From Symmachiella dynata (GTDB lineage: Bacteria > Planctomycetota > Planctomycetia > Planctomycetales > Planctomycetaceae), in assembly GCF_007747995.1 (NCBI RefSeq), contig NZ_CP036276.1, positions 7,492,001-7,556,000 on the forward strand: DNA of 64,000 nt, in the 5' to 3' direction. Each line of letters begins with the position of its first letter. The stretch's first letter is position 1. Under the pieces are notes generated by a model. That model was given only the letters and a program-made list of their open reading frames with translations, did no database searches and had not been told where the DNA came from. Shown here piece by piece: positions 1-64,000 of this stretch. Both the position numbers and the translations under genes were made by a program.

Positions 1-201
1 CGCAGCGGCAAATGGCAATCGCCGCCAACCAGTCCCTCAGACCCAAAGTGCATGAATGTGAGGTTTTGTTGTGGTCCGAAGATCGGTCCTGCCTACAAAA
101 CTAATTGAGTTCCAGACACGCACTTCATGGACTCAGTTGGGCAAGCACGTATGCCTAGCCCCTTTCTAATTCGACACGCACCGGTCTACGAGGAATACAC
201 A

Positions 202-375
202 ATGTCACGGAAACAACTAGCGAAATGGCTTTACGTAGTCGCCGCTGGAGCTTCCTTTTTACTCTCCGTTTCCCTCTGGTTTAGCGGCAGTAAAGAACAG
301 GGCGCCTTTGTAGGTTTATGGGTCCCTTCGATCCTCTCGTTTGGCACACTGATGATGGGAGGCCGCCATGAGTGA
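202..375 (+). CDS. small membrane protein, upstream member of a coupled pair
   Basis: Encodes 57 residues with two hydrophobic stretches (about residues 8-27 and 36-53), so probably a two-pass inner-membrane peptide. I chose the ATG at 202 because a GAGGA ribosome-binding site lies about 7 bases before it; an in-frame ATG at 127 lacks one. Its TGA stop lies inside the first codons of the next small gene, so the two are probably co-translated. I do not recognise the family. The gene lies outside the inner 9.9 kb segment bounded by the two integrase/tRNA repeats. Confidence 0.55.
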   Translation: MSRKQLAKWLYVVAAGASFLLSVSLWFSGSKEQGAFVGLWVPSILSFGTLMMGGRHE

Positions 376-454
376 AACAGCATTATTTATCTTGGGCTTC
401 TTAGTTTTTGGGACCTCAATTGCCGCCACGATGATCTTGACGATCGGCGACTAG
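368..454 (+). CDS. 28-residue single-pass membrane peptide
   Basis: The reading frame begins at the ATG at 368 and overlaps the stop of the preceding gene by 8 bases. The product begins MSETALFILGFLVFGTSIAA and ends MILTIGD, so it is essentially one transmembrane helix with an acidic tail. The overlap and the shared membrane character suggest a two-subunit peptide complex, such as a small accessory of a transporter or a toxin-like pair. No function can be assigned. It is too short for homology to be convincing, so confidence rests on the overlap. Confidence 0.4.
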   Translation: MSETALFILGFLVFGTSIAATMILTIGD

Positions 455-1147
455 TTGACACCTGCTGAAGTGAAAGCTTGAGGTTGCACGGCATAAGCTC
501 GATGCCCAACGACCATCTTCGCCTCAAGACGGCCGGCAAGCCAGGACTGACAACTCTCTCACTTTTGCATTTTGTGTGGTTCAGTCGGCCGGCAGACTGC
601 TGCGTCGCACTGGTGGATCGGTGTCCTAATCCAATCAGCGGCTCGTCGGAAAGTCGTCGGTGATACCGACGCTGAGACCAGCCAGCCGGCGGAAGAGAGT
701 TGAGCATGGCCGGGGCAAGTCAGCGGAGGTTGGTGCTGCTTGGTAACGCAAAAAGGCCACCGAAACGATGGGGACCGTCTGCAGCCTATTTTACGCGCTT
801 CTCTAAAATCGCCGCGGGGGGAACTCGGCCCGGCGCACGCCAAGTTTTTGGCTAGGGCGTTGATTGGGAGCGACCATGAGTTTTTGAGGGGACCGACGTC
901 TCAATTTCTCCGGCTCCATTGCGCGGTTGTGGTGAGTTGTAGCTGACATCGCGAATTCAAAACAAGTGGTGTCGATGTGCAGGATGGAGCATGCTCGAGG
1001 TGCGAACCTACGATAAACTCGGCGACAACATACAATGACCTACGCTTGTCCATGAACCAATTGCCTCAACCTGTCGTTCGCATACAATGGCAGATATACT
1101 GGCAAATAGCGAGTTCTCACCACTTCCCGAATGACCGGATACGAGCG
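455..1147. other. intergenic region with decayed island end
   Basis: I see no intact gene here. Bases 638-841 are a diverged copy of the integrase-end/tRNA-end unit found intact-side at 10537-10741 (listed separately). The rest, 842-1147, precedes the sigma-factor gene and shows no convincing promoter or hairpin. ORFs of 60-110 codons on the minus strand cross the repeat and look random. Confidence 0.5.
638..841 (+). repeat. left copy of integrase-3'-end/tRNA-3'-end repeat (att-like)
   Basis: This is collinear with 10537-10741 over its full length. The first part reads as an integrase tail (ARRKVVGDTDAETSQPAEES, then stop), matching ARRKVIGDTNGDTSQLVEQ in the right copy. After a spacer of matched length it ends with GCCGCGGGGGGAACTCG, a decayed version of the tRNA-Leu 3' end (GCCGAGGGGGGACTCGAACC on this strand). 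Both copies are in the same orientation. I infer that it is the left junction of an island, fused to the integrase end of an older island further left. Confidence 0.65.
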
Positions 1148-1720
1148 TTGACAAACGGCGATGTAACCCAAGTCCTGGAGGCGATAAGTCGCGGAGAAAG
1201 GCTCGCATCGGAGCAGTTGTTGCCGTTGGTTTACGACCAACTCCGTAAACTGGCGAGCCAGAAAATGTCGCAGGAAGCGGTCGGCCATACCTTGCAGCCC
1301 ACTGCCTTGGTACACGAAGCCTATTTGCGATTGGTCGCGGACGTGTCCGATTCCAATTGGGAGAATCGTGGACATTTTTATGCGGCGGCAGCCGAAGCCA
1401 TGCGTCGAATTCTAATCGAGGCCGCCCGCCGCAAATCCAGCCTCAAACAAGGTGGCGACCGGCAGCGGATTGAACTTCCTGAGGAAATCGCGGACGTCAA
1501 TTTTGCCGATTCCGACGCAATAATTGCCCTTGATGGATCTTTGGAGAAACTGCAGCAGAAGGATCCAGAGTCGTTCAAATTGGTAATGTTGCGATATTTC
1601 GGCGGGCTGACCGTGGATGAATCGGCGGCAGCCATGGGCATTTCTCCCCGCACGGCCAAACGTAACTGGAGTTTCGCACGAGCGTGGCTGCAACGTGAAA
1701 TCAATCGGCAATCAGAGTAA
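1148..1720 (+). CDS. ECF-like RNA polymerase sigma factor
   Basis: A 190-residue sigma factor of the planctomycete ECF class that is usually paired with Ser/Thr kinases. Residues ~5-90 form sigma region 2, with the family signature LLPLVYDQLRKLAS followed by LQPTALVHEAYLRL. Residues ~130-185 form region 4, with a helix-turn-helix around GLTVDESAAAMGISPRTAKR. I placed the start at TTG 1148, because family members normally begin ~20 residues before LLPLVYD; ATG codons at 1052 and 977 are in frame but would add a tail with no resemblance to the family. It probably redirects RNA polymerase in answer to the kinase 230 bases downstream. No anti-sigma gene is visible. Confidence 0.85.
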   Translation: MTNGDVTQVLEAISRGERLASEQLLPLVYDQLRKLASQKMSQEAVGHTLQPTALVHEAYLRLVADVSDSNWENRGHFYAAAAEAMRRILIEAARRKSSLKQGGDRQRIELPEEIADVNFADSDAIIALDGSLEKLQQKDPESFKLVMLRYFGGLTVDESAAAMGISPRTAKRNWSFARAWLQREINRQSE

Positions 1721-1952
1721 GGCGACGAAAAACTCAATTTTCGTGGCCTCTTTTTAGCCGGGATTTCGCATAGTCTTTAGAGGGCACCCGTTGTGACGGA
1801 CTTGGATTCCGTCTGTTGGAGGCCGACACTCAACCCGCATCGTGTAAGCATGAACGAATGTGCGCTAGATTCGCCCTTCCGTGAAACTCATATAAGAAAG
1901 GGCGTTTATATAGTTACAGTGAGCTGTGAGCGCCAGCAGAGGATTCCAGCAG

Positions 1953-4319
1953 ATGCCCGCCGACCTTGAAAAATCGATCTTTCTCTCCGCGTTGGATTAC
2001 GATTCCGTGACGGATCGCGATCTGTATTTGTCCGAGGCGTGTGGAGAGAACCAACCGCTGCGTGAAGCAGTCAATGAATTGCTTGTGGCCTATGATCAAA
2101 CGGACAATGTGCTGGACATCGAAGCCGGTTCGCAGCGTTTGCTACAGGAACAGTTCAAAGGCGCCGTTGAGGCCGTAGATCTATCGAGCGCGACGTATGT
2201 CCCATCCCAAAACTCGAATGAAAAACCCGATTGTTCGGGTGAAATCATTGGTAATTACCGATTGATGGAGAAAATCGGCGAAGGAGGATTTGGGCAGGTA
2301 TACGTCGCCGATCAACGCAAACCGGTGCGACGCCACGTGGCGCTCAAATTGCTCAAGCCGGGGATGGATTCCCGAGAAGTGATCGCCCGCTTCGAAGCCG
2401 AGCGACAAGCGCTGGCGATGATGGACCACCACAACATTGCCCAGGTGTTTGATGCCGGCACAACAGAATTCGGCCGGCCCTACTTTGTGATGGAGTTGGT
2501 GCGGGGAGTGCCGATCACCGATTTCTGCTCACTGAAGCAGTGCTCCATCCACCAGCGACTGGAACTGTTCATCAACGTTTGCCAAGCTGTGCAACACGCG
2601 CACCAGAAGGGGGTGATTCACCGCGATCTGAAGCCGTCCAATGTCCTGGTGACGCAACATGATGCCGGTCCCATGGTGAAGGTCATCGACTTCGGCGTCG
2701 CGAAAGCGCTCAACGAACCGATGACCGATAAAACCATCTACACGCGTTTCGCTCAAATGATCGGCACGCCGATGTATATGAGCCCCGAACAGGCGGAGAT
2801 GAACGCGGTGGACGTCGACACCCGCAGCGACATTTACTCGTTGGGTGTGCTGTTGTACGAATTGCTCACCGAGACGACGCCGTTTGATCAGCAAAGACTG
2901 AGTACGGCATCGTTTGATGAAATGCGGCGCATGATTCGCGAGGAGGAACCTGCCCGTCCAAGTGCGCGATTGACCACTCTTTCGCGGCAGACGACAGCTG
3001 CATCGTCGGTCCGGCAATCCCGCGCACCGGCCGTAGCCAGCGAGTTGTCGGGTGACCTGGATTGGGTGGTGATGAAGGCGCTCGAAAAGGATCGGCAGCG
3101 GCGGTATGAGACCGCAGCAGATCTGGCCCGCGATGTGCAACGCTACCTCGACGAACAACCGGTGATCGCCCGCCCGCCCTCGACTTGGTATCGATTTGCA
3201 AAATTCACGCGACGCAACAAGGTGGTCTTTACGGCGGCCACATTGATCGTGCTCGCGTTGGTCCTCGGCACAGTCGTCAGCACATGGCAGGCGGTTCGAT
3301 TCAAACAAGCCAAAACAGAGGCCGATGACTTGCGGCGCGAAGCTGTTGAATTCGGCGAGCGGTTGAAAGAAGCCAACGTGCTCCTGGATGGTGCACGGGC
3401 AAATGCCGACGAACAACGTTGGACCGAAGCATTTCAGCAATATACGAAAGCCACACAGTTGCAGCCGGATCACTACTTGGTGTGGGCTGGTCGCGGATCG
3501 TTGTATGCCCGGCTGGGCGCTTGGCGAGCAGCGGCCGGCGATTACGCGAAAGCACTCGAACTGGGTGCCCCGGCCTCCAATCCCTCCTGGTGGGGCGTGC
3601 CGCAACTCCTGCTGTATGCGAATGACGAAACATCTTACGAAAAGATCTGCGCCGCCATGTCCCAGCAATTGGCCGAGACCGCTGATGGTTCACAGGTCTA
3701 CTTCGCCGTCCGCAGCCTCTGCCTAAAGCCGCAATCTGTCGAGACGTCGAGAGCCCTGGCACATCGGATGGATGAGTTGCTCATGTCGCAACAGGAACCT
3801 GGACATCGATTCTTTGACCATCGCGGGCGGGACCGAAAGTTTCGCGGGAGCCCGCCGCCGAGAAATCTCCAGCCAAAAATGCCGTTCGGCCTCAGCGGTA
3901 ATCCTGGTCCACGGGGTAGAATGCACAAACTCATCCAGTACTATACCGCTGGTTTAGCCCACTACCGAGCCGGCAATCTGGAGCGTGCCCGCAAATTATT
4001 GAACAAAGCCATCGATCGTGAAGAGGGGTTTGGTGGCCACAAGATCGTTTACCCCGTCCTGGCACTGGTCTATCACGAACTGGGGCGAACAGACGAAGCA
4101 AACCAAGCCCTTGAAACGGCGCAGGAGTCGCTCAATCAATGGATCACCGAATTGAACGACGAATCCGGTCTGCGGGGACCGATACCGTGGTTCGCTGTGC
4201 TGGAATGCTACATTTTTTTCAACGAAGCAACGCTGAAATTACAGCACTTGCAATTGCCACCAGATGACCGTCTGGCTGCGCGCGAAAGCCAAGCGATGCA
4301 GTTGCTCACCACCGAATAA
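1953..4319 (+). CDS. membrane-anchored Ser/Thr protein kinase with TPR region
   Basis: A eukaryotic-type kinase of about 788 residues. The glycine loop IGEGGFGQVY (about 108-117), the lysine in VALKLL, the catalytic loop HRDLKPSN (about 223-230), DFGVAK and the GTPMYMSPEQA activation segment are all intact, so it should be active. A single transmembrane helix near 423-445 separates the cytoplasmic kinase from a TPR-like region that would lie outside the membrane and could sense a signal. The start at ATG 1953 has AGAGGA nine bases upstream; a GTG at 1926 is also open. It follows the ECF sigma gene on the same strand, a pairing typical of planctomycetes, so it may control that factor. Confidence 0.92.
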   Translation: MPADLEKSIFLSALDYDSVTDRDLYLSEACGENQPLREAVNELLVAYDQTDNVLDIEAGSQRLLQEQFKGAVEAVDLSSATYVPSQNSNEKPDCSGEIIGNYRLMEKIGEGGFGQVYVADQRKPVRRHVALKLLKPGMDSREVIARFEAERQALAMMDHHNIAQVFDAGTTEFGRPYFVMELVRGVPITDFCSLKQCSIHQRLELFINVCQAVQHAHQKGVIHRDLKPSNVLVTQHDAGPMVKVIDFGVAKALNEPMTDKTIYTRFAQMIGTPMYMSPEQAEMNAVDVDTRSDIYSLGVLLYELLTETTPFDQQRLSTASFDEMRRMIREEEPARPSARLTTLSRQTTAASSVRQSRAPAVASELSGDLDWVVMKALEKDRQRRYETAADLARDVQRYLDEQPVIARPPSTWYRFAKFTRRNKVVFTAATLIVLALVLGTVVSTWQAVRFKQAKTEADDLRREAVEFGERLKEANVLLDGARANADEQRWTEAFQQYTKATQLQPDHYLVWAGRGSLYARLGAWRAAAGDYAKALELGAPASNPSWWGVPQLLLYANDETSYEKICAAMSQQLAETADGSQVYFAVRSLCLKPQSVETSRALAHRMDELLMSQQEPGHRFFDHRGRDRKFRGSPPPRNLQPKMPFGLSGNPGPRGRMHKLIQYYTAGLAHYRAGNLERARKLLNKAIDREEGFGGHKIVYPVLALVYHELGRTDEANQALETAQESLNQWITELNDESGLRGPIPWFAVLECYIFFNEATLKLQHLQLPPDDRLAARESQAMQLLTTE

Positions 4320-4799
4320 TTCTTTGTCACGGCGATATTGCGGCGGCACGTTAGCGACACTCCGCTTTGCATGCGCGCCCCTGCTCTATTAGCGCACAAT
4401 CTCCAAGATCCGCAAAGATTCTTGGCCCCATTGCCGCGCGGATATCGCATAGAGAGATAGCGGCTTTGACAAGCTGGCGGCCATCCGGTTTTGAACATGA
4501 AAGCCCTCGGGATCCAATGTAAGCATCATTCACGATTCATCTGGAACGTCTGTTCACCTGGATCGCGCAGCACGAACAGTTTTGCCGACTGAAAGCCAAC
4601 GACAACGAATTCGTCGATGCCCCGGATGCCGAGATTGGCTAGGTTGTCGCATTCCTGAATGGTCGTCCGGTCGCAGCGGATAAGAAGGCGGCTATCGACC
4701 CGGCACTGTCTCGAAACTGAAAGACGACGAAGGATGTTGTCGCCATTTAATCGAAACAAAAAAGAGGACCTTTCCAATGTCTCATGATTTTTCCAGAGA
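4320..4799. other. intergenic region, possible gene remnant on minus strand
   Basis: No clear gene. A minus-strand frame at about 4526-4777 reads plausibly near its end (LGIRGIDEFVVVGFQSAKLF) but has no recognisable domain and no good start, so it may be a remnant. Near the right end, AAGAGGA at 4761 precedes ATG 4777, which opens a short leader frame into the AraC gene. Confidence 0.3.
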
Positions 4800-4845
4800 A
4801 TGGCGCTGCCACTTCCAAGACGGCCGCTCTGTATGCCTGTCGTGA
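4777..4845 (+). CDS. possible 22-codon leader peptide before the AraC gene
   Basis: The ATG at 4777 has the best ribosome-binding site in this stretch (AAGAGGA, 9 bases upstream). It opens a short frame, MSHDFSREWRCHFQDGRSVC plus two residues, that stops at 4845. This overlaps both candidate starts of the AraC-type regulator (4800 and 4833), which lie in another frame. It could couple translation of the regulator, or it could be chance. Confidence 0.25.
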   Translation: MSHDFSREWRCHFQDGRSVCLS

Positions 4846-5756
4846 AAACTACTGGGCTGCAATCCCTGTCGACAGAATCAACGGCTCAGGCGCGTCGACC
4901 ATTCTCTGATCCGCTCACGGCACTCCTGCGCGTCATTGAAGTGCAGTGTTCGTCATTGAAGCTGCTATCACTCACCGCTGATGAGGCCGCTCACCATGCG
5001 CTGTGCGGGCCAGCGTTCTATTGGGTGTTGAGCGAGCCCTCGCCGGTATCTGTCAGCGTAGCCGATACCTCGGCGATTGTTGAGCAAGGCGATCTATTCA
5101 TCGTCACGGCATCCGGCCCCTATCCGTTGGCATTTCACCAACCGCCGACGCCTGGTCATCTTCAACCAACATCGCAATGGATTGCCGCGGAGCTGACGTT
5201 TGGGAGAAATGATGTCGAGTCGCTCGTCAGTCTATTGCCCCCACTTCTGAAAGTGCCGTCAGCGATGCAACACCCGGCATTAAAGAATGTGTTGACGCTG
5301 TTAAGACACGAGGCCGATGTCGAACAGGCGGGATATGGAGCCATTGCTGATGCGATGGTGCAAACTGTTTTCGCGCTCGCTCTACGACACGAGCAGGGAA
5401 TCAACGGCGACGCATGTGAAACGTTGTTCCAGACTCCCGTAGAAATCGGAATTGTGAGCACGCTGCTGATGATGCGCAACCATCTCGATTCGCAGTGGAC
5501 CGTCGATCAGCTTGCCGATTTGGCCGGTATGTCCCGTTCACGCTACGCTGTGCGGTTTACCGAATTCGTTCGGCAGACCCCAATGCGGTACCTTTTTGAA
5601 TCACGCATGTCCCGCGCCGGTGATCTTCTGCAACAAGACCATTACGGGCTGAAAGAAATCGCTCGGTTGATCGGTTACAAATCAACCTCGGCCTTCAGTA
5701 CCGCCTTTAAGAAGTGGTCCGGAAAGTCGCCTCAGGAGTACCGCAAGCAGGTCTGA
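4800..5756 (+). CDS. AraC-family transcriptional regulator with cupin-type N-terminus
   Basis: A regulator of 318 residues, or 307 if the ATG at 4833 is used. The N-terminal half looks like the cupin sensor domain of AraC-type proteins (FSDPLTALLRVIEVQ, then GPAFYWVLSEPS). The C-terminal ~100 residues carry the double helix-turn-helix: WTVDQLADLAGMSRSRYAVRF and then LKEIARLIGYKSTSAFSTAF, ending in the typical GKSPQEYRK. Close relatives often control an adjacent dehydrogenase or enzyme gene, but none lies here, so its targets are unknown. The ribosome-binding site better fits the overlapping leader frame at 4777 than either start. Confidence 0.85.
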   Translation: MALPLPRRPLCMPVVKTTGLQSLSTESTAQARRPFSDPLTALLRVIEVQCSSLKLLSLTADEAAHHALCGPAFYWVLSEPSPVSVSVADTSAIVEQGDLFIVTASGPYPLAFHQPPTPGHLQPTSQWIAAELTFGRNDVESLVSLLPPLLKVPSAMQHPALKNVLTLLRHEADVEQAGYGAIADAMVQTVFALALRHEQGINGDACETLFQTPVEIGIVSTLLMMRNHLDSQWTVDQLADLAGMSRSRYAVRFTEFVRQTPMRYLFESRMSRAGDLLQQDHYGLKEIARLIGYKSTSAFSTAFKKWSGKSPQEYRKQV

Positions 5757-5768
5757 AAAGATAAAATT

Positions 5769-6251
5769 TCACGCTGTCGTATCGAAACCGACAAGCAAAG
5801 ACAGCACGGACTCAGCCAGTTTGGACGATTCTGGATCTTGTTGGCCCGCCAGCAAGGATTCGAGGAGTACGGAGAGATCTTGCGTGGAGTCATCGAGCGA
5901 AGCGGGCGGAGGAGGACCAGGAGGCGCCCCGGATCCGCGTCGTCCCAGAATCTCTTCGGCGTCAAGACCATGCTCTGCGAATACAGAATTCACCATGTCA
6001 CGCATTTCGTCCGGAGCCGGCGGAAAGGAACCGGACGACGCGGAGGATTCGAAGGCCGTTTGCAAGTCGGTTTTAATGGCGTCAATCGTTTCCTGGTCTA
6101 TGCCCGCAGAGTTCAGCACATTGTCAATCCGCTGCTCAAAATGTGCGCCGCGTTGTTTTTCTGTTTCCGCCACTGAACTTGGTGCAATACCGCGTTGCTG
6201 CTGAATACTCGCGAAAGTTTGGTTTGATGCGATTGAACCGATTTGAGACAT
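5769..6251 (-). CDS. hypothetical protein, acidic and proline-containing
   Basis: About 160 residues from ATG 6251, which has GAGGGG eight bases upstream; a longer start at 6299 is open but lacks one. The product begins MSQIGSIASNQTFASIQQQR and has no signal peptide. The middle (about 35-95) has two helix-rich stretches spaced like a four-helix or EF-hand-like unit (GIDQETIDAIKTDLQTAF, then HGLDAEEILG), followed by a GAPPGPPPPAS linker and a Leu-rich end. I do not recognise the family. It converges with the AraC gene, with 12 bases between them. Confidence 0.6.
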   Translation of the reverse strand: MSQIGSIASNQTFASIQQQRGIAPSSVAETEKQRGAHFEQRIDNVLNSAGIDQETIDAIKTDLQTAFESSASSGSFPPAPDEMRDMVNSVFAEHGLDAEEILGRRGSGAPPGPPPPASLDDSTQDLSVLLESLLAGQQDPESSKLAESVLSLLVGFDTTA

Positions 6252-6842
6252 ATCCATTTCCCCTCTGACACGAGCGTTATCGTTTTTACTCGTCTCCAAT
6301 TCTACGTATACAATTCACTGTTCCCAAATTGTGGTAGCACTATCTATATCGGAACGGTGTCCAGTGGAAGTCCATGCTCGCGACGACGCAATTCGTTTGC
6401 CATCGTCCCGGCACATTCAGCGACGGTCCGCGTACTTCCTTGTTTGACAATCAAGCCCCGCGGCGATGGGACGAACCTTAGAACTGAACACCGTTCTCAG
6501 TTCTGAGCGAAGAGCTCAGGGCTTCCGTCGCGAAGAGGCATTGCAACTGACCGCTATCGTGCCCAAAACACTCAAAAGTATTCGTCATCATCTCGATCGC
6601 GAACCTGCCTGTTGACACAATGCCGTGCTTCCAAGTATTCAGCTTTTCCAATCAAGCGCATCGTAACGACCGTTACCCGGCGATCGATCATGCTTGAAAC
6701 TTCGACTCAACTCACCTCTCCCCTCTCTTTCCGCAATTCTCACAGGCCGGCTACACCGACCAGGGCGTCTTATCGCCGTTGAGCGTCGTTGTATGCCGTC
6801 AGGTCTGACGTTATGCACAGCATACACTTAAGGAACGATTCC
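6252..6842. other. 591 bp divergent intergenic region with overlapping hairpins
   Basis: No gene seen. Bases 6480-6504 form a perfect 8 bp inverted repeat (AGAACTGA, 9-base loop, TCAGTTCT). A second one overlaps it (CTGAGC-GAAGA-GCTCAG, 6503-6519). The two cannot form together. They lie well upstream of the adhesin gene at 6843. The remaining sequence is featureless to the eye. Confidence 0.4.
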
Positions 6843-9800
6843 ATGGCGCCCATAAAACGGATTGATCAAATCAAACGCCGAGACAACAGCACCAACCTGC
6901 GGTTGATTCGCACATGCGGGTTGCTGGGATTGTTTGCTGTGCCATTCCTTCTCCTGCACACCTTTGCGATGATCGCGCAGGCTGAAGATGACTTCCAGGG
7001 AGTGACCGGTCGATTGCGGCATATCGCATTTCCGACCTTCGGACGCGATGAATCGCTCTCCAGCTTAGAAGTCATGCCCTACATGATCTCCGAAGACTAT
7101 ATGTTTTTTGGCGATGCACGATTCAACATGGACAACGATACCCGCTTCACCGGCAACGGCGGGATTGGCTATCGCGAATGGATCCCGGCATGGAACCGCC
7201 TGCTGGGCGCAAGCGTCTGGTATGACTACGACGATTCGTCCGGTTCATCTTTTCAAGGAACCGGGCTCTCATTGGAATCGTACGGTAGTATCTGGGACTT
7301 CCGCAGCAACATCTATATTCCTGTTGGCGACACGACCCAAAACAGCGTGAACGGCTTGTCGAACTTTCGCTTTGTTGGAAACGAAATCGTTTTTGATCGC
7401 TTGCGAATCATTGCCGACGCTCAGCCAGGATTTGATATGGAACTCGGAGGGTTGGTTCCGTCGCAGTTCGCATCGGATCATAACCTACGCGTGTTCGGGG
7501 GTTTTTATCAGTTCTTCGGCAACCAAACGCCCGACATCACCGGCTTTAAAACTCGTATCCAAGGCAACATTACTGAAACGATTACCACGCAGGTCGAACT
7601 GACCGACGACGATACATTCGGCACCAATGTCACACTCGCCGTATCCATTGGTTTGGGCGGGCCCGCACATGGTGTTGATGATTCTGATGGTAAGTTGCAA
7701 CAGATGTCTCGTTACGTAAACCGCAACTACAACATCATCGTCAGCAAACAACAGGACAATCTCTATAACATTCCGGTAATCAATCCCAGCAACGGCACGC
7801 CATATATCATTCGACACGTTGAAACGTCCGCCACAGGATCCGGTTCCGGAACGCTGGACGATCCGTACCAGTCAATCTCCGCAGCCCAAGCCGTCGACGG
7901 CGACGTGATCTATGTGCATTCGGGGAGTGTGATTGAATCTGCCGTCGTGCTGAACCCCGACGACCGCGTGTTAGGGGAAGGGGTCGAACATTACTTGGCA
8001 ACGGAAAACTACGGTGATGTCATGCTTCCCTCAGCCACAGCGGGAACCACAGTTCCGGTGCTTCGTGGCATTTCGGGCAATGCGGTGACCTTGGCCTCAC
8101 GTTCCGAATTCTCCGGTTTTGCAATCGAAGAGACTACAGGACATGGCATCCTGGGCGACGACATCGACGGAGCGACTGTGCGCAATGTCAGCATTCGATC
8201 CGCCACCGGCGACGGTGTCTTCTTGGCCGATGCGACCAGGACCGTATTGTTTGAGAACATGGACTTCTCTGAAATAAATGGAGCGGCATTCCACCTGAAC
8301 AACGGCTCAGCCGACGTGGTCGTCGATGGCACAATCACCAACTCCGCCGGTCGGTCGGTCTTGATCGAAAACAACAACGGCACCATCGATTTGGAAGAGA
8401 CTGACATTGTCGACAACGGAGGATCCGGGATTCTCGTCAGAAATAATGACGGCGACATCATCTTCGGCGATATCGATGTGCGCAACAGTTTGGCCAGCGG
8501 AATTGAGATTCAAGGGGGCGAGGGGACATTGGAATTTGTCGGAGAGACTCAAGTTGTCAACTCCGCCGCAGCGGGAATCAATGTCAATGGTTTGCAAGGA
8601 ACGGCAACATTCACCGATGCCTACATCAAAAACCTCAACGGCTCCCAAGGCGTACACATTCAGGACGTAACGGGGACCACGTCGTTTACCAATCTGGATG
8701 TCATCACCCGTGACGGCACCGGTTTGTTTGCCCTGGACGGTGGTGACGTGCAGATTTTGGATGGCACAATCGCGGCAGAAGATGCCTCCGCCGTTTCGCT
8801 GGAAGATTCACGCATGGACATCGTTCTCACGCGCGTCGACAGCTCCAACACCAGTGCCGGTATCCGTATCCAGGATAGTTCGGGAACCTTTCTGGTCACG
8901 GGTGATGGTACGGACGGAAGCGGAGGTTTGATCACGGGAACCGACACGGGTCTGTTCTTGGATGGGGCCGGGTCGGTGGGTATGCAGTCGGTGATCTTCG
9001 ATGAGAACACCGTCGGTATCCAAGCATCAGAGACGAGTCACCTCATCGTACGAACCAGTGAGATCACCGACTCCGACGACGAGGGGATCTTCCTTCAGAA
9101 CGTCCAAGAATTCGAATTAAGCAATTCCATTCTCGCCAGAAACGACGGAATCAGTCTCCGCAGTCAGTTTGATGAGGCGGGAAGCTACAACTACGCCATC
9201 ATCGAAAACTCGATTGATGACATTAAAACGACCGCCGTCAAATTCTCGAACCTCGCGTCCGCCGATCCCGGGACGCTCTCGTTAAGCTTTGATTCCAATG
9301 CTGTTGGCGCGGCTGCCGATGGCACTCAAGCGGTCGACATCGATTGGAATGGCACCCTCAATGCATCATTCCTAGCGAATGCGATTGGTGGAGGCGGAGA
9401 CGGTAACCATGGAATTGACATCAACACTACGTCGACATCCAATCTCGCCCAAGTCACAATCCGGCAGAACGTATTTGGATTTGACGGCGAAAACTCCACG
9501 GGTCTTCAACTGACAACTAGCGGGCAATTGCAGACAGACATCGGCGAGAACACGATTGTCTTCAATGCTGCTGATGGAATCGGAGTCGATTTCAATATTG
9601 GCCAATCGTCGGACATCAATATTTTTGACAACGTGATCGTGGATAATGTCTCAAGCGGCACGGGGCTGTTGTTCTCCTCGATCAATGGCACATCCGATGT
9701 GACGATCAACAACAATAGCATCCAACTGCTCAGCGGCGATGGATTTGTGGACCAAGGAATTATCTTCTCCACAGTCACCGGCGATGTCGAACTCCACGGG

Positions 9801-9893
9801 ACGGAAAACAACATCATTACCGGCGCAACAACCCCGTTCTCAGCCGTCGGCACCACCGGCCAAATCTTCGTCAACGGCGTCAGGGTTCCTTGA
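6843..9893 (+). CDS. inverse-autotransporter-like beta-barrel with beta-helix passenger
   Basis: About 1016 residues, starting at ATG 6843 with AAGGA eight bases upstream. A signal peptide ends near residue 47 (MIAQAEDD). Residues ~50-275 resemble the intimin/invasin-type inverse autotransporter barrel: alternating strands with GNGGIGYREW and LLGASVWYDYD. The rest, from about 330, is a long right-handed parallel beta-helix built of ~22-residue turns rich in Asn, Gly and Asp. I infer an outer-membrane barrel exporting its C-terminal helix to the surface, as an adhesin or polysaccharide-binding protein. No LysM motif or Ig-like domain is visible, unlike enterobacterial intimins. Lies within the repeat-bounded island. 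Confidence 0.75.
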   Translation: MAPIKRIDQIKRRDNSTNLRLIRTCGLLGLFAVPFLLLHTFAMIAQAEDDFQGVTGRLRHIAFPTFGRDESLSSLEVMPYMISEDYMFFGDARFNMDNDTRFTGNGGIGYREWIPAWNRLLGASVWYDYDDSSGSSFQGTGLSLESYGSIWDFRSNIYIPVGDTTQNSVNGLSNFRFVGNEIVFDRLRIIADAQPGFDMELGGLVPSQFASDHNLRVFGGFYQFFGNQTPDITGFKTRIQGNITETITTQVELTDDDTFGTNVTLAVSIGLGGPAHGVDDSDGKLQQMSRYVNRNYNIIVSKQQDNLYNIPVINPSNGTPYIIRHVETSATGSGSGTLDDPYQSISAAQAVDGDVIYVHSGSVIESAVVLNPDDRVLGEGVEHYLATENYGDVMLPSATAGTTVPVLRGISGNAVTLASRSEFSGFAIEETTGHGILGDDIDGATVRNVSIRSATGDGVFLADATRTVLFENMDFSEINGAAFHLNNGSADVVVDGTITNSAGRSVLIENNNGTIDLEETDIVDNGGSGILVRNNDGDIIFGDIDVRNSLASGIEIQGGEGTLEFVGETQVVNSAAAGINVNGLQGTATFTDAYIKNLNGSQGVHIQDVTGTTSFTNLDVITRDGTGLFALDGGDVQILDGTIAAEDASAVSLEDSRMDIVLTRVDSSNTSAGIRIQDSSGTFLVTGDGTDGSGGLITGTDTGLFLDGAGSVGMQSVIFDENTVGIQASETSHLIVRTSEITDSDDEGIFLQNVQEFELSNSILARNDGISLRSQFDEAGSYNYAIIENSIDDIKTTAVKFSNLASADPGTLSLSFDSNAVGAAADGTQAVDIDWNGTLNASFLANAIGGGGDGNHGIDINTTSTSNLAQVTIRQNVFGFDGENSTGLQLTTSGQLQTDIGENTIVFNAADGIGVDFNIGQSSDINIFDNVIVDNVSSGTGLLFSSINGTSDVTINNNSIQLLSGDGFVDQGIIFSTVTGDVELHGTENNIITGATTPFSAVGTTGQIFVNGVRVP

Positions 9894-10257
9894 TCGGCGG
9901 TTACAGAAGATTGCAGGAAAGGAAATCCCACCTACTACACCTGCCGAAGTTCTGCGAGCAAAGCGTCCGTGTGTTCATCATCGAGCAAAAACAAATCTTC
10001 CGTGCGTTGGAAGCTTGAGGCGGCACGTTCAAAGACAGGAGCAAAATCGACAGACTTTCCAAGATCGGATTGAAGCCGCTCGATGACTCCGCGTCGATGA
10101 ACTTAGGAGTCCCCAGGACTTCGCATCCAGACCATCGAATTCAAGCGATGAAATCGCCCCCCTGCCGCCGCAGGCGGAACGGGAGGATTCAAGAATCTTT
10201 TTGGAGTCTTTGGAAGCTTTTTCGTACGTGACGGATGACGGTGTTGCGACGTGAGGT
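9894..10257. other. degenerate region between adhesin and integrase remnant
   Basis: No intact gene. It contains a short minus-strand remnant (9935-10102, listed separately) and otherwise unassigned sequence with many stops in all frames. It is consistent with decaying island DNA. Confidence 0.4.
9935..10102 (-). pseudogene. C-terminal remnant of an unknown protein
   Basis: Read on the minus strand, an open stretch of ~55 codons ends in two successive stop codons and has protein-like composition (SVDFAPVFERAASSFQRTED, then LFLLDDEHTDALLAELRQV). A TAA blocks the frame upstream at 10103-10105 and there is no usable start, so it looks like the tail of a lost gene rather than a working one. Family not recognised. 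Confidence 0.3.
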
Positions 10258-10602
10258 GTGACCGTGTGGCTGACAGCTTTGTCCCATCACGCAAAACGTA
10301 GCAGACCGGTGTCGCTCACAGTTGGGCACGATACGCTCAAGTGTGTCCCTGATTGGATACGCATCCGGGAGCACGCCGGTGTGGGAGATGTGACCTTCAA
10401 GCATGCAAGGTCCACCGCCGGTTCAGAACTGGCTGCTGAGCATCCTCTTCCGGTCGTCCAAGGCTGGCTAGGGCACTCAAACCCGAACACGACTTCCCAG
10501 TACTATGTCAACTCCCAAGATGCGGTACGGGCAGCGGCGGCTCGCCGGAAAGTGATCGGTGATACCAACGGTGATACCAGCCAGTTGGTGGAACAGGGTT
10601 GA
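10258..10602 (+). pseudogene. remnant of a tyrosine recombinase (phage-type integrase), C-terminal part
   Basis: Only the last ~90 codons resemble an integrase: FKHARSTAGSELAAEHPLPV, then VQGWLGHSNPNTTSQYYV. This matches the planctomycete integrase C-terminus, with the Arg of box II, the GH and the catalytic Tyr all present. The N-terminal arm and core domains are absent, and the frame before ~10340 does not look related. It points at tRNA-Leu, whose 3' end lies ~110 bases downstream, the usual position for an integrase gene beside its attachment site. It cannot be functional as it stands. Confidence 0.7.
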
Positions 10603-10741
10603 GAATGGTCGGTGCTGGTCAGTGGAGTTTTGGTGCTGCGTGGAAATGCGAAGAGGCCACAAAAACGGCGGGAACCGTTTGCGCAGCCTCTTTTGCGGAT
10701 TTCTATAAGAATAGCCGAGGGGGGACTCGAACCCCCACGCC
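10537..10741 (+). repeat. right copy of integrase-3'-end/tRNA-3'-end repeat (att-like)
   Basis: This covers the last ~20 codons of the integrase remnant, a spacer and the 3' part of tRNA-Leu. It aligns end to end with 638-841, with many substitutions but matched length and order. I infer the right junction of the inserted segment, where the tRNA gene was kept intact. Confidence 0.65.
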
Positions 10742-10796
10742 CTTTACGGACTCGGGATTTTAAGTCCCGTGCGTCTGCCAATTCCGCCACTCGGCC
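10712..10796 (-). tRNA. tRNA-Leu (anticodon UAA)
   Basis: Read on the minus strand it folds as a class II tRNA. Acceptor GGCCGAG pairs with CTCGGCT (first pair G-U), followed by TGGCGGAATTGGCAGAC for the D arm, anticodon stem CGGGA/TCCCG around loop CTTAAAA (UAA), a long variable arm (GTCCGTAAAGGGC) and T arm GGGGG-TTCGAGT-CCCCC. The CCA end is not encoded. Its 3' end lies at the low-coordinate side, facing the integrase remnant, and serves as the presumed attachment site. Confidence 0.95.
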
Positions 10797-11153
10797 GTGG
10801 CAATTTGCTAGCTCCCGACGATGATGGACAGGGCAACACATTGACTCTGCTTCGCCTGTCCTCATCGCTGAAAACTGCCAGTTGCTGATTGTAACCAAAC
10901 CGCTGCAGAGTTTGAACCGATAAATTGGGTCTCCATATGCCCCTGCTGCAACGTTCTGGGCTCGGGCTGTTTTCGATCCATGCGCCGCCGGTACGCTGGC
11001 CAAAGCCTGCAACAGCGGAGTAGCATCCACGGTTAGCAGGCCGGGCGACTATAATCTTCAAACGGCAATCGACGGTGAATATTGTGACCGCGCCGAGGGA
11101 CCTCAAATATCACCGTACTAATTTTCAAACATTGGTTTTGGCACATTCAGCTC
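10797..11153. other. 357 bp intergenic region
   Basis: Lies between the 5' end of tRNA-Leu and a plus-strand hypothetical gene. It must hold the tRNA promoter on the minus strand, but I cannot pick out convincing -35/-10 boxes. The open frames crossing it look like chance. Confidence 0.4.
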
Positions 11154-11621
11154 ATGAAAACGTCGTTCGATTGGGATTGCACAGTTGAAAACGAAGATGG
11201 CGACCAACTCTTCGAATCATCGAGTCCTTGTGATGCATTACAGTTTGCCTGCAAATTAGATGTTGGCACCCTCGAGGCGGTTGGCAAGACCCGTGACAAC
11301 ATCTCATTGAAATTTGACGGCCAATCGTCGCTCATTTTGTATACGACTCCCCAACAGAGACTGCTGCGGCCGCAGTTTCCTTTGAGCGAAGTGTCCGGTG
11401 ACGGCGTGGAAGACCTGTTCTGCGACTGTTGTGGCATCCAAATCGATGGCGACTATTCCAAATGCACCGACCGCGAAACCGGTTTTGCACTTTGCGAATC
11501 CATTCTGGCAGGACGTTTCCCCGAGTCCGACGAAGTCCGCTGGGTACTCTTATTTAACTACGGGCCGCTCGAAACGGAATCATACTTTCAACGGCTTCGA
11601 CGAATCCTCAGGTTGGGGTAA
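11154..11621 (+). CDS. hypothetical protein with Cys-rich segment
   Basis: 155 residues, acidic, no signal peptide. The segment DLFCDCCGIQIDGDYSKCTD (about 89-108), followed by another Cys in ALCES, could form a zinc knuckle or similar metal site. The N-terminal part reads as a beta-rich domain. Family not recognised. The start at ATG 11154 lacks an obvious Shine-Dalgarno sequence. It converges with the DinB gene. Confidence 0.5.
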   Translation: MKTSFDWDCTVENEDGDQLFESSSPCDALQFACKLDVGTLEAVGKTRDNISLKFDGQSSLILYTTPQQRLLRPQFPLSEVSGDGVEDLFCDCCGIQIDGDYSKCTDRETGFALCESILAGRFPESDEVRWVLLFNYGPLETESYFQRLRRILRLG

Positions 11622-11698
11622 ACCGAAGGGTCGCTGCCAAGCCAGGACACGCAAGTGGATCTGACGTGCAGGGACCCTCAACAACGGCGTTCCCGTGC

Positions 11699-12196
11699 TC
11701 ACGCCATCAACGGCCCGCGTCCGGCGGCTCGGCGGGCGTCGGCGACTTGGCCGGCGTGAAAACTGGAGTGAATCGTCATCCCCCCGAAGCACGCTCCCAC
11801 CGTTCCGAAAAACGGTCCGAATTCTTCTGGGGCGTGACTCGGTTTGTCGAGGTCCGCTTCAGTCAGCGTGTCGAGATGCGCCAGCGTCGCGGCGCGGATC
11901 GTTTCGAATTTGGCCATCAATTCGTCCATCGTCGGATATTGGTCTGCATCAGGCGTGGGAGTGGTGCCCATTGCGAATAATTCCTGCAACTCCGGAAAAC
12001 GATTGGGCTGCCCCAAAATAAAGCCGTCCAGCAAATCGCTTTCGGCGCAGGTGATATGCCCCAGAACCCAGAGCGGATGATTCCCGCCCGCAGAGGTCGG
12101 CTGCGTGAGCGGCGCATCGCTCATATCGCTAATCAATCCCATCGCCCAATTCTTGCTGTTTTCCAACGACATCTTGATGAACTCGATCGCGGTCAT
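11699..12196 (-). CDS. DinB-family (DUF664-like) protein
   Basis: 165 residues from ATG 12196, preceded by AAGGAGAGAG. The fold is the DinB four-helix bundle. The His of HPLWVLGHI and the two of HSSFHAGQVADARRAAGRG fit the three-His metal site of the family, near helix 2 and the C-terminal helix. Members are metal-dependent transferases or isomerases, many linked to bacillithiol or mycothiol, and many are uncharacterised. It is transcribed away from the membrane protein/SRPBCC/ArsR group, with a palindromic site in the shared 180 bp upstream region, so it may belong to the ArsR regulon. The substrate is unknown. Confidence 0.85.
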   Translation of the reverse strand: MTAIEFIKMSLENSKNWAMGLISDMSDAPLTQPTSAGGNHPLWVLGHITCAESDLLDGFILGQPNRFPELQELFAMGTTPTPDADQYPTMDELMAKFETIRAATLAHLDTLTEADLDKPSHAPEEFGPFFGTVGACFGGMTIHSSFHAGQVADARRAAGRGPLMA

Positions 12197-12253
12197 GGTC
12201 TCTCTCCTTGGTCTTTGAAAAAATTGCGAAGTCACTGAGTCGCACTTGACGTG

Positions 12254-12273
12254 ACGTGACTTATTTGTCACGT
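12254..12273. promoter_or_regulatory. candidate operator ACGTGAC-N6-GTCACGT
   Basis: A perfect 7 bp inverted repeat with a 6-base AT-rich spacer lies in the divergent region between the DinB gene (start 12196) and the membrane-protein gene (start 12379). Its size and symmetry suit a winged-helix dimer such as the ArsR protein encoded at 13420. The link to that regulator is an inference. Confidence 0.4.
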
Positions 12274-12378
12274 TACATTAAGTTCACATGTTAGCTGCTT
12301 TGTAGAATACGTCAAGTCAAAATCATACCTGCAACTTTCAGCAAGCTGCGAGAGCGGAGATTTGATTTTCTCCTCAGA

Positions 12379-12831
12379 ATGGCCACGCTCATGAAACCCA
12401 CACCTGTGAAATTGATGCTCGGAACGATCGGCTATCTGTGCATCACCTTTCCGCTGGCCTATGTCTGGCATCTTGTCGCTTTCCAGGCGACTTACGAACG
12501 GCTCCATTATTTCTCGCGCTCCGAACCGATCATCGCGTTTGGCTTTGCCGCGATTTTGTTGCAGGGAATTTTGCTGTCTTGGATCTATCCGCAACTTTGT
12601 CGCGGTACCTCATTTTTCGGGGGTGTCCTCAAGTTTGCCGCCATCATGGGGGGCTACCATTGGTCCATGCACGTCCTGGCAGCCGCCGCAAAACAAAATA
12701 TTCAGCCGCTGGGAACATGGTTTCTCATCGAATCGACTTACCTGGCGATTCAATTTTTCCTGGGCAGTTTGTGGCTGGGATGGATCTATCGCACCAAAGC
12801 AGTCGAACTCGCAACCGGCGAACAAATGTGA
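12379..12831 (+). CDS. four-helix membrane protein, unknown function
   Basis: 150 residues with four predicted membrane helices (about 10-32, 50-70, 80-103 and 115-138) and a short cytoplasmic tail. Polar residues inside the helices (His30, HWSMH near 94-98) may bind a ligand. An in-frame ATG at 12391 is an alternative start; neither has a strong ribosome-binding site. It precedes an SRPBCC protein and an ArsR regulator on the same strand, a grouping often seen for small stress or metabolite-handling operons. Family not named with certainty. Confidence 0.7.
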   Translation: MATLMKPTPVKLMLGTIGYLCITFPLAYVWHLVAFQATYERLHYFSRSEPIIAFGFAAILLQGILLSWIYPQLCRGTSFFGGVLKFAAIMGGYHWSMHVLAAAAKQNIQPLGTWFLIESTYLAIQFFLGSLWLGWIYRTKAVELATGEQM

Positions 12832-12871
12832 ATTCACAATTTCTGGAACGACTTGGTAATAACTAGAACCA

Positions 12872-12947
12872 GTTTCAAAACCCGGTTGCGCCTGTTCATG
12901 CATCCATAATACAAGTGATTGCGTGATGCGTCAGAGGGTTTTGAAAC
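12872..12947. repeat. 12 bp perfect inverted repeat with ~52-base spacer
   Basis: GTTTCAAAACCC at 12872-12883 is matched by GGGTTTTGAAAC at 12936-12947. Both arms are also flanked by a shared ACGACTT. It lies between the membrane-protein gene and the SRPBCC gene. It could be an mRNA stem, or the ends of a small degraded element. Confidence 0.4.
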
Positions 12948-12976
12948 GACTTGTAGAAAGACAATCGGAGAAAACC

Positions 12977-13408
12977 ATGCCTGAAACGCAAGATCTCTCA
13001 GTCGATGTGATTCAAACCGTCGACATCCACGCCGCGATCGGCGACTCCTACCAAGCATTGATCCGTCGACTGACCGATGAAAACTCAACGCCCGACAACA
13101 AACCGTTGCCGATGGTGCTCGAACAATGGCCGGGGGGCCGCTGGTTTCGCGACTTGGGGAACGGCCAAGGGCACCTGTGGGGCTTTGTGCAGGTCATCAA
13201 GCCACCAACACTGATCGAAATCCACGGCCCGATGTTCATGTCCTATCCAGTCGCCGGGCACATCCAATTTCGACTGACACAAATTTCCGGCGGCACCGAA
13301 TTGTACTTGCGGCATCGCGCATTGGGGCAGGTGGAAGAAGAACATCGCCAAGGCGTGACGCATGGCTGGGAGTATTTTGCCAACACTGTCAAACAACTTG
13401 CGGAGTGA
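12977..13408 (+). CDS. SRPBCC (START/AHSA1-like) domain protein
   Basis: 143 residues from ATG 12977, with GGAG upstream; an upstream ATG at 12923 would add 18 residues without a site. The sequence fits the helix-grip fold: an N-terminal strand (VIQTVDIHAAIGDSYQALIR), the GGRWFRDLGNGQGHLWGFVQ strand pair, LIEIHGPMF, and a long C-terminal helix (GWEYFANTVKQLAE). Such proteins bind small hydrophobic ligands. It is followed after 11 bases by an ArsR regulator, and this ArsR/SRPBCC pairing recurs widely, so the two are probably one operon. The ligand is unknown. Confidence 0.85.
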   Translation: MPETQDLSVDVIQTVDIHAAIGDSYQALIRRLTDENSTPDNKPLPMVLEQWPGGRWFRDLGNGQGHLWGFVQVIKPPTLIEIHGPMFMSYPVAGHIQFRLTQISGGTELYLRHRALGQVEEEHRQGVTHGWEYFANTVKQLAE

Positions 13409-13419
13409 AATGATTTCTG

Positions 13420-13776
13420 ATGGCGAAGAACCTGGACCATATTTGGAAAGCCCTGTCGGATCCCACGCGGCGGGAAATCCTTGACTTGCTGCGAGACGGC
13501 CCTCGACAAACCACGGAAATCGTGGAAAAGTTTCCGCAGTTGTCACGCTTCGGAGTGATGAAGCATCTCGACACGCTGCGTGAAGCGGGGTTGGTGCATA
13601 CACGCAGCGAAGGCCGCCTTCGCATCAATTCGCTCAACGTGACCCCCATTCGGCAAATCACAGAACGCTGGATCAGCAAGTACGAGGCATACTGGACCAA
13701 CACGCTGTTGCGCGTTAAGGAGTCCGCCGAAGCCAGCGAATCGGAGAACTCGGAATCATCCACCAAACGGGCTTAA
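13420..13776 (+). CDS. ArsR-family winged-helix regulator
   Basis: 118 residues. The N-terminal winged helix is clear: LDHIWKALSDPTRREILDLL (about 5-24), the recognition helix in LSRFGVMKHLDTLREAGLV, then the wing RSEGRLRINSL. No cysteine pair of the metal-sensing type is present, so it more likely responds to a non-metal signal. This is the subgroup found next to SRPBCC proteins. The C-terminal 25 residues are Ser/Glu rich. It probably represses its own operon and perhaps the divergent DinB gene through the site at 12254. Confidence 0.9.
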   Translation: MAKNLDHIWKALSDPTRREILDLLRDGPRQTTEIVEKFPQLSRFGVMKHLDTLREAGLVHTRSEGRLRINSLNVTPIRQITERWISKYEAYWTNTLLRVKESAEASESENSESSTKRA

Positions 13777-13820
13777 ACCCAGATGACGACACCTGCAACC
13801 GTCCCGCTGGCCTCACGCAT

Positions 13821-13865
13821 TAAAAAAACGGTCGTCTGCCGAATTTTGTTTCGGCGGACGACCGT
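13821..13865 (-). terminator. rho-independent terminator of the protease gene
   Basis: Read on the minus strand: a 16 bp stem (ACGGTCGTCCGCCGAA paired with TTCGGCAGACGACCGT), a short loop, and a run of T after the stem (the A run at 13822-13828 on the plus strand). It lies just after the stop of the minus-strand protease and also ends the convergent ArsR operon. Confidence 0.85.
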
Positions 13866-13912
13866 TGGAATTGCTATCGCGGATTTCCCGCAGCGACGTT
13901 TTGCGTCAGGCA

Positions 13913-15868
13913 TCAATTGCCCGAATTGACAACGCCGGCCAGTTGGGCTTTGCGGATGATGGAACTTCGTTCTTTCACATACTCCTCATGCCCGGGTTGC
14001 CGACGGATGGCTTCGTCGATGTCGGCCAGTGCCCCTTCGAACCACTTGATGTCCTTGTTCATCGTGCCAAGGTCTTTTTTGACCGTTGCACGGAGTGCCA
14101 GGAAGTAAGCGGCGTTTTTGCCTTCGAAGGCGACCTTCACGACGTCTTTGTCCTCGAGAACCGTGATCGCTTGCTTGAGGACTTCGGTATTTTCGCGGAA
14201 GCGAGCGACGTTGATGCTCTGCCGTGCGAAGTCCAATAAAATCGGCAACGCACGAATGTTGAAGCTCTTCAAATGCAACTCATTCGCCTTGGAGTAGTAA
14301 CTGAGACTGGCTTCGTAGCAAGCTGCCTGATCCTCACGGGTGAGTTTAACGCGGGTCACATAATCGTCGACCATTTTGGCACGCGTGAGATAAATCTCCC
14401 AGTACCATGGAGCCGTTTCTTCCGCTTTGGACATCGCGTCAAAGCATTCAGAGAATTCTCCCTGTTTGTGATGGGCTCGTGCCTGGTTCATGAGATCGAT
14501 CGCGGTCTGCAGTTTTGCCACCTGCGGATTTTGATTCTCGATGAAAATCGGCTCAGGCATTTCGGCCGGAGAGTTGTTGATTTTGTCGGCTAACTGAAAA
14601 TGTCCCAGCATGTCCCACAGGGCATCCACACGGATTCCATAGGCGACCTTGGTGCCATCCTTGAGGTTCGTCACAGCATGATTGACGACCACCACGCGGC
14701 CATTGTCCAGAAAGATCGGGGAACCGCTGAAACCGGGATAGTTGGGACCGGAGTAGACCACGCGACGTCGGTTTTCCACACGTTGGTCTTCGGGGTGTCC
14801 ATTCAGTTTTTCCAGACGGCTGACCGTTCCCGTGACGAACGTGGCTTGAGCGAACTGCCCACTGGCCGCTTGCGTGTTGTAGGCCGGATAGCCATACATT
14901 CCAATTTCAGCACCGACGATGGACTTGGCTTGTTCCGGATCGGCCAAGACGACTTCGGCCGGTAGATCCGGACCAATTTTTTCCAATTGCAAAATCGCCA
15001 AGTCGGTTCCGCGGGGATCCACCGATCCCACCTTCGGGTCTTGCGATTTCATGACGGTCTGATTGTCTTCACGCATCGTCCGCAACGTATCGGGATGGAA
15101 CCAGCGCCGCGTCACTTTGTATTCGGTGCGGGTTTCGTTCAACACCACGGTTTCGGCAATATCCGCGACATGCGCGTTGGTAGCCAACAGTCGGTGCTTT
15201 TTAGAAATCACGAAAGCGGTACCGTGCGATTTGTTTTTGCTGTCTTTGACCAACAACACCGCTCGCTTGTAGCGATCCACCGCTGCTTGGAAACCTTTGG
15301 TTGCGGGCAATTCCGGTGTGGTGATTTTTTTAGCGGTGACGGTCTTCTTCATCGGAGGCGTTTGGGGATCGGCCTTGACCGGCGCCTCGTCCTTGGCCTC
15401 CGACTTGCGGAAGCGGACTTTCATCTCGGTCGAGAGTTTGGCGGTTTTGTCTTTCGAGGTGATCTTGCCGATCAGCAAGCCTTCGTCGTTGGAGGCAATT
15501 TTGCCCTCGGCAATGATAGCTGTCCCTAAACCTTGGGGAAGTTCGACATAGACCTCGAATGTGGCTCCCTTTTTGAGAGCGGCTGATTCGTCGCTGGTGA
15601 GCACCAATGACGATCCGCGTACGGCTAAGATCGCGCCTTCTGCCAGATAGGGCGACTCGGCCGGTTTTTCTGTTTCCGCCGGTTTCGCTACTTCGACAGG
15701 TTCGGCCACTTCAGCCGCGTCAGTTGCCGGTGCGGCTTGAGCGGCCCCGGCTTCGGTATCAGTCGCTGCCGCGGACGGGGTGTCGTCTGCGACTCCTTGT
15801 TGCGGGACATGCGCCAGCAAGAGCGACGCGAACCAAGCGAATATCAGCAGGCTGCATTTTCGATGCAT
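13913..15868 (-). CDS. secreted trypsin-like serine protease with C-terminal TPR-like region
   Basis: 651 residues from ATG 15868 (AGGGG six bases upstream). The signal peptide MHRKCSLLIFAWFASLLLAH is followed by an Ala/Glu/Pro-rich linker and a beta-rich segment. The chymotrypsin-fold protease domain (about 200-410) has the full triad: His233 in TNAHV, Asp289 in GTDLAIL, Ser382 in GFSGSP. The last 200 residues are helical with TPR-like spacing and probably bind partners. It resembles DegP/HtrA-class proteases without a recognisable PDZ domain. A periplasmic role in protein quality control or signalling is an inference. Monocistronic, with its own terminator. Confidence 0.85.
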   Translation of the reverse strand: MHRKCSLLIFAWFASLLLAHVPQQGVADDTPSAAATDTEAGAAQAAPATDAAEVAEPVEVAKPAETEKPAESPYLAEGAILAVRGSSLVLTSDESAALKKGATFEVYVELPQGLGTAIIAEGKIASNDEGLLIGKITSKDKTAKLSTEMKVRFRKSEAKDEAPVKADPQTPPMKKTVTAKKITTPELPATKGFQAAVDRYKRAVLLVKDSKNKSHGTAFVISKKHRLLATNAHVADIAETVVLNETRTEYKVTRRWFHPDTLRTMREDNQTVMKSQDPKVGSVDPRGTDLAILQLEKIGPDLPAEVVLADPEQAKSIVGAEIGMYGYPAYNTQAASGQFAQATFVTGTVSRLEKLNGHPEDQRVENRRRVVYSGPNYPGFSGSPIFLDNGRVVVVNHAVTNLKDGTKVAYGIRVDALWDMLGHFQLADKINNSPAEMPEPIFIENQNPQVAKLQTAIDLMNQARAHHKQGEFSECFDAMSKAEETAPWYWEIYLTRAKMVDDYVTRVKLTREDQAACYEASLSYYSKANELHLKSFNIRALPILLDFARQSINVARFRENTEVLKQAITVLEDKDVVKVAFEGKNAAYFLALRATVKKDLGTMNKDIKWFEGALADIDEAIRRQPGHEEYVKERSSIIRKAQLAGVVNSGN

Positions 15869-16516
15869 AATCATCCCCTGTTTGGAAGTTGAGATGGCCC
15901 AATTGTAGTCAACAGATCGTTTCGCTGTCGGCCCGCACTCGCAATGATACACACTTTTAAGATGGAAAGTCGCCAAAAAAACCGGACATGAGAATCAAGT
16001 CGAATAGGATATTTTTTGCGAGTTTTTTGAATGACCGGATAGCGAACCGTAAGCAGCCACCATCTCCAGCCGCCTGGAGACGTGCAAACGACGTACCAGT
16101 TGGACCAACCGAACCGGCAATTTTTTGTGCAAAGCATTACAGACAATAAGCTTGCGTTATCAAGTGCTCACTGACTGTGCCCCCAAGCCCCTGCCTGCGT
16201 CTCTCAAAAGCTAGGCAGCAAGCGGTGCAAATGCGGCAGTTGCCCCAGTCGCCTCGCTTTTCGGTGAATGGCATTACGTAGACCCATTTCGCTCCTCAGC
16301 ACACGAATGGCTGCGTTTTTCTCCAGGTCGATCCAGCATTTCCCCTCCCGAATTCTGTGAAAACCGCATTTTTTATGCCCTGCGGTGGCGCGTTGGAGCG
16401 AGAACTCGGCATTTCAGTGTAGAGCGGTAACAAATCGCTCACAGCAACGCTAAGCAACTTATCAAAACAAACTACTCCCCCACACACACCGCACACTGAA
16501 CCTAAGGAACTTAGTT
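15869..16516. other. 648 bp divergent intergenic region
   Basis: No gene found between the protease and the RTX gene, which point away from each other. It must hold both promoters; I could not identify a convincing one. Just before the RTX start, AAGGA lies nine bases from ATG 16517. Confidence 0.4.
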
Positions 16517-17839
16517 ATGGCTCTCTCCCCCAACCGCAACATGAAATTTGAAGCTCTCGAAGATCGCCGCGTGATGACCGCCAATGTCGACATCGACTTG
16601 GACGACGGCATCCTCACAATCGAAGGGACTGACGAAAACGACATCGTCGAAATCACCTACGAATACGACGACGGCCAGATCGATGAAGTGGTGGTCACCG
16701 TCTACGACGAAGATGGCGACGTGATCAAGGATCGCGACTACAACGTCGAGGACGTCAACTGGATTGTGGCCAACCTGGGTGCCGGCAACGACGGAATCGT
16801 CAACAACACCGACATCAACATGAATGCCAACGGTGGAGCGGGGAACGACACACTCGTCGGTGGAACGCAAGCGGACAACCTGTTCGGCGGCGACGGCAAC
16901 GACATCTTAAGCGGCAACGACGGAAACGATTACTTAAACGGCCAGGCGGGCAACGACACGATTTATGGAGGGAACGGCAACGACCAACTCTATGGCGAAG
17001 CCGGTAATGACCTGCTCTTCGGCCAGGACGGAAACGACAATCTCCGCGGGGGTGACGGCTTCGACATGATGTACGGCGAAGCGGGCAATGATACCCTCCG
17101 CGGCGACGACGGGAACGACTTCCTCAATGGAGGAGCGGGCAATGACTACATGTACGGCAATGACGGGAACGACCGGATGTATGGCGGAGACGGCAACGAT
17201 CGCATGTACGGCGGTATCGGCGGCGACTTGATGTATGGTCAGGATGGATTCGATTCGCTGTACGGCGAAGCGGGCAGCGATTCATTGTACGGCGGCGATG
17301 ACAACGACCGGCTCGACGGTGGAGCAGACCGCGACTTCATGTATGGCGATGCCGGCAACGACGTGTTGCTAGGCGGAACCGGCAACGACTACATGCGTGG
17401 CGGAGACGGCAACGATTCCATCTGGGGTCAAGACGGGGCCGACAGCATCTACGGTGACAACGGGAACGACCAACTGGTCGGCAATGCAGGCGACGATTAC
17501 ATGCGGGGCGGCAACGGGAACGACCGTATGTGGGGCAGTAACGGTAACGATCGCATCTACGGGGATGCCGGGAATGATTACCTCTACGGAGGGAACGACA
17601 ACGACTACATCAATGGCGGACTCGGAGCCGATCGCCTATACGGCCAAAACGGCAACGACACGTTGGATGGCGGTTACGACGCGAGCAACTACGACTGGCT
17701 GTACGGCGGAGCGGGTGCGGACAATCTGCGTCAAAACCTGAAGCGGATTAATCCCAACGCCTACTACTACATCTCGACGGCCTACTTGATGGACTACGCA
17801 TCGGGTGAAGACACGATTTCCTATAGCTACTTCGGCTAG
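16517..17839 (+). CDS. RTX (hemolysin-type calcium-binding repeat) protein
   Basis: 440 residues. It starts with a short non-hydrophobic leader containing MKFEALEDRRVMTA, the LE-x-R-type motif common at the N-terminus of large planctomycete extracellular proteins. From about residue 105 to 395 it is almost entirely GGxGxDxLxG nonapeptide repeats (such as GGDGNDILSG, GGNGNDQLYG), which fold into a calcium-binding parallel beta-roll. A Tyr-rich tail follows. No enzymatic domain is present, so it is likely a structural or surface protein. RTX proteins are usually exported by type I secretion, but no exporter is in the window. Confidence 0.93.
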   Translation: MALSPNRNMKFEALEDRRVMTANVDIDLDDGILTIEGTDENDIVEITYEYDDGQIDEVVVTVYDEDGDVIKDRDYNVEDVNWIVANLGAGNDGIVNNTDINMNANGGAGNDTLVGGTQADNLFGGDGNDILSGNDGNDYLNGQAGNDTIYGGNGNDQLYGEAGNDLLFGQDGNDNLRGGDGFDMMYGEAGNDTLRGDDGNDFLNGGAGNDYMYGNDGNDRMYGGDGNDRMYGGIGGDLMYGQDGFDSLYGEAGSDSLYGGDDNDRLDGGADRDFMYGDAGNDVLLGGTGNDYMRGGDGNDSIWGQDGADSIYGDNGNDQLVGNAGDDYMRGGNGNDRMWGSNGNDRIYGDAGNDYLYGGNDNDYINGGLGADRLYGQNGNDTLDGGYDASNYDWLYGGAGADNLRQNLKRINPNAYYYISTAYLMDYASGEDTISYSYFG

Positions 17840-17865
17840 GAATCAAAAACGTGGGGTAGGGCGAT

Positions 17866-17902
17866 GCCTCGTCGCGGAGAAATCCGCGGCGGGGCTTTTT
17901 AT
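17866..17902 (+). terminator. rho-independent terminator after the RTX gene
   Basis: A 13 bp stem (GCCTCGTCGCGGA / TCCGCGGCGGGGC, with two G-T pairs), GAAA loop and TTTTTA tail, 26 bases after the RTX stop codon. Confidence 0.9.
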
Positions 17903-18027
17903 TTGTCGTAGCGCAGCAAGTGCTTTGCTCTCCTGATTTTGTACAATGCCGGTTTCAGCTATAGTGGACTCGCGCCGCCACCTGTTGAGTTTAGTGAGTA
18001 CAAATCATCCACCGAAGTTACGACACG

Positions 18028-18375
18028 ATGAAAATCTACCACAACCCCCGCTGTTCCAAGAGCCGACAAACCCTGCAGTTGATCCGCGAGGCGGGCATCG
18101 AGCCGGATGTTGTCGAATACCTCAAAACGCCTCCGACTGCAGACGAGTTAGACGCGATCTTGAAGAAACTAAAGATTGAGCCGAGCGCATTGTTTCGCAC
18201 AGGCGAGGCCGTTTATAAGGAGCTTGGCTTGAAGGGGTGCGAATTGACGCGCGAGGAAGCCATTGCGCTGCTGGTCGAGCATCCTCAACTGATCGAACGT
18301 CCCATCGTCGTCAAAGGCCGCCAAGCCATCTTGGGCCGTCCGCCGGAAAACGTGCAGGCGTTGTTGCCGAAGTGA
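18028..18375 (+). CDS. arsC: arsenate reductase (glutaredoxin-coupled ArsC family)
   Basis: 115 residues, normal length for the family. Catalytic Cys9 lies in YHNPRCSKSRQ. The arginine cluster that holds arsenate is represented by RPIVVKGRQAILGRPPENV near the C-terminus. ArsC/Spx-type proteins of this class reduce arsenate to arsenite using glutathione or glutaredoxin, though some relatives have other thiol-redox roles. No arsenite exporter or ars regulator is adjacent (the ArsR at 13420 lacks metal-binding cysteines), so the arsenate role is assumed from family resemblance. Ends four bases from the convergent DUF1080 gene. Confidence 0.92.
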   Translation: MKIYHNPRCSKSRQTLQLIREAGIEPDVVEYLKTPPTADELDAILKKLKIEPSALFRTGEAVYKELGLKGCELTREEAIALLVEHPQLIERPIVVKGRQAILGRPPENVQALLPK

Positions 18376-18379
18376 GCCG

Positions 18380-19162
18380 TTATTTTTTCTTCGGCGGCAG
18401 GCGAATCCGCAGCGAGCGGATTTGGATGTCCTTGGGCCCGTAGCGCGTATCATAGGTGCCGAGAATAATTTGGCCCCGTTGATAATTGGGCAGCGGCATG
18501 TCGCGGATCACAGCAGTTCGATTCCCGATTTTCAGATTCAACTTTTTGTTCTCGACGCTCATCCAAAACGGCTGTTCTCCCTTCCAGCGATACTTGTGTA
18601 ACTCCTCGCCACTATCGAGTGCGTCGCGATCTTCGAATTCCGTGGCAAACCAAGGACTGCCGCTTTGTTTAAAGGTGATGTTATACAGTCCGTATCCGTT
18701 GCCGTCTTTCCAACCCAACAGCCAAAACCAACCGCCTACGCCTTCGGCGTTGATCCGTCCTTCCAGTTCAAAATCCTCGGCCTCGGCCAATGTCAGTGCC
18801 GCATTCGCACCCGCAGTGCGTTTGATCAGTCCTTGTTGAATCCCCCATTGACCGTCGGTTTGAAATTTGCCGAGTTGGTACGGATCGCCCGGGCGAGGAC
18901 CGACAAACTCCAACGTATCGTTGGCCAGCACCGGGAATTTATCGAGCGGGATGACTGTCTTGCGCTTCGTCGGTTGGCCGGAAAAAAGGATCTGCCAGTT
19001 TCGCTCAGGAACCAGCGGAGTTTTCTTTGGCCCCGCCTTACCCTGGGCAAACACGGGACCAGCTGTCCCGTTCAGCAGGAACAGGGTTAAGGCGACAATG
19101 GTCACAAAGCCGACCATGTTGCTGGAATGCCAAACAGTGCAGTGCGAATAGCGAGCAGCCAT
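18380..19162 (-). CDS. secreted DUF1080-type (3-keto-disaccharide hydrolase-like) protein
   Basis: About 260 residues from ATG 19162, or 245 from ATG 19117; an open frame to 19252 lacks a ribosome-binding site. A hydrophobic signal segment (VGFVTIVALTLFLLNGTAG) ends at VFAQ. The body fits the concanavalin-like beta sandwich of DUF1080, with GGWFWLLGWKDGNGYGLYNI and a C-terminal DIQIRSLRIRLPP strand. Planctomycetes carry many such proteins, believed to act on glycans or bind them. It follows a DUF1501 gene on the same strand with about 100 bases between, so they may be co-transcribed. Confidence 0.75.
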   Translation of the reverse strand: MAARYSHCTVWHSSNMVGFVTIVALTLFLLNGTAGPVFAQGKAGPKKTPLVPERNWQILFSGQPTKRKTVIPLDKFPVLANDTLEFVGPRPGDPYQLGKFQTDGQWGIQQGLIKRTAGANAALTLAEAEDFELEGRINAEGVGGWFWLLGWKDGNGYGLYNITFKQSGSPWFATEFEDRDALDSGEELHKYRWKGEQPFWMSVENKKLNLKIGNRTAVIRDMPLPNYQRGQIILGTYDTRYGPKDIQIRSLRIRLPPKKK

Positions 19163-19264
19163 ATCGTGCCACCGATCAAAGAGACGACGAACCTCGATCC
19201 ACGCGACACGCCGCAGAAATGCTCGTGACACGACATCTCTACCATCATGCACCAGATTGCTGTG

Positions 19265-20653
19265 CTATGCAAATAATGGCAGCATCGGGTGGCCGGTGTA
19301 GACGAATTGCGGGCGGCCGGAGCGGTCGGGCACCATGAGTTCTTCGGGGATACCGAGTGCATGATAAATTGTCGCCGCGAAATCCAGCGGTGAGACCGGA
19401 TTGTCTTTCGGAGCGGCCGCTTGAGCGTCGCTTCTGCCATAAACTTGACCGCCGCGAATCCCGCCACCGGCCAACAGTCCGTTGTAGCACCGCGGCCAAT
19501 GGTTCCGCCCCGCATTGTTGGAATCGATTTTCGGATTGCGACCGAACTCACCGACCCAAGCCACGATGGTCTCATCCAACAGGCCTCGTTCCTCCAGATC
19601 AACCAGCAGTGTGGACAAGGCTTGATCCGCAGGTGGGACGAGATCGTTTTTCATGCGATTGAAATTGTTGCCGTGCGTATCCCAGAAATTTCGGCCGTCG
19701 TTGTGCCAATTGATCGAGACAAACGGCACGCCACGCTCCACGAGTCGCCGCGCCATCAGCACGCATTGTCCATGCAGGTTGCGTCCGTAACGATCGCGGA
19801 CCGCGTCTGGCTCCCCATTCAAGTCAAACGCCTGCCGCGTGCGGTCTGAGCCCAATAACTGAAACGCTTGCTGTTGTTGCCCGGCGACATCCACGACTTG
19901 TGCGGAGCGGTCCAGCGCCGCCCGCTGGGCATCGATGTTGCCCAACAATGCGCGGCGATCCCGCAGACGGTCGACCGACATCCCGTCGATCAATCGCAGC
20001 GCGGGGACATTCCAATCCGGTTTGCTCGGGTCGCCCGTTACCAAAAAGGGATCGAACTTGTGACCCAACCAACCACCATGTTGTCCCGGCGCGCGGCCGC
20101 CCGGGGCTGCGGGGTGGAGTGCCAACCAGGGCATCGTCACAAACGAGGGCAGCGTGGCCGGCATGGGCCGCAGTCGCGACATCATGCTTCCCATGTGCGG
20201 CGTGTCTTTTTCGCTGGGGGGAGCCGCGTCGCTGTTGATCACCGGTGCCCAATGCCCCGTGAGCGTCGCATGTCCACTGGAAAGATGCGCCGGATCGGTA
20301 TGATTCAATGAACGGACGACCGCCACTTTGTCCATTTGCTGCGAAAGGTTTTGGAACAGTTCGCAGATTTGCACACCGGGAGCAGCGGTGTCGATCGGAT
20401 TGAATTCCCCGCGTACTTCGGACGGTGCATGCGGTTTGGGATCAAAGGTTTCTAGTTGACTGGGGCCGCCCCACATGAAAAGAAAAATACATGCCTTGGC
20501 CGATCCAAAACCGACCGGTCCCGAACCGGCCTCTGCCGCCCGCGCGCTGCCGGGAAGACCTGCGCCCAGCAAGCTCAACGCACCGGCTTGCAACAGATCA
20601 CGACGATTCAGTCGTGACGAGGTGCGGAATTCGTGGCAACTTGGGCGGGACAT
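19265..20653 (-). CDS. DUF1501 protein with twin-arginine signal
   Basis: 462 residues from ATG 20653 (12 residues shorter than the longest frame). The Tat-type leader SRLNRRDLLQAGALSLLGAG is followed by the DUF1501 core, which belongs to the alkaline-phosphatase/sulfatase-like superfamily: FLFMWGGPSQLETFDPKP, RSLNHTDPAHLSSGHATLTG, RRLVERGVPFVSINWHNDG and VAWVGEFGRNPKID. Function is unproven; in planctomycetes these usually sit beside PSCyt1/DUF1549 proteins. This copy has no such partner, being followed instead by a DUF1080 gene. Exported folded, probably to the periplasm. Confidence 0.9.
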   Translation of the reverse strand: MSRPSCHEFRTSSRLNRRDLLQAGALSLLGAGLPGSARAAEAGSGPVGFGSAKACIFLFMWGGPSQLETFDPKPHAPSEVRGEFNPIDTAAPGVQICELFQNLSQQMDKVAVVRSLNHTDPAHLSSGHATLTGHWAPVINSDAAPPSEKDTPHMGSMMSRLRPMPATLPSFVTMPWLALHPAAPGGRAPGQHGGWLGHKFDPFLVTGDPSKPDWNVPALRLIDGMSVDRLRDRRALLGNIDAQRAALDRSAQVVDVAGQQQQAFQLLGSDRTRQAFDLNGEPDAVRDRYGRNLHGQCVLMARRLVERGVPFVSINWHNDGRNFWDTHGNNFNRMKNDLVPPADQALSTLLVDLEERGLLDETIVAWVGEFGRNPKIDSNNAGRNHWPRCYNGLLAGGGIRGGQVYGRSDAQAAAPKDNPVSPLDFAATIYHALGIPEELMVPDRSGRPQFVYTGHPMLPLFA

Positions 20654-21031
20654 TCTGCAGGCTCTTTTTTGACAGGCAGTGTTCAACACGTAAAGATTCG
20701 TTTATATTTTCATTTTCGGCCGGATCTATGTCAAGCTGGAAGTGGAATCGCCCTCAAAAGCTTGAATCCGCTATAATAATTGTTGATCGGCAAGGATGGA
20801 TCGATCAAGACGGTGATGAAATCAGCACGGCCTTCTAAAAACGTATTGTCACACGTCAAGAATTGACACGGCGAGAATCTCTCACGAAATTGTCAGAAAT
20901 TCGTGCGGGGCTGATGAGGCTCGAATCGACAATCGCAATACGATTCTTATAGCAGGCACAGGCATCGTTGCGAATTTGACCTGATTGATCGGGTGAAATC
21001 GCTGTTTCAAGGACGAGGAGAGTTTCTGCAA
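20654..21031. other. 378 bp divergent intergenic region
   Basis: Separates the DUF1501 gene (minus) from the giant propeller protein (plus). It is AT-richer than its surroundings and should hold promoters for both. No defined box or hairpin stands out. A GTG at 20993 extends the right-hand gene frame into it. Confidence 0.35.
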
Positions 21032-24000
21032 ATGAGTCTTCCTATGCAATCGATGTGGCGCAGCCGACGCGCAGCGTGGACAGTGCTGATGCTGATGCTG
21101 GGGAGTTTGCTCCCGTGCACCGTTGGTCTAGCCCAGCAATTCATTCCGGGCGGACCCGTTCAAGCGATGGCGCCCGCTGACGCCTTTCCGCAACACTCGA
21201 AACTCGGGCGACAATTGCTGATGGCGCAGGAGGAACTGGCGGCGAAGAATTATCGCGTCGGCTTACGTCGCCTGGGGCTGATCGTGGGCAGCGAACCGGT
21301 CCGCGGCACTCCTGACAACCAGCCGCTCAGCGAGGATCATTTCTATTCTGCAACGCCCGACGATCTTGCTACGTTTGGAAGCCTCAAAGCAGCCGCGCGT
21401 GAAATCATTGCCGCGCTTCCCGCCGACGGACTCGAAGTCTACGAGGATCTGTATGGCCGCATGGCACAGGCGGAATTGCAGGCGGCCAGCGCAGCGGGTG
21501 ATTTCGAAAAAATGGCAGAAATCGCGCGGCGGTATTTTCATACCGCGGCCGGTTACGAAGCGGCTTATCAAGTCGCCGCACATCACATGGATCACGGACG
21601 CCCCATGGCAGCCGTGCGGATTTTTGGAGAATTGCTCAAACAGCCCCGCGCCACCCAGCGCTGGGAACCGATGTTATCAACCAAGGCGGCCATATGCTGG
21701 GCGCGGGCGGGGCGGGCCTCCGAAGCGGCGGATATTTTGGCGGCGTTAAAACAGCAGCAACCAGCGGATCACATTCTGCTGGGGGGCGCTCGGAAACCCT
21801 TGTTTCCCGATCCAGCAGCCGAGGCGGGGAGTCTCCCCGAAATTTATGGTCCCGCCCAATCAACAGGTCGGCGGAATGACGACTTAAGAATGCTGGGAGG
21901 CAATCCAACTCGAAATCAGTTCCAGGCTGAAAGCTTTCCGTTTCTGCGGCCCACATGGCGATCGGCCGTGTCAGATAACACTGGCGTCCTCGAGGTTCTG
22001 AACCATTGGAAACGCGCGCTGGCCGAGGCGGAGGATCTAAGCATTCCCGCCATCCGTCCGCTACAGGTCGATGATCTATTGCTTGTTAAAATCCTCGGCG
22101 ACGAAGCGAATCCGACCGGATCGAAAATCCGTGCCTACGATGTCCAGAGCGGTGCTGTTCGTTGGGAGACGGCGGCCGATGCCACCTACGATCCCATGCC
22201 ACCGAGTCCGACCTACAATGGCGGTCCCTCGCCCGGTGTTGAAAAAATCAAACGAAATACTGTTGCCGAGCAACGCGCTTGGCATGATCACACTTTTGCT
22301 GATCTGGCCAGCGACGGCGAGTCAGTCTATAGCGTCGAAGAATTAGACGTCTTTCGGACCTCCAACGGCATGATCACCGCGCCGCTGAGGGTTTATAACT
22401 TACTGTGCGCCTATGACCTGCAAACCGGAAAAGCTCTCTGGGAAGTCGGCGGCGGTCCGGGAGAGATTGCGCTTCCGTTGGCTGGGACATTTTTCCTCGG
22501 CCCCCCCCTGCCCTTGGATGGACGTTTGTACGTGATCGCCGAACAGGATCGTCACATCCGGATGCTGGTGCTCAACCCGCAAAACGGTGAACTGTTGTGG
22601 TCGCAAAGTCTCTTCGTGGTCAATGCCGGTCGGCAATCCTTGGTGCTGGATGTCTGGAGGCGAGTGGCCGGTCTGAGTCCGGCATACTCTGAAGGTTTGA
22701 TCATTTGTCCCACGGGAGTGGGAGGCGTTGTTGCGTTTGACGTGGAAAGCCGCGAACTTCAATGGCATTTCACCTACGAAAATGCTTCCGGCCCGGCCCG
22801 GACAACACGGCGGTTTGCCGCGTCCCCTTCATCGCACCGCATGATGCCCGGCCAAGAAGGTCAACGCTGGTTAAATACCACACCGTTGATCGCCGAAGGG
22901 CGCGTGCTGATCGCACCGCAAGATGCGCGGCAATTGTACTGCATCGATGTCCTCACCGGCGAACTCTTGTGGCGCAAACAGCAAGTCGATCGGCTGCAAA
23001 TCGTGGGGGTTCACGATGGAAACGTCGTTGTGTTGGGCAAACACGAACTTGAACTGTTTCAGCTCGAAACAGGCGAACCAGTTTTTAAAGCGCCGATTCC
23101 CATCCCCTCCCCCAGTGGACGTGCGGTGCTTTGCGGTGAGAACGTTCTGGTGCCGTTGAGTAGCGGCGAACTGGTCGTGATTGATCTAGCGTCGGGATCG
23201 ATCGTGAACCGTGCAGCAACACCTGACGGTACGGTCCCCGGGAACCTGCTCTGTTTGCCTGATGCGGTTGTTTCGCAGGGGCTCACGGAGATGGCGGTTT
23301 ATGAAGATTTCAGCCGCGCTAAACAACGCATCGCCGCACGCCTTCAGGAAAACCCTGCTGACCTGCAAGCGTTGCTGGCCAGCGCAGAAATCGCACAACA
23401 AGAAGGCGATTTGGCGGGGGCGATCACCGGTTTTCGTCAGGTCGCAGCAGCCACCAACAACCTAGCTGCCCAAACCCAGTTGCTCGACTTGTTGCTGCAA
23501 GGATTACAGACCGATTTTGCCACCTATCAAAATCAAACAGCGGAAATCAGGAACTTATTACAAGTCGTTCAGCCCGAAGCTGCCAACAGTTCGGAGAACG
23601 CCACTGATAGTGTTGTCGGTGCTCTCGATCCTATTCAGCAAGATGCGGCGTTACTGACCCAGCCGGATCGGCGGGGACTCTTCCTGCGCAGCCTGGGAGA
23701 AGGGTTTGCCGCTCAAGGAAATCCAGCCGCCGCGTTGGAGGCTTATTTGGAGTATTCCTCCACGGGACGCGGGGATTGGTTCGACGAGGTGCGGCCCGGT
23801 TGGGGGATTCGTCGGGACCAATGGTTCGCGGCACGGCTGTCGGAACTGTTGCACGGTGCGTCGGCCGAGCAAAAAGCCATCCTGGACCAACAGGCAGAGC
23901 AGGAATTCTCCACTGCAATCAATCCCATTCAGTCGGAACAGTTGCGTCGTTTTGTTGTTCGCTATGGCAACCATCCGTTGGTCAGCAAAGCCCTGCGCGC

Positions 24001-25699
24001 GATGGTCGACGCCACCGCCGATGGGATACACCCGTTAGAATCCGAATTCGCTTTATTGCGCTTGCGCCGCAGCACCGATGAGCAGACCGTGGCGTTTGCG
24101 ACCGCGAAATTGGCCGCCTTGTCGATCGATTTTGGCCGGTACTCCGATGCAGCCGGCTACCTGCAAGAATTGCGGTCACTCTGGGCCGAGACGCCCATCT
24201 TGGATAAGAAAACAGGCAATGAACTGGTCGAATCCTGGTCCACCGATCCACTGGTCGCCGAACGACTGTCCGACAAATCCCCTTGGCTGATGGGCCGCGT
24301 TGATGTGGTCGATGAGAAAAAAATTCAACAGTCGCGCTCCATCGCGCAGCCGGTCAATGTGTTGGAAGTCCGCGAACGGCACAGTCCGCCGCTCGCGCTG
24401 CAATGGTCCATGACAAACGGATCGACCACCGCGACCTTGACCGCCCGAGACGGCAACACAACACCGGTCTGGAATGTCGATGTTCCCACCGGCGACGGAG
24501 GCCGAATCAATTTCAACAGTTACGCGCGCGCCTGCGGCGACTTGATAGTGTTGATGTCGGGCAACGAAATTCTCGCTGTGGATGCCCTCGGCTGGCAAAG
24601 CGGCACGGGAGTGGATGATGCTCAAGTCTCCACCGGACAGGTGCTGTGGCGCAAATACTTAAGGGGGCCGTATCCTCGTCGCGGCGTCGCTAGGCGTAGC
24701 AACAATTCTTGGGGCTTTGATCCACGGGGCCGCCAACTGGGCGTACTGGGTCCGGTGACAACTGAAGGCGTGTTCTACCGATCGGGTCGATCCATTTTTG
24801 CTGTGGCCACCATGACCGGAGAAACGTTGTGGCAACGGGGAGGCGTGGATCGTAATAGCAGGTTGTTTGCCGATGAAGACCGATTGATGGTCGTCTCGGG
24901 AGACGGGAAAACGGTCAAGTATTTCCGAATGACAGACGGAGCTGAATTGGGAACTCGCGACTATATTCCCGGAAAGCAACTGATTGCCGCCGTCGACGGA
25001 AACGTATTGAGTTTGGCATTTGCCAACGATCAATTGGTCATTCAGCAACAACACCTTTGGTCAGGCGACATGCTATGGAAACGGGAATTTCACCAACGCA
25101 GCCACTTCACGCGTGTGGGACACGACGAAATTGCGGTGTTTTCACCCGAAGGGCGACTGACGGTGTTGAACATCACGGACGGGACGACAGTCTTTGAAAC
25201 CGATTTGGAGTATCCGCCAGAAACCAAATCGATTGCGGTATTTCCAGCCGACGACATCTATACGGTGATTGTCAATCATCCTGTGCCGGGGCGCAGGGGT
25301 CGCACCGCGGTTCCCGGCAATTCTCGACAATTGCAGGTCAATGGAACAGTGCATGGCATCGAACGTCGTACAGGAGAGCTGCTTTGGTCGGAAACAGTTG
25401 TCGGCCAAGCATTTGATCGGCGGCACCCCAGCGACATTCCGTTACTGTTCTTTGCCAATCGCGTCGTTTCCCGCGTCCGCACCGGCCGCTTCTCCTTTGC
25501 CGTACTCTGTCTGGATAAGCGGACCGGCAAACCGGTCTACAAGATCAATTCCCGCAGTGGACAGGTCTTGAATTACGAGGCAGATCCAGAAGCGCAAACC
25601 GTCACGTTGGACCTCGGCCGGTCCCTGCTCCGCTTTACGTTTACCGACGAACCGATCACTCCGCAACAGGGCGATCCTGCGGCAGAACCGTCAGAGTGA
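21032..25699 (+). CDS. giant secreted protein with two PQQ-like beta-propellers and TPR-like middle
   Basis: 1555 residues from ATG 21032, with GAGGAG upstream. A signal peptide ends near LAQQF. An N-terminal helical stretch (about 45-260) is followed by a first PQQ/quinoprotein-like propeller (about 340-760; blades such as GAVRWETAAD, GKALWEVGGG, GELLWRKQ). A TPR-like helical region (about 780-1080; NPADLQALLASAEIAQQEGD) comes next, then a second propeller (about 1110-1530; GQVLWRKYLRG, GETLWQRGGVD, GDMLWKREF). The Trp-containing blade signature repeats throughout. It is probably a periplasmic scaffold rather than a PQQ enzyme, because no dehydrogenase-type active site is visible. Confidence 0.85.
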   Translation: MSLPMQSMWRSRRAAWTVLMLMLGSLLPCTVGLAQQFIPGGPVQAMAPADAFPQHSKLGRQLLMAQEELAAKNYRVGLRRLGLIVGSEPVRGTPDNQPLSEDHFYSATPDDLATFGSLKAAAREIIAALPADGLEVYEDLYGRMAQAELQAASAAGDFEKMAEIARRYFHTAAGYEAAYQVAAHHMDHGRPMAAVRIFGELLKQPRATQRWEPMLSTKAAICWARAGRASEAADILAALKQQQPADHILLGGARKPLFPDPAAEAGSLPEIYGPAQSTGRRNDDLRMLGGNPTRNQFQAESFPFLRPTWRSAVSDNTGVLEVLNHWKRALAEAEDLSIPAIRPLQVDDLLLVKILGDEANPTGSKIRAYDVQSGAVRWETAADATYDPMPPSPTYNGGPSPGVEKIKRNTVAEQRAWHDHTFADLASDGESVYSVEELDVFRTSNGMITAPLRVYNLLCAYDLQTGKALWEVGGGPGEIALPLAGTFFLGPPLPLDGRLYVIAEQDRHIRMLVLNPQNGELLWSQSLFVVNAGRQSLVLDVWRRVAGLSPAYSEGLIICPTGVGGVVAFDVESRELQWHFTYENASGPARTTRRFAASPSSHRMMPGQEGQRWLNTTPLIAEGRVLIAPQDARQLYCIDVLTGELLWRKQQVDRLQIVGVHDGNVVVLGKHELELFQLETGEPVFKAPIPIPSPSGRAVLCGENVLVPLSSGELVVIDLASGSIVNRAATPDGTVPGNLLCLPDAVVSQGLTEMAVYEDFSRAKQRIAARLQENPADLQALLASAEIAQQEGDLAGAITGFRQVAAATNNLAAQTQLLDLLLQGLQTDFATYQNQTAEIRNLLQVVQPEAANSSENATDSVVGALDPIQQDAALLTQPDRRGLFLRSLGEGFAAQGNPAAALEAYLEYSSTGRGDWFDEVRPGWGIRRDQWFAARLSELLHGASAEQKAILDQQAEQEFSTAINPIQSEQLRRFVVRYGNHPLVSKALRAMVDATADGIHPLESEFALLRLRRSTDEQTVAFATAKLAALSIDFGRYSDAAGYLQELRSLWAETPILDKKTGNELVESWSTDPLVAERLSDKSPWLMGRVDVVDEKKIQQSRSIAQPVNVLEVRERHSPPLALQWSMTNGSTTATLTARDGNTTPVWNVDVPTGDGGRINFNSYARACGDLIVLMSGNEILAVDALGWQSGTGVDDAQVSTGQVLWRKYLRGPYPRRGVARRSNNSWGFDPRGRQLGVLGPVTTEGVFYRSGRSIFAVATMTGETLWQRGGVDRNSRLFADEDRLMVVSGDGKTVKYFRMTDGAELGTRDYIPGKQLIAAVDGNVLSLAFANDQLVIQQQHLWSGDMLWKREFHQRSHFTRVGHDEIAVFSPEGRLTVLNITDGTTVFETDLEYPPETKSIAVFPADDIYTVIVNHPVPGRRGRTAVPGNSRQLQVNGTVHGIERRTGELLWSETVVGQAFDRRHPSDIPLLFFANRVVSRVRTGRFSFAVLCLDKRTGKPVYKINSRSGQVLNYEADPEAQTVTLDLGRSLLRFTFTDEPITPQQGDPAAEPSE

Positions 25700-25885
25700 C
25701 ACTCGACATTGCCCAAACGTCAATGTTGACTCTGCCCGGTAATTTGCAGAATCGCTCCGGTTTCGCCGGTTTCTAGTAGAACCTCGTCCACGGTTTGTTT
25801 AACGTGTTCTTGGAACTCCGTGCGCCTGCGCGGACTCAATTCACATTTAATTTCCCTTAGGATGACTCTCAAGGAGTTTGATCAC

Positions 25886-26617
25886 ATGGCGGAGGCAACG
25901 ACTACAGTGCAACAGGATGACATTATCGCGCGGCTGAAATTGAGCGGGGCATGGTTTGCAGCTGCAGCCGAGTTGGAATTTGAAGGTCTCATCAGCAAAG
26001 TCGCTGCCGACGAAGGAGTGGCAGTCAGCGATGATGAATTGCAAAGCGAATTCGACGCGTTTCGCGCTGATTTGGACCTGTTCAAGGCCGAAGAAACCAA
26101 CGCTTGGCTGGCCGATTCCGGTATCACCGTCGAGCAGGTTGAAGCGATGCTTGAATCCAATATCTTGCAGGCCAAATTGGCGGACAAACTGATCGACGAC
26201 GCACAGATCGATGCGCACTACAACCAAAACCCAGCCGCGTTCGACTATGCAGAAATCAGCCAACTGGTCGTCGACAACTCCGGTGCCGCTGGAGAATTGG
26301 CGCTGAGCATTCGCGAAGAAGGTGAAGATTTCGCCGCCTTGGCTGCTGAGCACTCGCTGGATGATTCGACCAGTTCCGATGGGGGCTACTTGGGACTGAT
26401 TTCTCGTGAAGAAGCGGGCGGACTGCCGGGCGACATCGCCGATCGGATTTTTGCTGCTTCTGAGTCCGAAGTGATTGGTCCCTTCGAAGTGCCGGGCGGC
26501 GGTCATCTGATCATCCGTGTCGAAGAAGTCGGCAAACACGAATTAGACGATGACCTGCGGGCTGTCTTGCGGGGCCAGTTGTTCGATGCACACATGGCCC
26601 AATTGGCTGACAATTAA
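25886..26617 (+). CDS. PpiC/SurA-like peptidyl-prolyl isomerase (foldase)
   Basis: 243 residues from ATG 25886, with AAGGAG nine bases upstream. No signal peptide, so cytoplasmic as annotated. Residues ~10-110 form a SurA-N-like helical chaperone region (LKLSGAWFAAAAELEFEGLI, then VAVSDDELQSEFDAFR). Residues ~125-225 form a parvulin domain (AEISQLVV, FAALAAEHSLDDSTSSDGG, YLGLISREEAGGLPGDIADR, GPFEVPGGGHLIIRVEE). Leaderless proteins of this plan are known beside peptide maturation and export systems. The three leader-bearing His/Gly-rich peptides just downstream make them candidate clients, but there is a 361 bp gap and a separate promoter between them. Confidence 0.87.
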   Translation: MAEATTTVQQDDIIARLKLSGAWFAAAAELEFEGLISKVAADEGVAVSDDELQSEFDAFRADLDLFKAEETNAWLADSGITVEQVEAMLESNILQAKLADKLIDDAQIDAHYNQNPAAFDYAEISQLVVDNSGAAGELALSIREEGEDFAALAAEHSLDDSTSSDGGYLGLISREEAGGLPGDIADRIFAASESEVIGPFEVPGGGHLIIRVEEVGKHELDDDLRAVLRGQLFDAHMAQLADN

Positions 26618-26978
26618 AAAAGAAGGGGCACCAATCGCTGACGGCCTGCGGCCAAGTGTCTTCAATTAGACTCCAAGTGGAGATCAAAACGACAACACCA
26701 ACCGAGTCCAAGGCGAAGAGTTTGCTGGCGAGTTTGGGCATTTCCCAATGAGAGCCTTACAAATCACCGTGATAAAAAAGTTTCTTAAACCGTTACTATG
26801 AATGAGCTTGCGAGAAATACACACATACGGCTGTGTCCGGTTTTTCTCGATAAGCGTGATCCGATTACCTGACTGGCACGATTCCTGCGATTGTAGTTTA
26901 TCAGTCAAGTCAAAACGGATCATGTGATCCACCAACGGAGAAACAAGAAAAGACACTCTTTATTGTTGGAGAAGCAAA
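26618..26978. other. 361 bp intergenic region with a sigma54-type promoter
   Basis: No gene. The -24/-12 element at 26874-26889 is listed separately. The first ~200 bases after the foldase stop show no terminator I can support. Confidence 0.5.
26874..26889 (+). promoter_or_regulatory. sigma54-type -24/-12 promoter before the peptide genes
   Basis: TGGCACGATTCCTGCG matches the sigma54 consensus TGGCACG-N4-TTGC with the GG and GC doublets at the required 10-base spacing; only one T of TTGC differs. It would start transcription near 26900, giving a ~80-base leader before ATG 26979. No bound activator gene lies nearby, and upstream activator sites are not obvious. Confidence 0.55.
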
Positions 26979-27275
26979 ATGTCATGCGTCAAGATTGAGG
27001 ATCTGTCCGTCGAGCGAACTTTGGAAGAGAGTGAAACCAACGACATTGTCGGTGCCGGTGGATTCGCCGTGCACACCGGTCCTTACGGCGGGGGTGTACG
27101 TTGGAACGGCGGTAGCATCTATTGGGGTAACGGCGGACGATACCGTCGTCCTTGGGGTGGACACCGCGGTGGACATCGGGGTGGTTACTGGGGCGGGCCT
27201 CATCGTGGCGGACACGGTGGCAGACACGGCGGCCGACACGGTGGTGGACATCACCATGGCAGACGTCGTCCTTAA
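26979..27275 (+). CDS. His/Gly-rich peptide 1 with double-glycine-type leader
   Basis: 98 residues. Leader 1-26 is MSCVKIEDLSVERTLEESET followed by NDIVGA. Counting back from a cut after Ala26, it has Leu at -12, Glu at -8, Ile at -4 and Gly-Ala at -2/-1, the pattern of double-glycine export leaders. The core (27-98) begins GGFAVHTGPYGGG and is made of Gly, His, Arg, Trp and Tyr, with GGH repeats and an RRRP end. It resembles a metal-binding or modified peptide. Its own GGAG site and the sigma54-type promoter at 26874 precede it. Peptide 2 is a close paralogue. Confidence 0.8.
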   Translation: MSCVKIEDLSVERTLEESETNDIVGAGGFAVHTGPYGGGVRWNGGSIYWGNGGRYRRPWGGHRGGHRGGYWGGPHRGGHGGRHGGRHGGGHHHGRRRP

Positions 27276-27294
27276 TCGACATCCGGCAACAGAC

Positions 27295-27335
27295 AGGACA
27301 AGGCGTGCCGAATCCTACGATTCGGTGACGCCCTC
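27295..27335 (+). terminator. hairpin between peptide genes 1 and 2 (no T run)
   Basis: GGCGTGCCGAATC pairs with GATTCGGTGACGCC across a 4-base loop (roughly 27301-27331). There is no T tract after it, so it may be a processing or stabilising hairpin that sets relative levels of the peptides rather than a true terminator. Confidence 0.35.
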
Positions 27336-27436
27336 CTGAAGCCGCTTGTCATTTTGCTTCATGATCGCAGAGCGGTTACTGATTCCACGAAACGTTTTAC
27401 AAAAAACCACAACACGTACTTGGGGAGAAACAACTG

Positions 27437-27787
27437 ATGTCACGCGTCAAAATTGAAGACTTGTCCGTCGAGCGTACTTTGGAAGAGAGTGAAACCAGCG
27501 ACATCGTCGGTGCCGGTGGATTCGCCGTGCACACCGGCCCCTACGGCGGGGGCGTGCATTGGAATGGTGGAAGCGTCCATTGGGGTGGCGGCGGATATTA
27601 TCGCCGACCCTGGGGTGGACATCATGGCGGACATTGGGGTGGCCATCACGGCGGCCATCACGGCGGACACTGGGGCGGTCATCGTGGTGGACACCGAGGC
27701 GGTCACTGGGGTGGACATCGCGGTGGACATCGCGGAGGTCACGGTGGTGGACATCATCACCATGGTGGAGGGCGTCGTCGACCCTAA
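27437..27787 (+). CDS. His/Gly-rich peptide 2 with double-glycine-type leader
   Basis: 116 residues. Leader MSRVKIEDLSVERTLEESET plus SDIVGA differs from that of peptide 1 at only two positions. The core opens the same way (GGFAVHTGPYGGGVHWNGG), then YYRRPW, then a long run of GGH-x units (GGHHGGHWGGHHGGHH and more) with about 20 histidines, ending in HHHHGGGRRRP. The array length differs from peptide 1, as expected if the repeats expand and contract. It has a GGGAG ribosome-binding site and a strong terminator follows. The high His content argues for copper, nickel or zinc binding, unproven. Confidence 0.82.
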   Translation: MSRVKIEDLSVERTLEESETSDIVGAGGFAVHTGPYGGGVHWNGGSVHWGGGGYYRRPWGGHHGGHWGGHHGGHHGGHWGGHRGGHRGGHWGGHRGGHRGGHGGGHHHHGGGRRRP

Positions 27788-27815
27788 ACCGTAATTTCAG
27801 GTTTCAATCAGAATT

Positions 27816-27855
27816 GGGCGTGCCGAGGTTTCATAACCTAGGGGCGCCCTTTTTT
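27816..27855 (+). terminator. rho-independent terminator after peptide 2
   Basis: A 15 bp stem (GGGCGTGCCGAGGTT / AACCTAGGGGCGCCC, imperfect in the middle) with a TCAT loop and six T residues. It lies 28 bases after the peptide 2 stop, so peptide 3 probably has its own promoter or depends on read-through. Confidence 0.85.
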
Positions 27856-27959
27856 ACCCCTTGAGCGAATTTGCTTCTCCGCTTGAGAACTTTTGGGAAA
27901 CGATATTTAAGATCGTTTTGACAATTCACGACAGACGTTTTTTTTCGGGAGAAAGAATT

Positions 27960-28244
27960 ATGTCACGCGTAAAAATCGAAGACTTGTCCGTCGAACGCAC
28001 TATGGACGAAGGCGAAACCAACGACATTGTCGGTGCTGGGCATCACGGTCATGGACATCATCATCATGGTGGCCATCGTCGGCGCGGTGGTTGGGGCCCC
28101 CGTGGTGGATATTATCGTCGTCCGCGATATCACGATACCAGCCACTTTCACTATCAGCCGGGTGGTTATGTGCCGCACGGCAACCACTACCACTATGTGC
28201 CGGGTCATTACCGCCTGCATCGCCAGGGGCATTGGCACTACTAG
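27960..28244 (+). CDS. His/Tyr-rich peptide 3 with the same leader
   Basis: 94 residues from ATG 27960, with GGGAG nine bases upstream; a longer frame from 27861 lacks the leader start. Leader MSRVKIEDLSVERTMDEGET plus NDIVGA is conserved with peptides 1 and 2 (Met for Leu at -12). The core is quite different: GHHGHGHHHHGGHRRRGG, then RGGYYRRPRYHDTS and a Tyr/His-rich tail (NHYHYVPGHYRLHRQGHWHY). A constant leader on a divergent core is what families of exported or enzyme-modified peptides show. A weak hairpin follows at 28295. Confidence 0.8.
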   Translation: MSRVKIEDLSVERTMDEGETNDIVGAGHHGHGHHHHGGHRRRGGWGPRGGYYRRPRYHDTSHFHYQPGGYVPHGNHYHYVPGHYRLHRQGHWHY

Positions 28245-28611
28245 GCCGTCCACAGAATTGCGGCCAAAGGCTAATTAATAATGAGTTCATGAGCAGCCGC
28301 CGGTTCGCGCCGCGCGGCTTTCTTCGTATCCGTAATTTGCCGGAAGCCAAGCCTATCACGGCCCGCTGGGGCATGAGAAACTGTACCGTTCAGGCGAACC
28401 TTACCAAATCCGCAGCCGGACGGGACTGCCTGATTGCTGCAATCTGACGCTCTACCGGCGGCTTGCTCACTTTTTTGGCAACTGTTTGAAGATGTCTCAA
28501 AACTGAGTCGATAATTGAGATGGAACAATTTTCGTTGTCTTCGCGTCCGCAGGTGGTCGGGAGCGTTTAAGGCTCTATCTTCCCTCGGGCCGCATCTAAG
28601 AGGTCCTTGAA
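28245..28611. other. 367 bp intergenic region after the peptide cluster
   Basis: It holds a terminator-like hairpin at 28295-28325 and otherwise nothing I can assign. The frames crossing it read as chance ORFs. Confidence 0.4.
28295..28325 (+). terminator. possible terminator after peptide 3
   Basis: AGCCGC (28295-28300) pairs with GCGGCT (28314-28319) around a GC-rich loop that can extend the stem, followed by TTCTTCG. The T run is interrupted, so it is a weak candidate. Confidence 0.4.
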
Positions 28612-28866
28612 ATGCTAAGATCTGTTTTTTGCTCCGTAGGGCTGTTTGTCCTGCTCTGGGGGGCCGCGTTTCTGATGATTGACAAAGTGACGCTGAATAT
28701 GGAGGAAGCCCCCGGTGCTCGGAGCGGATTCCGCGGTATGTTCAGCAGTGTGGGTATCAAACAAAAGCGAGAGTTCGACCCGCCGGAATGGGCCGCATTC
28801 AGTTTGATGTCGGTGGGAACCGTCACAATGCTGTACTCCGTGGCCTTGCCGAAAAAACCTGGTTAA
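28612..28866 (+). CDS. small two-helix membrane protein, unknown
   Basis: 84 residues. A first helix (about 3-23, VFCSVGLFVLLWGAAFLMI) is followed by a soluble loop (EEAPGARSGFRGMFSSVGIK) and a second helix (about 62-80, AAFSLMSVGTVTMLYSVAL). The ribosome-binding site AGGTCCTTGAA is moderate. I do not recognise the family with certainty; the composition and clean helices support a real gene. No operon partner is visible. Confidence 0.6.
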   Translation: MLRSVFCSVGLFVLLWGAAFLMIDKVTLNMEEAPGARSGFRGMFSSVGIKQKREFDPPEWAAFSLMSVGTVTMLYSVALPKKPG

Positions 28867-28882
28867 TAGCCCGCTAAAAAAA

Positions 28883-28912
28883 GGGTGCCACTGGCGGCTC
28901 GTCCGCCAGTGC
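28883..28912 (+). repeat. REP-like palindrome, single copy
   Basis: GGGTGCCACTGGCGGCTCGT followed by CCGCCAGTG. The stem CACTGGCGG/CCGCCAGTG is headed by GGGTGC. The same head and stem occur twice, inverted, at 57611-57686. Confidence 0.55.
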
Positions 28913-29032
28913 AAACCGCGTGACCATCAAGTACACCGCTGGACCAGCCAGCTGTAACACCCACGATCGGGTGCCCATGACTTGATGACCGGCTATTCAG
29001 CTTCACGTGCAGCTCAGTGAGACAGAAGAGAA

Positions 29033-29070
29033 ACCGGCGACGACGAGGAAACTCGCGCCCGCCGGTTTTT
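29033..29070. terminator. bidirectional terminator hairpin
   Basis: ACCGGCGACGACGAG pairs (with some mismatches in the middle) with CTCGCGCCCGCCGGT around a GAAA loop, followed by TTTTT on the plus strand. It lies between the plus-strand gene at 28612 and the stop of the minus-strand gene at 29077. Confidence 0.65.
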
Positions 29071-29076
29071 CTATTG

Positions 29077-29607
29077 CTACTCGTGTTGTGAATCCGGACC
29101 AGCGTATTTGTTGCCGCGCCAATCCCATTGGCCAGTCGGATACACTTTGGTAAAGGAGTCTGAACCGTCGTGGTAATAGACTTCGAACGTCTCCCGATCG
29201 TCAGCGACCCAGTAGCCATGTGAAATCAGGGCGTCTCGATTCGCGCGCCCATGAGCAGGCAAGTCGCTTGGAAACGGCGGTCCCTCCTCCGCAAGTGCCG
29301 AATACGTTTGGGTCAGGTATTGCTTGGTCGCATTCATGCGGTATGCAGTCCCGATGAATGGAATCGGCGCTACGAATAAGGCGGCGATCACGAGGGCGAC
29401 AAGGTAATTGCGGACTGCAACTTGCCGCATAATTCCGGCAATGGCGCCTCCGAAACAAGCAACCGTGAACACGAAACCGCAGATTGCGAGATTAGCGAGA
29501 GCGTAACCTTTGTCGTGAACAGTAGCGAAAGTGTGCCGCCAGGCCAAAATTGCAAATGTCGCCGTTGCAACACCCAGGATCATGCTGCCGATGATGTGTC
29601 GACGCAT
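29077..29607 (-). CDS. membrane protein with soluble C-terminal domain, unknown
   Basis: 176 residues from ATG 29607; a TTG at 29625 would add six. Three hydrophobic helices (about 5-24, 35-58 and 68-90) lead to a soluble C-terminal region with a helix (NATKQYLTQTYSALAEEG) and a Trp/Tyr/Gly-rich end (GQWDWRGNKYAG). Family not recognised. Its terminator is at 29033. It is transcribed away from pabA/trpG, with ~210 bases between starts. Confidence 0.65.
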   Translation of the reverse strand: MRRHIIGSMILGVATATFAILAWRHTFATVHDKGYALANLAICGFVFTVACFGGAIAGIMRQVAVRNYLVALVIAALFVAPIPFIGTAYRMNATKQYLTQTYSALAEEGPPFPSDLPAHGRANRDALISHGYWVADDRETFEVYYHDGSDSFTKVYPTGQWDWRGNKYAGPDSQHE

Positions 29608-29818
29608 AGCTTTATTTCTCGCCAAATACTGGAAGAGGATTGTCCTTGTTCACCGGGCCTCCTCAAGCGATATTATTATCCCTGCCCAGTAGATGCCTTT
29701 GCCACTAGTGGTCTCCCCCTGCGGATGTTAGCATAAATGAGCACCGGCAAATTTGAAAATAGCCGGTGGTTCTCTAAACATCGTAGCGATATTTTCGCCC
29801 CTCGTCCGACGCACAGCA

Positions 29819-30415
29819 ATGATATTCATTCTCGACAACTACGATTCGTTTACCTACAACCTCGTCCAACGGTTGGGGGAAATCGACGCGACGCTCGATA
29901 TTCATGTCGCTCGCAACGATAAGACCTCCATCAAGGAAATCGAAGCGTTGCGGCCGGAGCGGATTATTATTTCGCCTGGTCCTTGCACGCCGCACGAGGC
30001 GGGACTGTCCAAGGAAGTGGTCGAACATTTCGCACCGCACCTGCCGTTGCTGGGGGTCTGCTTGGGGCATCAGTGCATTTGCGAAGTCTTTGGTTGGCAG
30101 GTCGTCCGTGCGGAACGTTTGATGCACGGCAAGGTCTCGCAGATTCATCACGATGGCGAAGGGGTCTTTGCCGGTTTGAACAATCCCTTTGAGGCGACGC
30201 GCTATCACAGTCTGATTGGCGATCCGACGGATGCTCCTGAGGATATTGTCGTGACTGCCTGGACTGAGGATGAGGATTTCCCTCGCGAAATCATGGGGGT
30301 GCGGCATCGGGACTATCCGCTGCACGGCGTGCAATTTCATCCGGAGAGTTTTTTGACTTTTGAGGGGTCGCAACTGTTGCGGAACTTCTTAGACATTCCC
30401 AGTAAAAAACAGTGA
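29819..30415 (+). CDS. pabA: glutamine amidotransferase subunit of anthranilate/aminodeoxychorismate synthase
   Basis: 198 residues from ATG 29819; an upstream frame from 29753 has no start signal. A class I glutamine amidotransferase with triad Cys in LLGVCLGHQCI and His/Glu in HGVQFHPESFLT. The family hallmarks MIFILDNYDSFTYNLVQ and ISPGPCTPHEAGLS are intact. It supplies ammonia from glutamine to the chorismate-using subunit, for tryptophan (TrpG) or folate (PabA). The sequence cannot separate the two and no partner subunit is adjacent. Its stop overlaps the GTG start of moeA, so the two are translated together. Confidence 0.92.
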   Translation: MIFILDNYDSFTYNLVQRLGEIDATLDIHVARNDKTSIKEIEALRPERIIISPGPCTPHEAGLSKEVVEHFAPHLPLLGVCLGHQCICEVFGWQVVRAERLMHGKVSQIHHDGEGVFAGLNNPFEATRYHSLIGDPTDAPEDIVVTAWTEDEDFPREIMGVRHRDYPLHGVQFHPESFLTFEGSQLLRNFLDIPSKKQ

Positions 30416-31659
30416 CGACGATGTTCACCGTGGAACAGGCGCTGGACGCCATCATCGCCGAAGTTGCCGCCCCTGTCGCGGCGCGCGTACCGCTCGGCGA
30501 ATCACTGGGCTTGGTGTTGGCTGAGGATATCGACAGCGACGTCGATACACCGCCGTTTGATAAAGCACTGATGGACGGTTACGCCGTGCGTGCGGCGGAT
30601 GTGACATCGGGTCGCGCGGAGCTACGATTTTTGGAAGAGGTCATGGCGGGGCAAGTCCCCACACGGGCCGTTGAGCCGGGATGGGCGACGCGGATCATGA
30701 CCGGTGCTCCTCTTCCTGCCGGGGCCGATGCGGTTGTGCGTGTCGAAGACACACAATTCCGCGACTCCAAAGAACCAGCTGTAGTCGCAATCGACGGTGC
30801 TCCCGTGACGGTCGGGCAAAGTATCATGCGACAAGGCACGTCGACACAGCGAGGCCAGCGCGTGCTGAATTCCGGCACGCCATTGCGCCCGCAGGAGATC
30901 GGCACGTTGGCGGAATCGGGTCGCGATCAGGTGGCGGTCTATCATCGTCCCCGCGTGGCAATTTTGGCAACGGGGGATGAATTGGTTCCGGTGAATGAAA
31001 TTCCGCAACCGGGACAGATTCGCAATTCCAATGAGTCGATGTTGGCGGCGCAAATACAACGTGCGGGGGGTGAACCGGTCCCGCTAGGAATTGCCCGCGA
31101 TGAGCGCGCCAATCTGCGGGAGCGGATCGAAGCGGGTCTCGCCTGCGATCTGCTGCTGCTTTCGGGCGGCGTTTCGGCTGGAAAATTGGACTTGGTTCCT
31201 TCGGAGCTACAAGCTGCCGGGGTGCGACAGGTGTTTCACAAGGTGCGTGTCAAACCGGGAAAACCGCTCTGGTTCGGCGTGAGCGAGCGATCCAAAAAAG
31301 ATGCAAACCCTATCCATAAAGGATGTTATGTGTTCGGGTTGCCTGGAAACCCGGTCAGTAGTATGGTTTGCTGCGAAATTTTCGTACGGACGGCACTGCG
31401 CCGGTTGTTGGGGATTGAACCACAGCGACCGTTGGCTGTGTCGGCACGGTTGGAACATGAGTATCGCCACCAGGGAAATCGTCCGACGTATCATCCGGCT
31501 CAAATGGAATCGAGCCTGACGGGGCGCACGGTTTCGATTGTCTCCTGGCAGGGTTCGTCCGACTTGCGGGCGACCACGGCGGCGAATGGTATGGTCTGTT
31601 TCCCCGCCGGAGAAGCTGTGTACTCCGCGGGGACGGTCATGGACGTCTATCCTTGGTAA
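30412..31659 (+). CDS. moeA: molybdopterin molybdenumtransferase MoeA
   Basis: 415 residues, usual length. The GTG start overlaps the pabA stop by 4 bases (GTGA). Domain order is normal: an N-terminal region with DVDTPPFDKALMDGYAVRAA, a beta-rich domain, the MPT-binding domain (VAILATGDELVPVNE, LLLLSGGVSAGKLDLVPSEL, FGLPGNPVSSMVC) and domain IV. It inserts molybdate into adenylylated molybdopterin in the final step of molybdenum cofactor synthesis. No other moa/moe genes are in the window. Next is lnt, 101 bases on. Confidence 0.96.
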   Translation: MTTMFTVEQALDAIIAEVAAPVAARVPLGESLGLVLAEDIDSDVDTPPFDKALMDGYAVRAADVTSGRAELRFLEEVMAGQVPTRAVEPGWATRIMTGAPLPAGADAVVRVEDTQFRDSKEPAVVAIDGAPVTVGQSIMRQGTSTQRGQRVLNSGTPLRPQEIGTLAESGRDQVAVYHRPRVAILATGDELVPVNEIPQPGQIRNSNESMLAAQIQRAGGEPVPLGIARDERANLRERIEAGLACDLLLLSGGVSAGKLDLVPSELQAAGVRQVFHKVRVKPGKPLWFGVSERSKKDANPIHKGCYVFGLPGNPVSSMVCCEIFVRTALRRLLGIEPQRPLAVSARLEHEYRHQGNRPTYHPAQMESSLTGRTVSIVSWQGSSDLRATTAANGMVCFPAGEAVYSAGTVMDVYPW

Positions 31660-31760
31660 GGCGAGTCGTCTATTATTCCCGGCCACATGGCATTTGAGGG
31701 CCATCGTCAAACGATATGCTCCTCTGAAAAAATTGAACCTCCAAGGATGGGAACTCGCGC

Positions 31761-33584
31761 ATGTCGCCCGAAATCATGACGTTGCCGCAATCGAAATCAC
31801 GTCTTCCGAATACTCCAGCGGCGAACACAGCGGATCCGTCGACCCGTGCGTTCATCGAAGCGGCACGGGCACAACCGGCCCCGATGCGTGCGGCGCTGGC
31901 CGCCGGCGGTTTGACCAGTTTGTTGGCCTGGGCCAGTTTTACACCGCTGAATATCAGCCCTTTGGGCTGGGTCTGTTTGGTCCCATTCATTCTGCTGGCC
32001 CGCATTGAGCGGCCCACGCGATTGATGTATCTGGCGACCTACCTCACCGGTTTAGCATTTTGGCTGCCGACGCTGCAGTGGATGCGGTTGGGGCATGTGA
32101 CGATGTATACCGCTTGGTTGGCGCTGGCCGTGTATATGGCGGCCTATTTTCCGGTTTGCCTGGGTTTAACGCGGGTGGCCGTGCATCGGTTTCGCATTCC
32201 CTTGGCCATCGCCTTTCCTGTGGTCTGGGTCGGACTGGAATTGGTCCGCGGGCATTTGCTGACCGGTTTTGGTTGGTACTATTTAGGACATTCGCAGTAC
32301 CGTTGGTTGGAGTTGATTCAAATCAGCGACGTCGTCGGCGCTTACGGCGTGAGCTTTGTGATGGCAATGATGTCGGCTTGTGTGGCGTTGATCATTCCGC
32401 CGCGGTGGTTGGCCAAGTTGCAATTGCTGCCGCCCAACGACGCCAGTCCCACACCACAAACGATATTAACGATCCGGGCGCGGGGCATTGTGCTGTGTCT
32501 TTCTGTATTTGTGGCGGTGGTTGGTTATGGGTATTGGCGACGCAGCGCTGCCGATTTCGACCGGCATCCCGCACCAAAAATTGCCGCCGTGCAGACCAAT
32601 GCCACGTCGGAAGTGAAACACAATCCGAAACAAGTGGAAACGATCTACAATTCGCTGCGGAAATTGACCGGTTCGGCTGTGTTGGAAAAACCGGACCTGA
32701 TCGTTTGGCCGGAGACGATGTTCCGTTGGCCGCTGTTCGAAGTAGCAAGCAACGTGTCGCCGGCGGATTTGGAAAAGAGTCTTCCCAAGCAGGATTTGGA
32801 ATTTTTGCGCGGCCTGGAAGTCAAGCAAAACCTTCATAAACTGAGCCAAATGGCCGATGCCGCAATGGTCATCGGATTGGAAACGGTGGCAGTCGATCAA
32901 CATGGCATGCACACCTACAATTCCGCCGCTTTCGTGAGTCCCGACCGGGGACTTGCCGGCCGGTACGACAAATTGCATCGCGTTCCTTTCGGCGAGTATC
33001 TGCCGTTCCAAGAATCCATGCCTTGGCTGAAGAATTTTTCGCCCTATCCGCCTGATTTTGGGATCACGGCCGGAGCGAAGCCGCAATCGTTTGAGCACGA
33101 TGGTATCCGCTATGCCCCGGTAATTTGCTTTGAGGACACGGTTCCACATGTGGTGCGTGATGTGCTGTTGGCTTCCGAGGAGACGGGCGTGACCGGCAAA
33201 CCGGTCGATGTGTTGTTGAATCTGACCAATGACGGGTGGTTTCACGGGTCGAGCGAGCTGGATCAGCATCTGATTACGGCGGCATTTCGCTGTGTGGAGA
33301 ATCGTACGCCGATGGTTCGGTCGGTGAATACTGGGATTTCGGCGATTATCGACGGCGACGGTGCGATTCGCTCGCGGGCGGTCAATCGCGAAACCGGTCG
33401 CGAAAAACAGGTGGAAGCAGTCCTGGTGGACTATGTGCCGTTGGACAGTCGCCGCAGTTTGTATTTAGCCAGCGGTGATTGGTTTGCCGGAAGTTGTGCA
33501 TTTTGCTGCGGATTTCTGGGCATTGCGGGATTGCTGTCGCGGTGGATTCCCAAACGGGTCGGTGCTCGCCATAATGAGGGTTGA
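31761..33584 (+). CDS. lnt: apolipoprotein N-acyltransferase
   Basis: 607 residues, somewhat longer than the ~510 of enterobacterial Lnt because of an extended N-terminus before the first helix. The first ~270 residues carry about eight membrane helices. The C-terminal nitrilase-like domain holds the catalytic Glu (LIVWPETMFRW), Lys (GRYDKLHRVPFGEYLPF) and Cys (PVICFEDTVP). It adds the third acyl chain to the N-terminal Cys of lipoproteins in the inner membrane. It precedes obg by 41 bases. Confidence 0.95.
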   Translation: MSPEIMTLPQSKSRLPNTPAANTADPSTRAFIEAARAQPAPMRAALAAGGLTSLLAWASFTPLNISPLGWVCLVPFILLARIERPTRLMYLATYLTGLAFWLPTLQWMRLGHVTMYTAWLALAVYMAAYFPVCLGLTRVAVHRFRIPLAIAFPVVWVGLELVRGHLLTGFGWYYLGHSQYRWLELIQISDVVGAYGVSFVMAMMSACVALIIPPRWLAKLQLLPPNDASPTPQTILTIRARGIVLCLSVFVAVVGYGYWRRSAADFDRHPAPKIAAVQTNATSEVKHNPKQVETIYNSLRKLTGSAVLEKPDLIVWPETMFRWPLFEVASNVSPADLEKSLPKQDLEFLRGLEVKQNLHKLSQMADAAMVIGLETVAVDQHGMHTYNSAAFVSPDRGLAGRYDKLHRVPFGEYLPFQESMPWLKNFSPYPPDFGITAGAKPQSFEHDGIRYAPVICFEDTVPHVVRDVLLASEETGVTGKPVDVLLNLTNDGWFHGSSELDQHLITAAFRCVENRTPMVRSVNTGISAIIDGDGAIRSRAVNRETGREKQVEAVLVDYVPLDSRRSLYLASGDWFAGSCAFCCGFLGIAGLLSRWIPKRVGARHNEG

Positions 33585-33625
33585 TCGAGAAATCCCTACA
33601 CTGCCATTAACCCCCGGTTCCACGT

Positions 33626-34633
33626 ATGTTCGTCGACGAAGTGATCATCTATGCCAAAGCCGGAGACGGCGGCGACGGGTGTCCCAGCTTCCGTCGGGAA
33701 TCGAAGGTGCCACGGGGAGGTCCGGATGGCGGCGATGGTGGTGATGGCGGGAGCGTTATCGTCCAGGCTGAGGAAAACGTCAACAGCCTCGCGAATATCG
33801 CCGGCCATCGGCATTGGAACGCCGAACGGGGCGGTCATGGCGAGGGGAAACTCCGCACGGGCCGCAAAGGCAAGGACGCGATCATTCTCGTGCCTCCCGG
33901 GACGCTGGTCCGCGACTTGGCGCGGGGACATCTGCTCCGCGACCTGAAAGAGGTGGGCGATTCGGTCATTATCGCCAAAGGAGGCCGAGGGGGACGGGGC
34001 AACAAGCATTTCGCCACGGCCGTACATCGTGCTCCACGCGAATTCGAACCGGGTACAGTGGGAGAAGAGCGCAAAGTCACGCTGGAGTTGAAGGTGATCG
34101 CCGATGTGGGTTTGATCGGCAAACCGAATGCCGGCAAATCAACGCTACTCAGCCGACTCTCCCGCGCGCATCCGGAAATCGCCAATTATCCCTTTACGAC
34201 GAAATTCCCCAATCTGGGTCAGGTCCGCGTTGGTTTTGATCGGCAGTTTGTCGTGGCTGATATCCCGGGACTGATCGAAGGGGCGCATAGCGGCGTGGGC
34301 TTGGGGCACGAGTTCCTCAAGCATGTGGAACGCACAAAGATTCTGGTGCATTTGATCGAACCGGACCCGCAGGACCAAACGGATCCGTTCGACAACTACC
34401 GGCAGATCCACGATGAATTGCGTCTCTACGATGCGACGTTGATCGAACGCCCGGAAATTATCGTCGTCTCGAAGTGCGAACTGCCCGGCGCAGCGGAGTT
34501 GGCCGAATTGATGAGCGAAGAGCTTGGCAAACCGGTCCTGCAACTCTCGGCGGTGACCGGCAAGGGGTTGCCAGAGCTGATTCAAACCATTCTCGCAACC
34601 ATGGACGCGAATGACGACAACGACGCCTTCTGA
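33626..34633 (+). CDS. obg: GTPase Obg/CgtA
   Basis: 335 residues. The N-terminal Obg fold is glycine-rich (AGDGGDGCPSFRRE, GGPDGGDGGDGGSVI). The G domain follows, with the P-loop GKPNAGKST near residue 165, the G2/G3 region (FVVADIPGLIEGAHSGVGLG), and SKCEL in place of the usual N/TKxD. The charged tail is short and there is no OCT domain. It acts on the large ribosomal subunit in its assembly and in stress control. Usually beside rplU/rpmA, but here it follows lnt. It converges on the minus-strand oxidase cluster, with 31 bases between stops. Confidence 0.96.
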   Translation: MFVDEVIIYAKAGDGGDGCPSFRRESKVPRGGPDGGDGGDGGSVIVQAEENVNSLANIAGHRHWNAERGGHGEGKLRTGRKGKDAIILVPPGTLVRDLARGHLLRDLKEVGDSVIIAKGGRGGRGNKHFATAVHRAPREFEPGTVGEERKVTLELKVIADVGLIGKPNAGKSTLLSRLSRAHPEIANYPFTTKFPNLGQVRVGFDRQFVVADIPGLIEGAHSGVGLGHEFLKHVERTKILVHLIEPDPQDQTDPFDNYRQIHDELRLYDATLIERPEIIVVSKCELPGAAELAELMSEELGKPVLQLSAVTGKGLPELIQTILATMDANDDNDAF

Positions 34634-34664
34634 GCGTACCTGTCGGTGAATCCGATTGCGAAGG

Positions 34665-35399
34665 TTACGGTGTGGGCAGGGCCATGGGGATTGCGACGGT
34701 CGGGCTGTCGCAGACGGGGCAATGGTCGGTGGCGGGTTGGTCCCAGTAGCCGGTTCCCCGATACACGGCTGATACGCCGGTCAGGATGACGCAGACAGCG
34801 GCGATCTTGAGCAAGCGGGTCCGTGCGGCGACGCTGAGCGCGGTTGCACCGGCACCGGTCAGCACCATGATCGGTATCGTGCCGGCGCCAAAAACAGCCA
34901 TCAGTGCCATTCCGCCGGACATGGTTCCCAAGCTGGCAGCGAGGGCCAGAAATGCGTAGACCAATCCGCACGGGAGGAAGCCGGTGAGCAAACCGGCGAT
35001 GAAGACATTCCAAAGTCCGGGTGCCGTCAAGAATGATCCAAAGAATGAACGGGCCAAACAGGTCGCGCTCTTGGTGTGCGATTTTCTCCAGACCGGGAGC
35101 CAACCGGCGGAATGAAACCCTTGGACGACGAGCAACACGCCGGCCACGATTGAGAGTATCGCCTGCACATTCACCAATCCGCTGTCGGAGTGGTTCAACC
35201 GCACGCCGAGAAATCCGACCACCGCACCGGCGAATGTGTAGGTGAAAATTCGGCCCAGGCTATAAATCAACTGTCGGCCGAGATTGTTTCTCCAGCTTGT
35301 CGCTCCCATGCCAATCGACAGCGCAAACCCCCCGCACATGCCGACGCAGTGCGACGAGCCTAAGAATCCCGCCAGAAATATCAGCGGCCATTCCATCAT
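34665..35399 (-). CDS. TauE/SafE-like (DsbD-type) membrane protein of the cbb3 cluster
   Basis: 244 residues from ATG 35399, which overlaps the TGA of the preceding gene. Six or so membrane helices; the first carries FLGSSHCVGMCGGF, and a second half-repeat has TGFLPCGLVYAFLALA. Members with HCVGMCGG are regularly found in cbb3 oxidase clusters beside the copper ATPase and are thought to help with copper or haem delivery. A C-terminal Cys pair (DHCPVCDSP) may bind metal. Last gene of the oxidase cluster. Confidence 0.85.
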   Translation of the reverse strand: MMEWPLIFLAGFLGSSHCVGMCGGFALSIGMGATSWRNNLGRQLIYSLGRIFTYTFAGAVVGFLGVRLNHSDSGLVNVQAILSIVAGVLLVVQGFHSAGWLPVWRKSHTKSATCLARSFFGSFLTAPGLWNVFIAGLLTGFLPCGLVYAFLALAASLGTMSGGMALMAVFGAGTIPIMVLTGAGATALSVAARTRLLKIAAVCVILTGVSAVYRGTGYWDQPATDHCPVCDSPTVAIPMALPTP

Positions 35400-35845
35400 C
35401 CGTAGGACTGCTCCCGTGTAATTTCTAGGCAGGCATTTCGCGACTGGAGTTGTGCCGACTCGAATTCTGGTTTCTGAATCATAACCCACGCGGCAAACAC
35501 AAATCCGCCGACAATATGCAGCAGCACGATTAACAGGCCCACACCGACGATCGTCTGAATTCCATCATCCATGCGCTTCTTGGAACGAGAGAACTTGGTC
35601 GAGATCACGCCGCACACCCAACCCCAATGCATCATGACGTGCAATAAAATGCCAAGCCCCAAGGCGCACAAGATTCCGAATTGAATGCTCAACCAATGGC
35701 CATAGGTCGCTCCCCAGAGCAGCCAGCCGTTGGCGTTGGCCGGTGGAGGAAACACGAATTGGGTGATCGCAGAGACAGCGGCCAGGCAGAGGAACAGCAC
35801 CATCAACAATGTGTCGAGCCAGAAGTTAAAAATCGTCTTGGACAT
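35396..35845 (-). CDS. membrane protein with conserved His, DUF4405-like, cbb3 cluster
   Basis: 149 residues with three or four helices. His residues in WGATYGHWLSIQ, LLHVMMHWGWVCG and LLHIVGGF have the spacing of di-haem b-type membrane cytochromes (DUF4405/cytochrome b561-like). It could relay electrons or help assemble the oxidase. It overlaps the downstream SafE-like gene by 4 bases and lies 60 bases after the copper ATPase stop. The haem role is an inference from the His pattern. Confidence 0.75.
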   Translation of the reverse strand: MSKTIFNFWLDTLLMVLFLCLAAVSAITQFVFPPPANANGWLLWGATYGHWLSIQFGILCALGLGILLHVMMHWGWVCGVISTKFSRSKKRMDDGIQTIVGVGLLIVLLHIVGGFVFAAWVMIQKPEFESAQLQSRNACLEITREQSYG

Positions 35846-35905
35846 GTGATTTGTGTATCAGTTGTTTTGAAAGTGATATTGGGTTCTCGCTGTGGAGGAA
35901 CCGGT

Positions 35906-38122
35906 TTATACGGGCGTCATTGCCTTTTCGGGCATGGGACCGGTCGGCGTATCGTCGGCCAAAGCAGCGTCCTGAATTGCCCCATAAGCGACCTGTGATG
36001 ATGAGTGATCACCGCCACTTGGGGATGCCGCGTAGTTGAGACGCAAGGAATTCGTAATCACGAAAAAACTACTCCCGGCCATTAACACGGCGGCCCAGGC
36101 GGGGTTTAAGAGGCCGCAGCAGGCCAGCCCGACTCCCACCGTATTGTACCCGACCGCCCAGGCGAGGTTCTGCCGGATGATGCGGACAGTTTGCCGCGAC
36201 AGTTGTAGGATCCAAGGAATACTGGCCAAATCATCGCCCAGCAAGCAGACAGCGGCCGCCTCGCGCGACACATCAGCGCCGCAGCCCAAGGCAATGCCCA
36301 CATCGGATGCGGCCAAGGCGGGTGCGTCGTTGATTCCATCGCCGACCATGGCGACCGGACCGATGTCTCGCTGGGCGGCGGTGATGGCGGCGACCTTGTC
36401 TTCCGGCAGGAGTTCGGCTTGTACGTTGAGCGACAGTTGTTGCGACAACGTTTGCCCACGCGCTGCGTGATCCCCGGTGAGCACGCCGACATCGAGTCCT
36501 TGACTGGCAAGTGCTGCAACCACTTGTCGAGCATTTAAGCGCAAGGATTCGTCGAAAAGAAACACGCCGCGAATCTCTCCCCCCCAACCGACGTAGGTCA
36601 TCGGAGCATCGTTTTGATTCGTGTTGCGAATTTGCTCCTCCAGCGAGGCGCTCAGCGTCAGTCCCCGCTCAAGCAGGAAGCGCAAGCTGCCCAGATAGCA
36701 ATCGCTGTCCGAGGCATCAATGCGGCCCACGACTCCGCGTCCGGCCAGGGATTGAATGCGATCCTGGGCATGCGGTGTGGAATTCACGTTGGCGAATTCA
36801 ATGATTGCTGCGCTCAGCGCGTGTGTGGACGATGCGGCAAGAATGGCGGCGCGGTGCAGTATGAGTTCCCGGTCCCCTGCGTAAAGGAATTTTGAAACCG
36901 GCAGGCAACCGGTCGTCAAGGTGCCGGTCTTGTCGAAGCGAATCGCCCGCACGCCGGCGAGTTGTTCCATCGCCATTCCACTGCGAAACAACACATGCGC
37001 TCGCGCTGCTGTTCCCATGGCCGCCCAGACCGCCAACGGCGTCGCCAGGCCCAGCGCGCAAGGACAGGCGATCAAGACAACTGACAACCCCGCCAGCAAA
37101 CCACGGTCCCAGGAATAACTGAGTCCGTGATAGAGACAGGCTGCCGTTGCCACGACGATCATCACCGGAAAAAACCAACCTGACAAGGTATCAGCCAAGC
37201 GTTGATACCGCCCTTTGCTGAGCCGGGCTTGGCGAACGAATTCAATCAGTCGGCTCAATGTGCCGACGCCCGCCGGCGATGTGACTGCGATCAAGACATC
37301 ACCATCCAGGTTGAGCGTTCCTCCCAACACGGAGTCGCCAACCTGTTTTTCCACAGGGCGGACTTCACCGGTCAGCACCTGTTCGTCGACCGAAGTTTCA
37401 TTTTGCAGAAGACGGCCATCCACGGGAAAACGCTCACCCGGCAGAACGCGCAGCGCGTCATTGATGGCGACTTCGGACACCGGGACGGTCCGCACTTCAC
37501 CGTTGTGGATCAGACGCACGGTTTCGGGGATCAGTTTCTCCAGGGCGTCTAAAGCGGTGGTGGCTTTCAGACGTCCGGCCGCCTCCAGCCACCGTCCCAG
37601 GGTGACCATTACCAGCACCATGCAGCCGACTTCGAAATAGACGTGCCCTTCTCCGCGAAACACCGAAACGCCGGAATAAAGGTAAGCAGCCGCCACGCCT
37701 GTGACCAGTAGCAAATCGGTCGACAAGACACGGCGCTGTAGATTGTCGAGGGCGTTTTCTGCCAGCGGGATGCCCAGCAAGAAAAGCACCGGTAATGCGC
37801 AAATCAGACAGATGTAGCGGAACAGGTCGGCCAGTGATCCGGCCAATGGTTCGCTGGGATTGACATCGTAAACGTCGTAGGTCCACAGCGCCATGGTAAA
37901 GACCATCACGTTCATCGTGAAGAAGATGGCGACCCCCAGTCGGGTCAGCGTCCAGCGCACCGCTCCCTCGTCGTTGCGTTCCTGCGTGACTGCAGCGGCA
38001 AATCGACAGCCGAAACAACAATAGCGCGGCTCAGTGTCGTCCTCCTCCGGCCGGTGCGAGCCCCACCAAGGATCCGGAACGGGCAGTCCACAAAACTCGC
38101 AGGCGTTCCGAGGATCGGTCAT
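35906..38122 (-). CDS. ccoI: copper-transporting P1B-type ATPase, CcoI-like
   Basis: 738 residues from ATG 38122, overlapping the upstream stop by 4 bases. The N-terminus has Cys8-x2-Cys11 and Cys35-Cys36-x2-Cys39 (YCCFGCRF), the metal-binding domain typical of CcoI-type pumps; no classical HMA domain follows. The CPC metal channel is at 353-355 ([12 protein letters not shown]), the phosphorylation site Asp397 in RFDKTGTLT, and the hinge in [11 protein letters not shown]. About eight membrane helices. In cbb3 clusters this pump exports copper to the periplasm for the CuB centre of CcoN. Its location fits. Confidence 0.94.
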
Positions 38123-38316
38123 GGCGGCGAGAGCACTTCCGTCTGCATGTTCGGCAGAAAATAGGTGACGGCGTAGTACACGATGAAACACCAAAACAGC
38201 ACCCAAAGCAACCGCACATACCAGGGGATGGCATTGCCGGTGTAATGGTGATAGCGCTGTTCTTGTTCGACGGATTTATCGGGAAGTTCGACGGATTTAT
38301 TGGGAAGGTCGGACAT
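38119..38316 (-). CDS. small single-pass membrane protein of the cbb3 cluster
   Basis: 65 residues from ATG 38316 (AGGAAG six bases upstream). The soluble N-terminus contains a near-exact duplication ([14 protein letters not shown]), encoded by a 21-base tandem repeat. The motif [19 protein letters not shown] then leads into one helix, ending in YFLPNMQTE. Its position between ccoO and ccoI is that of the CcoQ/CcoH-type small subunits, but the sequence is not close to either. Probably an assembly or stability factor. Confidence 0.75.
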
Positions 38317-38326
38317 GCTCAACTTC

Positions 38327-38668
38327 CTAAGTCAGATTGTGATCCGGAGCATTTGCGATTGGGGTATGCTGCTGTTGTGCTTCGTCTAGGCGTTGTTCGG
38401 TCTGCAGCATCGTATACTTGGGGCGTTCGACGTCTGTAAACATCCCTTGCGCCATACCCCAGCACAGCAGACAGAAAAACCCCAACCCGGCCAGCAAGTA
38501 GTTCATGATCGGCGAAATCGCGAATACGCCGTCGGAACTGCTGCGGAACAAGGCAATGAATTCAATGAACTTGGTTCCAAAGCCCCACAAACTGGGGACG
38601 AGAATCACCACGGCCAGTATGCAGGTGATGATGAATTGTCGCCGGGAGTTCGTACCTGTTGATTTCAT
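38327..38668 (-). CDS. two-helix membrane protein of the cbb3 cluster
   Basis: 113 residues. Helices at about 10-32 (FIITCILAVVILVPSLWGFG) and 53-76 (MNYLLAGLGFFCLLCWGMAQ) flank a loop ending in SPIMNY. The C-terminal tail is soluble. The start overlaps the ccoO stop by 4 bases. I do not know a named family; conservation of position within the oxidase cluster argues for a structural or assembly role. Confidence 0.75.
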   Translation of the reverse strand: MKSTGTNSRRQFIITCILAVVILVPSLWGFGTKFIEFIALFRSSSDGVFAISPIMNYLLAGLGFFCLLCWGMAQGMFTDVERPKYTMLQTEQRLDEAQQQHTPIANAPDHNLT

Positions 38669-39360
38669 GATTCGTCCTCCTCTTCCTCTTCGACCACGAT
38701 CTCCGGAGCCGGTTCGTATTGCTCATACATAGGATAGCTTTCCAGCCACGATCCGAGCCATTGGACGTAAGTGATGATGGCCAGACCACGACGGGTGGGA
38801 CGATCGGGCGAGCCGTCGAAAAACCAGGGATATTCCGGCATCGGTGAATTTTCCGAAAGATCGCGCGGCCGAAAGAAATGTACCGCATGCCAATCGTTGG
38901 AGCGCCGGCCCCCTTCGCGGGACAAATCGGGACCGACACGCCGCGTGCCGAACATCACCGGCATCTGCAGCACGTTTTGATACTCTTCTTGTTTGGAAAC
39001 CGGTCCCCAGCGTTCCTCTTCGTTCGAGACCGGACGGATAAACTGGCTGTGGCAGTGCCAACACCCTTCGCCAACATAGAGTTTGCGTCCCAGCAGCAGT
39101 GCCTCGGCGCACTTTTCGTTCAGCCAGGCGTCTTGATCCGCGATGTCTTTGGGCGGTTCCCCGTAAGCGGCCTTGAATGATTCGGGATACCGCGCGGCGA
39201 GATCTTCGAATTGGTACCGCAGGTTTCCATTCACCAATCCTTCGACCGGCGTCGGTTCTTCTTGGTACATCAACACCGGCACAACTGCGTTGGAGACAAA
39301 CGCAATTCCGAAAAAGAAAAGGCCGGCAATGAGCAAAACGCCCGATTTGCTTTCAAACAT
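38665..39360 (-). CDS. ccoO: cbb3-type cytochrome c oxidase subunit II (CcoO-like)
   Basis: 231 residues. One N-terminal anchor helix (about 8-30) is followed by a monohaem cytochrome c domain. The haem-binding motif is Cys100-x2-Cys103-His104 in GEGCWHCHSQFIRPVSNEE, the CcoO/FixO signature. A candidate axial Met lies in SPMPEYPW. The acidic tail EEEEEDES is unusual. It passes electrons from the CcoP-like cytochrome to CcoN. The gene follows ccoN after 79 bases. Confidence 0.94.
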   Translation of the reverse strand: MFESKSGVLLIAGLFFFGIAFVSNAVVPVLMYQEEPTPVEGLVNGNLRYQFEDLAARYPESFKAAYGEPPKDIADQDAWLNEKCAEALLLGRKLYVGEGCWHCHSQFIRPVSNEEERWGPVSKQEEYQNVLQMPVMFGTRRVGPDLSREGGRRSNDWHAVHFFRPRDLSENSPMPEYPWFFDGSPDRPTRRGLAIITYVQWLGSWLESYPMYEQYEPAPEIVVEEEEEDES

Positions 39361-39439
39361 TTCCTAGCTAGTCCTTCACACGGGAAGTCACACCACGGCC
39401 GTCATATAAAACCGGGATTTTGTTAGGGTCTGATTCCAA

Positions 39440-40819
39440 CTATGCCGTTTGCGTCTTTGCAGACTGCAACGTTTTGCGGAGGTTATACAACAACACCAAT
39501 TGACCGGCGAACATTCCTAAGCCGGCAAAGACACGCAACGTCCAAAATGGGAATGAAGCAGTAATAGAAGCATCCCACGGCTGTAACGACGCCCAAAAGT
39601 AACCTTGGAACAATCCCGCCAACGTCAGATCGCCAACCATGACCGTGAGGCTGACGGTAGAGAGCCAATAATGCCATTCGCACAGCTTGCGGCTATACCA
39701 TTCCACACCCAACAGGCGGGGGAACAGATAGGTCATGATGCCGAACAACCACATACTGAAGACGCCGAACATCACCATATGGGCATGGCCCACGACCCAG
39801 TCGGTAAAGTGAATGACCTGTTGAAAGGTCAACGTGGTTTGCATCGAGCATTGCAAACAGGTCAAAAAGTAAAACACCATGCCGGTATAAAAATAGCGCA
39901 CCGGAAGGTTCGTGACGACCATTCGTCCTGATCCTTTGAGCGTGCCGAAGAAGTTGATCACGACTGTGGTGACCACCAACTCAACGGCAACCGTCGACAT
40001 GATTGCCCCATACTGCAGGAACATGGGGATTGGCGTATACAGAAAGTGGTGGATGCCGTTGAGCGGATAGAAAAATGCCAGCCCCCAGAATCCGACCAGT
40101 GACAGTCCGTGACTCCAGATCGGCTTTTGCAACAAAATCGGCACAAAATAGTACATCAACCCCCAACCCAAGGGAGTCACGAACAGTCCCACCAAGTCAT
40201 GAATGAATAGGCCGCCCACCGCACCGGCGCTTGTGCCAGCGACGAAGTATTGGGGAACAAAGTTGCCCATCGCATAGGTCATGAATGTCCAGACAAATGC
40301 GGCCAAGAAGTACCACAAGGTGACATACATCGGCCCTTTGACCTGCAGAATGGGGGTCATGAAGTTAATCGCGACCAGCAACAGTCCCAGTTGTGCGGCC
40401 GGATCGATCCAGACCGGGGTTTCTCCCCATTCCAGCCCTTGTGCTTCGCCGAAAATAATCCCGACGGCTGTCGCGCCGACGACGAGTTGCCACGCGACAA
40501 AAATCGTGTAAGACAACCAGCGGCTTTGCACAGGTCGCAACGTCAACCGCGGCACAGACCAATGTAGCGCTCCTAAAAATGCGTTGGCCAAAAAACCGTA
40601 GGCGATGGCATTGGTATGCAGCATGCGCCACCGGCCGGGCGAGAGGAGCTCGATTCCGTTGAGGGGATTCCACTGCACCAATTGCAGCGCCATCAACAAA
40701 CCGGCCAGCATGGCAGCTGTCATAAACGTGAGCGCCGCGTAGAAATACCAACAGACCAGTTGCGTTTCCACCAGGGGCCCGCTGAACTCGGCTTCCTCGT
40801 GTTTTACCACCTCACTCAT
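39440..40819 (-). CDS. ccoN: cbb3-type cytochrome c oxidase catalytic subunit I (CcoN)
   Basis: 459 residues from ATG 40819, overlapping the upstream stop by 4 bases. About twelve helices. The expected ligands are present: His68 in MLHTNAIAYG (low-spin haem), His207 in LFIHDLVGLF, and His257-His258 in NGIHHFLYT (CuB). Tyr251, six residues before the His pair, matches the cross-linked Tyr of the cbb3 class. HFTDWVVGHAHMVMFG supplies the helix-X histidines. It reduces oxygen to water with high affinity. The Asp after His207, where most CcoN have Asn, is a small oddity. Confidence 0.95.
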   Translation of the reverse strand: MSEVVKHEEAEFSGPLVETQLVCWYFYAALTFMTAAMLAGLLMALQLVQWNPLNGIELLSPGRWRMLHTNAIAYGFLANAFLGALHWSVPRLTLRPVQSRWLSYTIFVAWQLVVGATAVGIIFGEAQGLEWGETPVWIDPAAQLGLLLVAINFMTPILQVKGPMYVTLWYFLAAFVWTFMTYAMGNFVPQYFVAGTSAGAVGGLFIHDLVGLFVTPLGWGLMYYFVPILLQKPIWSHGLSLVGFWGLAFFYPLNGIHHFLYTPIPMFLQYGAIMSTVAVELVVTTVVINFFGTLKGSGRMVVTNLPVRYFYTGMVFYFLTCLQCSMQTTLTFQQVIHFTDWVVGHAHMVMFGVFSMWLFGIMTYLFPRLLGVEWYSRKLCEWHYWLSTVSLTVMVGDLTLAGLFQGYFWASLQPWDASITASFPFWTLRVFAGLGMFAGQLVLLYNLRKTLQSAKTQTA

Positions 40820-41469
40820 GACTTCTCCGTCGGACGTTGATACGGAACGAACTGGCCCAGGGGATACAAGACCGCGATTGTTAGCCCAAACACAAGATGC
40901 GTGACCGCCGCCACCCACGGCGGAATCAATTCCACAATCCAATTCCCGCCGAATAGTGCCGGCTGTAGCCAGGACAAAATGGCGTAAAAATTAATCAACC
41001 AAACCACGATCGACAGGGCCGCCGCCACGCCGTATCGCATCAGGGTCGACGCATTTTGAGTGAGCCGGGTTAATGCAAGGTAAAACGGCACGCCTAACAA
41101 CATCCCCGTTGCCAAATACAAGCAACAGCCAATGGTCAGAATCAAGCCGTTGCTGACCGTGTAGACCTTCTGAGTCTGGTCAGCTAGCAGTAACGCCTTT
41201 TCACCCAGCGGAAAGGTGAGATAGACGCAAATCAATTCCAGCGGACTTTTGCCAACCAACGGTGCACTGATCACATTGACCAACAAACTCGTGGCGGCTC
41301 CGAAGATCCCCAACATGAATCCGCTGGTCGCATAGTAGGCGGTGTAATAGCCCGTCGGCTGCCACGGAACAGTCGTGTGGGACTGTTCAATTTCCGATTC
41401 GAGTCTTTCAACCCGTTCTTTGAGCTGTTGTAGCTCGGCTTGTTTTTCGTGATCGTCCATGGACGTCAT
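40816..41469 (-). CDS. membrane protein of the cbb3 cluster with N-terminal coiled coil
   Basis: 217 residues. A charged coiled coil (about 6-30, QAELQQLKERVERLESEIEQ) precedes four or five membrane helices with short loops (GFMLGIFGAATSLLVNVIS, GCCLYLATGMLLGVPFYLAL, AVTHLVFGLTIAVLYPLGQF). Not a known oxidase subunit by sequence, but it lies between the dihaem cytochrome and ccoN and overlaps ccoN by 4 bases. Probably anchors the peripheral cytochrome or assists assembly. A second ATG at 41460 is possible. Confidence 0.75.
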   Translation of the reverse strand: MTSMDDHEKQAELQQLKERVERLESEIEQSHTTVPWQPTGYYTAYYATSGFMLGIFGAATSLLVNVISAPLVGKSPLELICVYLTFPLGEKALLLADQTQKVYTVSNGLILTIGCCLYLATGMLLGVPFYLALTRLTQNASTLMRYGVAAALSIVVWLINFYAILSWLQPALFGGNWIVELIPPWVAAVTHLVFGLTIAVLYPLGQFVPYQRPTEKS

Positions 41470-41547
41470 GGCCTCAAAGTTTGGTGACCGGCCGGGCCGG
41501 ATTGTTCATTCCAGTGCAATCTGGTTTCAATCAGTGTTTGGCGTGTT

Positions 41548-42651
41548 CTATTCCTGCGATTGATCATCGGTTTGCGCGTCGTCTTCCTGTGTCCCTTGGG
41601 GATAAGGAGCAAACGTGAATTGGCCGACGGGGGGAACTTGTCCCGATCGCCGTTGTCCCGAGATTTGCAGCACATAGGCCACCAATTTCCAGACCAACTC
41701 GGGGTCCTCGCGTATCTTGGCCGATGTCCCAAACCCCGGCATCGGTGTGCCGTTGATGCCATTGAAGACCCGCCGGTAGACGTCCACCGGTTTCGATCCG
41801 CCGCGCAGCATGCCCGATGTCAAATCGGCCGCCCGGGCAGCGTGTCCCCACATATCTTTTAGCGGCGTTTCGACGTTGGCTGCCGTCTGGCCCCGGCCGT
41901 CGCTGCCGTGACAATTGGCACAGCCGACATCGGGACTGGTGAACAATTCCTTGCCGACAGCCACGTCCTCAGCGGTAAATTCGGGCAACGGCGTTAAGGG
42001 CATCACCTCGGTGAAATGTGCCATTTCCCAGCTCTCGTCGATATAATCCACCAATTCCTGGACGATCTCCGGATCGATTTCCGGCTCATCGGGGTCTGCT
42101 TCTTGTACCAGTTGCGATTCCAATTCGCCGCGCTTGGAAAGAGCGATCACATAGTCGACAACCGCTTCCAAGTCGGCTTTGGGGAGTCGCGCAAACGAGG
42201 GCATTGATGTTCCCGGAATGCCTCGTCGCAATGTATTCAGCAAGTCTTCGCGACGGGGCTTGGAACCGTAGGGGGTTGAAGTGAATTTGAAGATGCCTCG
42301 GCGGTAATCGCGCGGCAGGGGGTAAAGGTACTTTGCCTTGGGGCCGCGACCATCCCCACTGACGCCGTGACATTGCGAGCAGCGCTGCATATAAATTTCC
42401 ATGCCGTGCTGCAACTGCTTTGTGTCAAACGACTCATCACCTAGCATTTTGGGGACTTGCGGCGTTCCACTGTGTGTCCGCAATGCACCCCGAATTTGGA
42501 TGCGCAGCTTTGTATCGAGCTGACTTGTTTCATCGTTCAACTCAAAAACCGGCTCCGCTGCGCGCTCACAACCGCTGACCGCGACCAGCAGCGCAAGCAA
42601 CGAACCGGCCAGCAGTGCGGACCGCGAATTGGGTCGAAAGTTGATACTCAT
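41548..42651 (-). CDS. dihaem cytochrome c lipoprotein, CcoP-like
   Basis: 367 residues from ATG 42651; ATG 42660 and longer frames are open. A lipoprotein signal ends at SGC28 (LLALLVAVSGCERA). Two class I cytochrome c domains follow, with haem motifs at Cys91-x2-Cys94-His (RCSQCHGVSGDGRG) and Cys244-x2-Cys247-His (GCANCHGSDGRGQ). Axial Met candidates are in GTSMPSF and GTPMPGFG. It stands in for CcoP but has a lipid anchor instead of membrane helices. First gene of the cluster, with an FNR-like box ~140 bases upstream. Confidence 0.88.
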   Translation of the reverse strand: MSINFRPNSRSALLAGSLLALLVAVSGCERAAEPVFELNDETSQLDTKLRIQIRGALRTHSGTPQVPKMLGDESFDTKQLQHGMEIYMQRCSQCHGVSGDGRGPKAKYLYPLPRDYRRGIFKFTSTPYGSKPRREDLLNTLRRGIPGTSMPSFARLPKADLEAVVDYVIALSKRGELESQLVQEADPDEPEIDPEIVQELVDYIDESWEMAHFTEVMPLTPLPEFTAEDVAVGKELFTSPDVGCANCHGSDGRGQTAANVETPLKDMWGHAARAADLTSGMLRGGSKPVDVYRRVFNGINGTPMPGFGTSAKIREDPELVWKLVAYVLQISGQRRSGQVPPVGQFTFAPYPQGTQEDDAQTDDQSQE

Positions 42652-42789
42652 CAGTGACATCCGGCAAAAGTAATCAAGGCGGGGCATGCGGGATCGAACC
42701 GGTTGCGAGACTCGGTTCCGGCAATCGGTTGGCAGGGAGTCCCTGTCCCTCTGCGAGGCATTTTGAGGGGTTGTCGCCATTCGCTGCTG

Positions 42790-42803
42790 CCGATTTCGAT
42801 CAA
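42790..42803 (-). promoter_or_regulatory. FNR/CRP-type box upstream of the cbb3 cluster
   Basis: On the minus strand TTGATCGAAATCGG matches the FNR consensus TTGAT-N4-ATCAA at 8 of 10 positions (last two differ). It lies ~140 bases before the first cluster gene. Oxygen-responsive FNR/Anr-type control of cbb3 oxidases is well known elsewhere; here it is a single-site inference. Confidence 0.35.
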
Positions 42804-42871
42804 CCACGGTGCCTCCATTTCTATTCAGTCTGCTCATATGCGGACTCGTCGCAGGCCATAAAATTTAAAAA

Positions 42872-42912
42872 CGAAAAAAGCCCCTGAGGTGCGCGTACGC
42901 TCCTCAGAGGCT
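42872..42912 (-). terminator. rho-independent terminator of the DUF1501/PSCyt1 operon
   Basis: On the minus strand an 11 bp stem (AGCCTCTGAGG / CCTCAGGGGCT) with a 12-base loop is followed by TTTTTTCGTTTTT. It lies ~190 bases after the DUF1501 stop at 43106. Confidence 0.85.
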
Positions 42913-43105
42913 GTCATAGCTCGTATTAGGTGGATGGTTCTGCCTTCGTGACAGAAACATCATCGCTGGATAAATTACCCTGCGGCCGCTGACGAAGTCA
43001 AGGGATAACCCACTCGCAAAATCGCGCCGGAAACACAGTGCCGAATCGGATTGGCGATTTCCGTGTCTCAGAGGCCCGCATAGGGTCCCCATGACTGAAA
43101 CGACG

Positions 43106-44542
43106 TTAGGCCAACAAATCCTTGACGACGTGTGCCGGCAGAACGCCAGTCAATTTTTGGTTCAGTCCTTGGAATTTGTAGCTGAACTGTTCGTGATCAA
43201 AACCGAGCAGGTGCAAAACCGTGGCGTGGAAGTCACGGATGTGCAGTGGATCGCGGACGATGTTGTAGGAAAAATCGTCGGTTTCGCCGTAGACCGTCCC
43301 CGGCTTGGCGCCGCCTCCCGCCATCCACATGCTGAAACAGCGCGGATGGTGGTCGCGGCCGTAATTCGTTTTCGACAAGCTGCCTTGGGAGTAGATCGTG
43401 CGTCCGAATTCACCGCCCCAAATCACGAGCGTTTCATCCAGCATGCCGCGTTGTTCCAGGTCTTCCAGCAAGGCATAGCAAGGCTGATCGACATCCTTGC
43501 ATTGGTCCGGCATCCGTCCGCCGACGTTGCTGTGGTGGTCCCAGTTGTTGTGGTAGACCTGAATAAAGCGGACGCCTCGTTCAGCCAGCCGGCGAGCCAT
43601 CAAAGCGGTGTTGGCAAAGGATCCCGGTTTTTGGACATCCTCGCCGTATAGATCAAAAATGTGCTTGGGCTCGGAACTCATATCGGTCAGTTCCGGAACA
43701 CTGGCTTGCATGCGAAAGGCCATTTCGTATTGCTGGATCCGCGTCTGGATTTCCGGATCGCCCAGTGCGCCGTAATTGATCTCGTTGAGACGATTCAGAC
43801 CGTCAATCGATTTCTTGCGGAGTGCATCGGGAACGCCGGGAGGATTGTTAATGTAAAGAATCGGATCCCCCTTGCTGCGGAACGAGACCCCGGCGAATTG
43901 GCCCGGCAGGTACCCGCTGCTCCACAATCTTGAGGAGATCGCCTGTTCTTGCTCACGATTGCTGGGAACCGCCACCAGGACGACAAAGGAGGGCAGGTTT
44001 TCATTCATCGTCCCCAAGCCGTACGAGGCCCAAGAACCGAGACAGGGTCGCCCGGTCACTTGGTTGCCGGTTTGCATGGCGGCGATGGCTGGTTCGTGGT
44101 TGATGGCTTCGGTGTTCAAACTGCGCATCAAGCAGATGTCGTCCGCTTTTTTGGCCATCCACGGCAGAAGTTCGGTGTTCATCCACATCCCGCACTCACC
44201 GGCTTGGCTGAATTTGAACCGTGACGGGGCGATTGGGAAGCGCGCCTGCCCACTGGTCATCGTCGTCAGTCGCTGCCCTTTGCGAATGGAATCCGGCAGG
44301 TCTTTGTCGTACATCTCCTGCATAGCCGGCTTATAGTCGAACAGATCCATCTGCGCCGGTCCGCCGACCATGTGCAGATAAATCACGCGTTTGGCCTTGG
44401 GCGCGAAGTGCGGACCGACGGGCTGCGCGGCGGGAGAACCGATGGCCGATTGTCCGAGCATCGACATCAGAGCGGCGCCGCCGACGAGGTTCTTGCCACT
44501 TGTCAAAAACCGGCGGCGGGTGATTTCATCGATTGTATTCAT
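43106..44542 (-). CDS. DUF1501 protein with twin-arginine signal, partner of PSCyt1 protein
   Basis: 478 residues. Tat-type leader TRRRFLTSGKNLVGGAALMS, then the DUF1501 core: VIYLHMVGGPAQMDLFDYKP, MRSLNTEAINHEPAIAAMQT, FIQVYHNNWDHHSN, VIWGGEFGRTIYSQG and HHPRCFSMWMAGGG. This variant, with RSLNTEAINH and a full-length His-rich site, is the one that goes with DUF1549/DUF1553 cytochromes, and it follows one here by 27 bases. The pair is thought to process polysaccharides or their sulfate esters; this is unproven. Confidence 0.92.
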   Translation of the reverse strand: MNTIDEITRRRFLTSGKNLVGGAALMSMLGQSAIGSPAAQPVGPHFAPKAKRVIYLHMVGGPAQMDLFDYKPAMQEMYDKDLPDSIRKGQRLTTMTSGQARFPIAPSRFKFSQAGECGMWMNTELLPWMAKKADDICLMRSLNTEAINHEPAIAAMQTGNQVTGRPCLGSWASYGLGTMNENLPSFVVLVAVPSNREQEQAISSRLWSSGYLPGQFAGVSFRSKGDPILYINNPPGVPDALRKKSIDGLNRLNEINYGALGDPEIQTRIQQYEMAFRMQASVPELTDMSSEPKHIFDLYGEDVQKPGSFANTALMARRLAERGVRFIQVYHNNWDHHSNVGGRMPDQCKDVDQPCYALLEDLEQRGMLDETLVIWGGEFGRTIYSQGSLSKTNYGRDHHPRCFSMWMAGGGAKPGTVYGETDDFSYNIVRDPLHIRDFHATVLHLLGFDHEQFSYKFQGLNQKLTGVLPAHVVKDLLA

Positions 44543-44569
44543 GGTTTGACCTTTGCGATTGACGTCAAT

Positions 44570-47500
44570 TTATTTGTTCAGCGCTTCGTCAAGATTTAGG
44601 ATTTGATTGGCCAGCAATGTCCAGGCAGCAAGCTGAGCGGCATCCAATGTTTCATCAGCTTTTGACTCCCCGACGGCAATCAAGGCCTCTGCGTCTTTTG
44701 GATGCGATTGATAGTACGCCAGGAAGTCGTTGAGGTCCTTTTGCACAATGGACTGTTCTCGTCCGCGGACTGGACGACAGAGCACTTGTCGGAAGAGATG
44801 ATCAATGGATTTCTGATTATCGCTATCTCCTGCTTTCAACGCGCCTTCAGCCAGACGACGTGCCGGCTCGACGAATTGTGGGTCGTTGAGTGTGACCAAC
44901 GCTTGCAGCGGGGTGTTGGTCCGTTCGCGACTGACCGTGCAGAACTCACGACTCGGTGCATTAAACGCATCGAGGTTGGGTGGCGGAGCCATTCGTTTCC
45001 AAAAACTGTAAACCGTGCGACGATACAAGTCGTCCCCGTGGTCTTGTACATATTTGCGAGTATTGCTGCTCGGGAGACCCACGATGTCCCAAATGCCTTC
45101 CGGCTGGTACGGCTTGACGCCCGGACCGTACATTTTTCTCGAAAGCAGGCCGCTGGTGGCCAGGGCATAGTCGCGCACCATTTCGGCATCCATCCGAAAA
45201 CGTGGACCGCGTGACAGCAGGGTGTTGTCACGATCGATTTCCAACTTAGCCGGTGTGGTCACAGCTGCCTGTCGATAGGTCGCGCTCATCAGTATCTGCT
45301 TGAAGAACTGTTTGACGTTCCAACCATTTTCGCGGAAGTCGACTGCCAGCCAATCCAGCAATTCCGGATGGCTGGGTGCAGCGCCCATCACTCCGAAGTC
45401 TTCCGGAGTGACGACAATGCCTTGCCCGAAGAGTTGCTGCCAGAATCGATTGACGGTCACGCGTGCTGTGAGTGGATTCGCCGGATCGATAATCCATTGC
45501 GCCAGACCCAGGCGATTGTTGGGAGCACCCTCGGGTTGCGGATGCAGTCCCGATGGTGTCGCTGCCACCACCTTTTCGCCTAGCTGGTCATATTCCCCCC
45601 GCATAAGCACGAAGCCGGTGGGTGGCGAATCCATTTTTTCGCGCTGAATATGCGTGACCGGACTGCGTGCGCTGATCGCTTCGCGTTCGCCTTCCAATCG
45701 AGAGACCGTTGCCATGAGCGCTGGATACTCGGAATCAGCGGTGATGAGATAATAGTCAAACAGCGCCTTCCGTTGTTCCGCAGTCCGCTCCTCTGCCGCT
45801 GTGGCGAGGATAGATTTGATTGCAGAAATCTCTGCGATTTTCTTCACATCCGCAGCGGGAAGTGCGCGATTGTAGATGCGGAAATCTTGAACCGTACCAC
45901 CGTCAAACACGTTTGCGTCGCTTCGGCGACCGATGCGTAGAGGAGTCTCTGTGCGGAGGGTGGCGTCGGGCTTCAATGTGTTTTTATCGACCTTCAGCTT
46001 CTGCTCCACACCATCGACATAAATCTTGACGCCACCCGGTTTGGCGGTTCCATCGTAGGTCAGGACGACGTGCTGCCATTGCCCGGGCTTGACCACTTTT
46101 TCTTGCGTCACAACTTTGATCGCGTTCGCCGGCCATGCATCGACAAGGTGAACGGCTAAGGCGTTGCCGTTTAACCACAGGTCCCAACCACGGAACCCGC
46201 TTTTTTCATCCATGCGGGCAAAGATGCTGCTGGGTTGTCCTTTGTCACCCACCTTGATCCAGGCTCCGCAACTGAAGGGCTGGTCCTTTTCAAAATCGCC
46301 GAGTCCACCCAGATCGAAAGTCGCTTCGGGGGTCAGCACGGCAGCTGGGCCGAGTTTGCCGTCGGTGCTCCAAGTCACCTCACCGGTCGCCGGGAATTGA
46401 TCGGGATTACCAGCAAGGTTTTTCGCCGCGTTACCCGTGCCTTCATTCAACGGAGCGTGCACGACAAGTCCGTCGGTGGAGATATCACTGCCTAACGATT
46501 CAGGAGTCGTCTTCGCCAACCAATTATCAAAGTCACCGGTCGCTGCTTGCTTGCGTGCATCGCGCTGTGCGGTGGCTGCGGCGATTTCTGCAGGAAGTGC
46601 CTGCCAGCGCGATTTGTCTTTTTCAGCAGGCACGATCAAGACCGGACCGCGTCCGTCTTTGACGTTTCCGTCTTTGGCCTGTTGCGTTGTGTTGCGAAAG
46701 TAGGCTGCGAGGGAGTAATAATCTTTGGCGGTGAAATCGTCGAACTTGTGATCGTGACATTGGCTGCAATTGGTGGTCAGTCCCAGATAGACCCATCCCA
46801 ATGTCTGAACGCGATCGGCGGCATAGAGCGCCAGATTCTCCTCATCGATCGTCCCCCCTTCGTTGGTGGTCATATTGCACCGCTGAAAACCGGTGGCAAT
46901 CAGTTGATCATCGGTTGGGTTTTCTAAGAGATCACCGGCAAGTTGCTCCACCGTGAATGCGTCAAAAGGTTGGTTGGCATTGAATGCCCGAATCACCCAA
47001 TCTCGATACGGCCACATTTCACGATAATTGTCAAAATGTAATCCGTGCGTATCGCTGTAACGAGCCGCATCCAACCAGTAGCGGGCCCGGTGCTCGCCCC
47101 AAGCGGTCGACTTCATCAGCTTGTCGATCCAATCCGATAGGGCAGCATCTTGCCGCGCCTTGTAATCCTTCACAAATGCATCCGCATCTTTTGGCGCGGG
47201 AGGCAATCCGGTGATGTCCAGATGCAATCTGCGGAACAATGTATGAGGATCGGCCTCGGCCGCTGGAGTTAAGCCATTCTGTTCCAACTTGGCCAGCACG
47301 AATTGATCGATGGCATTCTTGGCCCAGCCTGCTTGCTTCACTGGCGGTGGCTGTTGACGTTCAGGAGCAATGAAAGACCAGTGCTGCTGGTACTCCGCCC
47401 CTTGCGCGATCCATTTTTTAAGGATTGTTTTCTGCGCAGCGGTCAGAGTTTTTTTGGACTCCAACGGAGGCATTACGAGGTCGGCGTCGTCGGTCAGGAT

Positions 47501-47773
47501 ACGGGCGATTAGCTCGCTTTTATCCGGCTCGCCGGCGGTGATCGCTCCCAGCTCGACGGCGACGTCGCGGTGGTCGAGGCGCAGGTCGGCTTTGCGGGAG
47601 GCGCTGTCCGCCCCGTGACAGGCAAAGCAGTTCTCGGCCAGGATTGGTCGAACGTCCCGATTGTACTCGATCGGTTCCGCAGCCCGGGCGGGCGCTGCGC
47701 ATATAGAAAGAATTGACAGCAGCGCGGCAACCAATAGGGGCCATGCTCGATCAGTTTTTTCAGCAGTCTTCAT
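44570..47773 (-). CDS. PSCyt1/DUF1549/DUF1553 protein with LamG insert
   Basis: 1067 residues. Signal peptide to residue ~31 (CAAPARAAEP). The planctomycete cytochrome C domain (about 40-120) has its haem motif at Cys49-x2-Cys52-His53 (ENCFACHGAD). DUF1549 follows (about 140-350), with a second haem motif, CSQCHDHKFD. A LamG/concanavalin-like insert (about 430-640; LVVHAPLNEGTGNAAKNLAG, FRIYNRALPAADVKKI) separates it from DUF1553 (about 740-1010; RVTVNRFWQQLFGQGIV, LMSATYRQ). Probably a periplasmic redox protein acting on complex glycans. Operon with the DUF1501 gene. Confidence 0.94.
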   Translation of the reverse strand: MKTAEKTDRAWPLLVAALLSILSICAAPARAAEPIEYNRDVRPILAENCFACHGADSASRKADLRLDHRDVAVELGAITAGEPDKSELIARILTDDADLVMPPLESKKTLTAAQKTILKKWIAQGAEYQQHWSFIAPERQQPPPVKQAGWAKNAIDQFVLAKLEQNGLTPAAEADPHTLFRRLHLDITGLPPAPKDADAFVKDYKARQDAALSDWIDKLMKSTAWGEHRARYWLDAARYSDTHGLHFDNYREMWPYRDWVIRAFNANQPFDAFTVEQLAGDLLENPTDDQLIATGFQRCNMTTNEGGTIDEENLALYAADRVQTLGWVYLGLTTNCSQCHDHKFDDFTAKDYYSLAAYFRNTTQQAKDGNVKDGRGPVLIVPAEKDKSRWQALPAEIAAATAQRDARKQAATGDFDNWLAKTTPESLGSDISTDGLVVHAPLNEGTGNAAKNLAGNPDQFPATGEVTWSTDGKLGPAAVLTPEATFDLGGLGDFEKDQPFSCGAWIKVGDKGQPSSIFARMDEKSGFRGWDLWLNGNALAVHLVDAWPANAIKVVTQEKVVKPGQWQHVVLTYDGTAKPGGVKIYVDGVEQKLKVDKNTLKPDATLRTETPLRIGRRSDANVFDGGTVQDFRIYNRALPAADVKKIAEISAIKSILATAAEERTAEQRKALFDYYLITADSEYPALMATVSRLEGEREAISARSPVTHIQREKMDSPPTGFVLMRGEYDQLGEKVVAATPSGLHPQPEGAPNNRLGLAQWIIDPANPLTARVTVNRFWQQLFGQGIVVTPEDFGVMGAAPSHPELLDWLAVDFRENGWNVKQFFKQILMSATYRQAAVTTPAKLEIDRDNTLLSRGPRFRMDAEMVRDYALATSGLLSRKMYGPGVKPYQPEGIWDIVGLPSSNTRKYVQDHGDDLYRRTVYSFWKRMAPPPNLDAFNAPSREFCTVSRERTNTPLQALVTLNDPQFVEPARRLAEGALKAGDSDNQKSIDHLFRQVLCRPVRGREQSIVQKDLNDFLAYYQSHPKDAEALIAVGESKADETLDAAQLAAWTLLANQILNLDEALNK

Positions 47774-47800
47774 TCCAAATCATCCTCGTTCGTCGACTAG

Positions 47801-48517
47801 TCATCGTGGCAGGCCACGACTCCAATACTTGACACCGCTGCGAATATGCCGCTCCATCGCTCGTGCAGACTGTTTGGCGTTGCCTGCAATGAGCGCGTCG
47901 ACAATGGCCAGGTGTTCGCTGGCTTCTTCAGTGAATCGATAATAGTCGTTGATTGCAATGCGTTCGTCCCAAGCTGCGTCGCGAAATGCGCGAAACAACA
48001 GTTTGAGGCGGCTGATCTCCATCGCCAGAAATCGATTGCCGCATGATTCGGCGATTAAGTCATGCAGCGAGCTATCCAGAATACGCGCCTTCTCCACAAA
48101 GGAGCCGTTACGGCGTTTTACCTTTTCCATGCTCCGCAATGATTCGGCCAGTTCGTGCAAGCGGGTCAAATCGATCCGGCCACACGCATGTTGCGTTGCT
48201 TCGCATTCGAGTGCCCGTCGCACTTGGCAGACTTCTTCGACATCGGCAATTGATAACTGACGCACAACAGCGCCGCAATTAGGAGCGAAATCAATGATCC
48301 CGGTCCCCTCCAGCTGCACCAGCGCTTCACGAATCGGCGTCGAGCTGACCTGAAAACGTTGGGAGAGATCCTTGATGACCAAGTGCTGACCTGCTCGCAG
48401 CTTGCCCTGGAAAATCTCGCTAAGCAGCAACTCCGCCACCATTTTGCGCCGCTGCCCATGATCGCATTTCGTCTGGGGCCGGCAGGTTGCGGCGGGTACT
48501 CCCAGCATCCTCGTCAT
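47801..48517 (-). CDS. GntR-family regulator, FCD type (FadR subfamily)
   Basis: 238 residues from ATG 48517 (GGAG seven bases upstream). The N-terminal winged helix (about 25-85) has LVIKDLSQRFQVSSTPIREA and LVQLEGTGIIDFAPNCGAVV. The FCD ligand domain follows (about 95-220), with LHDLIAESCGNRFLA and EHLAIVDALIAGNAKQSARA containing metal-binding His positions. Such regulators sense carboxylates or sugar acids. It lies upstream of and co-directional with the PSCyt1/DUF1501 operon, 27 bases away, so it may belong to that operon and control it. A palindrome at 48674 may be its operator. Confidence 0.9.
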   Translation of the reverse strand: MTRMLGVPAATCRPQTKCDHGQRRKMVAELLLSEIFQGKLRAGQHLVIKDLSQRFQVSSTPIREALVQLEGTGIIDFAPNCGAVVRQLSIADVEEVCQVRRALECEATQHACGRIDLTRLHELAESLRSMEKVKRRNGSFVEKARILDSSLHDLIAESCGNRFLAMEISRLKLLFRAFRDAAWDERIAINDYYRFTEEASEHLAIVDALIAGNAKQSARAMERHIRSGVKYWSRGLPR

Positions 48518-48918
48518 GGACTGGCTCCGATCAGCAAAAAAGGGGGGAATATCAAATATACGACGGAGCACTGCGGGTGCTCAAGCCTGGAGACCAGTAG
48601 TGCTGCTCGCGACCATAAGCGATCCCCAGGTGTCGTCTCCTATTGTCAACAACAAGACCAAGTCGCACAAGGCGATTATGCATAATCCTTTGATGATTGT
48701 CCATAATTAGCACGGGCTAGCTGGGGTGAGTCAACGCGATTCATGGGGGACAACAATTGCTACATGCGGTCTGTTTTATAAGGTTCTGCCGCGAAACATT
48801 TTTTTGACAGAAGCTGAATCTACCAGTAAGCTGAGCTTTGACTTATCGTTCAACGGCTTCAATCATATTCGTTGTCCCCCCATTTTTTTTCTCAACCGGC
48901 TTAAGGGATGCTGACCTA
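48518..48918. other. divergent intergenic region
   Basis: 401 bases between the GntR regulator and the CBS protein. It holds the palindrome at 48674-48687. No other element can be supported. Confidence 0.4.
48674..48687. promoter_or_regulatory. 14 bp perfect palindrome, candidate GntR operator
   Basis: GATTATGCATAATC is its own reverse complement and lies ~160 bases upstream of the GntR start. Length and AT-rich symmetry suit FadR-type binding sites, though the usual core for this subfamily (TGGT-N-ACCA) is absent. Confidence 0.35.
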
Positions 48919-49353
48919 ATGAATGCAAAAATCGCAGATCTCATGACAGAGAAAGTCATGTCGGCCACACCGCACCAGTCAGTCGCCCATGTGCGTGACG
49001 TGATGCAGTCGCACTCAGTGAATTGCATGCCGGTCGTTGACTCCGACGGTGCACCGGTAGGAATCGTGACCAGTACCGACGTCCTTCATGCCGAGAAAGA
49101 TGGGACGCCAATCAGTCATATCATGACGGAGAAAATCTACAGCGTTCCGCAATATGGTGATGTCTCCCTCGCCGCCCGGATTATGGTCAATCACCGGATT
49201 CATCATGTGTTGGTGACGCATGAGGGACATTTGGTCGGCATCATCAGTTCGTTCGATTTACTCCGCCTTGTCGAGGATCATCGTTTTGTGATGAAGAACG
49301 CGCCTGACGTGTCGGCACGCGGCGGGAAACGCAAGAAATCTGAGTCCGTCTGA
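48919..49353 (+). CDS. stand-alone CBS-domain pair protein
   Basis: 144 residues from ATG 48919; an upstream ATG at 48838 would add a hydrophobic run without a site. Two CBS repeats: residues ~8-60 (IADLMTEKVMSATPHQSVAH, CMPVVDSDGAPVGIVTSTDV) and ~70-125 (HIMTEKIYSVPQYGDVSLAA, HHVLVTHEGHLVGIISSFDL). Such pairs bind adenine nucleotides and act as energy sensors. No attached effector domain and no obvious operon partner. The basic C-terminus (GGKRKKSE) is unusual. Confidence 0.9.
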   Translation: MNAKIADLMTEKVMSATPHQSVAHVRDVMQSHSVNCMPVVDSDGAPVGIVTSTDVLHAEKDGTPISHIMTEKIYSVPQYGDVSLAARIMVNHRIHHVLVTHEGHLVGIISSFDLLRLVEDHRFVMKNAPDVSARGGKRKKSESV

Positions 49354-49449
49354 TCTTGTACGTCCTGGGTGCTTAGCCGCGCATTCACGAATCGAACGAA
49401 GCGTTGTCGCGTCATGCGCAGAACGTTTGAAGAGACGTCGATCAAAATG

Positions 49450-50688
49450 TCAGGGCGCGACGAGTCGATTCGGACGGGACCAGATGACGCGGGCGACGAA
49501 TAGCGCGCCGGTGGCGCCGCGCTTGTGGGCCATGGGACGTGCTTTGCCGAAAATCCCCTCGGACACGGTGACCCACGACTCTCCGGCGGTGATCGCGGCG
49601 GCTCCAAAGTTGCCAAGCGTTGCGCCCCGCTCGGGGACCAGAATCGTTTCTCCGGCGCGCTGCACCTGCAGCTTTTCAACGTCGACACGCCCGATAAACA
49701 GCGGAGCGCGATGTCGCATGATGTGGTCGTTGTTCGCGCCACGACGGGTGTAGACCAAAAACAATCCGTCGCTGTGCGCCAGCCAATGCTGTTGCGTGTT
49801 GTAACTGCCCAATTCGGTCCCATCGTCGAACGTCCAAGGCTTGAGTGGTTCGAAATGCAAACCGTCATCGCTCACCGTGACGTAGGCCTTGAGGTCATTG
49901 CGGACTGTGAGGTAATACCGATCACCGAATCGAATGAGCGATGGTTCGACAAGTCCGCGGACGACATCGAGGTTGAACTCCGTACCATGCTCCACATACA
50001 CCAAGCGGTCACCCTCGACGCGGCAGCGGGCGACCATGACCGAGAAGGGAGACTTGCCGTCGGGACCGTAATAAAACGGCAGCAGCAGGCTGCCATCAGG
50101 TTCGACCAGCCATTGCGCGCAAGCGCAACGGGCAAAATTGAATTTCCGGTCCGCGGGCATTTCTAAAATCCGCCATTTCGTCCATTGGTTTTTATCGGGA
50201 TCGAACAGCGAATAGGACGTTTGAGCGCTGCGGGTCTTGTCCTCAAGTTGTTCCCCCTTTTTGCTATAGCGAACCTGCGTGCCGATGGCGATCAACTTGC
50301 CGCTAGCGGCATGCCAACCCGGTGTGACATCGGCCACGGCCACCGCAACGCCGCTTGGTTCGCGTACCCAATCCAATTCGGGGATGGCGGTCGGACCGGT
50401 CCAGGACTTGCCCATGTTCTTTGTCTGCAAGATGCTGATACCGGAATAGAAATCCGAGACATGCAGATGCTTTTGCAGTGTGACGATGACTTTGGGCATG
50501 CCGTTGTCACCATAACCAGGGATCGCCGCAGCGCGGGGATGAAACCACAGGAACTTTCCGTCATCGTGTTCCAGGACTGTTTCGAGTTTGACCTGAAAGG
50601 TGAGCGGCACCTCGGTCTTGTCGTCTCCACGAGCGTTCACCGCTAGCAGAGAAAAAATCGTCATCGCGGCGAAACAGATTCTGCGCAT
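49450..50688 (-). CDS. secreted sialidase-like (BNR repeat) protein
   Basis: 412 residues from ATG 50688 (AGGAA six bases upstream). Signal peptide MRRICFAAMTIFSLLAVNAR, cut before GDDKTE. The body is a six-bladed propeller of the exo-alpha-sialidase superfamily, with BNR-type motifs (NMGKSWTGP, VSDDGLHFEP) and blade strands YYLTVRNDLKAYVTV and LVYTRRGANNDH. The arginine triad of true sialidases cannot be confirmed by eye, so the substrate is open. Planctomycetes have many such proteins linked to glycan breakdown. Confidence 0.8.
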   Translation of the reverse strand: MRRICFAAMTIFSLLAVNARGDDKTEVPLTFQVKLETVLEHDDGKFLWFHPRAAAIPGYGDNGMPKVIVTLQKHLHVSDFYSGISILQTKNMGKSWTGPTAIPELDWVREPSGVAVAVADVTPGWHAASGKLIAIGTQVRYSKKGEQLEDKTRSAQTSYSLFDPDKNQWTKWRILEMPADRKFNFARCACAQWLVEPDGSLLLPFYYGPDGKSPFSVMVARCRVEGDRLVYVEHGTEFNLDVVRGLVEPSLIRFGDRYYLTVRNDLKAYVTVSDDGLHFEPLKPWTFDDGTELGSYNTQQHWLAHSDGLFLVYTRRGANNDHIMRHRAPLFIGRVDVEKLQVQRAGETILVPERGATLGNFGAAAITAGESWVTVSEGIFGKARPMAHKRGATGALFVARVIWSRPNRLVAP

Positions 50689-50802
50689 GTCAAGTTCCTG
50701 CATCCGAAAGGGGAAGGGAATGGCGAGACCACCATTTTTGACAGGCTATCAAAAACGGCGCGCAGAGTACCAGTCAGTATGTCGCTGGAGGACCGGGCCG
50801 AT

Positions 50803-51303
50803 TTACCACCGCGGTATCTCGTTCCAATCCAACTTCACATTGCCGGGCGAGGGAATCGGACGGAGAAACATTCCGCCGCTGTCGTAGGTGCCACGCCGAG
50901 TGAATCGGCACCATGTCAGCCGGACCAAGACGAATTGAGAACAACCGTTGGGAAGCTCAAAGCCAACTGCAACTTTCGTATGCGGCAGTGGTCCATCGTG
51001 GCTGAAGCCAACTCCGTGTGAGGAGATATCTCGTCCGGTCACCAGATACGCCTCGCCGGTTGGCTGTTCGGATTGCTCATCGATGTCGAATAGGGCAATC
51101 GATTTGTTGAACGGGACCCGGTGGTTGTTGCGACGTTCAATGGAGTCGATCGGATGCTGCCATTGGGTGAGAATGTCGCGCACCAGAAACTGCACTTCGT
51201 CCAATAGTTGTAGCGTCGATTGTCCGCAATCCAACTCGGCCACATCCATGGGCTCACGCATCTCATTGGATGGATCGATATCGGTCAGACTCGGATTGGC
51301 CAT
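50803..51303 (-). CDS. PilZ-domain protein
   Basis: 166 residues from ATG 51303 (AAGGA upstream). An N-terminal helical part (about 20-52) precedes a PilZ domain (about 55-160). Both c-di-GMP motifs are present: Arg58-x3-Arg62 in ERRNNHRVPF and DxSxxG in GRDISSHGVGF. It therefore probably binds cyclic di-GMP and acts as an effector in motility, stalk or matrix control. No diguanylate cyclase is nearby. The nearest upstream gene on the same strand lies about 380 bases away. Confidence 0.8.
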   Translation of the reverse strand: MANPSLTDIDPSNEMREPMDVAELDCGQSTLQLLDEVQFLVRDILTQWQHPIDSIERRNNHRVPFNKSIALFDIDEQSEQPTGEAYLVTGRDISSHGVGFSHDGPLPHTKVAVGFELPNGCSQFVLVRLTWCRFTRRGTYDSGGMFLRPIPSPGNVKLDWNEIPRW

Positions 51304-51685
51304 GCGAGTTCCTTGGGATATGGAGTATTGCTTGAGCTGCGTTCCCTGCCGGGCTGACAAGGTTTGTCAATAACTTCGCTTGAATGCAAGAAGTCGCAAG
51401 AGAAACCTAGCCCCTGCTTTCGGGCGGGGCAAATCGCCGGCGGGGCTGAGACTCCCAATCACGGGGAGCACGCCTCACCGCCGGTGATGCGTTGGGGAAA
51501 CATCGCGCCCCTGCCGAACGAGCGTCTAAGGGATAATCCCTAGAGAAGTCTGGCGCGTCGAACAGCGGGGCGAAAAACGGCGATGCTGCAAAAGCGCATC
51601 ATCAGCCGATCGACAGTGGCCAAAAATTTTTAAATGTTTTGCCAAATTGCAGCAGTCTCTTCGCTGCTTTGGTGGCAATCGAGGG
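51304..51685. other. 382 bp intergenic region
   Basis: Between the DUF6807 stop (51686) and the PilZ start (51303), both on the minus strand. It contains GC-rich inverted stretches near 51411-51431 (GCCCCTGC...GGGGC) but no T run, so I call no terminator. No gene seen. Confidence 0.35.
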
Positions 51686-52690
51686 CTATTTGCCCTTGGC
51701 CAACTCAGCGACAAACTGGTCATAACGCTGCTGGATTTCTTCGCGCGTGGGGGTTTCGCCGGTAATGACGTTGACACGGTAGCGGACCTGCAACGGTTGG
51801 TCCTCGGAGACTTTCGCCGTGAAAAACGCGCCGAAGCGGCCATAGGGGCGTTCGGAAAATCGCGATGGCTTGGGCATGCTGGGATCTTCGAAGTATTCAA
51901 AGGTGTAGCGACGACCATTCAACTCATAAGTCATGGCAAACCAACCGAGGTCGATATGTTTGTTTGGTTCGGTTTTGTCGTTAGCTTGGAAGGCTTCGGC
52001 TTGTTCGGGAAATCCGGCGGGACGAACGTAACGGGCCCCATCGGTTTCAGCAATCTCTTGCGCGGCGCGGATTTGAAACCCAGCATGTTGCCGGTCGCCG
52101 GTCAGCGTGATCGAGCCCCGTTTGCTGGTGAGTGTCGACTCAAAATCGATTTGGAACCCCTTGCCTTTCAGGTCCCCACTGAGGGGACGGAAAGTGAAAT
52201 CGCGAGCTTCAATGATCACCGGTTTGCCTTCGCGGTCGATCCAATGGATTTCGGCAATCATGCGAGCTTGCTTCTCGTCCGCTGCAAGTTCTTGAAAGCC
52301 GATATGCCGTTGATGTTCGCCTTTCTTGCAATGCCAGAAATCGAGTTCCTGCCCTTCGAATTGCGTCTTGTTGAAACCAAAGAAAATCCCGCGGTGATGC
52401 GTGAATTTACCGTGCGGGCCTTTGGTGATGATGTCCTCGCTACCCGGTCCAAAAACGTGATGAAAGACCTTAAAGGTCTCGTGGGCCCGTTTTTCGGTCG
52501 AGGTGTCATAGGCATGCATATAACGCACAACCGGTTGGTCCCCATACTTGAGATCGGTCGTGCCGGCTTGTGGGTCGTCCTGCCAGGAGAAGGTCTTCGC
52601 CGACTTGTCCTCAGCAGCGGACAGCGTGGAGGCTACAAACAACAGGGCTACCGCTACGACACTACTCAACAGGGATTTAAAAGATCGCAT
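51686..52690 (-). CDS. secreted DUF6807 (PmoA-family) protein
   Basis: 334 residues from ATG 52690 (AGGAT eight bases upstream). Signal peptide MRSFKSLLSSVVAVALLFVA to STLSAAED. The body is a beta-rich fold with FTHHRGIFFGFNKTQFEGQE, DFWHCKKGEHQRHIGF, YVRPAGFPEQ and GWFAMTYELNGRRYTFEYFE, typical of the DUF6807/PmoA-like family that planctomycetes encode in many copies. Function unknown; the recurrent genomic company is sugar oxidoreductases and sulfatases. It is divergent from the DUF1501 gene at 52901, with 210 bases between starts. Confidence 0.85.
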   Translation of the reverse strand: MRSFKSLLSSVVAVALLFVASTLSAAEDKSAKTFSWQDDPQAGTTDLKYGDQPVVRYMHAYDTSTEKRAHETFKVFHHVFGPGSEDIITKGPHGKFTHHRGIFFGFNKTQFEGQELDFWHCKKGEHQRHIGFQELAADEKQARMIAEIHWIDREGKPVIIEARDFTFRPLSGDLKGKGFQIDFESTLTSKRGSITLTGDRQHAGFQIRAAQEIAETDGARYVRPAGFPEQAEAFQANDKTEPNKHIDLGWFAMTYELNGRRYTFEYFEDPSMPKPSRFSERPYGRFGAFFTAKVSEDQPLQVRYRVNVITGETPTREEIQQRYDQFVAELAKGK

Positions 52691-52900
52691 GAACGTCATC
52701 CTATTCCGAAATCGCCAAACATTTGTCATGGTTATTGGTGTCCAGTCATTGTACGGAATGTCTGGGCAAATCGGAATGGTCTCGCGAGGACTCGACCAAC
52801 ACGTGGTTTCCGATTGTTGGCATCAACCAAATTTGATATGTTGGTACGTGCTGCGAAATCTCTTCGTCGTCGAAGGCCTTCGTCAAAGGATGCGATTGAT

Positions 52901-54334
52901 ATGCTCTCGATTTTGGGCAAACCACGAGCGGCGTGTGATGGACCGTCGCGACGACAATTATTGCAGGCCGGCGGCGCGGGCTTGCTCGGGTTGACGTTGC
53001 CGAAAATCCTGCAAGCCGAGACCGCTGAATCATCGCTGCCGCCGCGGGCGAAATCGGTCATCTTTCTGTTTCTGTTCGGCGGACCAAGCCAACTGGAAAC
53101 GTTCGATCTCAAACCCGATGCGCCGGCCGACATTCGCGGGCCGTTTCAGCCGATCGCTTCGCGGACGCCGGGACTGCTGATTTCCGAACACCTGCCTAAG
53201 ACCGCTGCCGTCACCGATAAGCTCTGCGTCCTCAAGACAATGACGCACCCGTACAACGATCACAGCGGGGCAGGACATTACATTCAAACCGGGCATCGTT
53301 GGCAGATCCCCATCGGCGGCGGTTTTACGACCACACCCAACGACTGGCCTTCGATGGGATCAGTCACTGAATACGTCTCGCAACGCACCGGCGCCGCCCG
53401 GGATTTGCCGAGTTATGTGGTACTGCCGAATTGGCTGGGCGGCCTGCAAGAAAAAGGACAGTATCGCCGGCCGGGAGAATACGGCGGCTGGCTGGGCCGT
53501 GGCTACGATCCGCTGACAACCAACATTCAAAAGAAAGACCTCAACGACAACCCCTACTGGCGGGATTGTAGCGACGAAGAATTGAAATACGACATCCAAG
53601 GACTCGTCAGCCCGGCGGCAATGACGATGGACCGTTTGAAATTGCGGCAATCACTGCTGTCACAATTCGACGGTTCGCAACGGGCGCTGGAAGCGTCGAA
53701 AACGCTCAACACCTATGATCGCTTTCAACAGCGCGCGCTCGATTTGGTGGCTTCGGAAAAAACGCGAACCGCTCTTGATATTCAACAAGAACCGGCGGCG
53801 CTGCGCGATCGTTACGGTCGGCATTTGTATGGGCAATCCTGTCTGATGGCGCGGCGGTTGGTCGAAGCAGGCGTGCGGTTTGTCACCGTGCATTACGACT
53901 GCGTCGACGGCTACAGCTGGGACTCGCATCGCAGCAGCCACCATTTGCAAAACCACTTAATCCCCACGTTCGACCAGGCCTTCGCCTCATTGCTGACCGA
54001 CTTGGACGATCGCGGCCTGTTGGACGAAACGTTGGTCGTGGCAATGGGAGAAATGGGCCGCACGCCGAAGCCGAACAAGACGTGGGGTCGCGGACACTGG
54101 AGCACCTTGTTCCCCGCCGTCCTCGCCGGCGCAGGCATCCGCCCAGGCATCGTCTACGGCGAAACCGACAAGGACGCCGGCCACCCCGTCGACAAAGCAA
54201 CCAGCCCCGAAGACCTAGCCAAGACGATCTACTACGCGCTGGGCATCGACCCAGAACTACGCATCAAAAACGCCGAAGGCCGCCCGACAGACATCGTCGA
54301 CGGTGGTCGCCCGGTGTTGGACTTGTTTGGGTGA
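52901..54334 (+). CDS. DUF1501 protein with twin-arginine signal, third copy
   Basis: 477 residues from ATG 52901, with AAAGGAT nine bases upstream. The open frame runs back to 51647, but that part is antisense to the DUF6807 gene and not protein-like. Tat leader GPSRRQLLQAGGAGLLGLTL. The core shows FLFLFGGPSQLETFDLKP, MTHPYNDHSGAGHYIQTGHR, RRLVEAGVRFVTVHYDCVDG and VVAMGEMGRTPKPNKTWGRG, close to the copy at 19265. No PSCyt1 partner adjoins it. A small membrane gene starts at or just after its stop. Confidence 0.92.
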   Translation: MLSILGKPRAACDGPSRRQLLQAGGAGLLGLTLPKILQAETAESSLPPRAKSVIFLFLFGGPSQLETFDLKPDAPADIRGPFQPIASRTPGLLISEHLPKTAAVTDKLCVLKTMTHPYNDHSGAGHYIQTGHRWQIPIGGGFTTTPNDWPSMGSVTEYVSQRTGAARDLPSYVVLPNWLGGLQEKGQYRRPGEYGGWLGRGYDPLTTNIQKKDLNDNPYWRDCSDEELKYDIQGLVSPAAMTMDRLKLRQSLLSQFDGSQRALEASKTLNTYDRFQQRALDLVASEKTRTALDIQQEPAALRDRYGRHLYGQSCLMARRLVEAGVRFVTVHYDCVDGYSWDSHRSSHHLQNHLIPTFDQAFASLLTDLDDRGLLDETLVVAMGEMGRTPKPNKTWGRGHWSTLFPAVLAGAGIRPGIVYGETDKDAGHPVDKATSPEDLAKTIYYALGIDPELRIKNAEGRPTDIVDGGRPVLDLFG

Positions 54335-54337
54335 ATC
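54313..54337 (+). repeat. short duplicated segment, copy 1 (end of DUF1501 gene)
   Basis: The last codons of the DUF1501 gene and the following bases (GGTGTTGGACTTGTTTGGGT plus GAATC) recur at 55615-55637 with two changes. See the finding on the 55.6 kb remnant. Confidence 0.45.
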
Positions 54338-54378
54338 GCGATCGCTTCGGCACGCTGAACAATCCGGAGATCAGGCTC

Positions 54379-54654
54379 GTGAAACGACAACATAGCCAAC
54401 GAATATTCCCGCTACTGCGAGGATTCAGCATCGCGGTCGTCTTGGTGTGCCTTTTGGGAGCCTTCATCGCCGGAATCATTGGCACCCTCTTGGCCCCCAT
54501 GTTCTTCTTCTCCAACGACATCTGGCATACAGTATTCTATGTGTTGTTGTATTTCGGATCGCTCATCGTCTTGCAGACGGGTTTCTTATACATGATTCAT
54601 CGCACCACGGGTCTCACCCGTCATGCAGATCACGATGCCCCGGAAGCACCGTGA
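54379..54654 (+). CDS. small two-helix membrane protein
   Basis: 91 residues from GTG 54379 (GGAG nine bases upstream), or 107 from a GTG at 54331 that overlaps the DUF1501 stop. Two helices: about 12-35 (FSIAVVLVCLLGAFIAGIIG) and 48-70 (TVFYVLLYFGSLIVLQTGFL). The tail is His/Asp-rich (LTRHADHDAPEAP). It may be co-translated with the DUF1501 gene. Family not recognised. Confidence 0.55.
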   Translation: MKRQHSQRIFPLLRGFSIAVVLVCLLGAFIAGIIGTLLAPMFFFSNDIWHTVFYVLLYFGSLIVLQTGFLYMIHRTTGLTRHADHDAPEAP

Positions 54655-54682
54655 TAGCGATCCAGCCGACTCGACAGCCGAT

Positions 54683-54747
54683 CCCCCCAAACCGACATCT
54701 TCGCCGTTGTAATGGGACGAAGACCTCACGCCAAGGCACCAAGCTCG
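54683..54747 (+). repeat. dispersed repeat, copy 1
   Basis: Begins CCCCCCAAACCGACATCTTC, then TCACGCCAAGGCACCAAGCT. Copies at 55657 and 63693 in the same orientation; all lie in non-coding DNA just after genes. Confidence 0.6.
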
Positions 54748-54941
54748 AAAAGACAATGCCTTGGCGCTATCGGCGTTGGTTTGTTTGTGGGACGACTATG
54801 GCGCCATCATCTTGTTTCTACGGCACCGGGCCGCGTTGCGACAATGGACCACGTCGTCCGTGGCATTTAATGTATTGGTGTATTGGTGTGCATGTTATAT
54901 AATTGCTTTGGCGTGGATTTCATGATGGCTTGAGGTGGTGA

Positions 54942-55511
54942 ATGGGAAGACGGCGAAGATTTGAACGTCCAGCAGTATTAGTGTTGTTTGCAATTGTCGT
55001 CGTGACTCTAGTATTTTACGATTCGCGGCGGCAAAAGGCGACGACCGCTCTAAGCACTAAGATAGATCGTTTTGACAACGAAACGTGGATTATTAACGTT
55101 GGACTGTTTTATGAATCGTGGGGGAGTAGTATTGAAGACAGACAATTCGAGGAAAGTGACTTGTCTGAGTTGCAGCCATTAATAAACGATGTCCCAAGTT
55201 TTCGCTTTCTGGGTCTTGCGTCATTGTCTATGAGCGACAGCGCGTGCGAGGTTATTGCGAAAATGACGGCTCTGGAGCAAATCGATCTTTCGAACACTCA
55301 AATAACAAGCGCTGGTATTCAAGCATTAACCGTTTTGCCAAATCTGCAATACTTGAATATCGCACAAACGTCTGTGAATGACCTGGCTGTTGAATCGCTG
55401 ATTTCGATGAGGTCACTTCGGACCATTGACTTGCAGGGTGCGCAATTGACAAAGGCAGGGATAATGCGACTAAATAAAAGTCGACCAGACATCAAAATTA
55501 TTGACCGTTGA
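54942..55511 (+). CDS. membrane-anchored leucine-rich repeat protein
   Basis: 189 residues. An N-terminal anchor helix (about 11-26, VLVLFAIVVVTLVFY) follows a basic start. Residues ~75-185 hold four or five LRR units of the internalin-like type (LEQIDLSNTQITSAGIQALT, LQYLNIAQTSVNDLAVESL, LRTIDLQGAQLTKAGIMRL). The ribosome-binding site GAGGTGG is close to the start. Its DNA is visibly AT-richer than its neighbours, which hints at recent acquisition. Likely a periplasmic protein-binding module; partner unknown. Confidence 0.8.
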   Translation: MGRRRRFERPAVLVLFAIVVVTLVFYDSRRQKATTALSTKIDRFDNETWIINVGLFYESWGSSIEDRQFEESDLSELQPLINDVPSFRFLGLASLSMSDSACEVIAKMTALEQIDLSNTQITSAGIQALTVLPNLQYLNIAQTSVNDLAVESLISMRSLRTIDLQGAQLTKAGIMRLNKSRPDIKIIDR

Positions 55512-55614
55512 CGTCCTGGCGAGCAGTGATGGAGTCGGGCGGCCCGCGAAGTGGGCGGCAACTAAGTCGCTGGCGAATTGTAGCACGTCGCTGCCTTGTA
55601 GGCGGCAGGTTTTC

Positions 55615-55637
55615 GGTGTTGGATTTGTTTGGGTGAA
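55615..55637 (+). repeat. short duplicated segment, copy 2 (DUF1501 3'-end remnant)
   Basis: In one frame the bases before and within read GGRFSVLDLFG and stop, against GGRPVLDLFG and stop at the end of the DUF1501 gene. It is followed directly by the dispersed repeat at 55657. No further homology upstream could be seen. Confidence 0.4.
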
Positions 55638-55656
55638 CCAACAGCGTCCGCAGCAT

Positions 55657-55721
55657 CCTCCCAAACCGACGGCTTCGCCGTCGTAACGGGGCGAAGATCT
55701 CACGCCAAGCCGCCAAGCTCG
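55657..55721 (+). repeat. dispersed repeat, copy 2
   Basis: Begins CCTCCCAAACCGACGGCTTC and continues to TCACGCCAAGCCGCCAAGCT. Same length and order as the copy at 54683, with about ten substitutions. Confidence 0.6.
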
Positions 55722-55736
55722 CAACGGTGCGTGAAT

Positions 55737-57527
55737 CTACGAACCACCGACTTTCAACACCACGATGGCCTCTTCGCGTCTCCACAGCCAACTGCGGAAG
55801 GGGTAGCGTTTTATGATTGCGGCGTCTTGATTGGGTTTGGAGTTTTCATGCGGCTCAAAGGCAACGATGTATTCGGGGTCCGCTAACCAATAGAACGGAG
55901 CCGGCGGTTCATTTGGATCGGGTACGGAAACATCAAAGGTCCGGACCTTGCTATCCCATTTCGCGCGGAGTTGTTCGTCGCGATGAAACAACAGCCAGCC
56001 CGTGACTTCAAAACCGCCATCGATCGTTTTGGGCGAGACCCCCTGCTCTTCAATGAGCGCGGTCACCGCTTGCCAGCGGGCTCGATTCCAGGCCAAGTAG
56101 TCATGCGTTCCCGCAACGGACAGCACTCCGTATGCGCCTAAAAATATCGCCGCCAGCGAATACCGCAGCACGCTTGGAGAACGCGCTGGATTTAAGGCCA
56201 ACTGAGCCGAGACGCTGAGAAGCAAGATCACCAACGGCATGAGCACCAGAACGTACCGGTCGAAAATCGCGATCACCGAGGTGGGTCCAGTGAGGATTCC
56301 TGCAGCGAGCAGCGAAAACAGGGCGATGCGGATGAGGTCGTCATTTCGCGGCAGGCGACGACGGAAGATTTCGAGAATGGTGATCGACAACAGCAGCACC
56401 ACAAGAATCGCCCCGACTCCGGCGGCAACGGTGAGCGCGTCCCAAAACCAGGTTGGTGTCAGAGTTTCGGTCACCAAGAGACGTTCGTCGGTATTGCGCA
56501 TGGTGAGCGGCCCCAGGCCGGCGTGATTCATAGTGTTGCCAAAAAACGGCATCTTCCGGCCGCGGTAAAAAAAGAGGGCCACGTAGGCGATCAGTGCGGA
56601 CGATGCGGCGATAGCGACCATAATCTGTGTGCGAAATGCCAAACATTGTCGCCACGCTCGCGATGCCAAGACCGACAAAAATGGCAACGAGAACAGTCCG
56701 ACGTACAGCGACATCAGGACCGTCATTATCACCGAGCGCAAAACGAACCGGCCCAGTCCATCATGCGCGAGCCGCGTTGCGATCAAGTCTTGTTTGGTGC
56801 CCTGGATCGCCGAACCGACACCGAAATACTGGATGCAAGTCGTGTATCCAACGAATACGGCGATGGAGATCACAGCCGGCAATGCGGCGCGTGCTGTCGA
56901 TTTGACTGAGAACTTGTTGGTCAGCAGGACCGTGAGTAGATAGGCGAGCGGCAATGCGATTCCGAGTTGACGCACCAGGGTTGCTGCGCAACTGAGCAAT
57001 GTGGCGATGAGCAGTGCCCTGCCGGAATCGAATTTCAAGGCTCTCACAAAAAACAAAGTCGACCAAATACTCAGCGCGAGGAACGGTACGTCCGTCATGA
57101 ACGTGAAGGCATGCAGAAAGTAAAGCGGATTGACCAACAGCGTGAGACTTCCGACAAACGCGATGCCCCGGTTGACGCCACTTTGCCGCAACAGCGCGAA
57201 TAATCCCAACACACCGGCCAGACCCGCGACGAGCGTCGAGATGCGGAGGGCTGTGAATGAAAAACCAAATGGCATGCAAAACAGTGCGCCATACAAAATT
57301 TGCGCAAACAATGTGGGCGCACCCCAGTCGTCGATGCGGAGCCGTTGCGTCTCTAACAGCGTTTGAACCGCGCGGCTATAAGACCAGTCGTCGTTTAAGG
57401 GAAAGTTCCCGATAGGCTGCACGAAGATGGCGAGCAGGCCCCAAATTACCGTCAATGCCAAGACCATCAAGCAGGAGGCCCGCGAATCACTAAAGCAATC
57501 CCGAACCTGTTTCAGAAGACGTGTCAT
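55737..57527 (-). CDS. glycosyltransferase family 39-like membrane protein
   Basis: 596 residues with about eleven to thirteen membrane helices. Following the first helix is NFPLNDDWSYSRAV, the acidic pair expected for GT39/ArnT-type enzymes that use polyprenyl-phosphate sugars. The loop LLVNPLYFLHAFTFMTDVPF resembles the second conserved acidic site. The C-terminal ~80 residues form a soluble periplasmic part. It probably transfers a sugar to a lipid, glycan or protein outside the inner membrane; acceptor unknown. Stands alone. Confidence 0.83.
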   Translation of the reverse strand: MTRLLKQVRDCFSDSRASCLMVLALTVIWGLLAIFVQPIGNFPLNDDWSYSRAVQTLLETQRLRIDDWGAPTLFAQILYGALFCMPFGFSFTALRISTLVAGLAGVLGLFALLRQSGVNRGIAFVGSLTLLVNPLYFLHAFTFMTDVPFLALSIWSTLFFVRALKFDSGRALLIATLLSCAATLVRQLGIALPLAYLLTVLLTNKFSVKSTARAALPAVISIAVFVGYTTCIQYFGVGSAIQGTKQDLIATRLAHDGLGRFVLRSVIMTVLMSLYVGLFSLPFLSVLASRAWRQCLAFRTQIMVAIAASSALIAYVALFFYRGRKMPFFGNTMNHAGLGPLTMRNTDERLLVTETLTPTWFWDALTVAAGVGAILVVLLLSITILEIFRRRLPRNDDLIRIALFSLLAAGILTGPTSVIAIFDRYVLVLMPLVILLLSVSAQLALNPARSPSVLRYSLAAIFLGAYGVLSVAGTHDYLAWNRARWQAVTALIEEQGVSPKTIDGGFEVTGWLLFHRDEQLRAKWDSKVRTFDVSVPDPNEPPAPFYWLADPEYIVAFEPHENSKPNQDAAIIKRYPFRSWLWRREEAIVVLKVGGS

Positions 57528-58018
57528 GCGAGACCAATAGTCAATGGTTGTTTTCTAAGAGCATTTCTAAGCAGCAGCCCAGTAATTTGTTCTACTTGAC
57601 GAATCAAACTGGGTGCCACTGGCTTCGCCAGTGCCATTTCAAATGAGTGTGATCTGTGCGAAACACTGGCAAAGCCAGTGGCACCCGCATTGTTTAGTTT
57701 TGATGATGCACGAGGGCGTTTCCCCAGCTGAACCGGCACGTGTACCACCCATGACAATCGAGACCAGCTTTGAAAAAATCGTGCTGGCGATCGTTTGGCA
57801 ACGAACATGCAAATGAGCATCGTGAAGTGCCAACCGGAAATGAATTCGCCCACGGTAATCAGTCAGGAGAAGCCGGAATCATGGTATCATAAAGGCACGC
57901 CTCGCATGAGGCCAGCGGGCGATTGGCAAGGATGTGAACCTTCCGCTGGAATTTCCGTTGTCATTGGTAGATAGTGCAACTTCCCGCTCACCTGCGCCCG
58001 ATTCCCCTTGGTGAACTC
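57528..58018. other. 491 bp divergent intergenic region with a REPIN-like element
   Basis: Between the GT39 start and the serpin start. It contains the paired palindromes at 57611-57686. A minus-strand frame of 109 codons crosses it but translates the repeat and is rejected. Confidence 0.5.
57611..57686. repeat. REPIN-like pair of inverted REP palindromes
   Basis: GGGTGCCACTGGC-TTC-GCCAGTG (57611-57634) and CACTGGCAAAGCCAGTGGCACCC (57664-57686) are the same palindromic unit in opposite orientation, 29 bases apart. The whole can fold as one long hairpin. A third unit lies at 28883. Such paired REPs are mobilised elsewhere by RAYT transposases; none is in the window. Confidence 0.65.
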
Positions 58019-59977
58019 ATGACTTTTCGAAACTTTGCCATCGCTTTTGGTTTTGTACTGCTGGCTGCGCTGGTGCTCGATCAAATGCCAGGAAAAAAAC
58101 AGCCCGAACATGCAGGACATGCCAAACAAGACAAAGACGGCAAGATCCATCCCTTCGCTTCAGTCGGTTTGGACGAAAACCCACGAGACAAAATTGTAGA
58201 AGCGGCACTCGACAGCAAAATTGATCTGCAGTTGAAAAAGGTTCCACTCCCGGAAGCAATGGGCCGACTGGAGTCAATGCTCGGTATCGAAGTTGTCATT
58301 AGTGATATGAGCTTGCAAGACGAAGGGATCTCGCCCGAGGTGCCGTTGTCCGTCGATACGAAAGAGACTCCCGCCCGAATTCTACTGAAAGTCATGCTGG
58401 AACCGGTTTCGCTCGATTGGTACGTCGAGGATGGTTTCCTAAAAATTACGACGCTTCATATGTGCGAAGCGATCGGAAAAATCCGCGTGTACGATGTCGC
58501 CGACCTTGTGGGTGGGACCTCCCCCGATAAGAACCAGGCATTTGACTTCGAACCACTGGTGGAGTTGCTGACATATACGATTTCACCAGATATGTGGGAA
58601 GAAGTCGGCGGGCCGGGCACAATTTCAGAATTTGAGTCCGCCGGGACGGCCTTATTGGTGATTCGCAATTCACCGTTTGTACACTACGAAATCGAAGGAC
58701 TTTTTAGCAAACTCCGACAAATGCGACATGAGGGAAATCCGTTTGTGTCGCGCATACGTCCTCGGGATTTGCTGGAAAACAAGCACATTCAAAACGCGGC
58801 CATAAGCGGCAAACTCCCGCGTTATCTGGACGACGATCCAAACCGCGATGCCGTCGTCACGGCGACGAATGAATTGGCGTTTGACATCTATCCACAACTG
58901 AATTCAGACGACAGCAGAAATCTCATCTTTTCGCCGTTGAGCGTCTCCACGGCTTTGTCGATGGCCTATGCCGGTGCCGACGGCGAAACTGCTGCGGAGT
59001 TGCGCCGCGTATTGCAGGTTTCCGGAAACGAACAAGCCTGGAACGATGGCTTGCGAGAACTACTCAGAGCGCTGCCAACCGAGCCGGGCCGCGAGATCGA
59101 GCTGCAATTGGCGAATCGATTGTTTATCCAACGTGACTATCCGCTGCAGCAACAGTTTCTAGACATTTCGCGCGAGACCTTCGGTGCGGAACCAATGAGC
59201 GTCGATTACCACAAACCGTCAGCCGCGCGGCGCACGATCAATGATTGGATTGCGAAGCAAACGCGAGAAATGATTCCTGCTGCCGTGCCGGCGGACTTGT
59301 TAACTCCTCAGACCCGCATCGTGGCGGCCAGTGCAATTTCTCTCATTGCCCCTTGGGAAATGCCGTTTGCATCCTTGAATACCAAACCGCAAAATTTTCA
59401 CACAGCCACCCGCGATGTCGAAGTCGCAATGATGTCGGATGACCTCTACACGAAATATGCCGACATCGACAACATTCAGATTTTGGAATTGGACTACGCC
59501 GATCGCGCCTTATCGATGTTGTTGATTTTGGAAAAGCAGCCCACTGACGGAAAATGGTTATCCGCGTTGCAGCAGTCATTGTCGAGTAAAACTCTCAAGA
59601 CGTGGGAAGCCGCCTTAAAGCAAGTGATGGTCCATGTGGAAATCCCCCGGTTTCGCTTCAAATCATTTCGCAATCTGAAAGCTCCCTTGGAGCATCTCGG
59701 GGTCCGGCAACTCTTTGAGAAAGCAGGGGCTAATCTTGCCCGTATGTCCTCGGAAAAACCACTTTGGATGGAATTCCTCTTGCATCAGGCGCAAATAGAC
59801 GTCGATGAAGAGGGCACCAAAGCTGCAGCCGCCACAGTCTGGGGTGCATTTGGAGGTGCTGCAGAGACGCGTCCCGAATTTCGCGCCGACCATCCGTTCC
59901 TCTTCTTGATTCGCGACAACCGTAGCGGTGCGATATTGTTCTTGGGCCGCGTGATGAATCCCCGCGGCGCGGGTTAA
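58019..59977 (+). CDS. serpin fused to an STN-like domain, membrane-anchored
   Basis: 652 residues from ATG 58019 (GGTGA close by). An N-terminal helix (about 3-20) anchors or exports it. Residues ~60-150 form an STN/secretin-N-like domain (VPLPEAMGRLESMLGIEVVI, WYVEDGFLKITT). Residues ~275-650 are a serpin: NLIFSPLSVSTALSMAYAGA, then the hinge DEEGTKAAAAT (P17-P8 about 597-606) and HPFLFLIRDNRSGAILFLGR. The small residues in the hinge mark an inhibitory serpin. The loop after it (VWGAFGGAAETRPEF) is about two residues longer than usual, with small residues at the likely P1, suggesting an elastase- or subtilisin-like target. Confidence 0.9.
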   Translation: MTFRNFAIAFGFVLLAALVLDQMPGKKQPEHAGHAKQDKDGKIHPFASVGLDENPRDKIVEAALDSKIDLQLKKVPLPEAMGRLESMLGIEVVISDMSLQDEGISPEVPLSVDTKETPARILLKVMLEPVSLDWYVEDGFLKITTLHMCEAIGKIRVYDVADLVGGTSPDKNQAFDFEPLVELLTYTISPDMWEEVGGPGTISEFESAGTALLVIRNSPFVHYEIEGLFSKLRQMRHEGNPFVSRIRPRDLLENKHIQNAAISGKLPRYLDDDPNRDAVVTATNELAFDIYPQLNSDDSRNLIFSPLSVSTALSMAYAGADGETAAELRRVLQVSGNEQAWNDGLRELLRALPTEPGREIELQLANRLFIQRDYPLQQQFLDISRETFGAEPMSVDYHKPSAARRTINDWIAKQTREMIPAAVPADLLTPQTRIVAASAISLIAPWEMPFASLNTKPQNFHTATRDVEVAMMSDDLYTKYADIDNIQILELDYADRALSMLLILEKQPTDGKWLSALQQSLSSKTLKTWEAALKQVMVHVEIPRFRFKSFRNLKAPLEHLGVRQLFEKAGANLARMSSEKPLWMEFLLHQAQIDVDEEGTKAAAATVWGAFGGAAETRPEFRADHPFLFLIRDNRSGAILFLGRVMNPRGAG

Positions 59978-60129
59978 ATCAAGTGGGCCGGCATCCTGGC
60001 GTCGGAAGATTCAACGAAAACTCCGCCCGACAAAAACCAACAGCTGCATTTCGCGATCGCCGATCAATTCGTAAAATCATAATGACGGCCGGCGCGAGTC
60101 TGCCCCATACTTCTCAGTGAGCAAACCCC

Positions 60130-61089
60130 ATGAAAACCACCACCCTCTGCGAACGCTGTGAAACTCCGCTCGAATCGGGCGATTTGCGGTGTTCGATTTG
60201 TGGGCAGGCGGCGCCGCTGCGTGAGGAGTTGCGGCGTGATGTGGCGGTGCAGATTCTCCGCTGTACCGGTTGCGGGGCGGCGGTGGCGTATGATCCGGCG
60301 CATCAAGCGCCCGCTTGCAGTTTCTGTGGCGCGGTGATGCAGGTGGAAACGCAGGACGATCCGCTGGAACAAAGCCAGGGATATCTCCCTTTTACTGTCG
60401 ATCAGGATCAAGCGCGAAAATCCTTGCGGCACTGGCTGGGGACGCTGGGGTGGTTTCGTCCCGACTCGCTGAAATCGGCGGCCAAAATTGAACAATTGAC
60501 TCCCATCTGGTGGGTCGGTTGGGTGTTCGATGCCGACGCACATGTCTGTTGGGCGGGTGACTCCAATGTCGATGCGGGCCGATCCGCCTGGGCGCCGCAC
60601 TCTGGAGAGACGGCGATGAATTTCGACGACATCCTCGTCTCCGCCTCGCGGGGCCTGACCAAAGAAGAAGTCGATGCCGTCGCCCCGGGCTGCGACCTCA
60701 GTTCCGTTACCGATCAGCCGCAAGGCGCCGAAGGGGCGACGATTGAACAATTCGATCTGCAGCGTTCCCAAGCGCGGCAGCAAATCGTCTATACCATCCG
60801 CCAACTGGCCGATTCCCGTGCTGCCAACGAGCACATTCCCGGCACCAACAGCCGCAATGTGAAAGCTTCGGTGATCTTGCGCAAACTGGTCACGCGGCGG
60901 TATTCCTTTCCCGCCTACGTCCTAGCATATCGCTACCAAGATCGCTTGTACCGCGTCGTAATCTGCGGACAGGATGCACGACGGCTAATCGGTTCCGCTC
61001 CCTACTCGATCCCCAAGATCATCCTCGCCGCCACCGCTGCGGCAGCGGCGCTGCTGGTCGTAGCGGGTATTGTGATGAGCGCCCAATAA
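60130..61089 (+). CDS. zinc-ribbon protein with C-terminal membrane anchor
   Basis: 319 residues. Two Cys4 ribbons at the N-terminus: Cys-x2-Cys...Cys-x2-Cys in LCERCETPLESGDLRCSICG and LRCTGCGAAVAYDPAHQAPA followed by CSFCG. A soluble middle domain (about 85-280; GYLPFTVDQDQARKSLRHWL, WWVGWVFDADAHVCWAGDSN) leads to one C-terminal helix (about 296-316). The layout resembles bacterial proteins that bring a client to the membrane, but the family is not named with confidence. No operon partner. Confidence 0.75.
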   Translation: MKTTTLCERCETPLESGDLRCSICGQAAPLREELRRDVAVQILRCTGCGAAVAYDPAHQAPACSFCGAVMQVETQDDPLEQSQGYLPFTVDQDQARKSLRHWLGTLGWFRPDSLKSAAKIEQLTPIWWVGWVFDADAHVCWAGDSNVDAGRSAWAPHSGETAMNFDDILVSASRGLTKEEVDAVAPGCDLSSVTDQPQGAEGATIEQFDLQRSQARQQIVYTIRQLADSRAANEHIPGTNSRNVKASVILRKLVTRRYSFPAYVLAYRYQDRLYRVVICGQDARRLIGSAPYSIPKIILAATAAAAALLVVAGIVMSAQ

Positions 61090-61426
61090 GCGGGACCGCA
61101 GGCCCTGCCCGTCCACGGTGTGTCATCGTGTTGACTTGAGTGTGTGTTCATTGTGATGGCGCATGGCGATCATTCCACCGCCGGGACCACTGCCCAAAAA
61201 GTGTCGCAACACACTTTTGAATAACGACTTATGTGCATTTACTCTATCGTGACGTGTGGTTTGGCATTGTATCTGCAATTGTAGGTTTCATCACGACAGA
61301 CGGAACTGTCGCGAGTCGGTTGAGCAGGTTGGGGGCAGTCGCCAACGCAACATTCACAACACACCTGCTCGACACCGATCACACCGTTTGCCACAAATCA
61401 TACAACGACAAATAAAGGAAGTCACA
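61090..61426. other. 337 bp intergenic region with a second sigma54-type promoter
   Basis: Holds the -24/-12 element at 61262-61277 and a ~140-base untranslated leader. A short open frame at 61233-61415 crosses the promoter and is not credible. Confidence 0.5.
61262..61277 (+). promoter_or_regulatory. sigma54-type -24/-12 promoter before the secreted protein at 61427
   Basis: TGGCATTGTATCTGCA fits TGGCA-N7-TGCA with the GG and GC doublets correctly spaced. Transcription would start near 61289. It is the same type of element as that before the His/Gly-rich peptides (TGGCACGATTCCTGCG), which suggests one regulon. Confidence 0.5.
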
Positions 61427-62056
61427 ATGAATCGTTTTGCCATCGTCGCCGTTGCTGTTCTGGGAATTTCATTGTCGGCCGCCGGACAAGTTCGAGCGGA
61501 TCACGACCATGACCACGAATTGCGTCCGGCAGAGACCTATCGCTTCGGTGCCTATTCCCACGTCGACCAATTGGCCAATCGCGTGATGCGGGATGCCAAC
61601 GCGGTCTGCTGGGAAATGTATCGCAACTACAGCTACGAGCCGGGCTATCGCCAAGCATACCGCGAAGCGTACGAAATGTTGAAGACGGCCGAATACATTC
61701 ACGAACTGGTCCACCACGGCGGACGTCGCAGCCGGGTGGCCCATGAAATCGAAGAACTCGACAAATTGTTCCACCAAATTGAACAAGGGACCAGCCAATG
61801 GCAACGTCCGCGTTACCGCGACTACCACGGCGGATTGGACGAAAAGTTGGAAGCCTTGGAAACCAATCTGCACAACTTGATGGACGACGCTGGTTACAAG
61901 CCGAAAAATACCTTGGCTCCGCGTCCGGAGAACTTACCGCAGGCTCAACCGGCTCCGCCGTCCAATACACGTTACCCTTCAATCAAGCGGCAACGCCATG
62001 ACTATTTCGTGCCGCGCAGCAACAATCGTCAGCAATACACGGCCGACAACCGGTAA
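61427..62056 (+). CDS. secreted helical protein, unknown
   Basis: 209 residues from ATG 61427, with AAAGGAAG upstream. Signal peptide MNRFAIVAVAVLGISLSAAG ending at VRA, followed by DHDHDHELR, a His/Asp run that could bind metal. Residues ~40-150 are helical with heptad character (YRQAYREAYEMLKTAEYIHE, EIEELDKLFHQIEQG). The tail is Pro/Asn/Arg-rich. Similar small secreted helical proteins are common in planctomycetes, with unknown function. It has its own sigma54-type promoter and a strong terminator. Confidence 0.75.
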   Translation: MNRFAIVAVAVLGISLSAAGQVRADHDHDHELRPAETYRFGAYSHVDQLANRVMRDANAVCWEMYRNYSYEPGYRQAYREAYEMLKTAEYIHELVHHGGRRSRVAHEIEELDKLFHQIEQGTSQWQRPRYRDYHGGLDEKLEALETNLHNLMDDAGYKPKNTLAPRPENLPQAQPAPPSNTRYPSIKRQRHDYFVPRSNNRQQYTADNR

Positions 62057-62088
62057 AGTCCAAGCTGAATAGAGTTAGTCCATTCACA

Positions 62089-62125
62089 ACCGCCATCGAG
62101 TTTCTAACTCGGTGGCGGTTTTTTT
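62089..62125 (+). terminator. rho-independent terminator after the secreted protein
   Basis: A 12 bp stem (ACCGCCATCGAG / CTCGGTGGCGGT, one G-T pair), 7-base loop, and a run of T. Confidence 0.92.
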
Positions 62126-62262
62126 CGTTGACAGCGTGAAATTCTCGCAAAAATCTTGATCCGGCGCTTGGTTTTGTTACGTTAAGCAACTTGCCACAAC
62201 ACCAGTTGCCGCAACAGGGGGCAACGGCAGCGTTTGACACCATTGATTGCGCATGGAGTGCT

Positions 62263-62922
62263 ATGAAATTTGATATCAGCGGCAATCCGGACTACGGAGA
62301 TCTCACCGTCGCCATGGAGCCGGGGGATGCGATCTGGGCTGAGAGTGGTGGGATGAACCGCATGAGTTCCCACCTTGCCATGAAAACGCACATGGTGGGA
62401 GGCTTGGCGCAATCAGTTGTCCGCAAGTTTCTTGGTGGCGAGTCGTTGTTTGTTGCGGAGTACACCGCCTCGCAGTTGGGATTCATTGGGATTTCACCCG
62501 CCACGCCCGGCAGCGTGTTGCACCGGGAAATGACCGGCGACAGTTTCATGCTCACCGCCGGCGCCTTTTTGGCCTGCACGCCCGGCATGGACTTAAGCCC
62601 GCGGTTCGGCGGAATGCGGTCGTTTTTCTCCGGGGAAGGGGTGGTACTGATCGAAGTCACCGGGACAGGCGATCTGTTTTACAACGCGTTCGGTGGCGTG
62701 GTGGAACGGGAAATCGACGGCGAACTGGTCGTCGACACTGGACACGTCGTCGCTTGGGAACCGTCGTTGGATTACACCATCTCCGGCATGGGGGGCATCA
62801 AACAAACCCTCTTTTCCGGTGAGGGGTTGGTCATGAAATTCACCGGCCGCGGCCGCTTGTATCTGCAAACGCGGCATCTCGGCGGACTTGCCGGTTGGTT
62901 GTCTCCCTACTGTGTGGGATAG
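62263..62922 (+). CDS. AIM24/TIGR00266-family protein 1
   Basis: 219 residues from ATG 62263 (GGAG upstream). The family's beta-jelly-roll repeats are clear: VAMEPGDAIWAESGGMNRMS, the Lys/Gly-rich LGGESLFVAEYTA, GSVLHREMTGDSFMLTAGAF, FSGEGVVLIEVTGTGDLFYN, VVDTGHVVAWEPSLDYTISG, and LFSGEGLVMKFTGRGRLYLQ at the end. Widespread in bacteria and related to yeast mitochondrial Aim24; molecular function unknown. First of three tandem paralogues spaced 51 and 166 bases apart. Confidence 0.93.
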   Translation: MKFDISGNPDYGDLTVAMEPGDAIWAESGGMNRMSSHLAMKTHMVGGLAQSVVRKFLGGESLFVAEYTASQLGFIGISPATPGSVLHREMTGDSFMLTAGAFLACTPGMDLSPRFGGMRSFFSGEGVVLIEVTGTGDLFYNAFGGVVEREIDGELVVDTGHVVAWEPSLDYTISGMGGIKQTLFSGEGLVMKFTGRGRLYLQTRHLGGLAGWLSPYCVG

Positions 62923-62973
62923 CCCTGCTGTGGAAATTCTTCGCTCGTTACGACGCCCAAATGGGAAACCAGA

Positions 62974-63663
62974 ATGAATATAGAAATCCTCGGCGAAGGC
63001 GCTTTTGGCTCGGCGCTGGTGCAACTCAGCCCTGGCGAAAAGTTTGCTTCCGAATCGGGCGCGCTGTACCGCGCCTCGCCGAATGTCGATATCGACGTCA
63101 CGACCCGTAGCCGCTCAAAGGGGGGCTTTTTAGCCGGCGTCAAACGCTTGTTGGCGGGGGAGAATTTCTTTCTCTCGACCTACTCCACCACCGACGGACA
63201 AAGCGGCGAAGTGGGTTTGGCTCCCACGCATCAAGGCGAGGTACGGGTTATTGAAGCCGACGGACATACTCCTTGGATGTGTACCGGCGGCAGTTATCTG
63301 GGATCCAGTACCGGGATTGAACTCGATACACAATTCCAGGGCTTGAAAGGTTTCCTCGGCGGCGAAGCTCCTTGGTTCATTAAGGCTTCGGGAAGCGGTT
63401 CGTTGTTGGTGACCGCCTTTGGCCGCATTACGGAAATGACGGTCAACGAGCCACTGACCGTCGACACGGGACATGTGGTAGCATTTGAGGAGACGCTGCA
63501 ATATACGATCACCAAAGTCGGCGGCTCGTGGATGCAGTCGTGGTTAGCGGGTGAAGGGTTCGTGATGAACTTCACCGGCCAAGGCCGCATTTTGACCCAA
63601 TCGCACAACCCCACGGAATTCGGCCGGCGACTCGGTCCCAGACTCCCCGCCCGACAAGGATAA
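62974..63663 (+). CDS. AIM24/TIGR00266-family protein 2
   Basis: 229 residues. Same layout as the first copy: VQLSPGEKFASESGALYRAS, LLAGENFFLSTYS, GSYLGSSTGIELDTQFQG, FIKASGSGSLLVTAFGRI, TVDTGHVVAFEETLQYTITK and WLAGEGFVMNFTGQGRILTQ. The first residues differ (MNIEILGEGAFGSALVQLSP). The divergence between copies 1 and 2 is high, so the duplication is old and the copies probably form a hetero-oligomer or have distinct roles. GGGAAACC precedes the start. Confidence 0.93.
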   Translation: MNIEILGEGAFGSALVQLSPGEKFASESGALYRASPNVDIDVTTRSRSKGGFLAGVKRLLAGENFFLSTYSTTDGQSGEVGLAPTHQGEVRVIEADGHTPWMCTGGSYLGSSTGIELDTQFQGLKGFLGGEAPWFIKASGSGSLLVTAFGRITEMTVNEPLTVDTGHVVAFEETLQYTITKVGGSWMQSWLAGEGFVMNFTGQGRILTQSHNPTEFGRRLGPRLPARQG

Positions 63664-63692
63664 ACCGAGTTCAAAGAGAGCCGGGACGCAAA

Positions 63693-63740
63693 CCCCCAAA
63701 CCGACGGCTTGCCGCCGTACACAGCAATCCACGCCAAAAG
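63693..63740 (+). repeat. dispersed repeat, copy 3 (partial)
   Basis: Begins CCCCCAAACCGACGGCTTGC and ends near CACGCCAAAAGACACCG. Shorter and more diverged than the copies at 54683 and 55657; the CGAAGA segment is missing. Confidence 0.5.
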
Positions 63741-63829
63741 ACACCGCCACCCGAACCACGCAATCACCAGCAGATTGAACCGCAACGAATTTTTCGCAGC
63801 TTTCAAAACTTTGCCACGCGAGTAACACA

Positions 63830-64000
63830 ATGGACTATCATATCGAGTGCAACCCGACCTACAGCGCCGTGGAAATTGCCTTGCAGGCCGGCGAAAGTAT
63901 TGTGAGCGAAGCGGGCGCTATGGCTTGGATGACCAGCAACATGCAGACCAAGACCTCCACGCGAGGCGGCGTGATGGCGGGACTGAAACGCGCGCTGCTC
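63830..64000 (+). CDS. AIM24/TIGR00266-family protein 3, cut by the window end
   Basis: The ATG at 63830 opens a frame that runs past the window: MDYHIECNPTYSAVEIALQA, GESIVSEAGAMAWMTSNMQT, then STRGGVMAGLKRALL. These are the family's first strands and the Lys/Arg-containing GLKR segment. The remaining three quarters lie outside. It is the third tandem paralogue and, of the three, has the most typical N-terminus for TIGR00266. Confidence 0.88.
   Translation, partial: MDYHIECNPTYSAVEIALQAGESIVSEAGAMAWMTSNMQTKTSTRGGVMAGLKRALL

Follow-up and report, generated by a model that had tools for sequence, protein, structure and literature searches.

Tandem histidine-rich peptide precursors of Symmachiella dynata with a common double-glycine-type leader and their probable export by a distant cNMP-C39 exporter

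For the substrates of peptidase-containing ABC transporters (PCATs) the leader consensus has been given as L(-12)xxxE(-8)L(-7)xxxxGG (PMC6959990), with Gly-Ala as a listed variant of the final pair (PMC6363468), and the Leu at -7 matters in LahT150 and PCAT1 according to the available portions of both papers (PMC6363468, PMC6959990). HetC of Nostoc PCC 7120 is a cNMP-C39-ABC exporter whose cNMP domain binds ppGpp in vitro and whose substrate is described as not known in the available text of PMC10986499. In the cyanobacterium Synechococcus elongatus, the EbfG1-4 proteins depend on the C39 transporter PteB for efficient secretion, and three of them, EbfG1-3, form amyloid, as described in the accessible sections of PMC4997328 and PMC9981879. 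Parvulins of family TIGR04500 have been recorded in RiPP clusters, and one of them, MirC, is encoded with a PCAT (PMC13097080, available portion). The pneumococcal protein PhtD binds Zn through three histidines of a triad and a glutamate (PMC3842936, available portion).

We analysed a stretch of 64,000 nucleotides of the planctomycete Symmachiella dynata (the window; contig NZ_CP036276.1, positions 7,492,001 to 7,556,000), in which three tandem genes encode small precursors. Like the PCAT substrates of LahT, PCAT1 and ComA, as far as these are covered by the sources consulted, the precursors have leaders with Leu at -12, Glu at -8, a hydrophobic residue at -4, Gly at -2 and Ala at -1. Unlike them, they have Thr at -7, a conserved IxIEDL start, His-rich cores and an exporter gene that is not adjacent. 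The nearest functional analogue appears to be EbfG1-4 with PteB, likewise tandem small double-glycine proteins and a C39 transporter; it differs in that no parvulin term occurs in the available text of PMC4997328.

The precursor locus and the exporter of the genome

The three adjacent genes encode a common leader of 26 residues, MS[CR]VKIEDLSVERT[LM][ED]E[SG]ET[NS]DIVGA, followed by unlike cores (Table 1), an arrangement noticed in an earlier sequence-only reading and confirmed here by sequence and codon comparison. All three have ATG starts with a GGAGA-type ribosome-binding sequence on the 5' side (read by eye); for precursor 3 the open reading frame list begins at TTG 27861, and it is the ATG at 27960 that carries the ribosome-binding sequence. 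Beyond the leader the precursors diverge, precursors 1 and 2 staying alike for about 20 residues further. Over leader codons 1-26, identical, synonymous and non-synonymous codons number 18/6/2 between paralogues 1 and 2, 12/10/4 between 1 and 3 and 15/7/4 between 2 and 3, and 23/3/0 and 22/4/0 when genes 1 and 2 are compared with their orthologues in the sister species G001. Since synonymous change predominates, the leader is conserved as a protein.

Table 1. Features of the precursor locus, in window coordinates
Feature	Coordinates	Strand	Description
Parvulin-type (PpiC) peptidyl-prolyl isomerase	25886..26617	+	Pfam Rotamase_2 1e-12
Precursor 1	26979..27275	+	98 aa: 26-aa leader + 72-aa Gly/His/Arg-rich core
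Precursor 1 leader	26979..27056	+	Predicted C39 cut after Gly-Ala
Precursor 2	27437..27787	+	116 aa: 26-aa leader + 90-aa GGH-repeat core, 21 His
Precursor 2 leader	27437..27514	+	
Precursor 3	27960..28244	+	94 aa: 26-aa leader + 68-aa Tyr/His-rich core
Precursor 3 leader	27960..28037	+	
Conserved core domain of precursor 3 (residues 54-94)	28119..28241	+	In 38/120 same-family genomes
HxxHxH histidine triad (His73, His76, His78) in VPHGNHYHYVP	28176..28193	+	Columns conserved 29/30, 29/30, 26/30

Counted back from the predicted cut, the residues are those previously claimed, with Leu or Met at -12 (Met in precursor 3), Glu at -8, Ile at -4, Gly at -2 and Ala at -1, and all three leaders agree with the PCAT consensus at these five positions (L, E, hydrophobic, G, G/A/S). 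The consensus Leu at -7, a position on which the earlier reading did not remark, is replaced by Thr in all three; in related leaders this position is Ala (G002, G014) or Leu, Met or Val (G032, G279, G311, G069). The cores had been called His-rich and Cys-free, and the mature parts of precursors 1, 2 and 3 do hold 10, 21 and 18 His and 0 Cys, together with 29, 40 and 15 Gly and net charges of +12, +9 and +8. Ser and Thr occur once in each core; Cys, Glu and Lys are absent, and Asp occurs at most once, the sole acidic residue being found in core 3.

A leader model made from five planctomycete leaders outside the genus places the precursors at ranks 1-3 among the 792 open reading frames of the window (E values of 0.0006, 0.012 and 0.02). 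On the reversed window the best match of the same model has an E value of only 5.3, so the leader resemblance is not due to chance. No further leader copies were found in the S. dynata genome beyond these three in searches at E<=10 and E<=0.05. The precursors have no match in Pfam and one weak triad hit in NCBIfam, with nothing above cut-off; precursor 2 scanned over the genome_contigs collection gave 474 pattern stretches and no relative, and a promoter and terminator scan gave no excess over shuffles. The earlier suggestion that no described family has this leader stands as regards Pfam and NCBIfam models above cut-off, but the leader itself falls in the general double-glycine class. The leader protein of the planctomycete relative G311 exceeds the cut-off of TIGR01847 'bacteriocin_sig'. 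In the literature searched, mostly open-access, we found no paper joining this leader, cNMP-C39 and parvulin.

The parvulin encoded upstream of the peptides, for which an in-frame GTG at 25820 is a possible alternative start, has no signal peptide discernible by eye and is 66% identical to its counterpart in the same-genus genome G002. Its best NCBIfam model is TIGR04500 'putative peptide maturation system protein' (1.5e-19); unlike the MirC/TIGR04500 systems, as described in the available part of the literature, it scores 70.5 bits against a cut-off of 180, and no ATP-grasp synthetase is found among the neighbours scanned. It is of the type whose genes accompany those of cNMP-C39 exporters, and we propose that it acts as an export chaperone. 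The order quinoprotein, parvulin, peptides is kept in the same-genus genomes G001 and G002, in each of which two peptides were found. One of the G002 peptides is Gly/Trp/His-rich, and the other has a leader that truly ends in Gly-Gly (MSSLTINDLSVEQTLTEIEANQILGG), followed by a core resembling core 3. The small neighbours at 28612-28866 and 29077-29625, scanned for an immunity gene, gave no family match. Elsewhere in the window, positions 34665-42837, 6-15 kb downstream of the peptides, encode a P-type ATPase, a DsbD-like protein and cbb3-oxidase-like genes (the last by eye); a link between these genes and the His-rich peptides was considered and dropped, since the sister genome G002 has other genes there. 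An RTX calcium-binding repeat protein at 16517-17839, with 14 Pfam stretches, starts with a similar motif, FEALEDRRVMTA, without the leader.

Only one C39 domain in the genome lies above the family cut-off, and it belongs to a protein of 1069 residues encoded about 440 kb from the peptide genes, at roughly G000:C1:7076425-7079634; a second and a third C39-like match were dropped because, at 19 bits, they fall below the cut-off. By Pfam the protein combines two cNMP domains, C39, an ABC membrane domain (TMD) and an ATPase domain (NBD) in one chain, which is the HetC architecture, and it keeps the catalytic Gln/Cys/His/Asp, Walker A and LSGGQ. The C39 catalytic residues are intact in all ten C39 proteins inspected. 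The exporter is like HetC in its domain order, in its kept catalytic residues and in having no membrane-fusion gene recognised beside it, and unlike HetC in having two cNMP domains and in having candidate substrates that can be named, whereas none is reported near hetC in the available text of PMC10986499. No HlyD was recognised beside the exporter in G000 (the window genome), G001 or G002 (open reading frames by eye, and seven G000 neighbours by Pfam), and one HlyD query found none of the G014 type in these three genomes of the genus.

Core 3 and the exchange of export signals

The 41-residue domain of core 3 has matches at E<=0.001 at 48 places in 38 of the 120 same-family genomes. Thirty of the 48 places were fetched, and in 25 of these 30 loci the protein has a Sec signal peptide according to a simple rule of our own. 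Two of the five misses, L035 and L046, have frames that begin at a contig edge, and in L027 a Sec signal is visible by eye further along the frame. The remaining two are the window genome and G002, where a double-glycine-type leader stands in place of the Sec signal. No complete core 3 homologue outside the genus without a Sec signal is present among the 30 loci. No other single line of evidence speaks as strongly for an export function of the leader as this occurrence of Sec signals on homologues outside the genus and of the leader within it. Taken literally, the homologues do lack the leader, which the sequence-only reading would have counted against itself, but the Sec signal that they carry instead favours export. 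It seems that in this genus a secreted protein that probably binds metal has changed from Sec to another export route.

Nine of the 19 columns of the core 3 family that are at least 75% conserved are His, in an alignment where two of the 30 rows (L030, L039) are trimmed around another copy of the motif than the intended one, which lowers the conservation counts. The HxxHxH triad stands in the context VPHG[ND]HYHY[VI]P as in pneumococcal PhtD/PhtA, as far as these are described in the available source; unlike those proteins, core 3 matches over only 13-15 residues, and the likeness could be convergent. Against the PDB the 41-residue core matches PhtD with an E value of 2.4e-5 as a whole and 0.064 and 0.065 as fragments, the whole of precursor 3 giving 0.0094, 0.3 and 0.052 with the same entries. 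The score for the streptococcal histidine triad family stays below its cut-off (TIGR01363, 9.4 bits against 33). It is likely, judging from the conserved His array, that core 3 binds a metal such as zinc. The claim that the cores are metal-binding is therefore supported for core 3 and is only plausible for cores 1 and 2, polycations rich in Gly, His and Arg for which metal binding or a role as cell-surface or matrix material may be considered.

The leader, the parvulin and cNMP-C39 proteins in other genomes

Leader model A4, trained on leaders of G000, G002, G032, G014, G069, G279 and G311, matches 8 of 120 same-family genomes, a count that is not independent because A4 was trained on matched genomes and the G014 leader was found beside its exporter; G001, G115 and G120 did not contribute to the training, though each is the sister of a genome that did. 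The same eight genomes, from four genera, have a close parvulin (E<=1e-30), and a ninth parvulin match, in G015, is weak and partial (8.9e-10). A strong C39 is present in seven of the eight, compared with 15 of the 120 overall (p 8e-7); in G120, an assembly of 1340 contigs, leader and parvulin are present and there is no C39 at E<=1e-8. In the class set (297 genomes, model A3) all six genomes with a leader at E<=1.5e-4 have a C39 (E<=1e-20), compared with 27/297 (p 3e-7). When the weak partial leader matches of G146 (E 0.003) and G161 (0.001), which have no C39, are counted as misses, p is 8e-6. A cleaner test is provided by the four class-set leader genomes outside the training (G069, G279, G311, G313), for which p is 5.5e-5.

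The association is with a particular form of C39 protein. Among 39 C39 loci examined (15 from the family set at E<=1e-30 and 24 further from the class set), cNMP is fused to C39 in 11, ten of them in leader genomes. The 28 loci without cNMP are from genomes without a leader match, except for a second, 163-residue C39 of G313, and none of the 28 has a parvulin at E<=1e-6 within 1.5 kb. Fifteen weaker family-set C39 loci contain no cNMP, no leader and one parvulin-like open reading frame at 2e-10. The possibility that no leader-carrying genome has a C39 exporter is thus set aside, since 10 of 11 leader genomes have a cNMP-fused C39, and in six of those ten the fetched frames also have membrane and ATPase domains. 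The C39 protein of G032 and G115 has no membrane domain, and that of G279 and G313 has neither membrane nor ATPase domain; the presence of leader and C39 in a genome thus does not require a full exporter. The G032 and G115 proteins (L069/L070; two species of one genus) have the order cNMP-cNMP-C39-ATPase and are possibly soluble leader peptidases. The eleventh cNMP-C39, L138 of G286, is in a genome without a leader match and predicts an undetected substrate.

In some relatives the components are encoded together. In G014 (C542) two tandem peptides with MPIQILDLPEPEDLTAEEAAAVFGG leaders are followed by HlyD and then by a cNMP-C39-ABC exporter. In G313 (C91) a leader-bearing RTX-like protein, one open reading frame, a parvulin and cNMP-C39 all lie within 6 kb, and in G279 (C208) the parvulin adjoins cNMP-C39, with a leader-bearing protein about 5 kb on. 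These last two are the only ones of the 11 planctomycete cNMP-C39 loci with a parvulin within 1.5 kb. The remaining planctomycete leader genomes that were examined resemble the window genome in having the genes for leader peptide, parvulin and exporter at separate places. The leader-bearing proteins of G279 (L143:12158-13339) and G313 (L144:747-3311) are larger, with N-terminal LGAREMMDA or LESRELMAAS, one having RTX-like repeats by eye, which shows that proteins longer than the short peptides can bear the leader too. In G032 and G115 (L010/L149) a 75-aa leader peptide is encoded between a sigma-factor-like gene and an opposite-strand TolC-like gene (by eye).

Beyond the planctomycetes we considered 80 named cNMP-C39 loci (L151-L230), the best 80 of 547 alignment matches, which are not independent events because many are from Burkholderiales; one of them, L161, corresponds to G115, an uncultured Planctomycetaceae bacterium. 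Among these loci, genes for HlyD, a parvulin and cNMP-C39-ABC are grouped with open reading frames that carry leaders, often in Burkholderiales and sometimes in other phyla. The presence of cNMP and ABC in these loci is partly by construction of the search alignment. This does not apply to the parvulin: 53 of these best 80 of 547 have a close one (E<=1e-20) no more than 1.5 kb away. The planctomycete-only leader model matches 15 open reading frames in 10 of the best 80 at E<=0.02, and an iterated model, trained on matches in those same 80 loci, gives 126 matches in 49 of the best 80 at E<=0.01, with none on reversed DNA in either case. Several of the foreign leaders end in Gly-Ala as in the window, for example that of Cupriavidus L173. 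Five foreign leader proteins from the named loci were scanned and none passes a curated cut-off, that of L206 nearly reaching Pfam Bacteriocin_IIc (24.5 bits, cut-off 27.1). In the reverse direction, a model of 31 non-planctomycete leaders run over the 297 class genomes missed the window genome at E<=0.1. It matched 27 class genomes at this threshold, mostly partially, with full-length matches (1-27) only in G311, G279 and G069 and a nearly full-length one (4-27) in G071; within the window alone its best match is precursor 2 (E 0.027). The reverse search is weak, and the window leader thus joins the class through planctomycete intermediates.

Alternative readings and a model for export

The earlier reading had allowed for modified peptides, and the precursors could be RiPP precursors whose leader recruits a tailoring enzyme with the parvulin as its partner. 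The best NCBIfam model of the window parvulin is indeed the family given for MirC, which has such a role for the graspetide rosaritide in the available portion of PMC13097080, and an ATP-grasp target model gives weak hits, below its cut-off, to three of the eight leader proteins scanned from relatives and foreign loci. However, no tailoring enzyme was recognised among 13 window proteins or seven exporter neighbours scanned, and potentially reactive residues are scarce in the mature cores. Lanthionine, azole and graspetide chemistry needs residues that are absent or nearly so in them. We consider modification quite improbable and the cores probably unmodified. An antimicrobial role of bacteriocin or microcin type is also improbable, if a shade less so. 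A double-glycine-type leader on cationic Gly/His-rich cores would suit it, Gly/His-rich antimicrobial peptides with GGH repeats exist in plants, and the L206 protein comes close to a bacteriocin family, but the neighbours scanned include no recognisable immunity gene, and the Sec signals and nine conserved His columns of the core 3 family argue against it.

Extracellular matrix or adhesion proteins like EbfG1-4 would also be encoded as tandem small double-glycine-type proteins with low-complexity cores; this reading we rate as unlikely, though with a real chance of being correct, as the histidines kept in core 3 suggest a role with metal. The least probable alternative, to which we give very little weight, is that the proteins are cytosolic, with a leader that serves as a docking domain and stays uncleaved. 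It would account for the C39 proteins of G032/G115 and G279/G313 that are not part of a full exporter, but it is difficult to reconcile with the Sec signals on core 3 homologues and with the catalytic residues kept in the C39 proteins inspected.

We therefore regard it as probable that the products of the three genes are precursors of small secreted proteins, at least one of them metal-binding, that are exported in trans by the distant cNMP-C39 exporter. Export of the cores by a C39 exporter, as first proposed, is supported by the Sec-to-leader swap, by the co-occurrence with cNMP-C39 and by co-localisation in relatives, the exporter not being adjacent here. Other points that speak against it are the Thr at -7, the failure of the non-planctomycete leader model to recover the window genome, the negative outcome of the G014-type HlyD query, the small share of planctomycete cNMP-C39 loci with a nearby parvulin, the incomplete C39 proteins of G032/G115 and G279/G313, and the cases of G286 and G120. 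The sequences show the leader and its conservation, the exchange of export signals, the co-occurrence and the catalytic residues of the exporter, from which cleavage, route, chaperone role, gating and metal binding are inferred. In our model the 26-residue leader would dock on the C39 peptidase domain of the sole cNMP-cNMP-C39-TMD-NBD exporter of the genome and would be cut after Gly-Ala, and the core would cross the inner membrane and reach at least the periplasm. The parvulin would keep the precursors export-competent in the cytosol, and the cNMP domains would probably gate the exporter by a small ligand.

A broader reading, which we offer as possible rather than probable, is that a module found across several phyla, consisting of a nucleotide-sensing cNMP-C39 exporter, a cytosolic parvulin as export chaperone, often HlyD, and small cargo proteins with MxxIxIxDL...GG/GA leaders, took over the export of a zinc-binding histidine-triad protein from Sec in this genus, and so may have put metal-handling surface proteins under the control of a small intracellular signal. 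The swap represents a natural experiment, with related cargo and two export signals in one family, and makes the role of the leader testable in one step. For exporters of the HetC type the present analysis supplies candidate substrates, a putative chaperone and a motif for the leader, and it connects these exporters with loci in several further phyla. A pathway usually discussed for bacteriocins and signals would also gain metal-binding proteins.
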